NCBI RefSeq assembly: GCF_002356355.1
Contig: NZ_AP018052.1
Coordinates: 2,170,001 to 2,234,000, forward strand
Length of the DNA stretch: 64,000 nt
Origin: Thiohalobacter thiocyanaticus
GTDB taxonomy: Bacteria; Pseudomonadota; Gammaproteobacteria; Thiohalobacterales; Thiohalobacteraceae
Direction of reading: 5' to 3'
Shown here: piece by piece, positions 1 through 64,000 of the stretch
How positions within the stretch are numbered: the first letter of the stretch is position 1
Layout of the letters: every line of letters begins with the position of its first letter
Position numbers and translations under genes: made by a program
The notes under the pieces: generated by a model
What the model saw: the letters and a program-made list of their open reading frames with translations, nothing else
Databases searched by the model: none
What the model was told of the DNA's origin: nothing

Positions 1-180
1 CTGACCCACATCAAGCTCAGGGCGGGGATCCGGCGGTGCCGGCGGATACTGCACGCTCACGGTGAAGGGTGTGCAATCGCGGGCTGGAACAAGCACACCC
101 CATCCGACATATACGGACAGTTGCCGGAAACGGGCCTGCAGCCGATCCGGCCTGTGAGACCGCTTTTCCCCGGCTCTAGC
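1..180. other. window edge, unassigned sequence downstream of rnhB
   Basis: No gene can be named here. On the minus strand one frame stays open from just after the rnhB stop to the window edge (about 59 codons, including VYVGWGVLVPARDC), but it has no clear ATG and the piece is too short to recognise. The opposite strand is also open, as is common in GC-rich DNA, so openness alone is weak evidence. It could be the 5' part of a gene continuing past the edge or plain intergenic DNA. Confidence 0.2.
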
Positions 181-798
181 CTATCGGCCCCGTCCCTGTT
201 CAATCAGGCGCCGCACCGGCGCATAGGAACGGCGATGGATGGGCGTCACCCCCAGGCGCTCCAGCGCGGCCAGATGGGCCTGGCAGGGATAGCCCTTGTG
301 GCTGGCCAGACCGTAGCCGGGATACTGCGCATCCAGAGCGATCATCTCCGCGTCGCGCGCCACCTTGGCCAGGATGGAGGCGGCGCTGATGGCCTCGACC
401 CGGCTGTCGCCCTTGATGACGGCCTGCGATGCGCAGGGCAGTTCGGGACAGCGGTTGCCGTCGATCAGGGCCAGTTCCGGCGCCACCCCCAGGGCGGCGA
501 CCGCGCGCTGCATGGCCAACAGACTGGCCTGGAGGATGTTGATGCGGTCGATCTCCTCGACCTCGGCCCGGCCCAGGGCCCAGGCCAGGGCCTGTTCCCG
601 GATCTGAGCGGCCAGCACGCCGCGCCGCTTCTCGCTCAGGGTCTTGGAATCGGCCAGGCCCGACAGCGGCCGGGCCGGGTCCAGGATGACCGCGGCGGCC
701 ACCACCGGTCCGGCCAGGGGGCCGCGCCCGGCCTCGTCCACGCCGGCAACGCAACCGGTGGCATCGACAATGAAATCCAGTTCCGCCTGCTCAGGCAT
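181..798 (-). CDS. rnhB: ribonuclease HII
   Basis: Cytoplasmic metal-dependent nuclease that cuts the RNA strand of RNA-DNA hybrids and nicks at misincorporated ribonucleotides. The N-terminal [16 protein letters not shown] motif carries acidic residues D21 and E22, LIDGN supplies D113, and [12 protein letters not shown] is the conserved C-terminal family signature. The ATG at 798 is preferred to an upstream one because it overlaps the lpxB stop (ATGCCTGA) and gives a normal 205-residue protein; the longer form adds a Pro/Arg-rich leader read from lpxB in another frame. It is the last gene of the lipid A cluster in this window, an order usual in gammaproteobacteria. Confidence 0.96.
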
Positions 799-1981
799 GG
801 CCGGCCACCTCCAGCACCGCGGCCGCGGCGGCCTGGTCGGCATTGTGCTGCAACTCGGTGTGCAGTTCCCGGAAGCGTCGGGTCAGCAGGCTGCGACGGG
901 CCGGATTGTGCAGCTGGTTGAGCAGCGCCTGGCCCAGATTGACCGGCGTGACCTCGTCCTGGATGTACTCGGGCACCAGGGCCTCGCCGGCCAGCAGGTT
1001 GGGCAGACTGTAGTGCGGCACCCTGACCAGCCGTTTCATCATCCAGTGGGTGGCCGGCGCCAGCCGGTAGGCCACTACCATGGGGCGCTTGAGCAGCATG
1101 GCCTCCAGCGCCGCGGTGCCCGAGGCCAGCAGCACCGCATCGGCGGCGGTCATGGCGGTGCGGGCGCGGCCGTCGAGCAGGGTCAGCGGCAGGTCCGCCG
1201 CACTGCGGGCAAGGATGGACTCGAACAGCTCCCGGGTCCGGGGACTGGCGCAGGGCACGATGAAATGCAGTCCGCGGTCGCGTTCCAGGCACCACTGCAG
1301 GGTCTCGATGAAGGGTTGCGCCAACCGCTGTACCTCGCCCAGCCGGCTGCCGGGGAGCACCGCCACCAGCGGACCGCGCTCGGGCAGTCCCAGCTGCTGC
1401 CGGGCGGCAGTCGCATCCGGCAGCAGCGGGATGCGCTCGGCCAGGGGATGGCCCACGAAGGTCACCGGCACGGCATGGCGGCGGTAGAATTCGGCCTCGA
1501 AGGGGAACAGGGTCAGCATCCGGTCCAGGCTACGCACGATGCGCTTGATGCGGTAGCCGCGCCAGGCCCACACCGACGGGCTGACATAGTGCAGTGTGCG
1601 GATGCCCTGCCGGTGCAGGCGGCGCTCCAGGCCCAGGTTGAAATCCGGGGCGTCGATGCCGACGAATACATCGGGCGGTTCGGCCAGCAGCTGCCGGGCC
1701 AGCCGGCGGCGCAGCCGCAACAACCCGGGCAGATGCCGCAGCACCTCCACCAGCCCCATCACCGACAGGGCCTCCATGGGATAGAGACTGCGGCAGCCCG
1801 CCGCCTGCATTTCCGGGCCGCCGATGCCCTCCACCATCAGTTCCCGCCTGCCGGCCAGCTGTTCGCGCAGGGCGTGGATCAGGCCGGCGCCGAGCTGGTC
1901 GCCCGAGGCCTCGCCCGCCACCATGGCGATGCGCAGCGGCGGAAGAGGTCTGGTCCGGCCGGTGTCGGTGGTTTCATCCAT
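791..1981 (-). CDS. lpxB: lipid-A-disaccharide synthase
   Basis: Peripheral inner-membrane glycosyltransferase joining UDP-2,3-diacylglucosamine to lipid X to form the disaccharide core of lipid A. The protein (396 residues, close to the usual 380-390) shows the N-terminal [14 protein letters not shown] motif and the internal [12 protein letters not shown] segment of the GT19 family. It starts 13 bases after the lpxA stop and overlaps rnhB, so it is translated as part of the skp-lpxD-fabZ-lpxA-lpxB-rnhB run. Confidence 0.96.
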
Positions 1982-1994
1982 GACAGCTGAATCT

Positions 1995-2765
1995 TCAGCG
2001 CACGATGCCGCGGGTCTGCTGCTGCAGAAAGGCGATCAGAGACTGCACCTGCGCATCCCCGCCCTGCTCCGCCTGCAGCTGGACCAGCGCCTGTTCCAGC
2101 GGCAGGCCGCTGCGATACAGCGTCCGGTAGGCCTGCTTGAGTGCGCGCAGGCTGCCGGCGGAGAAATTGCGCCGCTTCAGGCCTTCGCTGTTGAGCCCGT
2201 GGACATGGGCGGGATGACCGGAAACCATCATGAAGGGCGGCACATCCTTGCCGATCACGCTGCCGAAGGCGGTGAAGGCATGGGCGCCGATGGCGCAGAA
2301 CTGGTGCACCAGGGTGAAGCCGCCGAGGATGGCATGGTCACCGACCCGCACGTGCCCGGCCAGGGCGGTATTGTTGGCAAGGATGGTATGACTGCCGACA
2401 TCGCAGTCGTGGGCGATATGCACATAGGCCATGATCCAGTTGTCATCGCCAAGGGTGGTGCGGCCGCGATCCTGCACGGTCCCGCGATGGATGGTGACCC
2501 CTTCGCGGATGGTGTTGTGGTTACCGATGACCAGTTCGGTGGGCTCGCCGGCGTATTTCTTGTCCTGCGGCGCCTCGCCGATGGAGGCGAACTGGTAGAT
2601 ACGGTTGTCGCGGCCGATGCGGGTGGGCCCGTTGATGACCACGTGCGGGCCGATGACCGTGCCCGCCTCGATGCTCACGTCAGGGCCGATCACGCTGAAG
2701 GGTCCGACCTCCACCCCGGTCGCCAGCATCGCGCCGGGATCGACCAGGGCCTGGGCATGAATCAA
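1995..2765 (-). CDS. lpxA: acyl-ACP-UDP-N-acetylglucosamine O-acyltransferase
   Basis: First enzyme of lipid A synthesis, adding a 3-hydroxyacyl chain to UDP-GlcNAc in the cytoplasm. Left-handed beta-helix hexapeptide repeats run through the first two thirds ([19 protein letters not shown] and onward), the catalytic histidine lies in YVHIAHDC, and a helical C-terminal domain follows. An ATG at 2789 would add eight residues (MHREGSRI) read inside fabZ. The family normally begins near IHPTALVDPGA, so I prefer the TTG at 2765, which shares TTGA with the fabZ stop and gives 256 residues. This start is inferred, not proven. Confidence 0.93.
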
Positions 2766-3220
2766 GATTCGACTGCCCTCTCGGTGCACATGAGTTCGGC
2801 GCTGGCGGCGAGCTTGCCGTCCACCTTCGCCTCGGCCTCGAACACCCAGATGCCGCGCCGGGTGTTCTTCACCCGCACATGCAGCATCAGTTGATCGCCC
2901 GGCTCGACCGGACGCTTGAAGCGGGCCTTGTCCACGCCCACCAGGTAGTAGAGTACGTTCTCCCTGCGCCCTTCCCGGCCCATACTGCGGAAGGCCAGCA
3001 GACCGGTGGCCTGGGCCAGCGCCTCGATGACGAGCACACCGGGCATGATGGGTTTTTCCGGAAAGTGCCCGTTGAAGAAGGGCTCGTTGAAACTGACGTT
3101 CTTGTAGCCCACCAGGTGTTCGCCGGCGACGTATTCGGTGACCCGGTCGATCAGCAGAAAAGGATAGCGATGCGGCAACTCCCGCATGATTTCATTGATG
3201 TCCATTAAAGTGTCAGTCAT
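2762..3220 (-). CDS. fabZ: 3-hydroxyacyl-[acyl-carrier-protein] dehydratase FabZ
   Basis: Hot-dog-fold dehydratase of type II fatty acid synthesis, removing water from 3-hydroxyacyl-ACP. The catalytic His lies in [13 protein letters not shown] and the catalytic Glu in VIEALAQ, with the N-terminal [13 protein letters not shown] signature. At 152 residues it is normal in size. It overlaps lpxD by 8 bases upstream and lpxA by 4 downstream, so fatty acid and lipid A synthesis, which compete for 3-hydroxyacyl-ACP, are translationally linked. Confidence 0.96.
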
Positions 3221-4277
3221 TCTCGTTGTCCGGTGATTTCTTATCGATTGCGCCGTCCCGCAGCGCGGTCAGCTGTTGTTCCAGACTCTGCAGCCGCCGG
3301 GCCATGTCATCGAGACGCCGCAGGCGGGCCTGGATACGGTTCCATTTATCCGCCGGCATGGCGGCGAGTCCGGAGGAATACACACCCGCCTCGGTGATGG
3401 AGCGGGTGACCATGGACATGCCGGTCACCACCGTGTGGTCGGCAATCTCCAGGTGCCCCACCACGCCCACACCGCCGGCCAGCAGGCAGTGGCTGCCGAT
3501 GCGCGCACTGCCGGAGATACCCACACAGCCGGCAACGGCGGTATGTTCGCCGATATGGACGTTGTGCGCCACCTGGATCTGATTGTCGAGCTTGGCGCCG
3601 CCGGCAATGACCGTGTTCTCCAGCGCGCCGCGATCGACCGTGGTGTTGGCGCCGATCTCGACATCATCGCCGATCTCCACCCCGCCCAGCTGCGGCACCT
3701 TGAGCCAGCGGCCCTGATCCTTGGCGATGCCGAAACCGTCACTGCCGATCACCACGCCGGGATGCAGCAGACAGCCCCGGCCCAGCCTGACCTCGTGACA
3801 CAGGGTGACATTGGCCACCAGCCGGGTGCCGGCACCCACACGCGCACCGCGGCCGACCAGGCAATTGGGGCCGAGCACACAGTCCTCACCGATGACCGCA
3901 CCTGCTTCGATAACACAAAGTGGGCCGACACTTGCCGAGGTGTCGACCTGCGCCTGAGGATGCACCACGGCGCTGGGATGCACCCCGGGCGCGGGCGCAG
4001 GAAGTTCACTCAGCAGGGTCGCGGCGCGGGCATACGTGGCATAGGGGTTGTCGCTGACCAGCGCCGGCACCGGGCAGTCGGCCAGATCCTCGTCCGCGAC
4101 GATGACTGCGCTGGCCCGGGTATTGTGGAGGTATTTGCGGTAAGCCGTATTCGCCAGGAAGCTCAGGCCGCCCTCGCGGCCCTGCTGCAGGGTGCAGACG
4201 CCGTCGATGCAGGTGGCGCCGTCTCCGACCAGGCGCACTTCCAGTTGACGCGCCAGCGCCTCAAGCGTCCAGGTCAA
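3213..4277 (-). CDS. lpxD: UDP-3-O-(3-hydroxyacyl)glucosamine N-acyltransferase
   Basis: Third lipid A enzyme, adding the N-linked hydroxyacyl chain. The first ~100 residues form the UDP-binding domain. A long hexapeptide-repeat beta-helix follows, containing the catalytic-histidine segment [16 protein letters not shown], and the C-terminal helix ([18 protein letters not shown]) is the usual tail. Length 354 is slightly above the E. coli 341 because of an acidic end (KKSPDNEND). It overlaps fabZ by 8 bases and begins 14 bases after skp. Confidence 0.96.
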
Positions 4278-4291
4278 AGCAGCGCCCCGGA

Positions 4292-4795
4292 TCAGTTGCC
4301 CCCGCGCCGCAGCTGTTCCAGCACGGCATCGGTAATATCGATGCGGTCGCTGGCGAAGACGACGCCCTCGAACAGCACCAGGTCATAGCCCTCCGCCTTG
4401 GCCAGGGCGACGATGGCATCGTTGAGCTCCTTCTGCAGCCTCGCCAGCAGTTCGTTGCGGCGGATATTCAGATCCTCACGGAACTCGTCCTGCGAGCGTT
4501 TCAGATCCCGCTTCTGGTTGAGCAGTTCGCGTTCGGCCTTGCTGCGCTCGGACTCGCTCATCACCGCGCCGTCACGGGTCAGCTTGTCCTCCATCTGCTT
4601 GATCTCGCGCTGCAGGGAGATCAACTCCTTCTCGCGCGGAGCGAATTCGGTTTCCATCTGCTTGCTGGCATCCTGGGCCTGCGGGGCCTCCTCCATCAGC
4701 TTGGCGGTATTGACGAAACCCACCTTGACCTCGGCCAGCACCGACAGGGGCAACACCAGCAGGGACAGGGCGAAGATACGCATAAGCTTGTTCAT
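4292..4795 (-). CDS. skp: periplasmic chaperone Skp/OmpH
   Basis: Trimeric periplasmic chaperone that carries unfolded outer-membrane proteins to the BAM complex. The signal peptide MNKLMRIFALSLLVLPLSVLA is followed by EVKVGFVNTAKLM and a long charged coiled-coil arm (residues ~45-130). I chose the ATG at 4795 because it puts the lysine directly before the hydrophobic core; an in-frame start at 4807 would add MVSV. The 167-residue length is normal. It lies between bamA and lpxD as in most gammaproteobacteria, but a REP-like palindrome separates it from bamA. Confidence 0.94.
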   Translation of the reverse strand: MNKLMRIFALSLLVLPLSVLAEVKVGFVNTAKLMEEAPQAQDASKQMETEFAPREKELISLQREIKQMEDKLTRDGAVMSESERSKAERELLNQKRDLKRSQDEFREDLNIRRNELLARLQKELNDAIVALAKAEGYDLVLFEGVVFASDRIDITDAVLEQLRRGGN

Positions 4796-4885
4796 GACTG
4801 ATACCACTCCTCAGTTTCGTTGTCCGGGCCCGACATATCAGGCTGCCGGGTTGATAGCTCAGGGAATCTCTGATTATTTCCCCTT

Positions 4886-4954
4886 CCGTCATTCCCGCGA
4901 AGGCGGGAATCCAGTGGTTTCAGGACATGGATGCCCACTTTTGCGGGCATGACG
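4886..4954. repeat. REP-like palindrome, family 1 (CGTCATTCCCGC)
   Basis: Two facing hairpin units: CGTCATTCCCGCGAAGGCGG at the left end and a diverged inverted copy ending GCGGGCATGACG at the right. It fills the bamA-skp gap. Related copies lie at 13940, 43534, 47090, 49674 and 50825. Confidence 0.85.
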
Positions 4955-4971
4955 AATAAATCAGCGCTTGC

Positions 4972-7254
4972 TCAGAAATTCGTGCCCACGGTGAACTGGA
5001 ACACCTGCACATCGTCCTCGGGCTCGTCATTGAGCGGCTGGGCCAGACTGAAGGTCAACGCCCCCAGCGGAGACAGCCAGGTCGCGCCGACACCGACAGA
5101 ATAGCGCAGTTCGTTCGCATCGAAGTCATCCACGTCTTCATAGACATTGCCGATATCGAAAAAGCCGAGCATGCGGAACGAGTTGGAATCGGCGAAGAAG
5201 GGCGGCGGGAAGATCAGTTCCACATTGCCCACCGTCTTGAAGGCACCGCCGATGGGGTCGTTGAAGCGGGCGTCACGCGGGCCGAGGGTATTGTCCTCCC
5301 AGCCGCGCACCGTGCGCACGCCGCCGGCGAAGAAGTTTTCGAAGAAGGGCAGCGCGTCGAAATCGCCATAAGCCCCGCCGTAGCCTATCTCGGCGTTGAG
5401 CGAGAGTGTGAACAGTTCGGTCAGCGGCAGGAATACCTGCTGGCGCAGATTGAGCTTGTAGTACTGCAGGTCCAGCCCCGGCACGGTCACCTCGGCCGAC
5501 ACACTCTGCAGCGTGCCCCGATCGGCGAAGATCGCACGGTTACGTGAATCATATGACCAGCTGCCGGTCAGCTTGAGGGTATCGAAGGTATCCCCCTCCG
5601 CATTGATGAAGTCCTCGACGATAAAGGGCGAGATGATCGTCGTGCCCAGTTCGATGTGCTCGTACTCGACATTGAGCCGGATCTGGTTGAATTCGCTGAT
5701 GGGAATGCCATGGCTGACATTGCCGCCGAAGGAATCGACATTGTATTCGGCGATATTGGCCTCGGCCGCATCGGTCTCGCGGTAGAAGGCGCCGAAGCCG
5801 CGGCTGATGCCGTCGATGGTGTAATAGGGGTTGGAATAGTTGAAGCTGTACAGGGTGTCGTAGTCGCTGTTGTTGAAATTCACCGACAGCCGTTTGCCCG
5901 TCCCGAGGAAGTTGTTCTGACTGACGCTGGCATTGAGCAGCAGCCCCGAGGACTGGGCGTAGCCCACGCCCAGGATCAGGTTGCCCGAGGGGCGCTCCTT
6001 GACCGAGAAGTTGACATCCACCTGGTCGGGCGCGCCCGGGACCGCCGGGGTCTCGACATTGACCTCCTCGAAGAAGCCCAGCCGATCCAGGCGGGTACGC
6101 GAGCGCTCCACTGCCGAGGCCGAGAACCAGCCGCGCTCCATCTGGCGCATCTCCCGGCGCAGCACCTCGTCGCGGGTCTTGGTATTGCCGCGCATGTCGA
6201 TGCGGCGCACATAGACACGCTTGCCGGGGTCGACGAAGAAGGTCACCTGCACCTCCTTGCTCTCCTCATCGACATCCGGAATGGTATTCACGTTGGCAAA
6301 GGCATAACCCTCGTTGCCCAGATACTCGCTGATGCGCTCGACCGTGTCGGACACCCGCTTGCGCGAAAAGATTTCTCCGGCATTGACCCCGACCAGCGGA
6401 AACAACTCCTCGGCGTCAACCACCAGGTCTCCCGACAACCGCACTTCCTTGATGCGGTACTGCGCCCCCTCCTGCAGGTTGATGGTGATGTAGATATCCT
6501 GCTTGTCCGGGGTGATCGACACCTGGGTGGAATCGATATTGAAGTTCAGATAACCGCGATCGAGGTAGAAGGAGCGCAGGGTTTCCAGGTCGCCGGCCAG
6601 CTTGCGCTTGGAGTACTGATCCTTGCCGGTATAGAAGGACAGCAGGGTCGGCGTGCTCAATTCGAACTCATCCAACAAGGTCTCGTCGTCATAGACCTCG
6701 TTGCCGACGATATTGATCTGCCTGATCCGGGCGGCCTTGCCCTCGGAGACGTCGATGGTGATCCCCACCCGGTTGCGCTCCAGCGGCGTGACGGTGGTGG
6801 TGATCTTGACTCCGTACTTGCCGCGCGAAAAGTACTGCACCCGCAATTCCTGCTCGACCTTCTCCAGCAGCGAGCGGTTGAATACCCGACCCTCGGCAAA
6901 GCCGATCTGCTTGAGCGAGTCCAGCAGCGGCTCGCTCTCGATGTCCTTGTTGCCGCTGATCTCGATGCTGGAAATGGCCGGGCGCTCGACCAGCGAGACC
7001 ACCAGCACGCTGCCGTCGCGCTCCAACTGAACATCCTGGAAGAAGCCGGTGCGGAACAGCGCCCGGATCGCCTGCTCCGAACGCGCCTCGTCGAGGGTCT
7101 CGCCGGTCTTGACCGGGAGATAGTTGAACACGGTCCCGGCCGAGATGCGCTGCAGCCCCTCGACGCGGATGTCCTCCACGACGAAGGACGTGAAGGCGTG
7201 TGCGGCCAGCGGCAGCAGCCACGTCAGAAACAGAACCAGGGCAGTAGGTCGCAT
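4972..7254 (-). CDS. bamA: outer membrane protein assembly factor BamA
   Basis: Central Omp85 barrel of the BAM complex, which folds beta-barrel proteins into the outer membrane. A signal peptide (MRPTALVLFLTWLLPLAAHA) precedes five POTRA domains (about residues 25-420) and a C-terminal 16-strand barrel ending in Phe (VFQFTVGTNF). The loop-6 motif reads VRTVRGWEDNTLGPRD, so the canonical VRGF/VRGY has Trp at its last position. Length 760 is slightly short of E. coli's 810. It follows rseP by 38 bases; sigma-E control is usual for this gene but I saw no convincing promoter in that short gap. Confidence 0.97.
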   Translation of the reverse strand: MRPTALVLFLTWLLPLAAHAFTSFVVEDIRVEGLQRISAGTVFNYLPVKTGETLDEARSEQAIRALFRTGFFQDVQLERDGSVLVVSLVERPAISSIEISGNKDIESEPLLDSLKQIGFAEGRVFNRSLLEKVEQELRVQYFSRGKYGVKITTTVTPLERNRVGITIDVSEGKAARIRQINIVGNEVYDDETLLDEFELSTPTLLSFYTGKDQYSKRKLAGDLETLRSFYLDRGYLNFNIDSTQVSITPDKQDIYITINLQEGAQYRIKEVRLSGDLVVDAEELFPLVGVNAGEIFSRKRVSDTVERISEYLGNEGYAFANVNTIPDVDEESKEVQVTFFVDPGKRVYVRRIDMRGNTKTRDEVLRREMRQMERGWFSASAVERSRTRLDRLGFFEEVNVETPAVPGAPDQVDVNFSVKERPSGNLILGVGYAQSSGLLLNASVSQNNFLGTGKRLSVNFNNSDYDTLYSFNYSNPYYTIDGISRGFGAFYRETDAAEANIAEYNVDSFGGNVSHGIPISEFNQIRLNVEYEHIELGTTIISPFIVEDFINAEGDTFDTLKLTGSWSYDSRNRAIFADRGTLQSVSAEVTVPGLDLQYYKLNLRQQVFLPLTELFTLSLNAEIGYGGAYGDFDALPFFENFFAGGVRTVRGWEDNTLGPRDARFNDPIGGAFKTVGNVELIFPPPFFADSNSFRMLGFFDIGNVYEDVDDFDANELRYSVGVGATWLSPLGALTFSLAQPLNDEPEDDVQVFQFTVGTNF

Positions 7255-7292
7255 AGAGATTATTCTTCAGTCCAAGAGGTTGTGCGTCGCCA

Positions 7293-8657
7293 TCAGCGCA
7301 GCAGGCGGGCAAAGTCATTGAAGATTGCCAGCGTCATCAACGCCAGCAGCAGCGCCAGACCGATACGCTGACCCAGCGCCTCGGTCTGTTCCGAGACCGG
7401 CCTGCCCCGCAAAAGCTCAATAAGGTAATACATCAGGTGGCCGCCATCCAGTACCGGAATGGGCAGCAGATTGAGCACGCCCAGGCTGATGCTCACCAGC
7501 GCCAGCAGACCGACGAATGCCGTCAGGCCGATGCTGGCGGTCTGCCCCGCGTACTGGGCGATGGTCAGGGGCCCGCTGATATTCTCCACCGAGGCCTGGC
7601 CGATGAGCATCTTCCACAGGGTGCGCAGCATCAACACGCTCATCTCGCCGGTGCGCGCCAGGCTGCGGCCTGCCGAGTCCAGCGGCCCGTAGCGGACCGT
7701 TGTGCGCAGATCCTCGCCGTAACCGGGCGGGATCTCGGGGCCGGCGCCGATGCGCCCGATCACCGCGTCCTCGACCTGTTTGCGCTCCGGGATGAGCTTG
7801 ATCTGCAGCCGCTCGCCGTCGCGTTCGATCAGGGTATCGATGATCTTCGCCGGCCGGGCGCTGACGAAATCGACCCAGTCGGACCAGGTCGCGATGGGTT
7901 CGCCATTGGCCTCGATCACCCGGTCGCCCGGCTGCAGCCCGGCGCGTTCGGCCGGGCTGCCGGGCAGGATCTCGGCCATCACCGGCGGCAATGCCGGCCG
8001 CCACGGCAACAGTCCGAGCTTATCGGTGATGTCACCGCGATCAAGCAGACCCGCTACCTGGCCAAGGTCCAGCGTCAGGCTGCGTATATCACCCGCGGGT
8101 GAGGCCACCTGCAGGTTCAGCTGGCGCGCGTCCAGCGCCCCGTCGAGCAACGCAATCATGGCCTCGTTCCAGGACGGGATGTCGCGGCCGTCGATGCTGA
8201 GCAGTCGATCTTGCTGTACCAGCCCGGCCTCGGCGGCCGGCGAGCCCGGCGGGGGGGTGTCGATGACCGGCTTGAGCCCGGGCACACCACTGACGAACAG
8301 GAACCAGTAGGCCAGGATGGCGAACAGGAAATTAAAGAGCGGGCCCGCGGCCACGACCGCGATCCGCGCCAGCACCGGCTTGCGGTTGAAGGCGCGTCCC
8401 AGTTCCCGCTCGGGCACCGGCGCCTCGCGCTCGTCCAACATCTTCACGTAGCCGCCCAGCGGAATGGCGGCGATGACGAACTCGGTGCGGTCCGTGCCCC
8501 AGCGCCGCGACCAGAGCGGTTTGCCGAAGCCGATGGAGAAGCGCAGCACCTTCACGCCCATGCGCCGCGCCACCCAGAAGTGGCCGAATTCATGCACCGT
8601 CACCAGCAGGCCGATGGCGACGACGAAGGCGGCGATGGTGAACAGGATGCCGTTCAC
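7293..8657 (-). CDS. rseP: site-2 protease RseP, sigma-E pathway
   Basis: Inner-membrane zinc metalloprotease that cuts RseA within the membrane and removes signal-peptide remnants. HEFGH in the first transmembrane segment is the zinc motif, two tandem PDZ domains occupy roughly residues 110-290, and [14 protein letters not shown] in a late transmembrane helix carries the conserved LDG motif. The GTG at 8657 shares GTGA with the dxr stop and gives 454 residues; the ATG at 8687 would add ten residues out of character with the family. Confidence 0.95.
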
Positions 8658-9865
8658 GAGACCGCCTGCCGGCGTCCGCGGGCGCACAGTTCGCGCGCCG
8701 CTTCGCGGGCGCTCGCGTCGGCCGCGAGCACGGCCTCCAGGCTGCCGGCCGGCTGCGGCGCGAGCCGCCCGAGCACGGCCTCGATCACCTCCGGGATGGA
8801 AGTGAAGGCCAGCCCTTCATCGAGAAAGGCCGCCACCGCGACCTCGTTGGCGGCATTGAGGATGGCCGGCGCGGTACCCCCGGCACGAATGGCCTCGTAG
8901 GCCAGGCGCAGGCAGGGGAAGCGGTCCAGATCCGGCGCTTCGAAGTCCAGCCGCCCCACCCCGACCAGGTCCAGCGGCGCCACGCCCGAGGCGATGCGCT
9001 GCGGCCAGGCCAGGGCATGGGCAATGGGCGTGCGCATGTCGGGATTGCCCAGCTGGGCCAGGACCGAACCGTCGTCATAGTCCACGAGCGAGTGAATCAC
9101 GCTCTGCGGATGCAGTACCACCTCCACCCGGTCGACCTCGATGGCGAACAGCCAGCAGGCCTCGATCACCTCCAGACCCTTGTTCATCATGGTGGCGGAA
9201 TCGACCGAGATCTTGCGCCCCATATCCCAGTTCGGGTGCGCCACCGCCTCGGCCGGCGTGACCCCGGCCAGTTCATCGAGGCGGCGGGTGCGGAAGGGAC
9301 CGCCGGAGGCGGTGAGCAGGATACGGCGCACGCCCTGCGGCGGCTGACCGGCGATGTAGCCGTCGGGCATGCACTGGAACACGGCATTGTGTTCGGAATC
9401 GATGGGCAGCAGGGTGGCGCGGTGGCGGCGCACCTGCTCCATGAACAGGGCGCCGGACATGACCAGCGCCTCCTTGTTGGCCAGCAGCACCGTCTTGCCG
9501 GCGGCGGCGGCAGCCAGCGTGGGCGGCAGGCCGGCGGCACCGACGATGGCCGCCATGACAGAGTCGACCGCGTCCAGCGTGGCGACCTGCACCAGGCCGT
9601 CGTTGCCCGCCAGAACCCGGGTGTCGCTGCCGCCGCGGCGCAGCGCGGTCTCCAGGCGTTCGGCCGCAGCAGTGTCCGCCATTACGGCTAACTCGGGCCG
9701 GTGCCGCTCGCAGATACGCAGCATACCCGCGACGTCGGTGTTGGCGGTCACGGCAACGAGCCGATAGCGTTCGGGGTGCCGGGCCAGGACGTCGAGGGTG
9801 CTCAGGCCGATGGAGCCGGTTGCCCCGAGCAGGGTCACGCCTGTCTTGGTGTCACTATCCGCCAT
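8654..9865 (-). CDS. dxr: 1-deoxy-D-xylulose 5-phosphate reductoisomerase
   Basis: Second enzyme of the non-mevalonate isoprenoid pathway, converting DXP to MEP with NADPH. The N-terminal [16 protein letters not shown] is the Rossmann dinucleotide motif, [12 protein letters not shown] and [15 protein letters not shown] carry the metal and substrate residues, and [13 protein letters not shown] and [20 protein letters not shown] are hallmark segments. Length 403 is normal. The stop overlaps the rseP start and the gene begins 2 bases after the cdsA stop. Confidence 0.97.
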
Positions 9866-9867
9866 GA

Positions 9868-10683
9868 TCAGTCCGGCATCAGTCCGAGGTAGAGCAGCCC
9901 GCCGACGAACACCGGCGGCGCGGCCAGCAGGCTGTCGACACGGTCCAGCACGCCGCCGTGACCGGGAATGAGTCGGCCACTGTCCTTGACCCCGACCTGG
10001 CGCTTGAGTGCGCTGATGAACAGGTCACCCACAATGGACAGAGCCACGGCGACCAGGTTCAACAGTACGAAGAGCAGCTGCTGGCGCGCGGTCCAGTTCG
10101 GCACCAGGCTCACGGCCACGGCCAGCACGGCACAGGCCAGCAGGGCCCCGGCGACCCCTTCCCAGGTCTTGCCCGGACTGATGCGCGGGGCCAGCTTGCG
10201 GCGGCCGAAGCGGCGGCCGGAGAAATAGGCCGCGCTGTCGGCGACCCAGATCAGCACCAGCAGGTACAGCACCCAGTAGCCGCCCTGCCCCGTCCCGTGC
10301 AGTGCGACCAGGGCGATCCAGGCCGGCACCAGCGCCGGCACCGCGGCCAGCCCCTTGATCAGCATCCGCCCGCGGCTCCAGTCGACCCGGGCCAGCCAGG
10401 CCAGCGCCAGCAGCCACCAGGCGGTGCCTGCGAGCAGCAGCGGTTCACGGGCCGTGACCGCCCAGCCGCTGCCCCAGGCCGCGTAGAACAGCACCGCTGC
10501 CAGCAGGGCAAAGCCCAGCCGCAGGGGCAGCACCGGCAGCGGGATCAGACGCGCCCATTCCCAGGCCCCCAGCACCAGCACAGCGGCAACTGCCGCGGCA
10601 AAGGCCGGGGTGGGCAGGGCCAGCACGCCCCAGACGACCAGCGGCAACAGAATCAGCGCTGTGATCAAACGCTGCTTAAGCAC
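9868..10683 (-). CDS. cdsA: phosphatidate cytidylyltransferase
   Basis: Polytopic inner-membrane enzyme making CDP-diacylglycerol, the precursor of all phospholipids here. Hydrophobic segments begin at [18 protein letters not shown], and the C-terminal signature ([20 protein letters not shown], then GGVLDRVDS) is intact. The frame is open far upstream, but that part is uppS read out of frame. The GTG at 10683 lies inside the end of uppS (8 bases shared) and gives a normal 271-residue protein. Confidence 0.94.
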
Positions 10684-11443
10684 CCTGGATGCGCTCCACC
10701 TGCTCCCCGGTCTGACCGAAGCGGCGCTGGCGTCCGGCGTACCAGGCCAGCGCCTCCTCCAGGACCAGGGCATCGAAGTCCGGCCACAGCAGGTCGGTGA
10801 AATAGAGTTCGGTGTAGGCCAGTTGCCACAGCAGGTAGTTGCTGATGCGCTGCTCGCCACCGGTGCGGATGAACAGGTCGGGTTCGGGCAGATCGGCCAG
10901 GGACAGGCCGCGGGCGAAGGTCTCGGCATCGATCTGTTCCGGCGCGAGTTCCCCGGCCCGGACCCGCACGGCCAGCTGCCTGGCAGCCTCGACGATGTCC
11001 CAGCGGCCACCGTAATTGACGGCGATGGCCAGCTGCATGCCGGGATTGTCGCGGGTGCGCTGCTCGGATTCCTCCATCAGCCGGCACAGCCTGGCGGAAA
11101 AAGCGCTGCGATCGCCGATGAAGCGTACCCGCACACCGTTGGCGTGCAGATCCTCGATCTCCTTGCGCAGGGTATTGATGAACAGATCCATCAACAGCTT
11201 GACCTCGGTCGCCGGCCGGCGCCAGTTCTCGCTGCTGAAGGCGAACAGGGTGAGTGCGGCGATACCGCGCTTGCGGCAGGCCTCCACCACCCGGCGCACG
11301 GCTTTGACCCCCTCGCGGTGGCCTGCCGGGCGCGGCATGCCGTGACGGCGCGCCCAGCGGCCGTTGCCGTCCATGATGATGGCAAGGTGCCGGGGCAACT
11401 CGGCCGCGGTCGGCTTCGGGTCCAGGTGGCGGATATCGGTCAT
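10676..11443 (-). CDS. uppS: undecaprenyl diphosphate synthase
   Basis: Cis-prenyltransferase that builds the C55 carrier lipid used for peptidoglycan and O-antigen export. LAIIMDGNGRWARRHG holds the catalytic Asp and diphosphate-binding Arg residues; TLFAFSSENWRRP and the C-terminal RTGGEQRISNYLLWQLAYTE are family hallmarks. The protein is 255 residues and overlaps cdsA by 8 bases. Confidence 0.97.
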   Translation of the reverse strand: MTDIRHLDPKPTAAELPRHLAIIMDGNGRWARRHGMPRPAGHREGVKAVRRVVEACRKRGIAALTLFAFSSENWRRPATEVKLLMDLFINTLRKEIEDLHANGVRVRFIGDRSAFSARLCRLMEESEQRTRDNPGMQLAIAVNYGGRWDIVEAARQLAVRVRAGELAPEQIDAETFARGLSLADLPEPDLFIRTGGEQRISNYLLWQLAYTELYFTDLLWPDFDALVLEEALAWYAGRQRRFGQTGEQVERIQGA

Positions 11444-11456
11444 GACGTCGGCGCGC

Positions 11457-12014
11457 TCAGATCTCCATCAGGTCCTTTTCCTTGGTGGCCAGAACCTCGT
11501 CGACCTTGGCCACGTACTGATCGGTGAGTTTCTGGATGGCCTCGCCGGCGCGCCGCTCCTCGTCCTCGGAAATCTCCTTGTCCTTGAGCAGTTCCTTGAA
11601 GTCGTTCATGGCATCGCGGCGGATGTTGCGGATCGCCACCTTGGCGCCCTCGGCCTCGCTGCGCACCACCTTGATCAGATCGCGGCGCCGCTCCTCGGTC
11701 AGGGGCGGCATCGGGATGCGCATCACCGTGCCGGCCACGGCCGGGTTCAGGCCCAGGTCGGATTCCAGAATGGCCTTCTCCACCTTGGACACCATCGGCT
11801 TCTCCCAGGGTGTGACCACCAGGGTGCGGGCATCCTCTACATTGATGTTGGCCACCTGGTTGAGCGGCACCTCGCTGCCGTAGTACTCCACGGTGATGTG
11901 CTCGAGCAGGCTGGGATGGGCGCGCCCGGTGCGGATCTTGGACATCTCGGTCTTCAGCGCCTCGACGCTCTTGCCCATCCGGGTCCTGGCGTCCTGGGTG
12001 ATTTCATCGATCAC
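11457..12014 (-). CDS. frr: ribosome recycling factor
   Basis: Works with EF-G to split post-termination ribosomes. The 185-residue length is exact for the family, and [29 protein letters not shown] and [13 protein letters not shown] are conserved RRF segments of the three-helix bundle and its inserted domain. It sits between pyrH and uppS as in most gammaproteobacteria. Confidence 0.98.
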
Positions 12015-12056
12015 GACGCGACTCCTGTTTGGCTAACCATCGTTGCATTCATAACG

Positions 12057-12767
12057 TCATTCCACCCGGGTCCCGATCGCTTCGCCCGTGGCCGCGCGGC
12101 GCAGATTGCCCGGTTCGTGAATATTGAATACCTGCAGCGGCAGCCTGTTCTCACGACACAGCGCCAGCGCGGTGGTATCCATGACCATGAGCCGACGATC
12201 AATGGCCTCGTCATAGCTCAGATGCTCGAACCGTTCGGCATCGGGATTGCGCTTGGGATCGTCCGAATAGACGCCATCGACCTGGGTGGCCTTGAACAGA
12301 ATATCCGCCTGGATCTCGATGGCCCGCAGGCTGGCGGCGGAATCGGTGGTGAAATAGGGATTGCCGGTGCCGCCGGCGAAGATCACCGCCCGCCCCTGCT
12401 CCAGATGGCGAATGGCGCGGTCGCGATCGAACGGCTCGCTCAGTGTACCCACGCTGAAGGCCGTCATCAGCCGACAGGGCGAACCCAGCCGGATCAGCGC
12501 ATCCTGCATGGCCAGCGAGTTCATCACCGTGGCCAGCATGCCCATCTGATCGCCCTTGACCCGGTCCATGCCGGCGGCGGCCAGACCCGCACCGCGGAAG
12601 ATGTTGCCGCCGCCGATCACCAGACCGACCTGAACCCCCTCCTTCAGCAGATCGCTGATCTCGGTCGCAAACCGGTTCAGGGTCGCAGGATCGATCCCCG
12701 ACTCCATCGGGCCCATCAGGGCCTCGCCACTGAGCTTGAGCAGGATCCGCCGATAAGTGTCAGGCAT
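12057..12767 (-). CDS. pyrH: UMP kinase
   Basis: Hexameric enzyme phosphorylating UMP to UDP, unrelated to eukaryotic UMP/CMP kinases. [10 protein letters not shown] at the N-terminus, [13 protein letters not shown] and [15 protein letters not shown] are nucleotide- and substrate-binding motifs of the amino-acid-kinase fold. Length 236 is normal. The preceding 176-base gap contains an AT-rich stretch that could hold its promoter, but I could not pick a convincing one. Confidence 0.98.
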
Positions 12768-12872
12768 AAAAATCTTCTTTATCAGAGCATTAAAAGGAAA
12801 ATCTGATTTTTGACTTTAATACATCCCCGACGGGGCAGCGCTATTGTCGGTCTTTTTGCACTGAAATGCCAC

Positions 12873-12912
12873 GCATGCAATGGGGCCGCAGTGCGGCCCC
12901 ATCTCGGCATGC
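12873..12912 (-). terminator. hairpin after tsf, likely rpsB-tsf terminator
   Basis: A long perfect inner stem (ATGGGGCCGCA / TGCGGCCCCAT, 12880-12902) is enclosed by a second GCATGC/GCATGC stem. It begins 32 bases after the tsf stop. There is no U-tract directly after it on the minus strand, so it may act as an attenuator or RNA-end stabiliser rather than a simple intrinsic terminator. Confidence 0.6.
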
Positions 12913-12943
12913 TCCGGCAGCGGCCGGTTTGAACCCGACCGGC

Positions 12944-13828
12944 TTATTCGCCGCGCACCTGCGCCATCACTTCGTCGGCGAAGTTTTCCTGCTTCTTCTC
13001 GATGCCCTCGCCGAGTTCCATGCGGTTGAAGCCGAGCACCCGGGTGCCGGCCTGCTCCAGCAGCTTGGCAACGCTGGTGTCCGGATCCTTGACGAAGGGC
13101 TGGCCCAGCAGGGTGATCTCCTTGAGATACTTGTTGATGCGGCCCTGGACCATCTTCTCGACGATGTCGGCCGGCTTGCCGCTCTCGGCGGCCTGGGCCT
13201 CGATGATCTCGCGCTCCTTGGCCAGCATCTCGGCCGGGACGTCCTGCTCGTCGACCGCGGCCGGACGGCTGGCGGCCACGTGCATGGCCAGATCCCGGGC
13301 CAGGTCGGGGTTGGCGTCGGCCAGTTCTACCAGCACGCCGATGCGGGTACCGTGCAGATAGGCGCCCAGATAGCCGTCAGTGGAGACGGTGACGAAGCGG
13401 CGCACGGCAATGTTCTCGCCCAGTTTGGCGACCAGCGCCTTGCGCGCCTCCTCGATGCTCTGGCTGTCGGCATCGCTCAGCGGCATGGCCAGCAGGGCAT
13501 CCAGATCCGCCGGCTGGCTGGCCAGCACGCGTTTGGCGACCTTCTCGGCGAAGTCGCGGAACTCGTCCTTCTTGGCGACGAAGTCGGTCTCGCTGTTGAC
13601 CTCGACCAGGGCGGCCTGCTTGCCGTCCTCGCCGGCCTCGATCACGATCAGGCCTTCGGCGGCCACCCGGCCTGCCTTCTTGTCGGCCTTGGCCAGCCCG
13701 GCCTTGCGCAGAACCTCGATGGCGGCGTCCATATCGCCGCCGGCCTCGGTCAGCGCCTTCTTGCACTCCATCATGCCGGAGCCGGTGCGCTCGCGAAGTT
13801 CTTTCACTTGTGCTGCAGAGATTGCCAT
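12944..13828 (-). CDS. tsf: translation elongation factor Ts
   Basis: Guanine nucleotide exchange factor for EF-Tu. The N-terminal UBA-like domain ([20 protein letters not shown]) and the [10 protein letters not shown] core motif are intact, and 294 residues is normal. It is downstream of rpsB, the standard order, although a 218-base gap with an inserted REP-like palindrome separates them. Confidence 0.98.
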
Positions 13829-13939
13829 GACGCTACTCCTGAAATCTTTTTAACCCCGTCGTTGGCAGGGTCTGGATAAAGGTGCCAACTATCGTCATCC
13901 ACGGGATGGTCGACTTGAGTCGAGAACCTTGGGTTGATT

Positions 13940-14009
13940 CGTCATGCCCGCGCAGGCGGGCATCCATGTCTCTGAAACCCCTGGATCCCCGCTTTCGCGG
14001 GGATGACGG
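13940..14009. repeat. REP-like palindrome, family 1
   Basis: Facing hairpins starting CGTCATGCCCGCGCAGGCGG and ending TTTCGCGGGGATGACGG, between tsf and rpsB on the shared transcript. Its transcript would fold into two stable stems and could affect S2-to-Ts stoichiometry. Confidence 0.85.
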
Positions 14010-14046
14010 AAAGGGTGATTGTTCAGGGGTTCCTTGGCGCTTCGGC

Positions 14047-14808
14047 TCAGGCCTTGGCTTCGGCGCCTTCCCCGCCGGCCTCGTCGACCTCGACGAAGTC
14101 GTCCTCGCCCTCGGGAATGCGCACGGCGGTGCCGCGCCCGGCCAGTACGGCATCGGCTGCACCCTGCACATAGAGGCGGATGGCGCGAATGGCATCGTCA
14201 TTGCCGGGGATCACGTAGTCGATGCCGTTGATGGAATTGTTGGTGTCCACCACGCCGATGACGGGCACGCCCAGTTTCCTGGCCTCGCTGACGGCGATCT
14301 TCTCGTGGCCGACATCGATGACGAACATGGCATCGGGGATGCCCTTCATGTTCTTGATACCGCCCAGGCTGCGCTCGAGCTTCTCCATCTCGCGGCGCAG
14401 CATCAGCGCCTCCTTCTTGCCGACCTGCTCGAAGGTGCCGTCGGTGGACATGGCCTCCAGGTCCTTGAGCCGGCGGATGGACTGGCGCACGGTCTTGTAG
14501 TTGGTGAGCATGCCGCCGAGCCAGCGGTGGCTGACGTAGGGCATGCCGCAGCGCTGCGCCTCCTCGGCGATGGCATCACGGGCCGAGCGCTTGGTGCCGA
14601 CGAACAGGATGCTCCCGCCCTTGGCGGCAAGGCTGCCGAGGTAGTTCATCGCCTCGTTGTACAGCGGGAGGGTCTTTTCCAGGTTGATGATGTGGATCTT
14701 GCTGCGTTCACCGAAGATGAACGGCGCCATTTTGGGGTTCCAGAAGCGGGTCTGATGTCCGAAGTGCACGCCGGCTTCCAGCATCTGGCGCATGGTAACG
14801 TCTGCCAT
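14047..14808 (-). CDS. rpsB: 30S ribosomal protein S2
   Basis: Small-subunit ribosomal protein. [20 protein letters not shown] at the start and [20 protein letters not shown] are diagnostic. The ATG at 14808 follows a good ribosome-binding site (GAGAGGATATCTC) and matches the family start; an in-frame start at 14862 would add 18 unrelated residues. The 253-residue protein has an acidic/Ala-rich tail ([12 protein letters not shown]) a little longer than in E. coli. Confidence 0.98.
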
Positions 14809-14916
14809 GAGATATCCTCTCGGGTTGGGCCTCCATACCCCCCATACAGCAACCCCTGTCAACCGGGCACCCCGCTGTATGTGTCGGAGTATGTGTGGTT
14901 TTTGAGATAAAAATTC

Positions 14917-14951
14917 GCCCTCACTCAGTGGGGGCGGCGCTTAACAAGCGC
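14917..14951 (-). promoter_or_regulatory. two leader hairpins upstream of rpsB
   Basis: Read on the minus strand, a perfect GCGCTT-GTT-AAGCGC stem is followed by an 8-bp stem (GCCCCCAC / GTGAGGGC, one mismatch) and then GAATTTTTAT. The second looks like an attenuator or intrinsic terminator inside the rpsB leader. S2 mRNA leaders are known to be autoregulated in gammaproteobacteria; whether this hairpin does that is inference. Confidence 0.55.
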
Positions 14952-14954
14952 GAC

Positions 14955-14983
14955 TTTATACCATAAACTGCCTGTCTCAACAA
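14955..14983 (-). promoter_or_regulatory. probable sigma-70 promoter for rpsB-tsf
   Basis: On the minus strand TTGTTG (14978-14983) and TATAAA (14955-14960) are separated by 17 bases, about 150 bases upstream of the rpsB start and just before the leader hairpins. The match and position are good; no other promoter of similar quality was seen in this gap. Confidence 0.6.
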
Positions 14984-15035
14984 TCTTCCCCGACACCCGC
15001 CCGACACGACGCAATCAGAAAATTCAGGATCTTAC

Positions 15036-15824
15036 ATGGCCGTTACTATCAAGTCCCTCGAGGAAATCGAAAAAATGCGCATTGCCGGCCGCCTGGCCGC
15101 GGATGTACTGCAGATGATCCGCCCCCACGTCAAGGCCGGGGTAACCACGGGCGAGCTGGATCGTATCTGCCATGATTTCATCGTCAACGAGCAGCAGGCC
15201 GTGCCGGCGCCGCTGAACTACCGCGGTTTTCCCAAGTCCATCTGCACCTCCATCAATCATCAGATCTGTCACGGCATCCCCGGGGACAAGAAGCTCAAGA
15301 ACGGCGACATCCTCAATATCGACGTCACCGTGATCAAGGACGGTTATCACGGCGATACCAGCCGCATGTTCTGCGTCGGTGAACCCAGCGTACAGGCCGG
15401 GCGACTGATCCGGGTCTGCTACGACGCCATGCGCACCGGCATCGAGATGGTCAGACCCGGCGTGCAGCTCGGCGACATCGGCCATGCCATCCAGACCTTC
15501 GTCGAGTCCAACAACTACTCCGTGGTGCGCGAGTACTGCGGCCACGGCATCGGGCGGGAATTCCATGAGGATCCGCAGGTGCTGCATTACGGTCGTCCGG
15601 GCACCGGGCTGGAACTGCGGCCGGGGATGATCTTCACCATCGAACCCATGGTCAACGCCGGCAAGCGCCACACCAAGATGCTGCCCGACAACTGGACCGT
15701 GGTGACCAAGGACCACAGCCTCTCGGCCCAGTGGGAACATACCGTGCTGGTGACCGGGGACGGCTTCGAGGTGCTGACCCTGCATCCGTCCGAATCGCTG
15801 GATACCATGCCGGAATATCCATGA
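15036..15824 (+). CDS. map: type I methionine aminopeptidase
   Basis: Removes the initiator methionine from nascent proteins. Metal ligands can be placed: Asp residues in NIDVTVIKDGYHGDTS, His in GHGIGREFHE, and Glu residues in IEPMVNAG and QWEHTVLV. Length 262 is normal. It is divergent from rpsB across 227 bases and overlaps glnD by 4 bases (ATGA). Confidence 0.97.
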   Translation: MAVTIKSLEEIEKMRIAGRLAADVLQMIRPHVKAGVTTGELDRICHDFIVNEQQAVPAPLNYRGFPKSICTSINHQICHGIPGDKKLKNGDILNIDVTVIKDGYHGDTSRMFCVGEPSVQAGRLIRVCYDAMRTGIEMVRPGVQLGDIGHAIQTFVESNNYSVVREYCGHGIGREFHEDPQVLHYGRPGTGLELRPGMIFTIEPMVNAGKRHTKMLPDNWTVVTKDHSLSAQWEHTVLVTGDGFEVLTLHPSESLDTMPEYP

Positions 15825-18541
15825 TTGCCACCCCGGAACCCCGGATCCAGTTCCCCGACCGTCCGGCGCTGCCCGACATCCTGGACACCGGGGCGCTGGA
15901 TGCGCAGCTGGCCGGCAACGCACGGCCGATGGCGGTACTGCGCGAGGCGCTGAAGCAGGGGGACGCCACCCTGCGCCATCACTTCGAGGCGGGCGCGCCC
16001 GCGCCGGAACTGGTCTACGGCCGCTGCTGGCTGATCGACCAGTTGCTGCGCCGGGCCTGGGCGCTGTACTTCGACCCGCAGGCCACTGACATCTCCCTCG
16101 TCGCGGTCGGCGGCTACGGCCGCGCCGAACTGCTGCCGGGTTCTGACATCGACCTCCTCATCCTGCTGGCGGAAGGCGCCGAGCCGGGCCATGCGGAAGC
16201 CATCCGCGAATTCCTCGCCGACCTCTGGGACATGGGGGTGGAGGTCGGTCACAGCGTGCGCACCATCGCCGAGTGCGTGGAACACGGCCGCGCCGACATC
16301 ACCATCGCCACCAACCTGCTGGAGGCGCGCCACCTGACCGGCTCCCATGCCCTCTACGAGCAGATGCGCGAGCGCACCGGCCCGGAGCACATGTGGAATG
16401 GCCGCGACTTCTTCGACGCCAAGCTCAGGGAACAGGATGTCCGCCATCACAAGTACCACGACACCGCCTACAACCTGGAACCGAACATCAAGGAAAACCC
16501 CGGCGGACTGCGCGACATCCAGATGATCGGCTGGGTCGCCAAGCGCCACTACGGCGTGCTGACCCTGCACGGACTGGTCGAGCATGGCTTCCTTACCGAG
16601 CACGAATACGAAACCCTGGTCGAGGGCCAGTCCTTCCTCTGGCGCATCCGCTTCGCCCTGCACAGCCTCACCCGCCGGCGCGAAGACCGGCTGCTGTTCG
16701 ACCATCAGCGCACGCTGGCCGCCCAACTCGGCTACCAGGCCGCGGATTCGCCCAACCTGTCGGTCGAGTTGTTCATGAAGGACTACTACCGCACGGTGTT
16801 CGAGCTCAATCGGCTCAACGAAATGCTGTTGCAGCTGTTCAAGGAGCAGATCCTCTATGCTGACGATTCCGCCGACCCGGTGGTCATCAACAAGCGGTTC
16901 CAGTCGCGCAAGGGCTTCATCGAGGTCGCCCACCCGAACGTATTCAGGCGCTACCCCTTCGCGCTGCTGGAGATCTTTCTGGTCATGGCCCAGCACCCCA
17001 ATCTCAAGGGTGTGCGCGCCTCCACCATCCGCCTGATCCGGGACCACCGGCACCTGATCGACGAGGATTTCCGCAACGACCTGCGCAGCCGCGCCCTGTT
17101 CATGGAGATCATCCGCCAGCCCCACGGCGTGACTCACGAACTGCGGCGCATGAACCGCTACGGCATTCTCGCTGCCTATCTGCCGGTATTCGGCAGGATC
17201 GTCGGCCAGATGCAGTACGACCTGTTCCACGCCTTCACCGTGGATGAGCACACCCTGTTCGTGGTGCGCAACATCCGCCGGCTGACCGTGCCCGAATTCG
17301 CCCACGAACTGCCGTTTGCGAGCGAACTGATCAGGAAGATCCCCAAGCAGGAACTGCTGATCCTGGCCGCGCTGTTTCATGACATCGCCAAGGGCCGCGG
17401 CGGCGATCACTCCGAGCTCGGCGCCGATGAGGCGCGCCGCTTCTGCCAGCATCATGGCCTGAGCCGCTATGACTCCGAACTGGTGGCCTGGCTGGTGCAG
17501 AATCATCTGCTCATGTCGACCACGGCGCAGCGGCGCGATATCAGCGACCCGGCCGTGATCAACGAGTTTGCCCAGGCCGTGGGCAGCCGTATGCGTCTGA
17601 ACTATCTCTACCTGCTGACCGTCGCCGATATCCGCGGCACCAACCAGGAGCTGTGGAACTCCTGGAAGGCGGCACTGCTGAGCGAACTCTACAACGTCAC
17701 CAGCCAGGCCCTGCGCCGGGGGCTGGAGAACCCGCTCGACCAGGCCGAACTGGTCGCCGTCACCCGCCACCGCGCCCGTGACCGGCTGCTGGAGGACGGC
17801 TTCGACCAGGACCAGCTCGAACCGCTGTGGGACAACTTCACCGAGGAATACTTCCTGCGCCACTCGCCGGACGAGATCGTCTGGCAGACCCACGCCATCC
17901 TCGACCGGGACGATCCGCACGCCCCGCTGATCGCACTGCGCCCGAGCCCCGAACGCGGCGGCACCGAGATCTTCGTCTACATGCCGACCGACCCCGGTCT
18001 GTTCGAGCGTATCACCGCCATGCTCGACCAGATGGGGCTGGATGTCATGGACGCGCGCATCCTCACCTCCGAGGATCACTATGCCCTGGACAGCTACGTG
18101 GTACTGGACGATCACGGCCGGGCGATCGAGGATCCGGCCCGCATCCGCGAGATCCGCCAGGCCCTGATCCAGGGCCTGGGCAAGCCGCACGGCGAGGCCA
18201 CCCGCGTGACCCGGCGGCCACCGCGCCAGTTCCGTCACTTCGATATCCGCACCCTGATCGAGTTCAAGCAGGACGCGCCCAACCAGCGCACCATCATGGA
18301 ACTGATCACCGGCGACCGTCCCGGGCTGCTGTCGGCCGTGGCGCGCGCCTTCACCCACTGCGACGTCAATATCCGCAATGCCCGCATCGCCACCTTCGGC
18401 GCCCGTGCCGAGGACGTGTTCTACATCACTGACCACGACCACCGGCCGATCCGCGACCAGGCGGTGCTGGACTCCCTGCGTGAGCACATCATCAACGAGC
18501 TTGAGCAGAAAACGGACCAGGACCCGGCGTCTGGTACCTAG
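15821..18541 (+). CDS. glnD: bifunctional uridylyltransferase/uridylyl-removing enzyme GlnD
   Basis: Glutamine sensor that adds or removes UMP on PII protein, setting nitrogen assimilation. Domains in order: nucleotidyltransferase (GGYGRAELLPGSDIDLLIL), a central linker domain, an HD hydrolase domain (ALFHDIAKGRGGDHSELGAD), and two C-terminal ACT domains (EIFVYMPTDPGLFERITAML; IMELITGDRPGLLSAVARAF). The ATG at 15821 overlaps the map stop (ATGA) and gives 906 residues; the frame is open further upstream only because it shadows map. Confidence 0.97.
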   Translation: MIATPEPRIQFPDRPALPDILDTGALDAQLAGNARPMAVLREALKQGDATLRHHFEAGAPAPELVYGRCWLIDQLLRRAWALYFDPQATDISLVAVGGYGRAELLPGSDIDLLILLAEGAEPGHAEAIREFLADLWDMGVEVGHSVRTIAECVEHGRADITIATNLLEARHLTGSHALYEQMRERTGPEHMWNGRDFFDAKLREQDVRHHKYHDTAYNLEPNIKENPGGLRDIQMIGWVAKRHYGVLTLHGLVEHGFLTEHEYETLVEGQSFLWRIRFALHSLTRRREDRLLFDHQRTLAAQLGYQAADSPNLSVELFMKDYYRTVFELNRLNEMLLQLFKEQILYADDSADPVVINKRFQSRKGFIEVAHPNVFRRYPFALLEIFLVMAQHPNLKGVRASTIRLIRDHRHLIDEDFRNDLRSRALFMEIIRQPHGVTHELRRMNRYGILAAYLPVFGRIVGQMQYDLFHAFTVDEHTLFVVRNIRRLTVPEFAHELPFASELIRKIPKQELLILAALFHDIAKGRGGDHSELGADEARRFCQHHGLSRYDSELVAWLVQNHLLMSTTAQRRDISDPAVINEFAQAVGSRMRLNYLYLLTVADIRGTNQELWNSWKAALLSELYNVTSQALRRGLENPLDQAELVAVTRHRARDRLLEDGFDQDQLEPLWDNFTEEYFLRHSPDEIVWQTHAILDRDDPHAPLIALRPSPERGGTEIFVYMPTDPGLFERITAMLDQMGLDVMDARILTSEDHYALDSYVVLDDHGRAIEDPARIREIRQALIQGLGKPHGEATRVTRRPPRQFRHFDIRTLIEFKQDAPNQRTIMELITGDRPGLLSAVARAFTHCDVNIRNARIATFGARAEDVFYITDHDHRPIRDQAVLDSLREHIINELEQKTDQDPASGT

Positions 18542-18601
18542 AACCTGCTTTCATTTACACTACACTCAAGGTAACGCAATCAGAAGGAAGGGAGATCGAA
18601 C

Positions 18602-18964
18602 ATGACCAAGCCCCCGCTGTACGAAACTCCGGACAAGCCAGCGATGCCGGATCCCGGCGACCCCATGGCGGATCTGGAGGAATGGTCGGAATCCCGTGCC
18701 CATACCCTGGCGACGGAAGAGGGTATCACCCTGAGTGACGAACACATGACGCTGCTGCACGGGCTGCGCGAACTGTATCGCAAGAATCCGCACTTCCACG
18801 CCCGGGAGGCGCTGGAGTGCATGGAGGACCGCACCGCAGCCAACGGCGGCAAGAAGCATCTCTACGAATTGTTTCCGAAGGGGCCGGTGCGCCAGGCCTG
18901 CAGGATCGCCGGTCTGCCGGTGCCGGCCGACGCCAAGAACGAATCCTTCGGCAGCGTGATGTAA
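18602..18964 (+). CDS. DsrC/TusE-family protein lacking the C-terminal cysteine
   Basis: A 120-residue member of the DsrC/TusE/DsvC sulfur-carrier family. WSESRAHTLATEEGITLSDEH and YELFPKGPVRQACRIAGLPVP match the family fold. DsrC and TusE carry sulfur on a penultimate cysteine; here the chain continues past GLPVP as ADAKNESFGSVM and has no such Cys, while the other conserved Cys (QAC) remains. Established knowledge: family members without the terminal Cys cannot act as normal persulfide carriers, and a regulatory role has been proposed for some. It stands 60 bases after glnD, with no sulfur-oxidation genes nearby. Confidence 0.85.
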   Translation: MTKPPLYETPDKPAMPDPGDPMADLEEWSESRAHTLATEEGITLSDEHMTLLHGLRELYRKNPHFHAREALECMEDRTAANGGKKHLYELFPKGPVRQACRIAGLPVPADAKNESFGSVM

Positions 18965-19059
18965 CCCCCTCCCGCCCGACCGGACCACGGCGACAGGCAC
19001 CCTGCGGTGCCTGTCGTGTTCCGGCGCGGCTCGCCATCCCTGAGAACCGCAGAAATCCC

Positions 19060-19407
19060 ATGCAGTTAAAAAACAAGTTCATTTATCGGCACTGCTTTGT
19101 CGCCGACTCGGCCATCCATGGCAAGGGCCTGTTCGCCAAGGCCTTCATTCCCGAAGACACCTACCTGGGCAGCTACATCGGACCGGCGGCCAGCCGCAAC
19201 GGGCCGCATGTGCTGTGGGTAACGGATGAAAACGGCGTGCGCCGGGCCCGTGACGGCAAGAACTTCCTCCGCTACCTCAACCACAGCACCGAACCCAACG
19301 CCGCCTTCGACGGTTTCGACCTGTTCGCCCTGCGCGACATCCGGCCGCGGGAGGAAATCACCATCGATTACGGCGAGGAACCGAATCCCGACGACTGCCC
19401 GGGCTGA
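19060..19407 (+). CDS. small SET-domain protein
   Basis: A 115-residue protein made almost entirely of a SET domain. GKGLFAKAFIPEDTYLGSYIG is the N-terminal SET segment, and LRYLNHSTEPNAAF and IRPREEITIDYGEE are the paired C-terminal motifs that bind S-adenosylmethionine and shape the lysine channel. No post-SET cysteines are present. Bacterial SET proteins are presumed lysine methyltransferases; the target is unknown. The ATG at 19060 is the first in a natural context. It converges on and overlaps the VOC gene by 40 bases. Confidence 0.8.
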   Translation: MQLKNKFIYRHCFVADSAIHGKGLFAKAFIPEDTYLGSYIGPAASRNGPHVLWVTDENGVRRARDGKNFLRYLNHSTEPNAAFDGFDLFALRDIRPREEITIDYGEEPNPDDCPG

Positions 19408-19769
19408 GCGATCAGTTCCACGGCGTTGCCATCGGGATCGCGGCAGAAGGCCGCCGCCCGACCCGAGCGGCTGCGACCGACCGCCACGCCGGCCGCCTCC
19501 AGCCGCGCCAGCACGCCCTCGAAGTCCGCCACCGACAACGCCAGATGCCGATCGCGCCCGCCATGCGCGGGCCGGTCCGCGACCGGGTCGGGATTGGGCA
19601 GTTCCAGCAGGTGGATCTGGGCCGCGCCCACATCCAGCCAGGCGCCCGGATAACCCAGATCGGGCCGGTCGGGGTTGACCGGCAGACCCAGCAGGTCGCG
19701 GTAGAATTCCAGCGCCCGCGCCGTATCGGCGACGATGACACTGACGTGGTGCAATCGGGTTGTCGTCAT
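19368..19769 (-). CDS. VOC (glyoxalase/dioxygenase-fold) protein
   Basis: A single vicinal-oxygen-chelate domain of 133 residues. LHHVSVIVADTARALEFYRD is the N-terminal beta-alpha module with a metal-ligand His, HLALSVADFEGVLARLEAAG starts the second module, and FCRDPDGNAVELI is the C-terminal motif with the Glu ligand. The substrate cannot be deduced. I chose the ATG at 19769 (MTTTRLHH); an earlier in-frame start reads into a REP-like palindrome. Confidence 0.85.
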   Translation of the reverse strand: MTTTRLHHVSVIVADTARALEFYRDLLGLPVNPDRPDLGYPGAWLDVGAAQIHLLELPNPDPVADRPAHGGRDRHLALSVADFEGVLARLEAAGVAVGRSRSGRAAAFCRDPDGNAVELIAQPGQSSGFGSSP

Positions 19770-19788
19770 GCGGTATCTCCAGATCTTC

Positions 19789-19868
19789 GTAGGTCGGGTT
19801 AGCCCGGAGGGCGTAACCCGACACAACCCGCGGACCATGTCGGGTTACGCTGCGCTAACCCGACCTAC
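19789..19868. repeat. palindromic repeat, family 2 (GTAGGTCGGGTTAGC)
   Basis: An 80-base inverted repeat: GTAGGTCGGGTTAGCCCG at one end and CGCTAACCCGACCTAC at the other, with a second internal pairing of GTAACCCGAC with GTCGGGTTAC. It lies between the VOC and DMT genes. Confidence 0.9.
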
Positions 19869-19887
19869 CAAAACCGCAATCCTCCAT

Positions 19888-20778
19888 TCAATCCACCTCC
19901 CCCTGCCGCCGCGCGGCATGTGCGGAGACATAGGCCGCGGCCACGATCAGTGCTCCGCCGCCCCATTCCTGCGGCTTGACCAGTTCGTGCGCCAGCAGGT
20001 AGGAGGACACCGCCCCGGCCACCAGCTCGAACAGCAGGATGACCGCCGAGCGGTGAATGGGCAGGTGGCTGACGCCGTACTGCACGGTCAGGGTCATCAC
20101 CACGATGCCGAAGATGCCCAGTCCGACCGCACCCAGCCAGACGCCGCCGGCCACCGTCGGCACTTCAGTCTGCCCGGCCACGACCAGCATGGTCAGTGCC
20201 ACGACAAGCACACCGACCCAGCTCACGGCGGTCTTGCTCCAGACGCTCAGCGCCTGCATGCGTCGGATCATCACGTTGCTGAGCGCAAAGCCGAACCCGG
20301 CCGAGACCGCCAGCCAGTCGCCGGTTCCCTGCGGCCAGGGCAGGCCGAGGGCCGGGTTCCAGAGCATGATAACGGCGCCGGTCAGCGCCATGGCGAACAC
20401 CAGCCTGGCCTCGCGGCTGAGTCGCTCGCCCAGGATCAGCCGCGCCAGGATCACCGACCACAGCGGCGAGAGATAGAACAGCAGCAGCACCCGCATCACC
20501 GGGCCCTCGATCACCGCCAGTACGAAGGCCACATTGCACCAGCCGTTGGCCAGCGCCATCACCAGCAGGGCCTGCGGATCGCGGCGCAGTTCGCCGCCGT
20601 GACGCCACAGCAGCACCAGTCCGAGCAGCATGGCGGTGCTGTAGGCGATCAGAATGCTCCACAGGCCGTGCAGGCCGCCGCCTTCCAGCAGCCGCAGGGG
20701 GTACCAGACGGTACCCCACATGCAGGCGGCCAGCAGCAGGCTGAGGATGGGCAGCAGAGTCAAGTTGCGGTGTGTCAC
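19888..20778 (-). CDS. EamA/DMT-family transporter
   Basis: A 296-residue inner-membrane protein with about ten hydrophobic segments arranged as two EamA repeats (LLPILSLLLAACMWGTVWYP in the first; WVGVLVVALTMLVVAGQ and VILLFELVAGAVSSYLLAHE in the second). Such proteins usually export metabolites or amino acids; the substrate is unknown. The start is a GTG (MTHRNLTLLP) very close to the dapC promoter region, so the two genes are divergent. Confidence 0.9.
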   Translation of the reverse strand: MTHRNLTLLPILSLLLAACMWGTVWYPLRLLEGGGLHGLWSILIAYSTAMLLGLVLLWRHGGELRRDPQALLVMALANGWCNVAFVLAVIEGPVMRVLLLFYLSPLWSVILARLILGERLSREARLVFAMALTGAVIMLWNPALGLPWPQGTGDWLAVSAGFGFALSNVMIRRMQALSVWSKTAVSWVGVLVVALTMLVVAGQTEVPTVAGGVWLGAVGLGIFGIVVMTLTVQYGVSHLPIHRSAVILLFELVAGAVSSYLLAHELVKPQEWGGGALIVAAAYVSAHAARRQGEVD

Positions 20779-20800
20779 AGGATGGTGGATTGCGTATAAT
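20773..20800 (+). promoter_or_regulatory. probable dapC promoter
   Basis: A perfect -10 hexamer TATAAT (20795-20800) lies 98 bases before dapC. The best -35 at standard spacing is weak (TGTCAC at 20773-20778, 16 bases away). It overlaps the start codon of the divergent DMT gene. Confidence 0.5.
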
Positions 20801-20898
20801 GTTCAGCTGTTTTGTCGGAAACCGCGCGGGCGCTGCCGGCGTGCGGCCGGCACACCATAACACGCCGACCGGCGTCAGGTATCAGGCTCAATCAGGAC

Positions 20899-22104
20899 AT
20901 GAACCCGGATCTGGAACGGCTGCAGCCCTACCCCTTCGAACGCCTGGCCCGGCTCAAGGCAGACGCCTCGCCGCCGGTGGACAGGGCCCATATCGATCTG
21001 TCCATCGGCGAGCCCAAGCATGCTGCCCCGCATTTTGTCGCCGAGGCCCTGATCAGTCACCTGCATGGCCTGTCGCAGTATCCGGTCACTCGCGGCCAGC
21101 CCGAACTGCGTCGTGCCGTCGCCGACTGGCTGAGCCGCCGTTTTCAGCTGCCGGCCGACAGCCTGGATCCGCAGACCATGGTGCTGCCGGTCAACGGCAC
21201 CCGCGAGGCCCTGTTCGCCTTCGCCCAGGCCGTGGTCGACCGCAATGCGGCCCGGCCGCGGGTGCTCATGCCCAATCCCTTCTACCAGATCTACGAGGGC
21301 GCGGCCCTGCTGGCCGGCGCCGAGCCGGTTTTGCTCAACACCACCCCGGAATCGGGCTACCTGCCCGATTTCGACCGGGTGCCCGAGGCCGTCTGGGCCG
21401 ACTGTCAGCTGCTCTATCTCTGCTCGCCCGGCAACCCCACCGGCACCGTGCTGAACATTGCGACGCTGCAGCGGCTGATCGAACTGGCCGAGCGGCATGA
21501 CTTCATCCTCGCCGCCGACGAGTGCTATTCCGAGATCTATCCCGACGAGGCCGCGCCGCCGCCCGGCCTGCTGCAGGCCGCCGCCGCCATGGGCCGCACC
21601 GACTATCGCCGCTGCGTGGTATTCCACAGCCTGTCCAAGCGCTCCAACCTGCCGGGGCTGCGTTCGGGCTTCGTCGCCGGTGACGCCGAGGTGCTGCAGG
21701 CCTTCTTCCGCTATCGCACCTATCACGGTTGCGCCATGCCGCCGGCCACCCAGGCCGCCAGCCTGCAGGCCTGGCAGGACGAGGCGCACGTGCGCGACAA
21801 TCGCGAACTGTACCGGCAGAAGTTCGCGGCCGTCACCGACATCCTGCAGCCGGTACTCGACGTCGCCCCGCCGCAGGCCGGCTTCTACCTGTGGCCGCGC
21901 ACCCCGATCGCGGACACCGACTTCGCCCGCGGCCTGTTCGCCGAGGAACAGGTCACGGTGCTGCCCGGCAGTTTTCTTTCCCGCGACACCGACAGCGGCA
22001 ACCCCGGTGCCGACCATGTACGCATGGCCCTGGTCGCGCCGCTGGAGGACTGCATCGAGGCCGCCCACCGCATCCGGTCATTCATCGAACGCATCAACCC
22101 CTAA
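20899..22104 (+). CDS. dapC: succinyldiaminopimelate transaminase
   Basis: PLP-dependent class I aminotransferase converting N-succinyl-2-amino-6-ketopimelate to N-succinyl-LL-diaminopimelate. [22 protein letters not shown] and [16 protein letters not shown] (with the PLP lysine) are conserved. The ATG at 20899 gives 401 residues beginning [16 protein letters not shown], a typical DapC start. It is followed 13 bases later by dapD, the preceding pathway step, and dapE lies at 41395. Confidence 0.95.
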
Positions 22105-22117
22105 AGGACACAGACCC

Positions 22118-22939
22118 ATGAGCGAAATCCAGAGCATCATCGAGGAGGCCTTCGAGCGCCGCGCCGACATCAACCCGCGCAATGTCGAAACCCTGGTCAA
22201 GGAGGCGGTGCTGGAGGCGATGGGCATGCTGGACTCGGGCCAGGCCCGGGTGGCGGAGAAGATCGACGGCAACTGGGTGGTGCATGACTGGCTGAAGAAG
22301 GCCGTGCTGTTGTCCTTCCGCATCGAAGACAACGCCTTCATCAAGGGCGGCTACACCAACTACTACGACAAGGTGCCGTCCAAATATGCCGATTACAACT
22401 CGCGCGCCTTCCGCGACGACGGCGTGCGCGTGGTACCGCCGGCCACCGCCCGGCGCGGCAGCTACATCGCCCCCGGCGTGGTGCTGATGCCCTCCTACGT
22501 CAACATCGGCGCCTATGTCGACTCCGGCACCATGGTCGACACCTGGGCCACCGTGGGCTCCTGTGCCCAGATCGGGAAGAACGTGCATCTGTCCGGCGGT
22601 GTCGGCATCGGCGGCGTGCTGGAGCCGATCCAGGCCGCCCCCACCATCATCGAGGACAACTGCTTCATCGGCGCCCGCTCCGAGATCGTCGAGGGCGTGA
22701 TCGTCGAGGAAGGTTCGGTCATCTCGATGGGCGTCTACATCGGCCAGAGCACCAAGATCTACGACCGCGACACCGGCGAGGTCCTCTACGGCCGGGTACC
22801 CGCCGGCTCGGTGGTGGTATCCGGCAACCTGCCCTCGAAGGACGGCAGCTACAGCCTGTACTGCGCCGTCATCGTGAAGAAGGTCGACGAGAAGACCCGC
22901 GGCAAGGTGGGCCTCAACGAACTGCTGCGGGATATCTGA
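22118..22939 (+). CDS. dapD: tetrahydrodipicolinate N-succinyltransferase
   Basis: Succinylates tetrahydrodipicolinate in the lysine/diaminopimelate pathway. A helical N-terminal domain ([20 protein letters not shown]) precedes hexapeptide repeats ([40 protein letters not shown]). At 273 residues it matches the usual 274. The start ATG at 22118 follows AAGGACACAGACCC. Confidence 0.97.
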
Positions 22940-22983
22940 ATACAGGCCCCAGATGCTAGGTTCCAGGGCCGAGGTATAGTACC

Positions 22984-23063
22984 GTAGGTCGGGTCAGCCC
23001 GAAGGGCATAACCCGACGCCATCCGGCCCTGTGTCGGGTTACGCTGCGGCTGACCCGACCTAC
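22984..23063. repeat. palindromic repeat, family 2
   Basis: GTAGGTCGGGTCAGCCCG at the left and CTGACCCGACCTAC at the right, with the internal GTAACCCGAC/GTCGGGTTAC-type pairing. Both arms share the same GGGTCAGCC variant instead of GGGTTAGCC, a compensatory change that suggests the folded form is maintained. It lies between dapD and mrpA. Confidence 0.9.
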
Positions 23064-23098
23064 CTTGGACCTGGTACGCAGAACCTAGAACCTGATTT

Positions 23099-25914
<2,816 letters not shown>

Positions 25915-25915
<1 letters not shown>

Positions 25916-26244
25916 TGGAAGCCCTCGTTGCCGTCATCATCGGTGTGCTCACCGCCTGCGGGGTGTATCTCAGCCTGCGCCGGCGCAGCTTCCCCGTGGT
26001 GCTGGGCATCACCCTGCTGTCCTACGCGGTGAACCTGTTCCTGTTCGCCATGGGCCGGCTGACCATCGGCCGGCCGGCCGTCATTGACGCGGCCGCGGCC
26101 GGCTACACCGACCCGCTGCCGCAGGCGCTGGTACTGACCGCCATCGTCATCAGCTTCGCCATGACCGCCTTCGTCATCATGCTCGCACTCAAGGCCCGCG
26201 CCGAGCTGGGCGACGACCGGGTCGACGGGAACCGGCCGACATGA
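25915..26244 (+). CDS. mrpC: Mrp antiporter subunit C
   Basis: NuoK-like membrane subunit of 109 residues with three hydrophobic helices (VIIGVLTACGVYLSL; VVLGITLLSYAVNLFLFAMG; LTAIVISFAMTAFVIMLAL). PLPQALVLTAIVISFA is the conserved NuoK/MrpC segment. The ATG at 25915 overlaps the mrpA stop as TGATG, and its own stop overlaps mrpD as ATGA. Confidence 0.95.
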
Positions 26245-27755
26245 TGCAGCATCTGGTCATCGCGCCCGTGCTGCTGCCGCTGCTGGCCGGTATCGCGCTG
26301 CTGCTGCTGCGGCCGCTGCCCATCGGCTGGCGCCGGGTGCTGAGTCTGCTGGCCGTGCTGGCGCAGGTGTGGCTGGCCCTGCTGCTGCTCGGGCAGGCCG
26401 GTGACGGCGGCATTTTCACCTATGCCCTGGGCGACTGGCCGGCCCCCTATGGCATCGTGCTGGTGGCCGACCGGCTGGCCGCGGGCATGCTGCTGATCAC
26501 TGCCCTGCTGGGCCTGCTGGCCCTGCTCTATGCCAGCCGCGGCACCGATCTGGAAGGCCGGCATTTCCATGTGCTGTTCCAGCTGCAGCTGTTCGGCCTG
26601 AACGGAGCCTTCCTCACCGGCGACCTGTTCAACCTGTTCGTCTTCTTCGAGATCCTGCTGCTGGCCTCCTACGGTCTGCTGCTGCACGGCGGCGGACCGG
26701 AGCGCACCCGCGCCGGGCTGCACTTCGTGGTCATCAACCTGGCCGGCTCCACCCTGTTCCTGTTCGCGGTCGGCACCCTCTACGGCGTGCTCGGCACCCT
26801 CAACATGGCCGATCTGGCCCGGCGCATGGCCCAGGTCGGCCCCGCCGAGTTGGGCCTGGTGCAGGCCGCCGGTCTACTGCTGTTCGGGGTGTTTGCCCTG
26901 AAGGCCGCGCTGGTGCCGCTGTACCTGTGGCTGCCCGCCGCCTATGCCGGCACCAGCGCGCCGGTGGCGGCCCTGTTCGCCGTCATGACCAAGGTCGGGG
27001 TCTACAGCATCGTGCGCCTGGACACCCTGATCTTCGGCGCGCAGGCCGGTGACAGCGCCCATCTGCTGGGCGACTGGCTGCTGCCGCTGGCGCTGCTCAC
27101 GCTGGCCATCGGCATGGCCGGGGTGGTGGCCAGCACCGGCCTGCGCCAGCAGGCCGCCTACCTGGTCATCGCCTCGGTCGGCACCCTGCTCATCGCCGCC
27201 GGCCTGGGCACGGCCGGTGGGCTGGCCGCCGGTCTCTACTACCTGCCACACACCACCTTCGCCGCCGCCGCCCTGTTCCTGCTCGCCGACAGCATCGCCC
27301 GCCGCCGCGGCAAACTGGCCGACCGCTTCGCCCCGGACGGCACCCTGAGTCATCCACGCCTGCTGGGCGGGCTCTTCTTCATCACCGCCGTGCTGATCGC
27401 CGGCCTGCCGCCGCTGTCGGGCTTTGTGGCCAAGTTCCTCATCCTGCGCGCGGCCCTGCCGCATCCGGACCTGGCCTGGATAATGGCGGTGGTACTGGTG
27501 ACCAGCCTGCTGGCGCTCATCGCCCTGGCCCGCAGCGGCAGTGTGCTGTTCTACCGCGCGCGCGTGGTCAATCCGCCGGCGGGCGGCGAGCGTCTGCTGC
27601 CGGAACTGGCGCCTGCCGCCGCCCTGCTGCTGCTGTGCCTGGGACTGGTCCTCTGGGCCGGGCCTGTGCACGAATACACCCTGCGCACGGCCCAGCAGCT
27701 GCATCACCCGCAGATCTATATCGACGCCGTACTGGGTCGGGAGGTCGCGCCATGA
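26241..27755 (+). CDS. mrpD: Mrp antiporter subunit D
   Basis: NuoM/N-like channel subunit (504 residues, about 14 transmembrane helices). GDLFNLFVFFEILLLASYGL holds the key membrane Glu; KAALVPLYLWLPAAYAGTSA and PLSGFVAKFLIL are conserved. It is joined by 4-base ATGA overlaps to mrpC and mrpE. Confidence 0.95.
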   Translation: MMQHLVIAPVLLPLLAGIALLLLRPLPIGWRRVLSLLAVLAQVWLALLLLGQAGDGGIFTYALGDWPAPYGIVLVADRLAAGMLLITALLGLLALLYASRGTDLEGRHFHVLFQLQLFGLNGAFLTGDLFNLFVFFEILLLASYGLLLHGGGPERTRAGLHFVVINLAGSTLFLFAVGTLYGVLGTLNMADLARRMAQVGPAELGLVQAAGLLLFGVFALKAALVPLYLWLPAAYAGTSAPVAALFAVMTKVGVYSIVRLDTLIFGAQAGDSAHLLGDWLLPLALLTLAIGMAGVVASTGLRQQAAYLVIASVGTLLIAAGLGTAGGLAAGLYYLPHTTFAAAALFLLADSIARRRGKLADRFAPDGTLSHPRLLGGLFFITAVLIAGLPPLSGFVAKFLILRAALPHPDLAWIMAVVLVTSLLALIALARSGSVLFYRARVVNPPAGGERLLPELAPAAALLLLCLGLVLWAGPVHEYTLRTAQQLHHPQIYIDAVLGREVAP

Positions 27756-28243
27756 TCCAGCGTCTGCTGCCGCATCCCCTGCTCACTCCCATCCTGGCCC
27801 TGGTCTGGATGCTGCTGGCGAACGAATTCAGTGCCGGGCACGCCGTGCTGGGCCTGCTGCTGGGCTGGGCCATCCCCATCTTCACCCTGCGCTTCTGGCC
27901 GGAGCAGACCCGCATCCGCCGGCCGCTGACCCTGCTGCGCTTCATCGCCGTGGTGCTGTATGACATCCTCATCGCCAACCTGGCCGTGGCGCAGCTCATC
28001 GTCAGCCGTCCCCGCCGCCTGCAGCCGGCCTTCCTGGAAGTGCCGCTGGATGTCCGTTCGGACCTGGCCATCAGCCTGCTGGCCAACACCATCTCGCTCA
28101 CCCCGGGCACGGTCTCGGCCGAACTCTCGCCCGAGCGCGACCGACTGTTGGTGCACGCCCTGCACGCGACCGATACCGAGGCCCTGGTGGCGACCATCAA
28201 GACGCGCTACGAGGCACCGCTGAAGGAGATCTTCGAGGAATGA
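27752..28243 (+). CDS. mrpE: Mrp antiporter subunit E
   Basis: A 163-residue membrane subunit with no complex I counterpart. Two or three N-terminal helices (LLTPILALVWMLLANEF; GHAVLGLLLGWAIPIFTL) precede a cytoplasmic domain containing LANTISLTPGTVSAEL, the MrpE signature. The ATG at 27752 overlaps the mrpD stop. Confidence 0.94.
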   Translation: MIQRLLPHPLLTPILALVWMLLANEFSAGHAVLGLLLGWAIPIFTLRFWPEQTRIRRPLTLLRFIAVVLYDILIANLAVAQLIVSRPRRLQPAFLEVPLDVRSDLAISLLANTISLTPGTVSAELSPERDRLLVHALHATDTEALVATIKTRYEAPLKEIFEE

Positions 28244-28509
28244 TCGACACCGCGCTCACTATCGCCTTCACCCTGGTCGGGCTGGCCGTGGCGTTGAGCC
28301 TGTGGCGGCTGCTGCGCGGCCCGGACGCGCCGGATCGCATCCTGGCCCTGGATACCCTGTACGTGAACACCATCGCCCTGCTGGTGCTGTTCGGCATCCA
28401 GATCGACAGCAATATCTACTTCGAGGCGGCGCTGCTGATCGCCCTGATGGGCTTCGTGGGAACGGTCGCGCTGTGCAAGTATCTGCTGCGCGGGGACATC
28501 ATCGAGTGA
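28240..28509 (+). CDS. mrpF: Mrp antiporter subunit F
   Basis: A small three-helix membrane subunit of 89 residues. LLRGPDAPDRILALDTLYVN is the MrpF family motif, and the last helix includes FEAALLIALMGFVGTVALCK. Overlaps of 4 bases on both sides keep it in the operon reading chain. Confidence 0.94.
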   Translation: MIDTALTIAFTLVGLAVALSLWRLLRGPDAPDRILALDTLYVNTIALLVLFGIQIDSNIYFEAALLIALMGFVGTVALCKYLLRGDIIE

Positions 28510-28835
28510 ACATCATGCTGGAATACCTGCTTGCCTTCCTGATCATCGCCGGCGGCGCCTTCACCTTCATCGGCTCGCTGGGCCTGGCCCGGCTGCGCGA
28601 TTTCTACAGCCGCCTGCACGGCCCGACCAAGGCCACCACCCTGGGCGTGGGCTGCGTGCTGATCGCCTCGGCGGTCTACTTCAGCCAAGGCGAGAGCGCC
28701 AGTTACCATGAGATCCTGATCACCCTGTTCCTGTTCATCACCGCGCCGGTCAGCGCCCACCTGCTGGCCAAGGCGGCGCTGCACCTGAAGCTGGCCTCGC
28801 TGGCGCGGCGGCCGGAGTCGGAAAACCTGGATTGA
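28506..28835 (+). CDS. mrpG: Mrp antiporter subunit G
   Basis: Last subunit of the antiporter, three helices, with GSLGLARLRDFYSRLHGPTK as the diagnostic MrpG segment. A GTG at 28506 shares GTGA with the mrpF stop, matching the overlap pattern of the whole operon (109 residues). An ATG at 28515 would give 106 residues. The completed set A(B)CDEFG suggests a functional antiporter for Na+ and alkaline pH tolerance. Confidence 0.93.
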   Translation: MNIMLEYLLAFLIIAGGAFTFIGSLGLARLRDFYSRLHGPTKATTLGVGCVLIASAVYFSQGESASYHEILITLFLFITAPVSAHLLAKAALHLKLASLARRPESENLD

Positions 28836-28868
28836 TCGGGGCCGGCCGGGATGCCGGACACCGGGACC

Positions 28869-29849
28869 TCAGTCGTCGATCTCGATGCTGATGTCGCGAT
28901 GCAGCTTATCGTTCTTGATCAGATCCGCCAGGCGCACGGGGCGCTTGGTTTCGACCTCGATCTCAAGATTGCCGCCCTTTTCGATGAAGCCCTGCAGGGC
29001 CTTGATACTGTCTTCGTCCAGGTCGCCCTCTGTCACCTGCTGTTTCATCTGCGGATTGACGCCGACATGCATCCCCGCCTTCATGGCTTCGAACGGCACC
29101 TCTTCCTCGTTCAGGGCCGTGGCATAGTTATATGAACCCAGGGCGGACAGCCGTGCCATTCGTTCGAAGGCACCGTAGTCCTCAAGCCCGGCACGGGCGC
29201 CGACCAGTTCGATACGGCCGAACTCGGCCAGCAGCTGCTGGGGCGCGAAGATGGCGGCCTGGATCTGTTTTTCGGGATCGATCTCGAACAGCGGTCGGGT
29301 TCGCTGCAGCCTGAGCTCGATTGCGTTACGGGCCAGGTTTTCCGCATCCAGTTCCACCGTCAGAGTGAGCTTTTCGTCATCACGCTCGTAGGCATACCCC
29401 ACTGCGCCGTCGAGCCGGGTCTCCTTGATACCCAGGGTGCGCGCCAGCTTGAGCGGTTCGGCCAGCATCTGGTAGAGCATATTCTCCTGAATCCGGGTGG
29501 GGTCGGGATCGGTGACGAGTTCGTAGCCGCTGAAGCTGATGAGCTTGCGGTTTTCATCACGGGCGCCGGCGATTTTCACCCTGTCCAGCCGGCCGGTGAT
29601 CCGCTGCTGCTGATCGCCGAATTCCATCACGACGATATTCAGATCCACACCTTTCAGCGCGATACTGTCTGACAGCGGCGAGTAGGAGGCGTCGTCATAG
29701 CGGATGGCATCGGTAAGGTCCTTGTCGTAGAGGAAATCCTCGAAGGCCTCCACCCCCTTGGCCGAGGCATAGAAATAGCCGCCGGCCAGCACGATGGCCA
29801 GCCCGGCGGCGCCACCATAGATCAGATTCTTGTTATTGAGTGCGCTCAT
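28869..29849 (-). CDS. membrane-anchored protein of unknown function
   Basis: Not recognised. The 326 residues begin with a single N-terminal hydrophobic anchor (LIYGGAAGLAIVLAGGYFYA) and continue as a soluble, probably periplasmic domain rich in alternating hydrophobic and polar segments (DSIALKGVDLNIVVMEFGDQ), ending in an acidic tail (DISIEIDD). The shape resembles YdgA/DUF945-like or AsmA-like envelope proteins, but no motif proves it. It begins 10 bases after the 633-residue secreted protein, so the two are probably co-transcribed. Confidence 0.75.
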   Translation of the reverse strand: MSALNNKNLIYGGAAGLAIVLAGGYFYASAKGVEAFEDFLYDKDLTDAIRYDDASYSPLSDSIALKGVDLNIVVMEFGDQQQRITGRLDRVKIAGARDENRKLISFSGYELVTDPDPTRIQENMLYQMLAEPLKLARTLGIKETRLDGAVGYAYERDDEKLTLTVELDAENLARNAIELRLQRTRPLFEIDPEKQIQAAIFAPQQLLAEFGRIELVGARAGLEDYGAFERMARLSALGSYNYATALNEEEVPFEAMKAGMHVGVNPQMKQQVTEGDLDEDSIKALQGFIEKGGNLEIEVETKRPVRLADLIKNDKLHRDISIEIDD

Positions 29850-29859
29850 GGCTGTGTCC

Positions 29860-31761
29860 TCAGGGATTGGCGGCCAGGTTGAATTCCATGTCGTCGTCCT
29901 CGTACCAGGCCTTCATCATGTCCTCGACCTCCATTTCCTCCAGACACTTGTCTGTCATGCAGGCCACGGCCTGATCCACGGCGATCTCGAATACCGGTCG
30001 GCCCTTGGCGTCGAACTCGAATCCGAATTCCGGCTCCATGCGGATCAGCATCCAGCCATCCAGTTCCACGCCGCTGGCGTTGTGGCTCACCTGCATGGCA
30101 TAGGGCGCCTCGATCTCGCCATCGTCGGCCTCGACCAGCAGATGCAGCGGTCCGGGCAGGCGCACCCGACCGGCGTCCACCTGATTCAGATACTGGGCCG
30201 GATGGGCAAGTACCAGCGCCCCGCCCAGGGCGCTGCCGTGGTAGGCGCGGGTGCTGGTGAAGTCGATGCGATGCCGTGCCAGCTGCTCCTTCGCCAGCTG
30301 CAGCGTGGCATAGAACCGCACCCGGTCGTAGGGTGAGGCGTTGACCAGTTCCTGATACTGCCTGTCCAGGCTGGACTGGTGCTGCGCCCGCAGCTGGGCC
30401 AGGCGCTGGCGTTCCATCTCTGCACGTCTGCGCTCGGCCTCGGCAAAGGCGGCGCGCTTGGCCGCGAAGTCGGCATCGACCTGCACCATCCAGGGCGTGC
30501 CGCGCTGGCGCAGGGCACGGCCGGCCTTGTGGAAGGCGGTATCGGGATTCTGGGCGTTGAGATTCTTCTGATAGTCGGTGGTCGGCGTCAGGGAGAAGCT
30601 GTCGGTGATGACGAAGCTGACCTGGCTGAACTGATTGGTGTTGCTGTAGCCGTAGAAATCCCGGTATATCGCCGTGATCGACTGCGCCAGTGTCGTGGCG
30701 GCGGGATCGGCCTTGAGCGCGTCATTATCGGTGAGGACGATGAGCGGGGTGTTCTCCAGGCGCCAGACCTGGTTGTTGCCGTTCACATAGGTGGCGAAAT
30801 AATGCGCCCGCAGTTCCGGGTCCTGCCCCAGCCAGACCAGCAGCTTGTCTGAGGTGAAGCTGCGGTTCCAGCGGTCCGTGGTGGTGGTCCTGTTGCGCGC
30901 CACCACCTGGCGCGGCAGACCGCGGTCGAGATTGAAGCCGTCGACCCAGTAGCCGTTCAACGTGGCGAAGGGCTGATTCTGCCCCTCGTAGTAGAAGCGG
31001 GCCTGAGTCGGGCGGTTCTTCACCCTGGAGTGGACATAGCCGTTGATGCAGTCATACTCCCGCGTCATTTCGAAACTCGGCCCGAACCGGGCCTGGAGAT
31101 CGAAGAAGGCGCGGATGCGGCAGCCGTCGGTACGGCTCGTGATTTCCTGCGCCTCGCCGACCTCGCCGCTGACGCGGAGCAGGCCGCCGGGCTTCCAGCC
31201 GGCGATCTCCAGCGCCGGCGGCGCGGCCGGTGCCGGTTCGATCACTGTCTCAGCTGCGGCGGCCGGCGTGGGCGTGGGTGTGGGTGTGGATGCGGATGCG
31301 GGTGCGGATGCGGGTGCGGATTGGGCGGCTGCCGGGGCATCGGGGATGGATGCAGTCGCCGCAGCGGGCGGGGCGGAAGCCGGCTCGGACCCGGCGACCG
31401 CCGCGGCCGGCGGCGACACCGGTATCTGCTGGGCGATCCAGCCGTTGCCGCGTTCGGCCCGGCCGGTCCAGACGGACCGGTCCCCGGCCCGGCCCTCGAT
31501 GCTCATGGTCTGCGCCTCGGCGCACTCGCGCACCAGCACATGCCCCAGCTTCTGCAGAATATCCAGATATTCCTCGGTCGCGAACCTGCCGGCGTCACCG
31601 CCACTGACCTGCATCCGGACGTCCTCCCGGCACCAGGGCTCGCCCAGCGCAGTAAAGGACATGTCCAGCGATTTGCTGTGGGCGAACACCTTGTCGGCAT
31701 GCGCCGGCGCTATCATGCAACTGGCAAATGCGGCTGCCAGAACCCGCCGTTGATACTTCAT
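29860..31761 (-). CDS. secreted protein of unknown function with Pro/Ala linker
   Basis: Not recognised. A signal peptide (MKYQRRVLAAAFASCMIAPAHA) is followed by a small N-terminal domain (~23-115), a low-complexity Ala/Pro/Ser/Thr linker (~116-185, including ASTPTPTPTPAAAAE), a larger central domain (~186-420, with RFYYEGQNQPFATLNGYWVDG), a charged coiled coil (AEAERRRAEMERQRLAQLRA) and a C-terminal domain (~450-633). Cysteines are few and could pair in the periplasm. It sits in the middle of a three-gene run, 9 bases after a glycine-zipper lipoprotein and 10 bases before an anchored protein. Confidence 0.75.
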   Translation of the reverse strand: MKYQRRVLAAAFASCMIAPAHADKVFAHSKSLDMSFTALGEPWCREDVRMQVSGGDAGRFATEEYLDILQKLGHVLVRECAEAQTMSIEGRAGDRSVWTGRAERGNGWIAQQIPVSPPAAAVAGSEPASAPPAAATASIPDAPAAAQSAPASAPASASTPTPTPTPAAAAETVIEPAPAAPPALEIAGWKPGGLLRVSGEVGEAQEITSRTDGCRIRAFFDLQARFGPSFEMTREYDCINGYVHSRVKNRPTQARFYYEGQNQPFATLNGYWVDGFNLDRGLPRQVVARNRTTTTDRWNRSFTSDKLLVWLGQDPELRAHYFATYVNGNNQVWRLENTPLIVLTDNDALKADPAATTLAQSITAIYRDFYGYSNTNQFSQVSFVITDSFSLTPTTDYQKNLNAQNPDTAFHKAGRALRQRGTPWMVQVDADFAAKRAAFAEAERRRAEMERQRLAQLRAQHQSSLDRQYQELVNASPYDRVRFYATLQLAKEQLARHRIDFTSTRAYHGSALGGALVLAHPAQYLNQVDAGRVRLPGPLHLLVEADDGEIEAPYAMQVSHNASGVELDGWMLIRMEPEFGFEFDAKGRPVFEIAVDQAVACMTDKCLEEMEVEDMMKAWYEDDDMEFNLAANP

Positions 31762-31770
31762 GCCGCCTCC

Positions 31771-32610
31771 TCAGCCCAGTTCCCAGACGCCGTCGGGCTT
31801 CTGGCAGGCCTGGGTGGTTTCCTGCTCCGTACCCTTGTCGGTATTGACGCTGATCTCGACCTCGCGGCAGCCGCGCTGGGCGGTGACGGTGGAGCTGGAG
31901 GTCTCCACCGCATCCAGGTCGATGCCGGCGAAGCCCTCCTGCTTCGGCAGGGTTTCCACCTGTTCGCTGTCCAGGTCGATCCCCCTGGCCTGGGCGGCTT
32001 GCACCGGGTTGTAGGGCTGCACATAGTCCCCGTGGACATAGCCCATGGTCACGCCCTGCTTGGCCAGCATCAGCCAGCCGTTGTCGGTGCGTCCCGCCGA
32101 GGTGACCACATCACCGGTCTCCAGCGTGGTGATGATGCCGTAGCGGGTCCCCGGACCGGCCCGCACCCGCAGCGCGGACGTGGTTTCATACTGGCGGTTT
32201 TCCAGCTTGATGCTGGGCACGGCTTCAACCGTGCTCAGGCGTTTGATCTGCTTCGGCTCGCTCTGGTAACTGATCTCGCCGGTCTTGATCTCGGCCGAGG
32301 CACCGCTGCGGTCGCTGTTCCAGCTGGCCACGCCGGCGTTTTCCTGCTCCAGGGCTTCCACCGTGGAGGCGGCCAGGGCCTTGCGGTCCTGTTCGTCCAG
32401 GTGCCGGCCGATGGCCCGGCCGGCATAATAGCCCGCCGCACCCCCGATGGCCGCGCCCAGCCACTTGTTGTCGCCGGCCACGGCCGCGCCCAGCACGGCG
32501 CCGCCGATCGCGCCCAGGGTCGCGCCCCAGTCTTCCTTGGAGGGATTGCTCTGACAGCCGGCGGCCAGCGCCACGGCCAGAAGGGATGGAACCAGTGTCT
32601 TGGTCTGCAT
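31771..32610 (-). CDS. glycine-zipper lipoprotein with SH3-like domain
   Basis: An outer-envelope lipoprotein of 279 residues. LLAVALAAGC is a lipobox, so Cys19 would be lipidated. Residues ~28-65 (GATLGAIGGAVLGAAVAG, then WLGAAIGGAAGYYAGRAIG) form a two-helix glycine zipper of the 17-kDa surface antigen/SlyB type. Residues ~140-200 (YETTSALRVRAGPGTRYGII, WLMLAKQGVTMGYVHGDYV) form an SH3b domain that often binds peptidoglycan. It heads the three-gene envelope operon running to 28869. Confidence 0.85.
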   Translation of the reverse strand: MQTKTLVPSLLAVALAAGCQSNPSKEDWGATLGAIGGAVLGAAVAGDNKWLGAAIGGAAGYYAGRAIGRHLDEQDRKALAASTVEALEQENAGVASWNSDRSGASAEIKTGEISYQSEPKQIKRLSTVEAVPSIKLENRQYETTSALRVRAGPGTRYGIITTLETGDVVTSAGRTDNGWLMLAKQGVTMGYVHGDYVQPYNPVQAAQARGIDLDSEQVETLPKQEGFAGIDLDAVETSSSTVTAQRGCREVEISVNTDKGTEQETTQACQKPDGVWELG

Positions 32611-32882
32611 GGGCTCAACCTCAGATATTTATTGTTTTCCATCGGTTGCGGCGGACAGCCGCCATCTGAAGATCCACCCATACTTATAGCACGCGGCCCC
32701 CCATTCACAAGTCAGCATTTGCTTACATGAACTGTGCCGCCATTACTCCAATTCATGGACACGGCACAACCACGGCTGGGCTTGAACATCCCGCCCCCAC
32801 TGATTCCATGCAGCCGGGACAGGGGACTCGCTGTTCGCAGAAATGGACAGAACTGGCCGGATGGCCGGTGCAGGGACGGCGG

Positions 32883-33317
32883 TTACAGGTCGGAAAGCTG
32901 ATTCGAGGTACGACGCAGGTTGTAGCTGACGGTCCTGGCCAGATGGCGCAATATCTTCACCCCGACATGGGGCTCGGCCGCGATGATGGCATCCAGGCCC
33001 TGGCGGTCCAGCACCGTCACGGAGGCGGCCGATTCTGCCCGGATGGTGGCGGAGCGCGGCAGACCGTCGAGCAGGGCCATTTCACCGATGGCCGTACCGG
33101 CGCTGAAACGGGACACGATCTTTTCGTTGTTGTTGAAGTCCTTTTTGACGGCTTCCAGCTGTCCATCAGTGACAAAGGCGGCGAAGTCGCTCTGGTCGCC
33201 TTCGGCGAACAGGACATCGCCGGCATCCAGTTCAATGGTGCCGATGTAGGGGTCGATCTTCCTGAGGTCGTCCTCACTGAGCGCCCGGAACAGCGGCGTG
33301 TAGTCAATGCCATCCAC
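32883..33317 (-). CDS. cyclic nucleotide-binding domain protein
   Basis: A stand-alone cNMP-binding (CAP_ED) domain of 144 residues without a DNA-binding helix-turn-helix. GDVLFAEGDQSDFAAFVTDG and GTAIGEMALLDGLPRSATIR are the ligand pocket motifs, with the phosphate-binding Arg in RSAT. I start at the GTG at 33317 because GGGAGGA lies at a proper distance before it; an ATG at 33359 would add 14 residues. Partner unknown. Confidence 0.85.
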   Translation of the reverse strand: MDGIDYTPLFRALSEDDLRKIDPYIGTIELDAGDVLFAEGDQSDFAAFVTDGQLEAVKKDFNNNEKIVSRFSAGTAIGEMALLDGLPRSATIRAESAASVTVLDRQGLDAIIAAEPHVGVKILRHLARTVSYNLRRTSNQLSDL

Positions 33318-33400
33318 GACAGCATCCTCCCTGCGAATCCCCGGCCGGAAGCCGTTCAACAGTCATAACGGCCGCCGGGCGGCCGTTCTGAAGCTTCCGC

Positions 33401-34519
33401 TCAGGGTCGCAGGCGGTAGATCCGACCGCTGTCGGTGGACAGATACAGCCAGCCTTCAGGACTTTCAGCCAGGGCCCGGATGCGTGCATCCAGATCCTGC
33501 AGCAGGCGCTGCTCGCCGACGGGGTTGCCGTCGGCATCGAGGGTGACGCGGTTGAGATGGCGCAGCTTCAGGGCACCGGAGAACAGGTCGCCCTGCCAGT
33601 CGGGAAAGGCCTGGCCGGAATACAGCAGCAGGCTGCCCGGGGCGATGGAGGGGATGTAGACCTTGACCGGATCCGTCATGCCCGGCTTCGATGTCGCCTC
33701 GCCGACATCGACCGGCCCCCAGTATTCCTGGCCGTGCGACACCACCGGCCAGCCATAGTTGGCACCGGGCGTGACCAGATTGATCTCGTCGCCGCCGCGC
33801 GGGCCGTGCTCAATCAGCCACAGGCGGTCGTGCCCGCTGTCGTAGACCAGGCCCTGCGGATTGCGATGGCCGTAGCTCCAGATCTCGGGCAGCACGTCCT
33901 CGCGGCCGACGAAGGGGTTGTCCTGCGGCACGCTGCCATCGAGCTTCAGGCGCAGCACGCTGCCGGCGTGGGTGGTCAGATCCTGACCATTGGGGCGCAC
34001 GCCGCGGTCGCCGATGCCGAAGAACAGATGTCCCCTGCCGTCGAAGGCGATGCGGCTGCCGAAGTGGCGCGTGGTGTCGCTGCGGGATTGCGTGACGATC
34101 AGTTCCTGCCAGTCCGCCAGCCGGTCGCCGCTGAGCCGCGCCCGCGCCAGGGCGGTCGCGCCCTGGCCGTCCACCGCTTTGGCGTAGGTGAAATAGATCC
34201 AGCCGGTCTCGGCATGATCCGGCGCAGGGGCGATGTCCAGCAGACCGCCCTGCCCTTCGGCATACACCCCGGGTACACCGTCCAGGTAGCTGACCGCGCC
34301 GGTTGCGAGATTCAGCCGCCCGACCCGGCCCGCGCGTTCGGTGAACAGCAGGGTGCCGGCATCCAGAAACGCCATGCCCCAGGGAATGCCCAGTCCCTCG
34401 GCCACGGTCTCCAGACGCCGGTCGGCATCAGCCGCAACGCTCAACCCAACCGTCGTCAGCAGCCAGCCGAACAGCAGCACTCTGAGGCAGCACATGCGGC
34501 TTGTGCGTATGCGTTTCAT
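33401..34519 (-). CDS. PQQ-dependent aldose sugar dehydrogenase (YliI/Asd type)
   Basis: Exported beta-propeller that oxidises aldose sugars with pyrroloquinoline quinone. The signal peptide (CCLRVLLFGWLLTTVGLSVA) is followed by ETVAEGLGIPWGMAFLDAGT, GGLLDIAPAPDH, RHFGSRIAFDGRGHLFFGIG, YGHRNPQGLVYD and EHGPRGGDEINLV, the conserved GSDH/sorbosone segments with PQQ and calcium ligands. The ATG at 34519 (MKRIRTS) directly follows GGAGGTAAGG, so I prefer it to the ATG four codons upstream. PQQ synthesis genes are not in this window. Confidence 0.9.
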   Translation of the reverse strand: MKRIRTSRMCCLRVLLFGWLLTTVGLSVAADADRRLETVAEGLGIPWGMAFLDAGTLLFTERAGRVGRLNLATGAVSYLDGVPGVYAEGQGGLLDIAPAPDHAETGWIYFTYAKAVDGQGATALARARLSGDRLADWQELIVTQSRSDTTRHFGSRIAFDGRGHLFFGIGDRGVRPNGQDLTTHAGSVLRLKLDGSVPQDNPFVGREDVLPEIWSYGHRNPQGLVYDSGHDRLWLIEHGPRGGDEINLVTPGANYGWPVVSHGQEYWGPVDVGEATSKPGMTDPVKVYIPSIAPGSLLLYSGQAFPDWQGDLFSGALKLRHLNRVTLDADGNPVGEQRLLQDLDARIRALAESPEGWLYLSTDSGRIYRLRP

Positions 34520-34530
34520 CCTTACCTCCA

Positions 34531-35565
34531 TCAGTTACAGCCCCTGTCCGCGGTGGCAGCCTGGGCCGGGACCGCGGGCGCCTGCATCGGCGGCAGGTCG
34601 GCCCGCATCAGGCGATTGGTGTCGGTGCCGAACCAGAGGGCGTGGTGTGACGGGTCATACACCATGTGGCGCACTGCACCGGCGCCGCCGGGGATGGGGC
34701 TGACGCCGAAGAAGCGCTCGCTATCCGGATCGAACCCCACCAGGCGGTTGGGATCGGGATGGGTCTCGACGAACCAGATGCGGCCGGCCGCGTCGGCAGC
34801 CATGGCATAGGGGCCGGCCTGCGCCGCCGGACTGTGGCGCCACTCCCTGAAGCCGCCGGTCAACGGCTGGTAGCGCCCCAGGTAGCCCTCGGCATAATCG
34901 ACGTACCAGATGCCGCAGGCGTTGACGGCCAGACGGCGCGGCCGGGCCTCAGACCGCGGCAGTTCGATTTCGGTCAGTTGCATGTCGGGTGTGATCCGCG
35001 CCAGCTTATGCGTCCCGAACAACGCGACCCAGACGGTATCCTGGGCGTCGATGAGGATGCCGTAGGGGCGTGCCTTGGGCGTCGGGACATCGACATACCG
35101 GATCTCGCCGCTGTCACGATCGTAACGCCCGATCTGGTTGGCCCACTGGGCGGTGAACCAGAGCCGGCCCTTGGAGTCCTCGTACAGGGTATGCGGATCC
35201 TTGAGCTGTCCCTGCGGCATGGCGATGCGTTCGATGGCGCCGGTCTGCGGATCGATCCGACCCAGATGGGCATCCCGGTTGCCGGCGTACCAGATCTCCT
35301 GGTCGCGGGTGATATAGACGGTGTGCGGACCGGCGCCCTCGGGCAGATCGTAACGCCTGAAGGTTTCCGTCTCCGGATCGAACACGGCCGCATAGTCGCC
35401 GGTCTGCCCAACGAACCAGACCCGGCCGTCGGCGGCCAGCGCAGGATCCCGCGGCCGGGTGTTGGGCCATTCGACCTGCCAGTGGTCGATCCCGACCGAT
35501 GTCTCCTGTGCCTGGACCGGCACCAGCATCAGGCCCAGCACGAAAGCCAGCAGCATGCGTATCAT
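34531..35565 (-). CDS. exported streptogramin-lyase-like beta-propeller
   Basis: Periplasmic protein with signal peptide MIRMLLAFVLGLMLVPVQAQ and seven recurring blade motifs (GRVWFVGQ, EIWYAGN, GRLWFTAQWANQIGRYD, TVWVALFGTHKLARI, GIWYVDYAEGYLGRY, RIWFVETHPDPNRLVGF, ALWFGTDTNRLM). This is the virginiamycin B lyase (Vgb) fold. Most chromosomal members are not antibiotic lyases and their substrate is unknown; I cannot verify the Vgb catalytic His/Glu set here. The gene ends 12 bases before the sugar dehydrogenase start. Confidence 0.85.
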   Translation of the reverse strand: MIRMLLAFVLGLMLVPVQAQETSVGIDHWQVEWPNTRPRDPALAADGRVWFVGQTGDYAAVFDPETETFRRYDLPEGAGPHTVYITRDQEIWYAGNRDAHLGRIDPQTGAIERIAMPQGQLKDPHTLYEDSKGRLWFTAQWANQIGRYDRDSGEIRYVDVPTPKARPYGILIDAQDTVWVALFGTHKLARITPDMQLTEIELPRSEARPRRLAVNACGIWYVDYAEGYLGRYQPLTGGFREWRHSPAAQAGPYAMAADAAGRIWFVETHPDPNRLVGFDPDSERFFGVSPIPGGAGAVRHMVYDPSHHALWFGTDTNRLMRADLPPMQAPAVPAQAATADRGCN

Positions 35566-35640
35566 GAAGTTCCCCGCTCGGTGATTGCTGTTGACAGGAT
35601 ATGAGACACGCCGGGGCCGGACGGGTTCCTGAATCCCGCC

Positions 35641-36162
35641 TTACTCGATTTTGAGATAGGCAAAGCCCTGCTGTTGCAGTTCAGCGATACGCACCACGCC
35701 CGAACGGACCATTTCGACCCCTTGGTACAACTCGTCTTCGGACAGGCCGATTTCGGAACGGGTGATGTCGCACAGTTCCAGCTTCACACCGTGCACATCG
35801 ACCAGGCTGCGCAGCCGGCCGCGCAGATTCTCGCGCCGCTCGCGCAATGCGGCGTCGGCCGCGAACGGGGTCTCGGCCAGCGCGTCCTCCGTCAGGAAGC
35901 GGATGCCGTGGGCGACGAAGACGATGCGCACGTCATAATCGCGCAGATCGCTCTTGTAGGTGGTGATCATGTTGTTGATGCTGGTCAGCATCGCACTGAA
36001 GCGGCGCGGATCGGAATAATCGGCGTGATAGACCACCTTCGCTTCCCCGTTCATGGCCTGCACCGGCGCGGCCGGCAGTAGCCAGACTGTGGCTGCGAAC
36101 AGGGCGGCGGTCATCCACAGAATTGCGGCGCCGCGGCCGGCACTCTTTCCTGCTGCGGACAT
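35641..36162 (-). CDS. exported DsrE-like protein
   Basis: A 173-residue DsrE/DsrF-fold protein with an N-terminal signal peptide (ILWMTAALFAATVWLLPAAP VQA). KVVYHADYSDPRRFSAMLTS starts the fold, VRIVFVAHGIRFL is its central strand, and the single Cys lies in GVKLELCDITR, where sulfur-handling members keep their active cysteine. The ATG at 36162 is chosen because AGGAGGT stands just before it. Export places it in the periplasm, unlike cytoplasmic DsrE. It follows acr3 by 78 bases. Confidence 0.82.
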   Translation of the reverse strand: MSAAGKSAGRGAAILWMTAALFAATVWLLPAAPVQAMNGEAKVVYHADYSDPRRFSAMLTSINNMITTYKSDLRDYDVRIVFVAHGIRFLTEDALAETPFAADAALRERRENLRGRLRSLVDVHGVKLELCDITRSEIGLSEDELYQGVEMVRSGVVRIAELQQQGFAYLKIE

Positions 36163-36240
36163 GGCATACCTCCTGGATTGATGCTCTCCAGGTTCAGTGT
36201 AGCAGTGCAGCCCGGCCCTGCCTGCCCCCGGCACTGGTGA

Positions 36241-37374
36241 TCAATGTCCGCCGGGGTCCGCCGCACCGGGCGGGCAGCAGCTCGCGTGCGCGGGCACGCC
36301 GGCACGGGACTCGTACCAGTCGCGGCTGCGGTTGACCACCCGCACCGCCAGCAGCATCACCGGCACCTCGATCAGCACGCCGACCACCGTCGCCAGCGCC
36401 GCGCCCGACTCGAAGCCGAACAGCACAATGGCGGTGGCCACGGCCAGTTCAAAGAAATTGCTGGCACCGATCAGCGCCGAGGGGCCGGCCACGCAATGCG
36501 GGGACTTCACCGCCCGGTTGAGCAGATAGGCCAGCCCCGAGTTGAAGAAGACCTGGATCAGGATGGGCACGGCCAGCAGCGCGATGATCAGGGGCTGCTT
36601 GATGATCTGTTCCCCCTGAAAGCCGAACAGCAGCACCAGCGTGGCCAGCAGTGCCGCCAGCGAGACCGGATGCATCCGCTCCAGCACCCGCTGCAGGCGC
36701 AGATAGCCGTGTTCGTGATTGAGCAGCCAGCGCCGCCACAGGTTGGCAAGGATCAGCGGCACGACGATATAGAGCAGCACCGACAGCACCAGGGTGTCCC
36801 AGGGCACGCTGATGGCCGACAACCCCAGCAGCAGGCCCACGATGGGGGCGAAGGCGAAGATCATGATGACATCGTTGAGGGCCACCTGGGTCAGGGTGAA
36901 GTGCGGCTCGCCCTCGGTGAGGTGACTCCAGACGAAGACCATGGCCGTGCAGGGCGCAGCGGCCAGGATGATCAGTCCGGCGATATAGGACTCGATCTGC
37001 TCCGCCGGCAGCCAGGGCCGGAACAGCCAACCGATGAACAGCCAGCCCAGCAGCGCCATGGAGAAGGGTTTGACCGCCCAGTTCACGAACAGGGTCACAC
37101 CCACGCCGCGCGCATGCCGGCGCACGCCCTTCAATGCACGCAGGTCGATCTTGAGCAGCATGGGGATGACCATCAACCAGATCAGCACCGCCACCGGCAG
37201 GTTGACCTGCGCGACTTCCATGCCGCCGATGACCTGGAAGCCGCCGTGGAAGAAATGCCCCAGCCCGATGCCGGCCAGGATGCACAGGAACACCCACAGG
37301 GTCAGGTAGCGTTCGAAAAAACCCATGTCGGCGCCGGCGGCGCGTCTGGCGGTGGTCTCGCACTGGCTACTCAT
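36241..37374 (-). CDS. acr3: arsenite efflux permease, ACR3 family
   Basis: Ten-helix inner-membrane transporter that expels As(III). The conserved Cys in AAPCTAMVFVWSHL and the Glu in IGASNFFELAVATAIVLFG correspond to residues shown to be essential in ACR3 proteins. The 377-residue chain ends in a hydrophilic tail with a vicinal Cys pair (HASCCPPGAADPGGH), a possible metalloid-binding feature. A 222-base gap full of repeats separates it from arsC. Confidence 0.95.
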   Translation of the reverse strand: MSSQCETTARRAAGADMGFFERYLTLWVFLCILAGIGLGHFFHGGFQVIGGMEVAQVNLPVAVLIWLMVIPMLLKIDLRALKGVRRHARGVGVTLFVNWAVKPFSMALLGWLFIGWLFRPWLPAEQIESYIAGLIILAAAPCTAMVFVWSHLTEGEPHFTLTQVALNDVIMIFAFAPIVGLLLGLSAISVPWDTLVLSVLLYIVVPLILANLWRRWLLNHEHGYLRLQRVLERMHPVSLAALLATLVLLFGFQGEQIIKQPLIIALLAVPILIQVFFNSGLAYLLNRAVKSPHCVAGPSALIGASNFFELAVATAIVLFGFESGAALATVVGVLIEVPVMLLAVRVVNRSRDWYESRAGVPAHASCCPPGAADPGGH

Positions 37375-37390
37375 GTTCGCTCCTGTGAAG

Positions 37391-37424
37391 ATGTCGGGTT
37401 ACGCTGCGTTGATCCGACCTGCGT
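37391..37424. repeat. half copy of the family 2 palindrome
   Basis: GATGTCGGGTTACGCTGCG followed by GATCCGACCTGCG, a degenerate right half of the family 2 element immediately upstream of acr3 (start codon at 37374). Confidence 0.7.
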
Positions 37425-37450
37425 TCTGAACTGCTGATGTCCGGCATAAC

Positions 37451-37528
37451 GTAGGTTGGGTTAGGCGCACAGCGCCGTAACCCAACATGCCGCGGGCCGT
37501 CGGGTTACGCTGCGCTAACCCGACCTAC
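37451..37528. repeat. palindromic repeat, family 2, mixed arms
   Basis: The left arm is GTAGGTTGGGTTAGGCGC and the right arm GCGCTAACCCGACCTAC, so one half uses the TTGGG variant and the other TCGGG. The same mixed form recurs at 60706. Confidence 0.9.
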
Positions 37529-37548
37529 GCGCTGAATCGTATATTTCC

Positions 37549-37578
37549 GTGCTTTCCGTGCTTTCCGTGTTTTCCGTG
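37549..37578. repeat. family 3 repeat (TTCCGTG), half copy
   Basis: Tandem TTCCGTG units (TTCCGTGCTTTCCGTGCTTT, then CCGTGTTTTCCGTGG). The same motif forms inverted pairs around cmoB. Confidence 0.8.
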
Positions 37579-37596
37579 GCCATTCACACAGGCGGG

Positions 37597-38031
37597 TCAT
37601 TGCTGCTGCTGTGCCTGCTCCTGCTGCAGCGGCTGCAGCAGTGCACGCACCCGGTCACGGATATCGTCACGCGCGGCGCGGAACACGGCCAGGATCTCGT
37701 CTTCCGTCCCGGTGGCCCGCGCCGGATCCTGCAGCGGCCAGTGCTCCCGGCGGGTGCCGGGCGGCAGTGCCGGGCAGTGCTCGTCGGCATGGCCGCACAC
37801 CGTGATCACCAGGTCGGCCGCCTGCAGCATGGCGTCGGTCACGCGGGTGGATGCCTGGTCCGAGATATCCACGCCCGCCTCGGCCATCACGGCGATGGCG
37901 CGCGGATTCTGGCCATGGGACTCGATGCCGGCCGAGTCGATGTGCCAGCCCGCCGGGGCGAGCCGCCTGGCCCAGCCCTCGGCCATCTGGGAACGGCAGG
38001 AATTGCCGGTGCAGAGAAAGAGCAGGTTCAT
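37597..38031 (-). CDS. arsC: arsenate reductase, thioredoxin-coupled type
   Basis: Low-molecular-weight phosphatase-fold ArsC reducing As(V) to As(III). The P-loop CTGNSCRS (residues 7-14) has the catalytic Cys and Arg, and VCGHADEHC supplies the second and third redox cysteines of the thioredoxin-linked mechanism. The C-terminus is Gln-rich (QQEQAQQQQ), encoded by a CTGCTGCTG-type run. It lies between arsR and acr3. Confidence 0.95.
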   Translation of the reverse strand: MNLLFLCTGNSCRSQMAEGWARRLAPAGWHIDSAGIESHGQNPRAIAVMAEAGVDISDQASTRVTDAMLQAADLVITVCGHADEHCPALPPGTRREHWPLQDPARATGTEDEILAVFRAARDDIRDRVRALLQPLQQEQAQQQQ

Positions 38032-38141
38032 GAGCGGGTATACCTCGTTACGGGTTCATCACCTGAGCAGCGTGACTGCAACGCAGAGGACGTTTATGCC
38101 CTATGGGTACAAAGACGCTGAGGCGCACAGAAACGACTCAT

Positions 38142-38495
38142 TCAGGCGCAGCAGGCACTGCCGGGCCGATCGGGCATGGCGGCCAGCGCGGCGTGATCCT
38201 CACTGAAGGGAGACTGATTGCCCACGCCCAGCGCCGTCTGCGCCACGACCTTTGCCGCCCAGTCGGGCAGCGCCTCATGCAGCCGGTAGTAGATCCACTG
38301 GCCCTGACGCCGGTCGCTGACCACACCGGCCTGGCGCAGCTGGGCCAGGTGGCGGGAGATCATGGGCTGGGACACGTGCAGGGCATGGGTCAGTTCGCAC
38401 ACGCACAACTCGCCTTCCCGCTGCAGCAGCAACAGGGCGCGCAGACGCAGCGGGTGGGCCAGGGCGGCGAACAGGCTGTCGGGTGAGATCTGCAT
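38142..38495 (-). CDS. arsR: ArsR-family arsenic-responsive repressor
   Basis: Winged helix-turn-helix repressor of 117 residues. GELCVCELTHALHVSQPMIS combines the arsenite-binding CVC motif with the DNA-recognition helix; WIYYRLHEALPDW is the wing and dimer region. A C-terminal Cys pair (GSACCA) may contribute to metalloid binding. The ATG at 38495 lies only about two bases after the predicted transcription start, so the message may be leaderless. Confidence 0.94.
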   Translation of the reverse strand: MQISPDSLFAALAHPLRLRALLLLQREGELCVCELTHALHVSQPMISRHLAQLRQAGVVSDRRQGQWIYYRLHEALPDWAAKVVAQTALGVGNQSPFSEDHAALAAMPDRPGSACCA

Positions 38496-38503
38496 GGCGA
38501 CCG

Positions 38504-38532
38504 AATATACGGTATTCCGTATATATGGTCAA
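38504..38532 (-). promoter_or_regulatory. ars promoter with overlapping ArsR operator
   Basis: On the minus strand TTGACC (38527-38532) and TATATT (38504-38509) are separated by exactly 17 bases. A perfect inverted repeat, ATATACGG-TATT-CCGTATAT (38505-38524), fills the spacer and enters the -10, the classic layout for ArsR repression by promoter occlusion. Confidence 0.8.
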
Positions 38533-38631
38533 CGGCATGTATTCAACCGGCAGACGCTGCACCGGGGGGGGGCGGGACAAGGGCCCGGGAGGGAGTATCC
38601 CGGTCGAATGGAACAGAAGCGGAAGAAAGCG

Positions 38632-40767
38632 TCAGAACGCCGGCTCGAGCATGCGCAGGCGCAGGTCCTCGCGCGAGTCGGTGAGCAGGCGCTGGATGGC
38701 CCCGCCCGGCATGGGTCGGCTGAACAGGAAGCCCTGGGCCTCGTGGCAGCCGTGTTCGCGCAGGAAGGCCAGCTGTTCGTAGGTCTCCACGCCCTCGGCC
38801 ATGACGCGCATGTCCAGGGTCTGGCCCAGGGTGATGACGGTGCGGGCGATGGCCGCGCCGTCGGGCTTGTGGATGTCGCGCACGAAGGACTGGTCGAGCT
38901 TGATCTTGTTGATGGGAAAGCGGGTGAGATAGCTGAGCGAGGAATAGCCGGTGCCGAAATCGTCCACCGACACCTCCACGCCCAACTCGCGCAGCCGGCG
39001 CAGGGTGGAGATGGTGGTGTCGGCATCGCGCATGATCAGGCTTTCGGTCAGCTCGATCTCCAGCAGTTGCGGATCCACGCCGCTGGACTGCAGAGCGTTC
39101 ATGATCGAGTCCAGCAGCTGCCGGTGGCGGAACTGCACCGGCGAGATGTTCACCGCCACCCGTACCGGCGGCAGTCCGGCCGCCTGCCACTCGGTGACCT
39201 GGCGACACGCCTCTTGCAGCACCCACTGGCCGATGTCCATGATCAGGCCGGTGCTTTCGGCCACCGGGATGAACTCGGCCGGCGAGATGGGCCCGCGTTC
39301 GCGCTGATTCCAGCGCAGCAGCGCTTCGACCCCGATCACCTGACCGGTTTCGATGCACAGCTGCGGCTGGAAATGCAGACTGAACTCGTCGCGCTGCAGC
39401 GCCAGACGCAGGTCGCGCTCGATGGTCGCCCGGCGCTGGACGATGCGATTGAGCTCGGCGACATAGAACTGGAACCGGTTGCGGCCTTCGCGCTTGGCCT
39501 TGTACATGGCCAGGTCGGCGTTCTTGAGCAGTTCGTCGGCATTGTGGTGATCGTCGAAGGGATACAGGGTCACGCCGATGCTGATGGCGGAATGGATCTC
39601 GTGATTATCGATGATGATCGGCTGGCTGACGGTATCGACGATGCGCTCGGCCAGTTCGGCGGCATCCTCCACCGAGTGCATGCTGGTCTGGATCACGCCG
39701 AACTCGTCGCCGCCGAAGCGGGCCACGGTATCGGTCTCGCGGGTGCAGCCCACGATGCGCGCCGAGACCTCCCTGAGCAGACGATCGCCCACGGCGTGGC
39801 CGAGGGTATCGTTGACGTCCTTGAAATTGTCCATGTCCAGGAACATCACCGCGATCAGGGTCTCGGAGCGGCGCGCCTGGGCCATGGACTGCAGCAGCCG
39901 GTCGCGGAACAGGGCCCGGTTGGGCAGCCCGGTGAGCATGTCGTAGTGGGCCAGGTACTGGGCCTGGTAGGCAGCATCGGAGCGGCGGCTGCTGTCGCGC
40001 GCCACGATCAGCACCGAGCGGATCTGGCCGTGGGCGTCGAACAGCGGCGAGCAGCGCGTCTCCACCCGCATCGGTTCGCCGCGGGCGTCGTGAATGTCGA
40101 ATTCGTAATTGACCGGTTCACCGCTGACGGCCCGCCGGGCCAGCAGCACGAAGCGTTTCTGATGATGCGGTGCCACATAGTGCATCAGGCTGTTGCCGAT
40201 GACTTCGTTGGCATCCCGGCAACTCAGCAGTCCCAGCCCGGCCGGATTGATCTCGATGATGCGGCCCTCGGCGTCCACCACCAGCACGCCCTCCATGTCG
40301 GTCTCGACCAGGCGCCGCAGCAGCTGTTCGCGCTCATGCAGCCGGGTCTGGATCTCGCGCCGTTCGGTCACATCCAGCCACGCCCCCTTGACCTGGCAGC
40401 GGCCGTCGACCTCCGGGTCGCAGACCCGGCGGTGATCGCGAATCCAACGATAACCGGTGTTGCGGAAGCGGAAGCGGTACTCGGCGTAGATTTCCCTGCG
40501 CTTGCCCAGGCGGGCGAAACTGACCTGCACCCGCTCCAGGTCATCGGGATGAACCTGCTGACTCCACCAGGACGGATCCCGGGCCTCCTGCGGCCGGTAA
40601 CCGGTCAGGGCCCAGAGGTTGCTGCTCACCCAGTCCACTTCCAGCGACTGGGTTCCGGGATTCTGACTGCCACTGTAGAGGACAGCGGGAGAGGCCTGTA
40701 GTAAGGTATCGAGCTGGGAAAAATCCGCAGCGATACGGGTTTCAGGCACCTGGGTGGAATCTGGCAT
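38632..40767 (-). CDS. PAS-PAS-GGDEF-EAL cyclic-di-GMP signalling protein
   Basis: A 711-residue cytoplasmic protein with two PAS domains (about 20-140 and 145-265), a diguanylate cyclase domain with an intact signature ([10 protein letters not shown]) and an EAL phosphodiesterase domain with intact [16 protein letters not shown] and [10 protein letters not shown] motifs. Both catalytic halves look active, so net output would depend on the PAS input. No transmembrane segment is visible. It is a lone gene, divergent from yffB across a 280-base gap in which I see no gene. Confidence 0.93.
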
Positions 40768-41047
40768 TATCTCGGACCCGAAGCTGTGAGCTGGCTGGAC
40801 ACTGGTCCCTGTCCATTCTTATTGACGCGGATCGGTCCGGACCGCCCCGCCGCGATTTTCGCTGCCGTAACCGGACCCTTCATGACAGACAGCGCCTGGC
40901 CGGCCCTCTTCCGTCAATTTGTCGACTTATCAGGGGAAACCTTTACCGGGAATTTGCACCCCGAGCCGCCAGCCCCCTGCCGAGACTTTTCCCGCCACCG
41001 GAATTAGGCGACAATAGGCATATTTCTCATCAGCTTATCCAGGGTTT

Positions 41048-42525
<1,478 letters not shown>

Positions 42526-42540
42526 GCAGCGGCCCGGGGG

Positions 42541-43434
42541 ATGGAGAAGATGAAGAGCCTTCACAGCGGTCGTCGGGGACCGTATCTGTTGCTGTCCGCC
42601 CTGCTGCTGCTCGGCGGCTGTTCCATGAACCAGCTGGTGGTGCGCTCCTCGATGGGGCTGATGGAGCAGAGCATCAGCGCCATGCACCGCGAGACCGATC
42701 TGGAACTGGCCCGCGCGGCCATGCCCGCCAACCTGAAGATGCTGGAAGGCATGATCGCCGCCGACCCCGGCAATGCCCGGCTGCAGCTGTATGCCGCCGA
42801 GGGCTATTACGGCTACAGCTTCGCCTTCGTCGAACTGAGCGATCCGCAGCGCGCCGCCGGCCTGTATGCGCGTTGCCGCGATTATGGTGCCTCCGCGCTG
42901 CGGCGGACCGGCTTCACGCCCGACATCTTCGACACGCCGCTGCGCGAACTCGAACAGGCCCTGCAGCAGGCCGGTGCCGCCCAGGTTCCGGCCCTGTTCT
43001 GGACCGCCTCCTGCTGGGCCAAACACATCGACCTCAACCGTGACGATCCCCGCAGCATCGCCCGCCTGGGCCGGGCCGCGGCCCTGATGCAGCGCGCACT
43101 GGAACTCGATCCGGACTACTACCACGGCGGCCCGCACCTGTTCTTCGGCGTCTATTACGGCAGCCGTCCGCCCATGCTGGGCGGCGACCCCGAACGCGCG
43201 CAGCAACACTTCAGCGCGGCCCGGGCCGCCAGCGGCGGCCGGATGCTGCTGGGCGAGGTGCTGCAGGCCGAGTTCCTCGACCGCCAGCTCATGGACCGCG
43301 AGGCCTTTCATGCCCGATTGACTGATGTGCTCGACACCGAACCCGCAAGCGATCCTGAACAGCTGGCCTTCGTCAATCAGGTCGCGCGCGAACGCGCACG
43401 CCGGCTGCTGGAGCGTGAAGCCGAATGGTTCTGA
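42541..43434 (+). CDS. tatT: TatT-family TRAP-associated TPR lipoprotein
   Basis: A 297-residue lipoprotein (lipobox LLLLGGC) with helical TPR-like repeats (LELARAAMPANLKMLEGMIA; ARLQLYAAEGYYGYSFAFVE; GGPHLFFGVYYGSRPPMLGG). The TatT family was defined by Treponema pallidum Tp0956, a trimer that pairs with a TRAP substrate-binding protein and has a hydrophobic pore. Its position directly before dctPQM supports this. It begins 15 bases after dapE. Confidence 0.88.
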   Translation: MEKMKSLHSGRRGPYLLLSALLLLGGCSMNQLVVRSSMGLMEQSISAMHRETDLELARAAMPANLKMLEGMIAADPGNARLQLYAAEGYYGYSFAFVELSDPQRAAGLYARCRDYGASALRRTGFTPDIFDTPLRELEQALQQAGAAQVPALFWTASCWAKHIDLNRDDPRSIARLGRAAALMQRALELDPDYYHGGPHLFFGVYYGSRPPMLGGDPERAQQHFSAARAASGGRMLLGEVLQAEFLDRQLMDREAFHARLTDVLDTEPASDPEQLAFVNQVARERARRLLEREAEWF

Positions 43435-43533
43435 TGCCCTGGAAACGAAGTCTGCCGACAAAGGCCTTATCGATGTATTCAGCGAGTCGCATACGCCCAT
43501 ACTATCCTTACCTGATTCGCGCCCCCCTCTGCC

Positions 43534-43640
43534 CGTCATCCCGGCGCAGTGCCTGTGCCGGACGCGATCCGGTACCGGGATCCCGGATCCGGCCGTCGCC
43601 GGGTAACCCACTGGATCCCGGCCTGCGCCGGGATGACGGC
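43534..43640. repeat. REP-like palindrome, family 1, enlarged
   Basis: Left unit CGTCATCCCGGCGCAG, right unit CTGCGCCGGGATGACGG, with an extra GGTACCGGGATCCCGG-type palindromic stretch between, making it longer than the other family 1 copies. It ends 6 bases before the dctP start codon and therefore occupies the ribosome-binding region. Confidence 0.8.
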
Positions 43641-43646
43641 GTATTG

Positions 43647-44690
43647 ATGAAGTTCATGACGGCAACACTTGTGCTGTTTCTGGCAATCACCATCAGCGGT
43701 CCCGTGCAGGCCGCCGACTACACCCTCAAGTTCGCCACCCTGGCCCCGCCCGGCTCGACCTGGATGAACCTGCTGGAGGACTGGGGCCGGGAGATCGAAC
43801 GCCGCAGCGGGGGGCGGCTGGAACTCAAGTTCTACCCCGGCGGCGTGCAGGGCGACGAGCCGGACGTGCTGCGCAAGATCCGCTACCGCCAGCTCGACGG
43901 TGCCGCCTTCACCGGCTACGGCATCGGCAGCATCCATTCGCCGGCGCGGGTGCTGGAGTTCCCGTTCCTGTTCGACAGCTACGAGGAAATCGATCACGTC
44001 CGCAGCGAACTCATGGCGGAGATCGAAACCGGCTTTCGCGACAACGGCTACGAACTGCTGGGCTGGATGGAAGTCGGCTTCGTCTATTTCTTTTCCCAGC
44101 ATCGCATCGAGGATTTCGAGGATCTGAAAAAGCGGCGCATCTGGCTGTGGCAGGGCGACCCGCTCGGTCAGGCCATGTTCGCCGCCGGCGATCTGGCCCC
44201 GGTGCCGCTGTCCATCACCGATGTCTACACCAGCCTGTCCACCGGCCTGATCGACACCGTCTACTGCACGCCGCTCGCGGCCATCGCCCTGCAGTGGCAC
44301 ACCCGGCTCGACTACATGAGCCAGCTGCCCATGGCCAACGGCATCGGCGCCCTGGTGGTGGCAAAACGCTTTTTCGACAAACTGCCCGCGGAGTTGCAGC
44401 AGGTGCTGCGCGAGACCGGCGCGCAGGCAAGCCGCGAGCTCATCCGCGCCACCCGCGCGGACAACGCCACCAGTCTGGAGGTGCTGCGCGAGGAAGGGAT
44501 GGAGTTCGTCATGCCGCCGGAATCGCTGGATCGCGACGCCCTGCTGGAGATGCGCGACCAGGCCGCGGCGCAACTGACCGAGGACAGCTACATCCCGCGC
44601 TCGCTGTATGAGCGGACCCGGGAACTGCTGACCGAGTACCGGTCAACTCCGGCCGAAGGCACCACAACCGCCCACGGCGCCCATGACTGA
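43647..44690 (+). CDS. dctP: TRAP transporter substrate-binding protein (DctP/TatP type)
   Basis: Periplasmic solute-binding protein. Signal peptide MKFMTATLVLFLAITISGPV ends near QAA; LKFATLAPPGSTWMNLLEDW is the mature N-terminus and KKRRIWLWQGDPLGQAMFAA the hinge. Coupling to TatT suggests a hydrophobic or lipid-like ligand, as for Tp0957, rather than C4-dicarboxylates. The ATG at 43647 gives 347 residues; upstream in-frame codons lie within the repeat. No clear Shine-Dalgarno sequence is visible. Confidence 0.9.
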   Translation: MKFMTATLVLFLAITISGPVQAADYTLKFATLAPPGSTWMNLLEDWGREIERRSGGRLELKFYPGGVQGDEPDVLRKIRYRQLDGAAFTGYGIGSIHSPARVLEFPFLFDSYEEIDHVRSELMAEIETGFRDNGYELLGWMEVGFVYFFSQHRIEDFEDLKKRRIWLWQGDPLGQAMFAAGDLAPVPLSITDVYTSLSTGLIDTVYCTPLAAIALQWHTRLDYMSQLPMANGIGALVVAKRFFDKLPAELQQVLRETGAQASRELIRATRADNATSLEVLREEGMEFVMPPESLDRDALLEMRDQAAAQLTEDSYIPRSLYERTRELLTEYRSTPAEGTTTAHGAHD

Positions 44691-45168
44691 AGCCCTGCAG
44701 CGGCTGCGCCGCCTGCTGGTCGGCTTCGAGACCGGCATGGCCGGGCTCAGCCTGCTGCTGCTGGTCCTGCTGACCCTGGGCCAGATCATTGCCCGCAACC
44801 TCTTCGACACCGGCCTGCCGGCGGCCGACAGCCTGACCCGCTATCTGGTCCTCTACATCACTTTCTTCGGCGCCGCCCTGGCCGCCGACGGCGACCGCCA
44901 CATCAAGATCGACGTGGTCTGCGCCTGGCTGGCCAGCCCCTGGCGGTCACGCCTGTTCCGTCCGCTGCAGGCGCTCGGTGCCCTGATCTGCCTGCTGCTG
45001 TTCCAGGCCGCGCTGCGCTTCTGGCGTGACGAATGGCAGTACGCCGCCGATCACGAGCGCTGGCAGGTGCTGCTCAATCTGGTCATTCCGGTGGGCTTCG
45101 GCCTGCTGTGTCTGCATTTTCTGCTCGGCCTGCTGCTGGGCGAGCGCCGCACGGAGCCGCGACTGTGA
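44683..45168 (+). CDS. dctQ: TRAP transporter small membrane subunit
   Basis: Four-helix DctQ-type membrane protein of 161 residues. LLLLVLLTLGQIIARNLFDT, SLTRYLVLYITFFGAALAAD and GDRHIKIDVV are conserved features. It overlaps dctP by 8 bases and dctM by 4, so all three subunits are translated together. Confidence 0.93.
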   Translation: MTEALQRLRRLLVGFETGMAGLSLLLLVLLTLGQIIARNLFDTGLPAADSLTRYLVLYITFFGAALAADGDRHIKIDVVCAWLASPWRSRLFRPLQALGALICLLLFQAALRFWRDEWQYAADHERWQVLLNLVIPVGFGLLCLHFLLGLLLGERRTEPRL

Positions 45169-46430
45169 CACCGGCGGTGATCACCGCACTGGTGCTGCTC
45201 GCGGCCCTGGGACTGCCGCTGTTCGTGGTGCTCGGGGCCGGCGGCCTCTATGCCACCCACCGGATGGAACTGGATCCGGTGGTGCTGATCGTGGAACTGA
45301 ACCGCCTGGCCAGCTCACCCAACCTCACCGCCATCCCCATGTTCACCTTCGCCGGCGTGGCGCTGGCCGCCGGCGGCGCGCCGCAGCGCCTGATCCGGCT
45401 GTTCAATGCCCTGTTCGGCTGGCTGCCCGGCGGGCTGGCGGCGGTCGCACTCACCGCCTGTGCCTTCTTCACCGCCTTCTCCGGCGCCTCGGGCGTGACC
45501 ATCCTGGCACTGGGCGGACTGCTCTATCCCATGCTCAGTTGCCAGGGCTACCGCGAGCGCTTCTGCCTGGGCCTGCTGACTTCCTCCGGCTCGCTGGGCC
45601 TGCTGTTCCCGCCCAGCCTGGCCATCCTGCTCTACGGCATCGTCGCCGGCGTGAACATCGATGAACTCTTCCTGGCCGGCATCGTGCCCGGCACCCTGCT
45701 GCTGGTGATGCTGCTGCTGTACAGCATTTTCATGGGCTGCAAGTGCAGCGTACCGCGCCAGGGCTTCTCCATCCCGGAACTGCTGCGCGCGGTGCGCGCC
45801 GGCGTCTGGGACATCCTGCTGCCGGTGGGCATCGTGGTCGGCATCTTCGGCGGCTATGTCACGGTCAATGAGGCCGCCGCCTGCACCGCCGCCTATGTGC
45901 TGCTGCTCGAGTCCCTGATCTTCCGCAATATCAATCTCACCCGCCAGCTGCTGCCGCTGCTGCGCGATACCAGCCTGCTGGTGGGCAGCATCCTGATCAT
46001 CCTGGCCGCGGCCATGGGACTGACCAATCTGCTCATCGACGCCCAGGTGCCGATGCAGCTGCTGGCCTGGGTGAAGACGCATGTGGATTCGCCGCTGGAG
46101 TTCCTGCTGCTGCTGAACCTGTTCCTGCTGGTCGTGGGCGCGATGATGGATATCTTCTCGGCCATCGTGGTGATCACGCCGCTGATCCTGCCGCTGGCGG
46201 CCCAGTTCGGCATCCACCCGGTGCATCTGGGCATCATCATGCTGGCCAACCTGGAGATCGGCTACAGCACCCCGCCGGTGGGCATCAACCTGTTCATCGC
46301 CAGCCAGCGCTTCGGCAAACCGATCCTGCTGCTGTTCCGCGCCGCCCTGCCCTTTCTCGCCATCATGCTGGTATGGCTGCTGATCGTGACCTACAACCCG
46401 GGGCTGTCGCTATGGTGGCAGAAGGGGTGA
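45165..46430 (+). CDS. dctM: TRAP transporter large permease subunit
   Basis: Large sodium-coupled elevator subunit of 421 residues with about 12 helices. IPMFTFAGVALAAGGAPQRL, FSGASGVTILALGGLLYPML and LEIGYSTPPVGINLFIA are conserved in DctM. The GTG at 45165 shares GTGA with the dctQ stop; the longer frame upstream is dctQ out of frame. Confidence 0.94.
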   Translation: MTPAVITALVLLAALGLPLFVVLGAGGLYATHRMELDPVVLIVELNRLASSPNLTAIPMFTFAGVALAAGGAPQRLIRLFNALFGWLPGGLAAVALTACAFFTAFSGASGVTILALGGLLYPMLSCQGYRERFCLGLLTSSGSLGLLFPPSLAILLYGIVAGVNIDELFLAGIVPGTLLLVMLLLYSIFMGCKCSVPRQGFSIPELLRAVRAGVWDILLPVGIVVGIFGGYVTVNEAAACTAAYVLLLESLIFRNINLTRQLLPLLRDTSLLVGSILIILAAAMGLTNLLIDAQVPMQLLAWVKTHVDSPLEFLLLLNLFLLVVGAMMDIFSAIVVITPLILPLAAQFGIHPVHLGIIMLANLEIGYSTPPVGINLFIASQRFGKPILLLFRAALPFLAIMLVWLLIVTYNPGLSLWWQKG

Positions 46431-46443
46431 TTAATACCACGTG

Positions 46444-46526
46444 CAGGTCGGATTAGCGGCAGCGTAACCCGACAACGCGGCGGCGAGCCGCGTCGGGTTA
46501 CGCCCTGCCGGGCTAACCCGACCTAC
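46444..46526. repeat. palindromic repeat, family 2
   Basis: Left end CAGGTCGGATTAGCG, right end GGGCTAACCCGACCTAC, with the internal TAACCCGAC/GTCGGGTTA pairing. Follows dctM by 14 bases and may end or protect its message. Confidence 0.88.
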
Positions 46527-46665
46527 GATTTTCACGCACAAGCAATAGCAAGAGAATGTCACGGTAATTTTACCTCCAGTCCGGGATATCCCCAGCCACT
46601 GAGCGTTTTTTCCCGTCCCGGCTTCAGGTATCTTGCAACTCAGGAAACCATCGGAAAACGAGCCT

Positions 46666-47025
46666 ATGAAAGCCCTGCTGATCGTGGCCCACGGCAGCCG
46701 CCGCACCGCCTCCAACGACGAAGTCCGGGAACTGACCGCGCGCATCCGCGAGCTGGCCGGCGCGCGCTTCGCTCAGGTCGACTGCGCCTTCCTGGAACTG
46801 GCCGAACCCTCGATCCCGGACGGGATCGAGTGCTGTGTGCAGAACGGCGCCGACGAGGTGGTGGTGCTGCCCTATTTCCTGTCCGCCGGCCGCCATGTCA
46901 TCAGCGACATCCCCGGCGAGGTGGAAGGCAAGCAGCAGCAGTATCCGGACGTGAACATCCACATCGTCCCCTACCTGGGCTCGGCCGAGAGCATCCCCGA
47001 GTTGATGCTGCAGCTGGCGTCCTGA
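46666..47025 (+). CDS. cbiX: small CbiX-type (sirohydrochlorin) chelatase
   Basis: A single-domain class II chelatase of 119 residues (CbiX-S size). LLIVAHGSRRTASNDEVREL has the first metal-binding His and VVVLPYFLSAGRHVISDIPG the second. Such proteins insert cobalt or iron into sirohydrochlorin for B12 or siroheme; the metal cannot be told from sequence. I chose the ATG at 46666 (MKALLIVAHG). No other tetrapyrrole genes are nearby. Confidence 0.88.
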   Translation: MKALLIVAHGSRRTASNDEVRELTARIRELAGARFAQVDCAFLELAEPSIPDGIECCVQNGADEVVVLPYFLSAGRHVISDIPGEVEGKQQQYPDVNIHIVPYLGSAESIPELMLQLAS

Positions 47026-47089
47026 GCGTTCAGGCCTGGTGCTGTAAACGCCAAGAACGCAAAGGCGCCATCATCCTCCGCAACAGAGC

Positions 47090-47161
47090 CGTCATCCCGG
47101 CGAAGGCCGGGATCCAGTGACCACGGCGGTATCTGGATCCCCGCCTTCGCGGGGATGACGG
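47090..47161. repeat. REP-like palindrome, family 1
   Basis: CGTCATCCCGGCGAAGGCCGG at the left (first 20 bases conserved) faces CCTTCGCGGGGATGACGG at the right. Just before it, 47046-47070 has an AACGCCAAGAACGCAAAGGC stretch of another dispersed motif type. Confidence 0.85.
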
Positions 47162-47224
47162 TAGAGGTTAGGGCAACCGGAATTTATGCAATGATCGGAT
47201 TAATACCGTCCAGACACGAGTAAC

Positions 47225-48004
47225 CTACCGGTCGAAATAGCCGAACACGTCCTTGAGAATCTCCGTGGTCCGCGCCACCGGCTGTTCGCGGATGCGCTTC
47301 TCCTCTTCCGCCAGCTTCAGGAACAGGCCGTCCAGCGTCCGGTTGGTGACATAGGCATCCAGATCGAGGGTGTCCTCGGCCACGAAGGATTCCAGGAAGC
47401 CGGCGCGGGAGACGAACTGCTTGTAGCGCGAGGTCACCCCGACCCGGTCCATGTTCTCGCTCACGATCGGGCGGATCACCTCGGCCAGCTGCGCCGATGA
47501 ATGCTGCTGGAAATAACGGGTGGCGGCATCGTCCCCGCCCTGGACGATACCGCGCGCGTCGCTGACCGACATGCCCTTGATGGTGTCGATCAGGATGTCC
47601 GTCGTCTGCGGGACGGCCTGTTCGGCGGCACGGTTCATCGACTCGATGAAGGCATCCGCGTAGCGGTCCTGCCCCAGCCGGCGCAGCAGCGACTCGGCCG
47701 TCTGCAGTTCCTGCGGCAGCGGAATCCGCACCGCCCGGTCCTGCAGGAAACCGCCCTGCCGGCCGAGCGTGTCCACGGCCCGTCGGACCCCGACCTGCAG
47801 CGCATCCAGCACGGCCTGAGTCATGGCCCCGGCATCCGGCGCCCCGGCGGCGGATTCCACCGCCGTTTCCGTCCCCGCATCCTGTCCGCCGCCGCCCAGC
47901 ACGCCCTTGAGCATGTCCTGCCAGCCGGCCTGCGCCGGGGCAAGCGTCAGCCCCAGCACCGCGGCCAGCAGGCCGGCACGGCGGGGCATCGAATTGACAC
48001 TCAT
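47225..48004 (-). CDS. exported DUF4197 protein
   Basis: A 259-residue protein with a signal peptide (LLAAVLGLTLAPAQA) and an all-helical domain. GVRRAVDTLGRQGGFLQDRA, VRIPLPQELQTAESLLRRLG and TNRTLDGLFLKLAEEEKRIR match the DUF4197 family, which has no assigned function. A Gly/Asp/Ala-rich segment (residues ~35-60) links the two parts. Monocistronic and convergent with cbiX. Confidence 0.88.
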   Translation of the reverse strand: MSVNSMPRRAGLLAAVLGLTLAPAQAGWQDMLKGVLGGGGQDAGTETAVESAAGAPDAGAMTQAVLDALQVGVRRAVDTLGRQGGFLQDRAVRIPLPQELQTAESLLRRLGQDRYADAFIESMNRAAEQAVPQTTDILIDTIKGMSVSDARGIVQGGDDAATRYFQQHSSAQLAEVIRPIVSENMDRVGVTSRYKQFVSRAGFLESFVAEDTLDLDAYVTNRTLDGLFLKLAEEEKRIREQPVARTTEILKDVFGYFDR

Positions 48005-48152
48005 GGCTTCCCTCCCGATCTGTCTGCAGTCATGACCGCAAGCCTAGCCCAGATCTCACCGCCGGGACAGCGCCGGCAACCGACCTCGCCTTGTCCGGGG
48101 CAGGCGCGGTATAATCCCGCCAGCCTCCTTCCGACGCCGCTGTTTCCTGCTC

Positions 48153-48647
48153 ATGACCGATACCCCCTTCTGGCACCGCAAATCCCTCGACGAAATGACC
48201 CGCGCAGAATGGGAATCCCTCTGCGACGGCTGCGGCCTGTGCTGCCTGATCAAGTTCGAGGACATCGACACCGGCGAGTTGATCTACTCCAACATCGTCT
48301 GCCGTCACTTCGACGACCAGACCTCGCTGTGCCAGTGTTATGCAACGCGCTCGCAGAAGGTGCCGGACTGCTGGACCCTCACCCCGGAGAACATCCACGA
48401 ACTGACCTGGCTGCCCGAGACCTGCGCCTACCGCCTGCTGCGCGACGGCGAAGACCTGGCCTGGTGGCACCCGCTGGTCTCGGGCGACCCGAATAGCGTG
48501 CATGAGGCCGGCATCGGCATCCGTCACAACTGCGTCAGTGAAGAGCATGTGCATGTCGACGACTGGCAGACCTTCTTCGATGAGATGACCGCCGAGGAAG
48601 AGGAAGACACCCCGGATCAGCCGGACGCCTCGCACGGCCGCGCATGA
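48153..48647 (+). CDS. ycgN: YcgN-family cysteine-cluster protein (UPF0260)
   Basis: A 164-residue cytoplasmic protein with a YkgJ-type CxxCxxC-like cluster (CDGCGLCC) followed by CRHFD, LCQCYATR and PDCW cysteines, which probably bind a metal or Fe-S centre. KSLDEMTRAEWESLCDGCG is the family start. Function is not established. It overlaps cmoA by 4 bases. Confidence 0.92.
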   Translation: MTDTPFWHRKSLDEMTRAEWESLCDGCGLCCLIKFEDIDTGELIYSNIVCRHFDDQTSLCQCYATRSQKVPDCWTLTPENIHELTWLPETCAYRLLRDGEDLAWWHPLVSGDPNSVHEAGIGIRHNCVSEEHVHVDDWQTFFDEMTAEEEEDTPDQPDASHGRA

Positions 48648-49396
48648 GCGAGGAGCGGGACAGCCTGTTCGCCGGCGAGCAGACCATGATCGTCGATTTC
48701 GCCTTCGACGCGCGTGTGGCTGCTGTCTTCCCCGACATGATCCGCCGCTCAGTGCCGGGCTACAGCGAGATCGTCAGCCTGACCGGGCTGTTCGGGCAGC
48801 GTTACGCCACGCCCGGTTCCAACATCTATGACCTCGGCTGCTCCCTGGGCGCCACCACCCTGTCCCTGCGCCGGCAGATCCCGCATGCCGACTGCCGCAT
48901 CATCAGCGTGGACAACGCCGAGGCCATGGCCGGGCAGTGCCGCGCCCACGTCGAGGCCGATCCCGGCACGGTACCGGTGGAGGTGCGCTGCGCCGACATC
49001 CGCGAGGTGGCGATCGAGAACGCCTCGCTGGTGGTACTGAACTTCACCCTCCAGTTCCTGCCGCCGGACGAGCGCCTGCCGCTGCTGGAGCGCATTCACG
49101 CCGGGCTGCGCGACAATGGGGTGCTGGTGGTGTCGGAGAAGCTCGACTTCGCCAATGATCTCAGCCAGGCCTTCCATACCGACCTGCACCTGGCCTTCAA
49201 GCGCGCCAACGGCTACTCGGAGCTGGAGATCAGCCGCAAGCGCAGCGCGCTGGAACGGGTGCTGGTGCCGGACACCCTGGAACAGCACCGCGAGCGGCTG
49301 CAGTGGGCGGGCTTTCGCTGGATCGAGCCCTGGTACCAGTGCTTCAATTTCGCCTCGCTGGTGGCCTTCAAGCAGCGACCGGATCTGGCTGAATGA
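48644..49396 (+). CDS. cmoA: carboxy-SAM synthase
   Basis: Makes carboxy-S-adenosylmethionine from SAM and prephenate for wobble-uridine modification of tRNA. YDLGCSLGATTLSL is the SAM motif, SVDNAEAMAGQCRAH and LNFTLQFLPPDER follow, and HLAFKRANGYSELEISRKR is diagnostic of CmoA. Length 250 is normal. Its partner cmoB lies 356 bases downstream beyond repeats. Confidence 0.96.
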   Translation: MSEERDSLFAGEQTMIVDFAFDARVAAVFPDMIRRSVPGYSEIVSLTGLFGQRYATPGSNIYDLGCSLGATTLSLRRQIPHADCRIISVDNAEAMAGQCRAHVEADPGTVPVEVRCADIREVAIENASLVVLNFTLQFLPPDERLPLLERIHAGLRDNGVLVVSEKLDFANDLSQAFHTDLHLAFKRANGYSELEISRKRSALERVLVPDTLEQHRERLQWAGFRWIEPWYQCFNFASLVAFKQRPDLAE

Positions 49397-49752
49397 ATCG
49401 ATGGCCACGGAACACACGGAAAGCACGGACGTGCCACATAAGACATTCGCAGGTCGGGTTAGCCCAAAGGGCGTAACCCGACGCTGTGGGCTGTCACATC
49501 AATCACATTTAGTCTATCTGCCTCCTGTCGGGTTACCCTACGCTAACCCGACCTACAAATCTGATTGCCTTCAAACAGCGGCCGGATCCGGGTGAATGAA
49601 TGGTGACGATTAACACACCAACGATGAATTCAGCAGAACCAGGCCAAACCTGATCCATCTCCGTTAAATAAATCCGTCATCCCGGCGCAGGCCGGGATGA
49701 CGGATGTGGCTTGATCAGCGTTTCCAGAGTCATTTCGTATATTTCCGTGACG
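49397..49752. repeat. gap between cmoA and cmoB built of nested repeats
   Basis: No gene. It starts with family 3 units (CACGGAACACACGGAAAGCA at ~49411), then a full family 2 palindrome (49450-49556, arms CAGGTCGGGTTAGCC and CGCTAACCCGACCTAC), then a single family 1 hairpin (49674-49702, CGTCATCCCGGCGCAGGCCG onward), and ends with TCGTATATTTCCGTG, an inverted family 3 remnant, 6 bases before the cmoB start. I saw no clear ribosome-binding site for cmoB. Confidence 0.85.
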
Positions 49753-50754
49753 ATGAACCAAGCATCCTTCAAGCTCGATCTTGCAGAATTGACCGCCGCC
49801 CTGCAGGACACCCCGCTGGCGGGCTGGGCCGAAGCGCTGCCGCAGACACTCGCCCCGCGCCTGGCGCCGGACAGCCACGGCGACCTGCCGGCCTGGCAGG
49901 CAGCCATCGCCGCCCTGCCCGACATCCGCGCCCGGCAGGTCGATCTGAACGCCCCCACCATCCGCATCGGCGCGGCGGACGAGATCGACGCCGCCACCCG
50001 GGAACGCATCGAGACCGCCTTGCGGCAACTGCACCCCTGGCGCAAGGGTCCGTTCGACATCTTCGGTCTCCACCTCGACACCGAATGGCGCTCGGACTGG
50101 AAATGGGACCGCATCGCGCCGCATCTCGCCCCGCTGGCCGGACGCCGGGTACTGGACGTGGGCAGCGGCAACGGCTACTTCGCCCTGCGCATGGCCGGCG
50201 CCGGCGCGGCGCTGGTGGTGGCCATCGATCCCATGCGGCTGTTCCTGATGCAGTTCGAGGCCCTGCGCCGGTTTTACGATACGGGCCGGGCCTTTGTGCT
50301 GCCGCTCGGCATCGAGGACTTCCCCGAGCGCAGCGAGACCTTCGACACCGTCTTCTCCATGGGCGTGCTCTATCACCGCCGTTCGCCGCTGGATCATCTA
50401 ATCCAGCTGCGCGAAGCCCTGCGCCCCGGCGGCGAACTGGTGCTGGAGACCCTGGTCATCCCCGGCGGCGCCGGCCGGGTGCTGGTTCCGGACGGGCGCT
50501 ATGCGCGCATGCGCAATGTGTGGTTCATCCCCACGGTGGCGGAACTGGAACGCTGGCTGGCCCGCTGCGGCCTGCGCGACATCCGCTGCGTCGACGAGGG
50601 CCCGACCACTGTCGAGGAACAGCGCAGCACCGACTGGATGCGCTTCGAGTCCCTGGCCCAGAGCCTGGACCCGGCCGACCCGACCCGCACCGTCGAGGGC
50701 CACCCCGCGTCGCGGCGGGCGGTGCTGCTCGCGCGGCGGCCCGGAGCAGCTTAA
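49753..50754 (+). CDS. cmoB: tRNA U34 carboxymethyltransferase
   Basis: Transfers the carboxymethyl group of carboxy-SAM to 5-hydroxyuridine 34, giving cmo5U. The SAM domain motif VLDVGSGNGYFALRMAG, the segment GVLYHRRSPLDHLIQLREAL and LVLETLVIPG are typical, as is EWRSDWKWDRIAPHL. The ATG at 49753 (MNQASFKLDL) gives 333 residues; a longer frame begins inside the repeats. It is flanked by family 3 repeats on both sides. Confidence 0.95.
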   Translation: MNQASFKLDLAELTAALQDTPLAGWAEALPQTLAPRLAPDSHGDLPAWQAAIAALPDIRARQVDLNAPTIRIGAADEIDAATRERIETALRQLHPWRKGPFDIFGLHLDTEWRSDWKWDRIAPHLAPLAGRRVLDVGSGNGYFALRMAGAGAALVVAIDPMRLFLMQFEALRRFYDTGRAFVLPLGIEDFPERSETFDTVFSMGVLYHRRSPLDHLIQLREALRPGGELVLETLVIPGGAGRVLVPDGRYARMRNVWFIPTVAELERWLARCGLRDIRCVDEGPTTVEEQRSTDWMRFESLAQSLDPADPTRTVEGHPASRRAVLLARRPGAA

Positions 50755-50974
50755 GAGCGCCACGGAATACACGGAAGGCACGGAAATATTAAAGAATCAA
50801 GAAAACTCTGATTTTTGTCCTTCCCGTCATTCCCGCGAAGGCGGGAATCCATTGACCGCGATGGCTTCTGGATTCCCGCCTTCGCGGGAATGACGGACAA
50901 TTAGTCAAGTGGAGCCTCTATGAAATTTTTTATTCGTATTTTTCCGTGCTTTCCGTGTATTCCGTGGCGCTCTT
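50753..50974. repeat. nested inverted-repeat element after cmoB
   Basis: Outer arms of 34 bases with one mismatch (AAGAGCGCCACGGAATACAC at 50753; its inverted copy ends at 50974) enclose a complete family 1 palindrome at 50825-50896 (CGTCATTCCCGCGAAGGCGG to GCGGGAATGACGG). The left arm overlaps the last base pairs of the cmoB stop codon. A (GATCTT) tandem run follows at about 50970-50991. Confidence 0.88.
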
Positions 50975-51037
50975 GATCTTGATCTTGATCTTCACAACCA
51001 TGACCCGCGCCCGCGTTTATGGGACAATTCCCCCCGC

Positions 51038-54000
51038 ATGAACCGGAACACCGCCCCGGCGCCGGCGCCGGACAAGCCGTTCGACCCCCGCCATCCGCCC
51101 CTGCCGGAGGCTGGCGCGTGCCTGCGCTGGGGCCGGCTGTTCGGCGACAGCCTGGCGCTGGCGCTGGCCGCCGCGGCGCGCGACTACGCCGGCCCGGTGG
51201 TCCTGGTCACCCCCGACATGCCGCAGCTGGAGCAACTGCAGGGCCAACTCGGCTGGTTCAGCGGCGGCGACCTGGAACGGCTCAGTTTCCCCGACTGGGA
51301 GACCCTGCCCTACGACGCCTTCTCGCCGCACCAGGACATCATCTCCCAGCGTATCGAGACCCTGTACCGGCTGCCGGATTTCCATCAGGGCGTGCTGATC
51401 CTGCCGGTCTCCACCCTGATGCAGCGGGTCGCACCGCTGAGCTACATCCAGGGCCGCGGCCTGTCGGTGAAGGTCGGCGAGCGGCTGGACGTGGAGGCCA
51501 TGCGGGCGCGCTTCGAGCAGGCCGGCTATACCTGTGTCGCCCAGGTCATGGAACACGGCGAGTTCGCGGTGCGCGGCTCGCTGCTGGACATCTACCCCAT
51601 GGGCAGCGAACTGCCCTACCGTCTGGATCTGTTCGACGACGAGGTCGAGAGCATCCGCACCTTCGATCCCGACAGCCAGCGTTCGATCGAAAAGGTCGAG
51701 GCCATCCATCTGCTGCCGGCGCGCGAGTTCCCCTTCGATCCCGATGCCGTCAGCCGTTTCCGCCAGGCCTGGCGGGCCCGGTTCGAGGGCGATCCGCAGC
51801 GCAGCGCCGTCTACCGCGACGTCAGCCAGGGCATCAGCCCCAACGGCATCGAGTACTATCTGCCGCTGTTCTTCGAGCAGACCGCCAGCCTGCTGGACTA
51901 CCTGCCCGCCGACTGCCTGTTCCTGCAGCTGCCCGGCTGCGACGCCGCCGCGCAGGACTTCTGGCAGCAACTCGAGGCCCGGCACGACCAGTACCGGCAC
52001 GACCTCGAACGCCCGGTGCTGGCGCCGGATCAACTCTACCTGGGACTGGATGAACTGGAGCGGCACCTGGCCGCCAGCCGCCGGGTGGAGATTCTGCGCT
52101 TCGACGAAGGTGCCGCGGAAATCGTCAATTTCGCCACCTGCGGCCTGCCCGATGTCTCGCTCAAGCCGCGCGCGACGCAGCCGGCCGAACAACTCATGCA
52201 GTTCCTCGATCAGCACCCGGGCCGGGTGCTGATCACCGCCGAGTCCGCCGGCCGCCGCGAGCATCTGCTCGACAGCCTGCGCGACAACGGTCTGCGCCCG
52301 ACGCCCGTGGAAGGCTGGCAGGCCTTCCTGGACAGTGACGCGCGATTGGCCATCGCCGTGGCGCCGCTGGAGCAGGGCCTGCGGCTGGAGGACGGCACGC
52401 TGGCCCTGCTCACCGAGACCCAGCTGCTGGGCCGGCGCGCCAGCCAGATCAGCCGGCGCAAACCGGCGCGCGACCCCGAGGCCATCATCCGCGATCTCAC
52501 CGATCTCGCCGTCGGCGCGCCGGTGGTGCACGAGGAGCTGGGCGTGGGCCGCTATCTCGGCCTGCAGAAGCTCACCGCCGGCGGCCTGGAGAACGAGTTC
52601 CTCACCCTGGAGTACGCCGGTGGCGACAAGCTGTATGTGCCGGTCAACTCGCTGCACCTGATCAGCCGCTACACCGGCAGTTCGCCCGAGACCGCGCCGC
52701 TGCACAAGCTGGGCACCGATCACTGGGCCAAAGCCAAACGCAAGGCCGCCGAGAAGGCGCGCGACGTGGCCGCCGAACTGCTCGACATCTATGCCCGCCG
52801 TGCCGCCCGCCAGGGCCACAGCTTCGACATCCACAGCGACGAGTACCGCCAGTTCGCCGCCGCCTTCCCGTTCGAGGAGACCCCGGACCAGGAGCAGGCC
52901 ATCGAAGCGGTGCTGGCCGACATGGCCGCCCCGCAGCCGATGGACCGGGTGGTGTGCGGCGACGTCGGCTTCGGCAAGACCGAGGTCGCCATGCGCGCGG
53001 CCTTCGTCGCCGCCACCAGCGGCCAGCAGGTCGCCCTGCTGGTGCCCACCACCCTGCTCGCGCAGCAGCACTACGAGAACTTCCGCGACCGTATGGCCGA
53101 CTGGCCCATCCGCATCGAGGCGTTGTCGCGCTTCCGCTCCGGCAAGCAGCAGGAGACGATCCTGCAGCAACTCAGTGACGGCAAGGTCGACATCGTCATC
53201 GGCACCCACAAGCTGCTGCAGGAGAATGTGAAGTTCAAGCAGCTCGGGCTGGTCATCGTGGACGAGGAGCACCGCTTCGGCGTGCGCCAGAAGGAACGCC
53301 TCAAGGCCCTGCGCGCCGAGGTGGACATGCTCACGCTGACCGCCACGCCGATCCCGCGTACGCTGAACATGTCCCTGTCGGGACTGCGCGACCTGTCCAT
53401 CATCGCCACCCCGCCGGCCCAGCGCCTGGCGGTGAAGACCTTCGTCGGCGAGTGGAACGACCAGACCATTCGCGAGGCCTGCCTGCGCGAGATCAAACGC
53501 GGCGGCCAGGTCTATTTTCTGCACAACCAGGTGGAGACCATCGACAAGGTCGCCCGCGAACTGGCCGAACTGGTGCCCGAGGCCGGCATCGCCATCGGCC
53601 ACGGCCAGATGCGCGAGCGCGAACTGGAACAGGTGATGCTGGACTTCTACCACCGGCGCTTCAACCTGCTGGTATGCACCACCATCATCGAGAGCGGCAT
53701 CGACGTCCCCACCGCCAACACCATCATCATCAACCGCGCCGACAAGCTGGGCCTGGCCCAGCTGCACCAGCTGCGCGGCCGCGTCGGCCGCTCGCACCAC
53801 CGCGCCTATGCCTACCTGGTCACGCCGCCGGCGCGCGCCATGACCGCCGACGCGGTCAAGCGCCTGGAGGCCATCGCCTCACTGGAGGAACTGGGCGCGG
53901 GCTTCTCGCTCTCCACCCACGACCTGGAGATCCGCGGCGCCGGCGAACTGCTGGGCGACGAGCAGAGCGGCCAGATCCAGGAGATCGGTTTCAGCCTCTA

Positions 54001-54520
54001 CACCGAGTTGCTGGAACGCGCCGTGGCAAGCCTCAAGGCCGGCAAGGAACCGCAGCTGGAACGGCCGCTGGAACATGGCGCCGAGATCGACCTGCGCATC
54101 CCCGCCCTGATCCCGGACGACTATGTACCGGACGTGCACGGCCGCCTGATCCTGTACAAGCGCATCGCCAACTGCCGTAGCGAGGACGAACTGCGCGAAC
54201 TGCAGGTGGAGCTGATCGACCGCTTCGGGCTGCTGCCGCCGCAGGTGAAGAACCTGTTCGCCATCACCCGGCTCAAGCTCAGGGCGCTGCCGCTGGGCAT
54301 CCGCAAGATCGACGCCGGCGAGACCGCCGGCCGCTTCGAATTCACCGAACAGCCGCAGGTCGATGCCGCCCGCATCGTGCAGCTGGTGCAGACCGCACCG
54401 GCGAACTACCGTCTGGACGGGGTGGAGAAGCTGCGCTTCACCCTGGACATGCCGGACGCCGAGACCCGGCTGGAGACCGTGGCCCGGCTGCTGAACGAGA
54501 TCAGCCCCGAGGCCGCCTGA
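51038..54520 (+). CDS. mfd: transcription-repair coupling factor
   Basis: ATP-dependent translocase that removes stalled RNA polymerase and recruits UvrA. In order: UvrB-like N-terminal module (~1-340), RNA-polymerase-interaction domain (~480-550, HEELGVGRYLGLQKL), motor domains with Walker A CGDVGFGKTEVAMRAAF near residue 640 and Walker B VIVDEEHRFGVRQKERLK, the translocation motif LHQLRGRVGRSHHRAYAYL, and the C-terminal UvrA-binding D7 domain. Length 1160 is normal. Confidence 0.97.
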   Translation: MNRNTAPAPAPDKPFDPRHPPLPEAGACLRWGRLFGDSLALALAAAARDYAGPVVLVTPDMPQLEQLQGQLGWFSGGDLERLSFPDWETLPYDAFSPHQDIISQRIETLYRLPDFHQGVLILPVSTLMQRVAPLSYIQGRGLSVKVGERLDVEAMRARFEQAGYTCVAQVMEHGEFAVRGSLLDIYPMGSELPYRLDLFDDEVESIRTFDPDSQRSIEKVEAIHLLPAREFPFDPDAVSRFRQAWRARFEGDPQRSAVYRDVSQGISPNGIEYYLPLFFEQTASLLDYLPADCLFLQLPGCDAAAQDFWQQLEARHDQYRHDLERPVLAPDQLYLGLDELERHLAASRRVEILRFDEGAAEIVNFATCGLPDVSLKPRATQPAEQLMQFLDQHPGRVLITAESAGRREHLLDSLRDNGLRPTPVEGWQAFLDSDARLAIAVAPLEQGLRLEDGTLALLTETQLLGRRASQISRRKPARDPEAIIRDLTDLAVGAPVVHEELGVGRYLGLQKLTAGGLENEFLTLEYAGGDKLYVPVNSLHLISRYTGSSPETAPLHKLGTDHWAKAKRKAAEKARDVAAELLDIYARRAARQGHSFDIHSDEYRQFAAAFPFEETPDQEQAIEAVLADMAAPQPMDRVVCGDVGFGKTEVAMRAAFVAATSGQQVALLVPTTLLAQQHYENFRDRMADWPIRIEALSRFRSGKQQETILQQLSDGKVDIVIGTHKLLQENVKFKQLGLVIVDEEHRFGVRQKERLKALRAEVDMLTLTATPIPRTLNMSLSGLRDLSIIATPPAQRLAVKTFVGEWNDQTIREACLREIKRGGQVYFLHNQVETIDKVARELAELVPEAGIAIGHGQMRERELEQVMLDFYHRRFNLLVCTTIIESGIDVPTANTIIINRADKLGLAQLHQLRGRVGRSHHRAYAYLVTPPARAMTADAVKRLEAIASLEELGAGFSLSTHDLEIRGAGELLGDEQSGQIQEIGFSLYTELLERAVASLKAGKEPQLERPLEHGAEIDLRIPALIPDDYVPDVHGRLILYKRIANCRSEDELRELQVELIDRFGLLPPQVKNLFAITRLKLRALPLGIRKIDAGETAGRFEFTEQPQVDAARIVQLVQTAPANYRLDGVEKLRFTLDMPDAETRLETVARLLNEISPEAA

Positions 54521-54544
54521 AAAAGGCCAACTGAATCCTGATAG

Positions 54545-54632
54545 TCCCGTCATTGCGAGCGAAGCGCGGCAATCTCGTAACACACCTGAAAACAGTTGAG
54601 GATTGCCGCGGCGCTCCGCGCCTCGCAATGAC
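54545..54632. repeat. REP-like palindrome, family 1b (CGTCATTGCGAG)
   Basis: Left CGTCATTGCGAGCGAAGCGC with GGCAATCTCG, right GATTGCCGCGGCGCTCCGCG with CTCGCAATGACG. These arms resemble those that enclose the GIY-YIG gene at 57390-57794, so this may be a gene-less derivative of that unit. Confidence 0.85.
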
Positions 54633-54653
54633 GATTAAACCAGAGGCTTATTT

Positions 54654-55397
54654 ATGTTACTGCGTCGCCTGTTCCTGGCCACCCTTGCCCTGCTGATGAG
54701 CGCCGCTGTGCCGGCCGCTGACCAGTACGACGTGGAAATCATCGTCTACGCCAGCCTGGACCCGGACACCGGCGAGGAATACTGGCCGGCGCTGCAATCC
54801 GGCCCCGACCTCGCCTCGGCCTGGTACTTCGACCACACCCCGGCACTGCAGCCGCTGCCGCGCAAGGCCTACCGGCTCGATGCCATCACCGGCGCCCTGG
54901 CGCGTTCCAGACAGTATCGTCCCCTGCTCCACTTCGCCTGGCGCCAGCCGGGCTGGGAGCGTAATGCCGCCCTGCCCGTGCGCATCAACATCCCCCTCGG
55001 CAGCGCCCTGCCGGTGTACCCGGAAAGCCACCCTCTGCGCGCACCCGGCACCGTCACAGCGCCTTCCGGCCTGGCATCCGAATCCGCCTTCAGGGGAGAA
55101 ATGCAGCTGCTGGAAGGCACCCTCATGGTCTACCGCTCACGCTACCTGCACCTGGTAGCGGACCTGGTCTATCAGGAACGCCTGGGTCCGTCAGCGGACA
55201 GCAGTCCGTACGGTGAGGACGGCGGCATCGTCTACCAACCCATCCGCCTGCAGCAGTCACGCCGCATGCGCAGCAACGAACTGCACTACCTGGACCATCC
55301 GCGGTTGGGGGTGATCGCACGGATCACGCCGGTTGAGGCAACAGAAGCATCAGAAGACAAAACCGAAGAAACTCCGGACTCCTCCCCTACAGAGTAA
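54654..55397 (+). CDS. csiV: CsiV-family exported protein
   Basis: A 247-residue periplasmic protein with signal peptide MLLRRLFLATLALLMSAAVP. YDVEIIVYASLDPDTGEEYW is the CsiV start and GTLMVYRSRYLHLVADLVYQ its core motif; RMRSNELHYLDHPRLGVIAR is conserved. In Vibrio, CsiV binds peptidoglycan and is needed for LdcV/CadC-independent D-amino-acid responses; here only the family is certain. Position directly after mfd is usual. The C-terminus is acidic. Confidence 0.85.
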   Translation: MLLRRLFLATLALLMSAAVPAADQYDVEIIVYASLDPDTGEEYWPALQSGPDLASAWYFDHTPALQPLPRKAYRLDAITGALARSRQYRPLLHFAWRQPGWERNAALPVRINIPLGSALPVYPESHPLRAPGTVTAPSGLASESAFRGEMQLLEGTLMVYRSRYLHLVADLVYQERLGPSADSSPYGEDGGIVYQPIRLQQSRRMRSNELHYLDHPRLGVIARITPVEATEASEDKTEETPDSSPTE

Positions 55398-55502
55398 TGT
55401 CCGCAGCCGACCAGGAGCGGATATTCTGCCAAAAAAAACGGCTCCCGAGGGTCTAGGCGTTACACAAAGGTGTTGCTCGTCTAAGCGGTTTTTGATTTAA
55501 TC

Positions 55503-55539
55503 CCCCTATAATCTAAATGGGTTATAGGGGCTTTCTTTT
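55503..55539 (+). terminator. intrinsic terminator-like hairpin
   Basis: A perfect 9-bp stem (CCCCTATAA / TTATAGGGG, 10-base loop) is followed by CTTTCTTTT on the plus strand. It could end transcription entering from csiV, shielding the toxin-antitoxin pair; on the minus strand it follows yafO by about 90 bases. Confidence 0.6.
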
Positions 55540-55621
55540 GGGGAAGAAATCTTCCGGCGTGCGCGAATTTCGGGCCCCATCTTTGGGAAACCCACCCGAT
55601 TGAAGAGGTGTCGCAGGAGAT

Positions 55622-56017
55622 TTAGAATTCCGCGCGAAATTTCGCAGCCATAGTAGCGAGATTACGCATGATGGTGTTATCGCGCGCCTGGTGATGCGCG
55701 TCCGGCCTCAGGATCGCCATCAATAAAAAACAATTAAGGTCAAAGAATCCCTGACAGTAGACCAAGTGATGATCGCTGGTGCGATTGTACTGCGGTTGTT
55801 GCTTGGTCCATTGTCGAGTTTCTTCCGCCAGATGCAAATGCATAATTTGCTCGCTGCGAACGGAAGGCAGAGTGTGCGGATGATCGTATGGGATATCCCG
55901 ACCAAAATAACTCGCAGGGATACCCGTTTCCTTGTACTGCTTGAAATCAGCTACAAGTTGATTCAATTCAGACTGACTGAGTTGCCTCTGAAGCAGCCGA
56001 CTCTTGAAAACCCGCAT
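55622..56017 (-). CDS. yafO: type II toxin, YafO family
   Basis: Ribosome-associated mRNA endonuclease toxin. The 131 residues align well by eye with E. coli YafO: MRVFKSRLLQRQLSQSELNQ at the start, PASYFGRDIPYD, HLVYCQGFFD and LRPDAHHQARDNTIM toward the end. The ATG at 56017 overlaps the antitoxin stop as TGATG and matches the MRVFK family start; a GTG one codon earlier is also possible. Unlike E. coli, there is no dinB upstream. Confidence 0.92.
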   Translation of the reverse strand: MRVFKSRLLQRQLSQSELNQLVADFKQYKETGIPASYFGRDIPYDHPHTLPSVRSEQIMHLHLAEETRQWTKQQPQYNRTSDHHLVYCQGFFDLNCFLLMAILRPDAHHQARDNTIMRNLATMAAKFRAEF

Positions 56018-56316
56018 CACTCAGAGAAGGAGCCTAAATCTTCTTCACTGGCTTGTTCCAGTAGTTTTTCCCCTTGTTCCGCGATTTCTCTCAACCGCGC
56101 AGCAGTTGGCCGGAAACGCCCCTCGAATGAATCGAATTGCTGACTTTGCTGTAAGACACTCAGCAGTGTTTCATAGACCTCGGCGCCGAGAATATAACCT
56201 GCCGTGCGATTGTTGGATAACACGGCAATTGCATGATCAGTGAAGTACGCCTGAGGTCTTTTGCGAAACTCGGTGATTGACACCGTCTCATCAGCAAGAA
56301 TCTTTTGTACGCTCAT
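56017..56316 (-). CDS. yafN: type II antitoxin, YafN (Phd/YefM-like) family
   Basis: A 99-residue antitoxin that would neutralise YafO and repress the operon. SVQKILADETVSITEFRKRP is the DNA-binding N-terminus, IAVLSNNRTAGYILGAEVYE the Phd/YefM core and FEGRFRPTAARLREIAEQGE the toxin-binding helix. The ATG at 56316 is preceded by GAGAGAGG; an upstream in-frame extension (MYYTMYTSTYSIL) reads through the promoter. Confidence 0.9.
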   Translation of the reverse strand: MSVQKILADETVSITEFRKRPQAYFTDHAIAVLSNNRTAGYILGAEVYETLLSVLQQSQQFDSFEGRFRPTAARLREIAEQGEKLLEQASEEDLGSFSE

Positions 56317-56351
56317 TGCCTCTCTCGCATACAGAATAGAATACGTAGATG

Positions 56352-56369
56352 TGTACATAGTATAGTACA
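56352..56369 (-). promoter_or_regulatory. candidate yafNO operator
   Basis: TGTAC-ATAGTATA-GTACA, a 5-bp inverted repeat with an AT spacer containing -10-like TATACT on the minus strand, about 36 bases upstream of yafN. This is the usual place for Phd/YefM autorepression. Confidence 0.4.
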
Positions 56370-56552
56370 TTTCTAAGTATATAACGTCAAGACTCCTACT
56401 AAGTTTTAACGAATAGTTCGATTGATTTAATAATCAATAAGTTATAACTATGTAAACGGAGATTTCCGGGAATCTAGATTGCATTGCGAGCAACACCTTT
56501 GTGTAACGCCTAGCCCGAGGGAGCCGCTTTTAAGAATACTACTGCTAAATAC

Positions 56553-57119
56553 TTATGCAGCTTTCTTGCGCCTAGCCACACCAAAAAACCCAAGCAAACC
56601 TGAGAAAAATAGCCAGACTGTTGCTGGAAGCGGTATTGATGAAACCGACAAGCCAGCTCCCCCGTCAATAGGAGACGGTATAGTACGAACTCCTCCTATG
56701 TTTCCTGTTATTAAAAAACTAGAAAACGAACCTCTTTTCCATTCAAACCACTTCGGGTATGCAAAAGATTCATAATCTGTTAATTCATATTTAACTTCAT
56801 CGCCATAATCCCCAAAATCAATATTAGAAGTATTATACAATTCCAAAGCGCCATCAGATAATGCTATATCGTAACTAATATCTGAAGACGCATCATAGGC
56901 AATACCGCCAATTCCACTAAAGCTTAAACCCGTAGCTTCATTATTCCAACCTATAACAAAATTATAGGCATCGGAAACAGTTGCATGGATATCCATGTAT
57001 GAACCATCAATATAGATGTATGTGGCTTCTATACGTATCGCACTTGCTGACGCAATTAGTGGAAAACAAAATACTACACAGCAGCACGCAAAAACTCTCG
57101 GATAAAAAAAACCCATCAT
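56553..57119 (-). CDS. PEP-CTERM (VPLPA-type) exported protein
   Basis: A 188-residue secreted protein of unknown function. A signal peptide (VFACCCVVFCFPLIASASA) leads a beta-rich, Tyr/Asp/Ser-rich domain, and the C-terminus is a complete sorting signal: IPLPATVWLFFSGLLGFFG followed by VARRKKAA. Exosortase would cut it and place it at the surface or in a polymer matrix; no exosortase gene is in this window. The gene is strongly AT-rich compared with its surroundings, which suggests transfer. GAGGA precedes two adjacent ATGs. Confidence 0.85.
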   Translation of the reverse strand: MMGFFYPRVFACCCVVFCFPLIASASAIRIEATYIYIDGSYMDIHATVSDAYNFVIGWNNEATGLSFSGIGGIAYDASSDISYDIALSDGALELYNTSNIDFGDYGDEVKYELTDYESFAYPKWFEWKRGSFSSFLITGNIGGVRTIPSPIDGGAGLSVSSIPLPATVWLFFSGLLGFFGVARRKKAA

Positions 57120-57426
57120 AAATCCTCATGTCGACCCCCTGTTATTAAAGGGTTTACAGGGGTGCATCTTCATATTCTCAGCAAGTCACATACCAGAAAA
57201 CCATATCAATATTTTGTCACACAGTAAAAGCAGTAAAAGGGGTCGATGACAAATGAGAACGATTGCGGTTTGTCACCGACCCCTTTAATCACTTTAATCA
57301 CCGACCCCTTTAATCCCCCTTTAATCCCGACAGACAGCCAACCCGCCGAGTGATGGTCCGTTACCGACCAGAAGCGGTCTCTGATTACCCGTCATTGCGA
57401 GGAGCGAAGCGACGTGGCAATCTCCT
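57120..57426. repeat. gene-free stretch with GACCCC-type hairpins
   Basis: No gene in 307 bases. CCCCTGT/ACAGGGG forms a stem at 57136-57162. A 16-17-bp inverted pair with one mismatch (AGGGGTCGATGACAAA at about 57238; TTTGTCACCGACCCCTT at 57269) follows, then two direct copies of AATCACCGACCCCTTTAAT-like sequence (to 57316). The left arm of the GIY-YIG unit begins at 57390. Confidence 0.75.
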
Positions 57427-57794
57427 TCAGCCACAAATTTCCTCGAAAAGATCCCGCCATACCGGGTTTCCATCCTCTATCAACGCAACCTTCGCTTTTC
57501 TCGGCCTGCCCTTCAGCTGCTTCTCTCTTTCAATGGCCAGGTCCATTGTTTCAAAAAGCTCAAACCAGATCAGTCGCGTTACATTGTATTTTGCAGTAAA
57601 TCCTCTGACTGTCTTGCTTCTATGTTGCCAGATCCGTTTTGGAAGATTGCTGGTGACACCAATATATAATGTGCCATGCGGCCGGTTGCACAGGATATAC
57701 ACAGCGGGCTTTTTTCCATTTCGTCATCCTTAACGATGATGATTTAGCTGTATCTTTGGGAGATTGCCACGTCGCTTTGCTCCTCGCAATGACG
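57390..57794. mobile_element. REP-like unit enclosing a GIY-YIG gene
   Basis: Inverted arms of 36 bases with one mismatch (57390-57425 and 57759-57794; CGTCATTGCGAGGAGCGAAG, then CGACGTGGCAATCTCC) enclose a single nuclease gene. The gene's stop codon lies 1-2 bases inside the left arm. The arms are close relatives of the palindrome at 54545-54632 and share CGTCATT with the family 1 repeats. Confidence 0.65.
57427..57702 (-). CDS. small GIY-YIG nuclease-domain protein
   Basis: A 91-residue stand-alone GIY-YIG domain (UvrC/YhbQ type). VYILCNRPHGTLYIGVTSNL has the YIL and YIG tyrosines, KRIWQHRSKTVRGFTAKYNV the catalytic Arg region, and AIEREKQLKGRPRKAKVALI the conserved Glu. In this frame no ATG precedes it, only the GTG at 57702. 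An ATG at 57719 (MEKS in its own frame) would read MEKKPAVYILC if the following six-A run (57710-57715) were one base longer, so the native start may need slippage, or the copy may be frameshifted. Confidence 0.8.
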   Translation of the reverse strand: MYILCNRPHGTLYIGVTSNLPKRIWQHRSKTVRGFTAKYNVTRLIWFELFETMDLAIEREKQLKGRPRKAKVALIEDGNPVWRDLFEEICG

Positions 57795-57896
57795 TGGTAT
57801 CTTCAAAGTCCGCTAAGTGCCGACAGCGGAACTTCTGATACTCAGATTCAGCGAAAGGCAGGACTGTGAGCGAAGGTTATGGCAATATGGTTTTGA
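57703..57896. other. gap between GIY-YIG unit and brnA
   Basis: Contains the upstream ATG and A-run of the GIY-YIG gene, the right arm of its unit (57759-57794) and about 100 bases without recognisable features. Confidence 0.5.
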
Positions 57897-58145
57897 TTAC
57901 ACAGCGCGCTTCAATTCTTCCCGTATTATTTTACGCAAGATGCTTTCAAGTTCCTTATCGTGCGCCTGTATATATTCCCTCAAGGCATTGTTAATCAGCG
58001 TCTGATAATTTCCACCACCACTTGCATGCACCCGGTTCTTGAAATGTTCGACAATATCCGTATCGAGCCGTATTGTGATCCGAACCTTGTTTGGATCGGA
58101 TTTGACGACCGGTCCGCGCTTCGCTTTGGAAAAATCTTCAGCCAT
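57897..58145 (-). CDS. brnA: type II antitoxin, BrnA family
   Basis: An 82-residue ribbon-helix-helix antitoxin. KVRITIRLDTDIVEHFKNRV and GGGNYQTLINNALREYIQAH form the DNA-binding motif; the charged C-terminal helix (LRKIIREELKRAV) would contact the toxin. The ATG at 58145 overlaps brnT by 8 bases; the open frame upstream is a shadow of brnT. Confidence 0.9.
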   Translation of the reverse strand: MAEDFSKAKRGPVVKSDPNKVRITIRLDTDIVEHFKNRVHASGGGNYQTLINNALREYIQAHDKELESILRKIIREELKRAV

Positions 58146-58422
58146 GGTGATCGAGACCTTGATAGTACTGTCTGATTTCACGTCTGGTTGCACGCCGGGC
58201 AGATATGATGCGTATGCGATTATTCCCACGCTCGGCATGCACCACATATAGGACTTTCAGGTACGGCCCCATTCCCAGGGTCTTGAACCTCAGTTCGCCG
58301 CTATCCCGATCCTCAATCGTCAGCGCATTCTCATCTTCGAGCGCAACCACTGCATCGGCGAAATCGACGCCATGCTTGCTGAGGTTATGGGCAGCCTTCC
58401 GTGGATCCCACTCATAGTCCAT
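58138..58422 (-). CDS. brnT: type II toxin, BrnT family
   Basis: A 94-residue RelE-fold ribonuclease toxin. MDYEWDPRKAAHNLSKHGVD is the BrnT start, FADAVVALEDENALTIEDRD follows, and RIRIISARRATRREIRQYY has the C-terminal catalytic Arg and Tyr. The toxin precedes the antitoxin, the normal BrnTA order. A TATGCAC/GTGTACATA-like imperfect repeat just upstream (58431-58453) is a candidate operator. Confidence 0.92.
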   Translation of the reverse strand: MDYEWDPRKAAHNLSKHGVDFADAVVALEDENALTIEDRDSGELRFKTLGMGPYLKVLYVVHAERGNNRIRIISARRATRREIRQYYQGLDHHG

Positions 58423-58524
58423 GATTTAATCGTATGCACAAATAGTGTACATATCAAGCCGGATTATCCGCTTATATATCAGTGAGATAAGGATTATTGA
58501 GTTTGTGATACGCCAATTCCACCC

Positions 58525-60093
<1,569 letters not shown>

Positions 60094-60102
60094 GGACGTG
60101 GC

Positions 60103-60567
60103 CTACAGTGCCTTGATCTTCTCCAGCACCTCCTGCGCATGGCCTTCGGCGGATACGCCGTACAGGGCGTGGCGCACGGTACCGGCCTGGTCGACGATGA
60201 AGGTCGAGCGCACGATGCCCATCTTCTTCTCGCCGCCCTTGGCCTTTTCCTGCCAGACGCCGTACTGCTCGCACACGCTGGCATCGGGATCGGACAGCAG
60301 CTTCACGGTCAGGCCGTATTTGTCGCGGAAGGCGGCATGGCTGCCGCAGTCGTCGCGGCTGATGCCGAGCACCACCGTGTCGGCGGCGTCGAACTGCTCC
60401 TGCAGGGCGGTGAAGTCCTGCGCCTCGACGGTGCAGCCGGGGGTGTCGTCCTTGGGGTAGAAATAGATCACGACATTCTTCTCGCCCTTGAATCCGGACA
60501 GCTGGACCTGTTCGCCGTCGGTCTCCTCCAGACTGAAGTCGGGGGCGGTGTCGCCGGGGTTGAGCAT
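60103..60567 (-). CDS. bcp: thioredoxin-dependent peroxiredoxin BCP
   Basis: A 154-residue atypical 2-Cys peroxiredoxin that reduces hydroperoxides with thioredoxin. VVIYFYPKDDTPGCTVEAQD has the peroxidatic Cys in PGCT, and the second Cys lies in SRDDCGSHAAFRDKYG, five residues apart from the usual resolving position. FIVDQAGTVRHAL is conserved. It ends 9 bases before the fusion protein and is probably co-transcribed. Confidence 0.95.
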   Translation of the reverse strand: MLNPGDTAPDFSLEETDGEQVQLSGFKGEKNVVIYFYPKDDTPGCTVEAQDFTALQEQFDAADTVVLGISRDDCGSHAAFRDKYGLTVKLLSDPDASVCEQYGVWQEKAKGGEKKMGIVRSTFIVDQAGTVRHALYGVSAEGHAQEVLEKIKAL

Positions 60568-60589
60568 GAATAACCTCCTTGCAGTCGAC

Positions 60590-60669
60590 GTAGGCCGGGT
60601 TAGCCCGACAGGGCGTAACCCGACAGAATATCGCGATCATGTCGGGTTACGCTGCGCTAACCCGACCTA
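60590..60669. repeat. palindromic repeat, family 2
   Basis: Left GTAGGCCGGGTTAGCCCG, right CGCTAACCCGACCTAT, with the internal TAACCCGAC/GTCGGGTTA pair. It lies directly upstream of bcp. A CGTCATTCCCGC fragment follows at 60684. Confidence 0.88.
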
Positions 60670-60705
60670 TATGCTTTAAGACGTCGTCATTCCCGCATCC
60701 AGCAC

Positions 60706-60783
60706 GTAGGTTGGGTTAGGTGCGCAGCACCGTAACCCAACATGCCGCGGACTGTCGGGTTACGCTACGCTAACCCGACCTAC
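60706..60783. repeat. palindromic repeat, family 2, mixed arms
   Basis: Left GTAGGTTGGGTTAGGTGC, right CGCTAACCCGACCTAC. Its layout (TTGGG left, TCGGG right, ACATGCCGCGG centre) is nearly the same as the copy at 37451, so the two probably share a recent origin. Confidence 0.9.
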
Positions 60784-60798
60784 ATGATAGACAATCCA

Positions 60799-61545
60799 CT
60801 ACAGCGCGGGAATCACCGCCTCCAGCAGGCCGCGCACCTTGGTCATGGCGTTCTTCAGATGCACCTCGATCTCCTCCATGGTGATGTGGCCGTCGCCTTC
60901 GCCGCGGCCGGCGGCCCAGTTGGCCACGACGGCACAGGAGGCATAGCACATGCCCTTCTCCGCCGCCAGGGCGGCCTCGGGCATGCCGGTCATGCCGACC
61001 ATGTCGCAGCCGTCGCGCTCCAGCCGGTCGATCTCGGCGGCGGTCTCCAGGCGCGGGCCCTGGGTGGCGCCGTAGGTGCCGCGCTCGATGGCGGTGATGC
61101 CCTCGCGGCGCGTGGTCTCGATCAGCTTGCGGCGCAGCTCGATGCAGTAGGGATAGGTGAAGTCGATATGCGTGACGGCGCTGTCATCGTCGTCGAAGAA
61201 GGTGTTCTCCCGGCCCCAGGTGTAGTCGATGATCTGATCCGGGAAGGCCAGGGTCGCCGGCGCCATGCCGCGGGTGATGCCGCCCACGGCGGCCACGGCG
61301 ATGATGTCCTGGATGCCGATGTGATGCAGCGCCCAGATGTTGGCGCGGTAATTGACCTTGTGCGGCGGGATGGTGTGGCCCGAGCCGTGACGCGGCAGGA
61401 ACACCACCTGGGTGCCGCTGATGCGGCCGTGGGTGAGCGGCCCGGACGGCTCGCCGTAGGGCGTCTGCAGCACCTCGCGCCGCTCGATCTCCAGGTTCTT
61501 GAGCTTGTCCAGTCCGCTGCCGCCGATGATTGCCAGTTTTGCCAT
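60799..61545 (-). CDS. S-methyl-5'-thioinosine phosphorylase (MtnP family)
   Basis: Nucleoside phosphorylase of 248 residues in the MTAP/PNP family. AIIGGSGLDKLKNLEI is the phosphate-binding start, LPRHGSGHTIPPHKVNYRAN and GTYGATQGPRLETAAEI are family motifs, and MVGMTGMPEAALAAE binds ribose. Where adenine-specific MTAPs have an Asp pair near the base, this protein reads VVANWAAG, with Asn, which favours a 6-oxopurine such as methylthioinosine as in Pseudomonas PA3004. The adjacent hpt could reuse the hypoxanthine released. Confidence 0.85.
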   Translation of the reverse strand: MAKLAIIGGSGLDKLKNLEIERREVLQTPYGEPSGPLTHGRISGTQVVFLPRHGSGHTIPPHKVNYRANIWALHHIGIQDIIAVAAVGGITRGMAPATLAFPDQIIDYTWGRENTFFDDDDSAVTHIDFTYPYCIELRRKLIETTRREGITAIERGTYGATQGPRLETAAEIDRLERDGCDMVGMTGMPEAALAAEKGMCYASCAVVANWAAGRGEGDGHITMEEIEVHLKNAMTKVRGLLEAVIPAL

Positions 61546-61566
61546 GAAGTGAGGTTCCTTGTTGCC

Positions 61567-62121
61567 TTATTCATCCACGGCGTAGATCGCCGGCAGATTG
61601 CGGTGATAACCGTGATAGTCCATGCCGCAGCCGAAGACATAGCGGTCCTCGACCTGCAGCCCGGTGAAATCCGCCTCGACCCCGTCCACGCAGCGGTCAT
61701 GGCGCTTGCGCACCAGCACCGCGCTGTAGACCGTCGCGGCCCCTTCCTGCAGGCAGAAGTCCTTGATCGCCTCCAGGGTGAGGCCCTCGTCCAGGATGTC
61801 GTCCAGGATCAGCACGGTGCGGCCCTTGAGCGGGAAGTTGGGGCGGTTGATCCAGTACAGTTCCCCGCCCTTGGTGCGGCCGCGGTAGCGGGTGGCGTGG
61901 ACATAATCCAGCTGCAGGGGGAAGTGCAGCCGCGGCAGCAACTGCCCGGCCAGCACGATGGCGCCGGTCATGACGCTGATCACCAGGGGGTTGGCATCCT
62001 GCATGCGTTCGGTGATGGCGGTGGCCATGCTGTCCAGGCTGTCCTGCACGACCTCGGCGCTGTGCACGCATTCGGCGCGTTCCAGCACCTGGCGGGCTTC
62101 GGTGGGGGTGATATCGGTCAT
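61567..62121 (-). CDS. hpt: hypoxanthine-guanine phosphoribosyltransferase
   Basis: Purine salvage enzyme making IMP or GMP from the base and PRPP. VLILDDILDEGLTLEAIKDF is the PRPP motif, VISVMTGAIVLAGQLLPRL the N-terminal loop, and DRYVFGCGMDYHGYHRNLP is near the base pocket. Length 184 is normal. It begins the two-gene run with the phosphorylase, 21 bases apart. Confidence 0.93.
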   Translation of the reverse strand: MTDITPTEARQVLERAECVHSAEVVQDSLDSMATAITERMQDANPLVISVMTGAIVLAGQLLPRLHFPLQLDYVHATRYRGRTKGGELYWINRPNFPLKGRTVLILDDILDEGLTLEAIKDFCLQEGAATVYSAVLVRKRHDRCVDGVEADFTGLQVEDRYVFGCGMDYHGYHRNLPAIYAVDE

Positions 62122-62161
62122 TGGTCAGCTTTTGATTCTGGGGCTTCGGGTTGTATCCCGG

Positions 62162-62243
62162 GTAGGATGGGTGGAGGCGCCGGGCGCCGCAACCCATCGG
62201 ATATCGAACGACGATGGGTTGCGCTTCGCTTCACCCATCCTAC
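62162..62243. repeat. palindromic repeat, family 2 variant (GTAGGATGGGT)
   Basis: GTAGGATGGGTGGAGGCGC at the left and GCTTCACCCATCCTAC at the right, with internal CAACCCATCG/CGATGGGTTG. The architecture is that of family 2, but every arm uses ATGGGT instead of TCGGGT, with both strands changed together. Confidence 0.85.
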
Positions 62244-62251
62244 GGTTTTTA

Positions 62252-63196
62252 TCATTCCAGGAGCCGCTTGATCTGGTCGCCGGCCCGTCTGGCGACCTTG
62301 TAGCCTTCCTCGATGGCCTCGGTCGCACGGTGGAACTCCAGCAACCGGATCTGGGACAGCCGCGGGGTCAGCAGCACGTCAGGCGGATCCCCGGCCATGC
62401 GCGCGCGGGTGATGCGCACCTGCATAATGTAAACACTTTGTGCCAGTACGTCGACCAGCGACGGCGGCGCACTCGCCTCGCGCTGGAAATAGCTTTTCCA
62501 CTGCTCCATGGGCGCATGAAACAGGGTCTGGAACATGCCCTGCCAGTCGCCCTTGCGTAACATCTTGCCCCAGGCCTTCTGCGCCGACTCGTCCTCTTCG
62601 GCGGGCAGCGAGCGGGGTGGCTTGCCGGTACGCCGGCCGAGGATATCGGAGTTCAGATCCACCGCGATGATGCGCTCGGCGCCCAGCGCCCGGCACAGCG
62701 ACACCGGCACCGGGTTGACCAGGCCGCCATCGACCAGCCAGCGGCCGTCCCGTTCCACCGGCGTGAACAGGCCCGGCAGCGCGATGGAGGCGCGCATGGC
62801 GTCCATCAGCGATCCGGATTGCAGCCATACCTCCTGGCCGTTGGACAGTTCCGTGGCCACGGCCGCGAACGGGCGATCCAGTTTATCGATCTCGGCGTCC
62901 TGCAACCGCTCGCGGAAGAAGTCCATCAGCTTGGTGCCCTGGAGCAGGCCGCCGGTGAAGGTCACGTCCAGGTAGCGGATGATGTCCTGCCATTCCAGCT
63001 GCTCCAGCCACTCGCGCAGGGTATCGAGCTGGCCGGCGGCCTCGGCACCGCCGACGATGGAACCGATGGAGGTGCCGCAGATCACATCCACATCGATGCC
63101 TTCGTCCTTCAGGTACTGGATGACACCGATATGCGCCCAGCCGCGCGCCGCGCCGCCGCCCAGGGCCAGGCCGATGCGCGGGCGGCGCCGGCTCAC
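62252..63196 (-). CDS. patatin-like phospholipase (RssA type)
   Basis: Serine acyl hydrolase of 314 residues. RIGLALGGGAARGWAHIGVI has the oxyanion-hole glycines, CGTSIGSIVGGAEAAG the nucleophile Ser in GxSxG, and WLVDGGLVNPVPVSLCRALG the dyad Asp in DGG. No signal peptide is seen, so it is probably cytoplasmic. It overlaps the mscS-type gene by 4 bases. Confidence 0.92.
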   Translation of the reverse strand: MSRRRPRIGLALGGGAARGWAHIGVIQYLKDEGIDVDVICGTSIGSIVGGAEAAGQLDTLREWLEQLEWQDIIRYLDVTFTGGLLQGTKLMDFFRERLQDAEIDKLDRPFAAVATELSNGQEVWLQSGSLMDAMRASIALPGLFTPVERDGRWLVDGGLVNPVPVSLCRALGAERIIAVDLNSDILGRRTGKPPRSLPAEEDESAQKAWGKMLRKGDWQGMFQTLFHAPMEQWKSYFQREASAPPSLVDVLAQSVYIMQVRITRARMAGDPPDVLLTPRLSQIRLLEFHRATEAIEEGYKVARRAGDQIKRLLE

Positions 63197-64000
63197 TGAC
63201 CGCCCGCCGGGGCCGGGGCCGCATCTTCGTCGGGCGCATCCCCTTCATCATCACGTCCCAGCAGCAGCCGCTCCGGCACATGCAGGGTACGGGTCGGGTA
63301 GGCGATCTCGGCGCCGTGGCTGGCGATGATATCGGCGATCTTCAACAGGATCTCGTGTTTGATGCGGTGGAACTCGGTCCAGACCGTGGTATGGGTGAAG
63401 GTGTAGACCATGAAGTCGATGGACGAGGCATTGAAGGCGTTGAAGTAGACCATCAGGGTCTGGGAGTCATCAATCTCTTCATGCGTCTGCAGCATCTCCC
63501 GCACCTCGTCGGTGATGGCATGCATCTTGTCCATGTCGTCATAGCGGATGCCGATGGTCTCGAAGATGCGGCGGTGACTCATGCGCCGCGGGTTCTCCAC
63601 GATGATGCTGGTGAAGACCGAGTTGGGCACGTACAGCGGCCGCTTGTCGAAGGTGCGGATGGTGGTGATGCGCCAGCCGATGTCCTCCACGACGCCCTCG
63701 ATCTCGCGGTCCGGCGAGCGGATCCAGTCGCCGACATTGAAGGGGCGGTCCAGGTAGACCAGCATGGCACCGAAGAAATTGGCCAGCATGTCCTTGGCAG
63801 CGAAGCCCACCGCGATGCCGCCGATACCGCCGAAGGCCAGCACGCCGGAGATGCTGAACCCCAGCGTCTGCAGCACCACCAGAAAGGCGGTGATGATGAC
63901 GGTGGCGCGCAGCAGCTTGCCGATGGCATCCAGGGTGGTGCGGTCGTAGGGCTTGTCGTCGCTCGCGTGCTGCTGCAGCACATTCTTCTGGACGTTGTTG
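63193..64000 (-). CDS. MscS-family mechanosensitive channel, truncated by window edge
   Basis: The C-terminal 269 codons of a small-conductance mechanosensitive channel. TVIITAFLVVLQTLGFSISG is a transmembrane segment, GIGGIAVGFAAKDMLANFFG the pore-lining helix and RPFNVGDWIRSPDREIEGVV the start of the beta domain. The frame stays open past 63981 to the edge (NNVQKNVLQQHASDDK), so the start is outside. It ends in an acidic/Pro-Ala tail. Confidence 0.93.
   Translation of the reverse strand, partial: NNVQKNVLQQHASDDKPYDRTTLDAIGKLLRATVIITAFLVVLQTLGFSISGVLAFGGIGGIAVGFAAKDMLANFFGAMLVYLDRPFNVGDWIRSPDREIEGVVEDIGWRITTIRTFDKRPLYVPNSVFTSIIVENPRRMSHRRIFETIGIRYDDMDKMHAITDEVREMLQTHEEIDDSQTLMVYFNAFNASSIDFMVYTFTHTTVWTEFHRIKHEILLKIADIIASHGAEIAYPTRTLHVPERLLLGRDDEGDAPDEDAAPAPAGGQ

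Follow-up and report, generated by a model that had tools for sequence, protein, structure and literature searches.

A yafN-yafO toxin-antitoxin pair as the only cargo of a probable non-autonomous transposon in a predicted terminator between csiV and a PEP-CTERM-type gene of Thiohalobacter thiocyanaticus

In a 64,000-nucleotide stretch of the Thiohalobacter thiocyanaticus genome (NZ_AP018052.1, positions 2,170,001 to 2,234,000; hereafter the window, with all coordinates counted from its first base), a yafN-yafO toxin-antitoxin pair lies between long inverted repeats, which raises the question of whether the pair reached this place as a mobile element and, if so, as an element of what kind. From the features collected in Table 1 and the comparisons described below, we consider it likely that the locus is a 1,061-bp non-autonomous transposon (mobile insertion cassette, MIC) with yafN-yafO as its sole cargo, inserted in trans into the terminator of csiV and a PEP-CTERM-type gene.

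Table 1. Features of the yafN-yafO element and of its flanks, in window coordinates
Feature	Position	Strand	Evidence or remark
csiV, left flank, convergent on the terminator	54654..55397	+	PF10972, E 5.4e-36
Left half of the split bidirectional terminator: A8 tract, CGGCTCCCGAGGG	55431..55451		
Left copy of the putative target-site duplication, CCCGAGGG, 8 bp	55444..55451	+	Direct repeat
Left terminal inverted repeat, CTAGGCGTTACACAAAGGTGTTGCTCG, 27 bp	55453..55479	+	Perfect match to right end
Intrinsic-terminator-like hairpin (55503-55530) with CTTTCTTTT tail	55503..55539	+	Fold z -4.5
yafO toxin gene, 132 aa	55622..56020	-	PF13957, E 1.8e-35; NCBIfam equivalog NF007377 above cut-off
yafN antitoxin gene, 99 aa, ATG at 56316	56017..56316	-	NF007300 above cut-off
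Promoter-like site together with the overlapping palindrome TGTAC-N8-GTACA	56352..56390	-	
Promoter-like site TTGACG-17-TACTAT	56390-56362	-	Upstream of yafN
Right terminal inverted repeat, identical to left	56487..56513	-	Perfect match
Right copy of the putative target-site duplication, CCCGAGGG, 8 bp	56514..56521	+	Direct repeat
Right half of the split terminator: CCCGAGGGAGCCG then CTTTT	56514..56531		
PEP-CTERM-type protein gene, right flank, convergent on the terminator	56553..57119	-	PF07589 just under cut-off; VPLPA-CTERM/PepA matches weak

Family matches between the 27-bp ends were confined to yafN and yafO, which are both intact and overlap by 4 bp, and neither the profile searches nor the open reading frames revealed a transposase gene there. 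An earlier, sequence-only reading had described a yafN-yafO pair enclosed by inverted repeats without a transposase, and this proved correct. The pair resembles known YafNO systems in that both proteins passed NCBIfam equivalog cut-offs and are encoded in an overlapping operon, and it is predicted to function as a toxin-antitoxin system. The same reading had placed a promoter and a terminator hairpin inside the repeats. A promoter-like site was indeed present upstream of yafN, but a promoter scan found such sites to be no commoner than chance in this region; the palindrome that overlaps the site is a possible autoregulatory operator. The hairpin at 55503-55530 likewise exists as a fold, but its T-rich tail is on the plus strand, facing read-through from csiV and antisense to yafNO, and because this orientation is opposite to that of the operon the hairpin is not the operon's own terminator. 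It may instead now end csiV transcripts.

The inverted repeats were identical at 27 of 27 bp, as had been noticed from the letters, and dinucleotide shuffles of the window contained no match to the 27-bp repeat at up to three mismatches. The element bounded by these ends, and including them, spans 55453-56513 and has a GC content of 46% as against 65% for the window; low GC is common to the whole interval 55400-58400, and the element is not singled out by it. Immediately outside the ends we found the direct repeat CCCGAGGG, which adjoins both of them (one base away on the left); with the next base included (T at the left end, A at the right), it becomes a 9-bp duplication with a single change, CCCGAGGGT on the left versus CCCGAGGGA on the right.

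Rejoining the flanks with one copy of CCCGAGGG restored the sequence AAAAAAAACGGCTCCCGAGGGAGCCGCTTTT, a hairpin of the form A8-CGGCTCCCGAGGGAGCCG-CTTTT with U-tracts on both strands, positioned between the stop codons of the convergent csiV (+) and PEP-CTERM-type (-) genes. In the left half, the A8 tract supplies the U-tract of the PEP-CTERM transcript on the minus strand, and the rejoined hairpin has a perfect GC stem of 7-8 bp, with a 4-nt loop under the 8-bp reading, and a predicted fold of -23.1 kcal/mol (z -4.4; z -4.5 for the other strand). Its start would fall approximately 25 nt past the stop codon of the PEP-CTERM gene. Strong hairpins with T tails were seen 14-51 nt past the stop of several other members of this PEP-CTERM gene family, and the same inspection found no terminator after this PEP-CTERM gene in the occupied state. 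When every pair of window positions with this spacing was examined, 19 of 61,000 had 8-bp direct repeats in the abutting position (with one base of slack on each side) and 150 of 61,000 gave an 8-bp hairpin across the join. The two counts are linked, since the terminator is a palindrome: its halves are inverted repeats, and the direct repeat and the join hairpin are not fully separate signals. An inserted element is thus supported by its perfect ends, by the abutting 8-bp repeats, and by a terminator that is whole only without the element.

The most probable course of events is that a DDE-type transposase supplied in trans moved the element into the loop-proximal part of an intrinsic terminator common to csiV and the PEP-CTERM-type gene. 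The insertion would have duplicated CCCGAGGG, as 8 bp or as 9 bp with one later change, and would have split the terminator hairpin into the two outer "arms" that flank the element at present.

A true empty site, meaning the target without the element, was found in neither of two congeners, both of which are without the target sequence itself, and the intact terminator sequence was found in none of 20 relatives. The nearest congener (L060; CsiV 89% identical) matches the window to 55420 and then again from 57365, so that the interval 55421-57364, with the PEP-CTERM gene, the terminator, and the element, is missing as a whole. In the second congener (L059) this interval does contain a PEP-CTERM gene, similar in the C-terminal signal only; the surrounding sequence is unrelated and holds other genes.

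Around this variable interval we also recorded several observations of a separate nature. The motif CGACCAGAAGCGG occurs at both of its borders (55403-55421 and 57346-57377) and, in both congeners, at the position that corresponds, including the junction in the nearest congener. Recombination between short direct repeats, leading to a deletion or an insertion, would agree with this arrangement, and the motif may be what allows the PEP-CTERM gene region to be lost or gained. A small gene for a GIY-YIG nuclease (57427-57702, minus strand; PF01541, E 2e-14; locus 57390-57800) is bracketed by inverted copies of the palindromic repeat CCGTCATTGCGAGGAGCGAAGCGACGTGGCAATCTCC, related copies of which are found at 54546-54633. 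A second toxin-antitoxin pair, BrnT/BrnA (57897-58422; PF04365, E 1.5e-26, and PF14384, E 8.8e-13), lies about 1.4 kb from the yafNO element, and the interval 57823-58521 around it is mostly absent from the closest congener.

If the element had a family, copies of its ends would be the clearest trace of it. Within its own genome, which is complete in one contig, just these two copies were present at up to three mismatches in 20, and by blastn the two arms matched each other and nothing else. The 27-bp ends were found in none of 94 relatives, in none of the other 368 genomes of the class (369 with its own; up to three mismatches in 27), in none of 84,980 species genomes (exact 20-mer), and in no plasmid, phage, or E. 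coli genome searched. Six matches in viral contigs were all without a mate, and no pairs occurred there; the 398 genomes of the phylum gave one match with three mismatches, and a reversed control pattern also gave one hit there, which is the chance level. This match (23/27, in G609) lies inside an AraC-like coding frame and has no mate. A match to 19 of 20 bases of the core in Idiomarina (L053), inside a helicase-like coding frame and likewise without a mate, was also rejected as chance-like.

YafO proteins of this kind were present in 4 of the 368 other class genomes and at 22 species-genome loci, at no more than 56% identity for the nearest, and none of the relatives' loci tested had these ends, the inverted repeats around them being short; in both respects the pair described here differs from the YafNO systems examined. 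In one of the other genomes (L020), two almost identical copies of a RelE/ParE-like gene (481-768 and 2396-2680) stand on either side of yafNO, with a partial ISL3-type transposase nearby; yafNO may have come there by insertion into a second toxin-antitoxin locus or by duplication along with it. In the searched collections no family is visible, either for the ends or for their combination with yafNO.

The search for a parent transposase in this genome covered the DDE_Tnp_1, IS1595, and ISL3 families. Neither the DDE_Tnp_1 profile (IS4/IS5-type) nor the IS1595 family had a match, and transposase loci in the congeners had nothing like the arms. A parent element may reside in genomes outside the sampled collections, or its ends may have diverged beyond the reach of these searches. 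The lone ISL3-family match was rejected as a transposase, being a 400-aa host protein with counterparts in both congeners. This protein (L073, 1474-2676) has an N-terminal part that we take, from reading its sequence by eye, to be desaturase-like, and one stretch that matches an ISL3 transposase domain (47 bits); together with the counterparts in both congeners, this suggests a fused transposase remnant.

These searches bear directly on how far the idea of a self-contained mobile cassette moved in trans, proposed by the sequence-only reading, can be carried. As a description of a transposase-less inserted element it holds, but mobility beyond this single insertion is not supported, and by the yardstick of that reading itself the wider claim fails: the arms occur nowhere else in the genome or in any collection searched, they were never found in pairs around different cargo, and no transposase with the same ends was found. 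Because the ends were found nowhere else, the locus is probably a non-autonomous transposon of a familiar sort, present as a single case. It is rather unlikely that we instead see the first member of a transposon type not yet described, one that has ends matching no known family, targets terminator hairpins, carries a toxin-antitoxin pair as its sole cargo, and is self-maintained by addiction and not by frequent transposition. A literature search on terminator targeting returned nothing useful, and another found, among the papers searched, none that joins YafO, inverted repeats, and a transposase.

The extent of the element can also be read differently. The arms had originally been taken as about 40 bases long, and on this basis the locus would be a larger element whose ~40-bp terminal inverted repeats include the CGGCTCCC part, contain two adjacent mismatches and one indel, and whose target duplication was lost or never existed. 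The outer parts do match each other in inverted orientation, at 11 of 13 positions with one 1-base gap, yet the mismatch falls on just the two bases that create the 8-bp repeat CCCGAGGG adjoining the perfect 27 bp, rejoining of the outer parts yields a terminator that is well placed between convergent genes with U-tracts on both strands, and there is no direct repeat outside the 40-bp arms (AAAAAAAC versus GCTTTTAA). We therefore regard a larger element as improbable. The repeat and the join hairpin, taken together with their placement, favour a split terminator over 40-bp ends, and while the inner 27 bp of the supposed arms stand, the outer ~13 bases (CGGCTCCC..) are better read as target DNA, made up of the halves of the terminator palindrome and the direct repeat.

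A shorter element is conceivable as well. A CTAG target with a 4-bp duplication is known in some IS5-type elements, and CTAG is present at both ends of this one, where, being its own reverse complement, it can be read as a direct repeat; the ends would then be 23 bp long and start with GCGTTACAC, and before the insertion the terminator would have read CGGCTCCC-GA-GGG-TCTAG-CCC-GA-GGGAGCCG. This reconstruction requires an internal GA/GA mismatch, whereas the 8-bp duplication yields a perfect stem with a 4-nt loop, and the lack of a DDE_Tnp_1 match in this genome also weighs against it, so that we consider a CTAG target quite improbable.

Two explanations without a transposon fare worse still. 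The letters GGCGTTA/TAACGCC resemble those seen in attC boxes, a likeness that serves as a lead only, and they could point to an integron-type or other site-specific recombination cassette with the ends as recombination sites. The sites are inverted and not direct, however, and directly adjoin a direct repeat of target DNA, and the arms fold no better than chance: the ACAC-AAAG-GTGT core, which had been thought able to fold into a small hairpin in each arm, forms only 4 bp, and the folds were not better than those of shuffles (z -1.4 and -0.05). Such a cassette is very unlikely. The single-copy ends and the absence of a mobile relative from the searched collections would suit an ordinary yafNO locus flanked by inverted repeats of host function, such as protein-binding sites, with no mobile history, but this leaves the perfect 27-bp identity at a distance of 1 kb, the abutting repeat, and the split terminator unexplained, and similar repeats flank the pair in none of the YafO relatives that were checked, which makes it equally hard to credit.

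If the locus is indeed a transposon moved in trans, its ends offer a lead to the enzyme. They start with CT and contain ..TTA..CACAA, and in this they are like the ends of IS50/Tn5-type elements (IS4 family), a likeness that is only a lead. A 9-bp duplication would fit the IS50/Tn5 type; the point of difference is again that this genome has no DDE_Tnp_1 match.

Among described non-autonomous elements, MICs carry gene cargo, and the classical ones share their ends with a known autonomous element. The element described here is similar to MICs in being non-autonomous, with transposon-type inverted ends and no transposase inside, and differs from them in that no autonomous element with these ends was found and in that its cargo is a complete toxin-antitoxin pair alone. 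MICs have been named as trans-mobilised non-autonomous elements (PMC4133298), and the TIMEs and mosaic Tn3-derived elements of the same source are likewise non-autonomous and bounded by inverted repeats; their Tn3-type repeats are conserved and 38 bp long, and their duplications, in AT-rich DNA, measure 5-6 bp (PMC4133298). The element here shares with TIMEs the inverted repeats and the lack of autonomy, but its repeats of 27 bp and its GC-rich duplication of 8-9 bp are not those of a Tn3-derived TIME. A Tn3-family transposon captured in that study also carries a toxin-antitoxin system (PMC4133298).

With a single copy and no parent element known, the locus serves as an illustration and does not establish a new class. 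If our interpretation is true, one clean insertion would show a non-autonomous transposon whose whole cargo is a toxin-antitoxin pair, and the choice of target, a terminator shared by two convergent genes, would have let the insertion spare both neighbouring genes. As such, it is relevant to the way in which toxin-antitoxin pairs pass from one chromosome to another.

Follow-up and report, generated by a model that had tools for sequence, protein, structure and literature searches.

In RAYT (TnpA-REP) systems with GTAG-tagged REPs, a single enzyme gene lies between inverted REPs that are abundant genome-wide. The gene-less REPs of REPtrons and REPINs number in the hundreds and are mostly paired; a genome holds several types of them, with a separate enzyme for each, and the palindromes are perfect for one RAYT enzyme group and bulged for another (PMC8266576). 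All of these features are paralleled in the system described here, represented at 57390–57794 of a 64,000-nt stretch of the Thiohalobacter thiocyanaticus genome (the window) by two inverted REPs that enclose a gene for a GIY-YIG protein. In contrast to the RAYT and REPtron enzymes, this protein is a GIY-YIG hydrolase rather than an HUH/Y1 tyrosine transposase, and the tag of the repeats is CGTC or TGTC rather than GTAG; the unit itself contains neither a GTAG tag nor an HUH/Y1 gene. In its working the system would resemble RAYT/REPIN, yet it falls outside that group, having an enzyme of another superfamily and another tag. The parallel had been drawn in the initial annotation, and it holds both in anatomy (inverted REPs at the gene, an abundant gene-less dimer and a conserved spacer) and in the matching of enzyme to repeat.

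Few dispersed repeats of bacteria are commoner than CGTC-tagged REPs, which include dRS3 of Neisseria and RPE-4 and RPE-6 of Rickettsia. As described by Di Nocera et al. (2013, PMC3733652), units of this superfamily carry an unpaired tag, CGTC or TGTC (or CCTC), at one end, an 8–9 bp stem starting with AT and a short tail, mostly CCA, that stays unpaired, and are mostly arranged as head-to-head dimers; the same authors concluded that they 'apparently lack a dedicated transposase'. The repeats described here resemble the superfamily, including dRS3, RPE-4 and RPE-6, in their tag, their copy number and their outward dimers, and their stems likewise start with AT, but a GIY-YIG subfamily lies inside dimers, and the stem of type A is broken after the first 5 bp. 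A full-text search, with preprints and most subscription journals outside its scope, found no literature linking GIY-YIG proteins with REPs. The GIY-YIG subfamily is a promising candidate for the enzyme so far lacking from this widespread bacterial repeat family and, being locked to the repeat with class-for-class matching, makes the question of a dedicated enzyme directly testable.

Three further groups invite comparison. UPF0213 (COG2827-like) proteins, Slx1 and the UvrC N-domain share the catalytic fold and residues, but their genes lack REP bracketing. GIY-YIG homing endonucleases and Penelope-like retroelements likewise tie a GIY-YIG nuclease to mobile DNA, whereas the present gene has neither intron nor reverse transcriptase and encodes a lone domain of ~97 residues with REP ends. 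Pairs of IS elements and MITEs also combine an autonomous copy with short non-autonomous derivatives that have the same ends; here, by contrast, there is no DDE or HUH transposase, target duplication was not seen, and each end is itself a hairpin.

The gene-bearing unit and its copies

The 36-nt arms of the unit, at 57390–57425 (plus strand) and 57759–57794 (minus strand), are complementary at 35 of 36 positions. The left arm is a type-A CGTC-tagged REP unit (CGTCATTGCGAGGAGCGAAGCGACGTGGCAATCTCC) and the right arm is the same unit inverted, with one mismatch; both start with a CGTC tag directed outward from the gene. The sole gene between them is a GIY-YIG gene of ~97 codons, whose minus-strand ORF in the window (57427–57702) has a Pfam match to PF01541 (54 bits, E-value 2e-14) and the alpha motif REKQLKGRPRKAK; neither a DDE nor an HUH transposase lies between the inverted arms. 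The left arm lies 1 nt from the stop codon. The initial annotation had given just this arrangement, with 36-base arms bearing one mismatch around exactly one small nuclease gene whose stop codon touches the left arm.

One A has been lost in the window copy from the A run following the ATG (ATGGAAAAAAGCCC versus ATGGAAAAAAAGCCC in locus L033), and the counterpart of this ATG, at 57719–57717, is out of frame by 1 nt. Judging from the sequence, translation of the window copy would have to start from the GTG at 57702, giving 91 residues; the other two copies, at 1.97 and 3.13 Mb, carry an undamaged gene of 97 residues from ATG. The genome, a single 3.23-Mb contig, encodes six GIY-YIG domains, one of which is UvrC. 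Three of the five other loci hold near-identical versions of the unit, which are 405, 404 and 405 bp long, match each other at 94–96% over 430 nt, outer left segment included, and have unrelated surroundings. The fourth (L031, C1:625 kb) is bracketed by a type-B palindrome, and the fifth gene (L034) belongs to another subfamily and is not bracketed. No match above the gathering score was found in Rfam at the locus, and no relative of the GIY-YIG protein in the phage collection.

Sequence common to the three copies continues for ~25 bp beyond each arm and includes halves of another palindrome (TCCGCT..AGCGGA). The outer left segment (CGACCAGAAGCGGTCTCTGATTACC, 57365–57389) does not vary among the three gene-bearing copies and has a similar counterpart in the congener G001; elsewhere in the genome it occurs, at up to two mismatches, beside gene-bearing copies only, plus one chance match. 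The outer right segment (TGGTATCTTCAAAGTCCGCTAAGTGCC, 57795–57822) is also common to the copies. Because of these ~25 bp outside each arm, the unit that moved in this genome was larger than the arm-to-arm sequence, and the palindrome whose halves are shared may mark its true outer end or a preferred target. In the window, the palindrome GTCCGCT..AGCGGA is found at 55395–55425, 57340–57385 and 57808–57832, both singly and on either outer flank of the GIY-YIG unit. Two type II toxin-antitoxin-like pairs flank the unit at 55622–56370 and 57897–58422, comprising a YafO toxin with a Phd/YefM-like neighbour, and BrnT/BrnA. This region appears to be an insertion hot spot, since the stretch is much shorter in G001.

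Type-A and type-B repeats

The type-A pattern CGTCATTGCGAG, with at most one mismatch, has 105 + 107 occurrences in the genome, compared to 9 + 4 for the reversed control pattern. An inverted partner is present for 64 of the 70 plus-oriented type-A units examined. Sixty-one of these 64 pairs span 37–165 bp, with a mode of 85 bp, and contain no gene; the remaining three span 404–405 bp and are the only pairs that enclose anything, in each case the GIY-YIG gene. The spacers of the gene-less dimers share 60% pairwise identity, a figure somewhat inflated by the choice of dimer orientation to fit the consensus, versus 27–28% in their flanks. This conservation of the spacer indicates that the gene-less dimers spread as a unit.

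Type B (CGTCATCCCGGC..GCCGGGATCCAG) is a second type of CGTC unit and is also abundant in the genome. On folding, type B forms an 8-bp stem beginning with AT, and type A a 5-bp stem (ATTGC/GCAAT) followed by an interrupted region; with such interrupted stems, type-A units escaped the strict hairpin detector, and a 5-bp rule was used for them instead. Units of many relatives end in CCA(G), and the window arm ends in CTCC. Many type-A units contain GCGAAGC inside the interrupted stem, for example at 57404–57410 of the window; GCGAAGC forms an unusually stable DNA mini-hairpin.

Within the window, a gene-less type-A dimer (REPIN) of 86 bp lies at 54548–54633. Gene-less type-B dimers are located at 4887–4954, 13940–14008, 47090–47160 and 50825–50895, together with one recognisable type-B unit on the minus strand (43614–43638). 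The initial annotation had placed in the family of the arm the gene-less palindrome it gave as 54545–54632 and, more distantly, those at 4886, 13940, 43534, 47090 and 50825. This is correct for the first; those at 4886, 13940, 47090 and 50825, and the unit at 43614–43637, are type B instead. A type-B palindrome tagged at both ends (CGTCATCCCGGCGCAGGCCGGGATGACGG, 49675–49702) is possibly the deletion product of a dimer, and a similar palindrome with a CGTC-like tag at each end is present in Sinorhizobium K101, at ~909–936 of locus L163. Some type-A dimers (L009, L030, L278, L281, L283, L292 and L296) have additional common outer sequence, with ..CTCTGATTnATT before and GCTAACTAAGTGCCATTCAA after them, and may thus belong to a composite element that extends beyond the dimer.

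The structure of these dimers bears on the main rival explanation, a homing parasite, in which the GIY-YIG enzyme would cleave gene-less REP dimers so that recombination via the arms copies its gene into them, the REPs being landing sites that spread otherwise. GIY-YIG enzymes include homing endonucleases, the protein has a weak NCBIfam match, below cut-off, to group I intron endonucleases, and homing would likewise yield bracketing and enzyme-repeat matching. However, the three copies have a common and unique outer sequence on both sides, whereas homing into different dimers would leave differing flanks, and the inner edges of the gene unit lack the two halves of the gene-less spacer. The gene stands free between REPs, with no intron or intein, and its three copies in unrelated surroundings have no fixed cognate site. 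Homing also leaves unexplained why repeat abundance tracks gene class (see below). Disfavoured by the common outer flanks and the non-matching inner edges, a homing origin is rather unlikely.

Association of gene and repeat across bacteria

Relatives of the GIY-YIG protein were picked by protein similarity alone and then scanned for [C/T]GTC-AT hairpins. Outward CGTC units were found on both sides in 27 of 63 dereplicated loci from many phyla, and in this set an outward unit lies within 100 bp in 61 of 125 flanks, against ~1% farther out. For the class of the window, 184 genomes, one per species, yielded 50 loci by profile; 26 of these are bracketed, 50 of 98 flanks have an outward unit within 100 bp, and some unit is present within 300 bp at 38 loci. 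Bracketing expected from background is ~0.1%, and the association is highly significant against local background (binomial p < 1e-60). The tags of the relatives are CGTC or TGTC. Records of the plasmid collection also contain CGTC units at the gene in Azospirillum, Rhizobium, Shinella, Aeromonas and Sinorhizobium, and the Neisseria gonorrhoeae gene copy sits amid dRS3 repeats. Among controls, none of 12 UvrC genes was bracketed, nor was any of 30 other small GIY-YIG genes, many of them in repeat-rich genomes and only one with any unit nearby. Thus the idea put forward with the initial annotation, that arms of this kind border small GIY-YIG genes, is borne out far above background for this subfamily. 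Gene and arms are one recurring unit across phyla. That the window holds an ordinary small gene in a REP-rich intergenic region, by chance or by assembly artefact, would fit the intergenic location of REPs and their frequency near gene ends (PMC3733652); with three copies of the unit in the genome, no bracketing in the 30 other genes from the same or repeat-rich genomes, the significance against local background and the recurrence in independent collections, the probability of this explanation is negligible.

The gene was found in 40 of the 184 genomes. At least 10 counted units are present in 21 of the 40 genomes with the gene and in 16 of the 144 without (odds ratio 8.8, p = 1e-7), as had been anticipated for gene-bearing genomes; this and the other genome-level p-values are indicative, the genomes being phylogenetically non-independent. 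Four gene-bearing genomes have zero counted units, and two of the genomes scored as lacking the gene carry fragments of it at contig ends. The complete genomes G081 (114 units) and G083 (42 units) are repeat-rich and lack the gene. Abundant palindromes in genomes that never carried the gene had been named at the outset as a refutation of the idea. This applies in part: the gene is now absent from some repeat-rich genomes, G081 among them, which may have carried it earlier.

Enzyme classes, fold and proposed mode of spread

The segment following the catalytic glutamate falls into three motif classes, each paired with an arm type. The class without tryptophan (REKQIKAGSRKKK) has ATTGCGAG arms in 29 of 29 loci, the W..W class (REKAIKNWKRAWK) fully paired stems in 44 of 48, and the W..K class (REKQIKGWTRQKK) ATnCTGAG-like interrupted stems in 14 of 15. 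Among the five exceptions, four W..W proteins turn out on inspection to have fully paired stems as arms, and the fifth, L206, has lost the second tryptophan; with the four reassigned, arm structure follows from the presence of the second tryptophan at 89 of 90 loci. The best tree built without the motif columns requires 11 arm changes and implies nine independent pairs that back the match, of which supported branches guarantee one, the protein tree being poorly resolved and too short for a phylogenetically independent test of motif against arm. Part of the match could thus stem from common descent of gene and arms.

Repeat content follows the same division. At least eight type-A units are present in all eight genomes with an alpha gene, versus 7 of the 176 others (p = 2e-10), and no genome-level association was found between the alpha gene and type-B units. 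The beta gene goes with type B in 16 of 30 genomes, compared to 14 of 154, and alpha-only and beta-only genomes differ in repeat type (p = 2e-5). The T. thiocyanaticus genome carries both types, A and B, each with its own GIY-YIG gene. Since enzyme class and arm type match, recognition by the enzyme of its own repeat type is strongly implied.

Two alignments show no variation at the catalytic residues Tyr8, Tyr19, Arg29 and Glu66. The AlphaFold model (pLDDT 94, pTM 0.86) is closest among solved folds to UPF0213 protein BH0048, followed by Slx1 and the UvrC N-domain, and places the specificity segment between the helix of the catalytic glutamate and the next helix. By sequence comparison, the subfamily is distinct from UPF0213, Slx1 and the UvrC N-domain. 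Slx1 and UvrC are nucleases that cut branched or damaged DNA, and the similarity of the catalytic fold to these structure-selective enzymes would suit a host-serving function, in which REP hairpins and cruciforms would be trimmed or resolved by the nuclease for control of replication, mRNA or supercoiling, and the gene lies beside its substrate for autoregulation rather than spread; the adjacent arms could then act in cis on the gene's own transcript. The patchy distribution (40/184), several near-identical copies, damaged copies and an insertion into an operon are instead traits of a mobile gene, and make a host-serving role very improbable.

The locus is best read, by analogy, as a REPtron/REPIN-like system with a GIY-YIG nuclease in place of the HUH transposase. 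The unit is probably a gene-bearing copy of a REP-associated GIY-YIG element, with the gene-less dimers as its non-autonomous derivatives and the nuclease acting on the REP. In such a scheme, the 405-bp gene-bearing unit would be the autonomous form, and the ~60 gene-less dimers of ~85 bp would relate to it as REPINs do to RAYTs. The nuclease, with a fold close to that of Slx1, which cuts branches and flaps, would bind the REP hairpin formed in single-stranded or cruciform DNA at replication, read the stem through the segment directly following the catalytic glutamate, and nick each end next to its CGTC tag. Copying or insertion of the dimer elsewhere would then fall to host polymerase, ligase or repair. 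We infer mobilisation by the GIY-YIG enzyme on these grounds, including its binding, nicking site, hairpin substrate and dissemination by cutting.

DNA hydrolysis is the chemistry of GIY-YIG enzymes, which are not known to act as strand-transferases. This hydrolytic chemistry counts against the enzyme as mobiliser, as do the outer common sequence and the repeat-rich genomes G081 and G083 that lack the gene. We lean only slightly toward the broader proposition that CGTC REPs of many phyla form a class of transposable elements whose sole enzyme is a small GIY-YIG nuclease, with three enzyme classes reading three hairpin types via the segment after the glutamate and host repair completing transposition. 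If true, bacteria would offer a case in which small repeats owe their spread to a nuclease that hydrolyses DNA and not to a transposase, and the enzyme would be a small nuclease that reads DNA structure and whose hairpin specificity can be predicted.

Comparison of insertion sites

In Azospirillum lipoferum, the element lies between sufB and sufC with CGTC units on both sides, and it is absent from this site in A. ramasamyi, A. oryzae and strain B510. The gltA-lpxB site of Sinorhizobium is occupied by the gene and REPs, and in strain K101 by a doubly tagged solo palindrome, the product expected if the two palindromic arms had recombined. This suggests that doubly tagged palindromes are solo remnants of recombination between both arms. 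The sites of the other two T. thiocyanaticus copies are unoccupied in two congeners at the flanks that could be compared, and G001 has a decayed copy of the unit in the neighbourhood corresponding to the window. Comparison of the T. thiocyanaticus copies with G001 and G002, and of the Sinorhizobium and Azospirillum sites, where flanks are too diverged or a solo palindrome remains, resolved no target duplication, precise junction or transposition event.

Another possibility is that CGTC REPs are moved by a different enzyme, of RAYT/IS200 type or a DDE transposase, with the GIY-YIG gene as trapped cargo. It draws on the copies in Legionella sp. PATHC038, which lie within an IS5-like element, on a Y1 transposase-like gene in the T. 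thiocyanaticus genome, and on the absence of the GIY-YIG gene from some repeat-rich genomes; Neisseria repeats have also reportedly been linked to RAYTs by some authors. The one or two Y1 transposase-like genes of T. thiocyanaticus have no CGTC units in their flanks. No other cargo was found, all three gene-length dimers carrying the GIY-YIG gene, and random cargo would not be a single type-matched enzyme subfamily in a dozen phyla. Transport as cargo is accordingly quite improbable, and an element served by its own GIY-YIG nuclease remains the preferred reading.

The multiple gene copies of Legionella sp. PATHC038 were considered as proof of self-mobility and rejected, since alignment places them in the IS5-like element. 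At least 18 copies of this element are present (L092–L105, L110, L117, L118 and L120), with a GIY-YIG passenger at the 3' end beside a hairpin with the tag TACGT and the tail ATCCAG. In Sinorhizobium meliloti Ak57, a second, truncated GIY-YIG copy (L148, 1157–1315), itself enclosed by CGTC units, is arranged in tandem with an intact copy.
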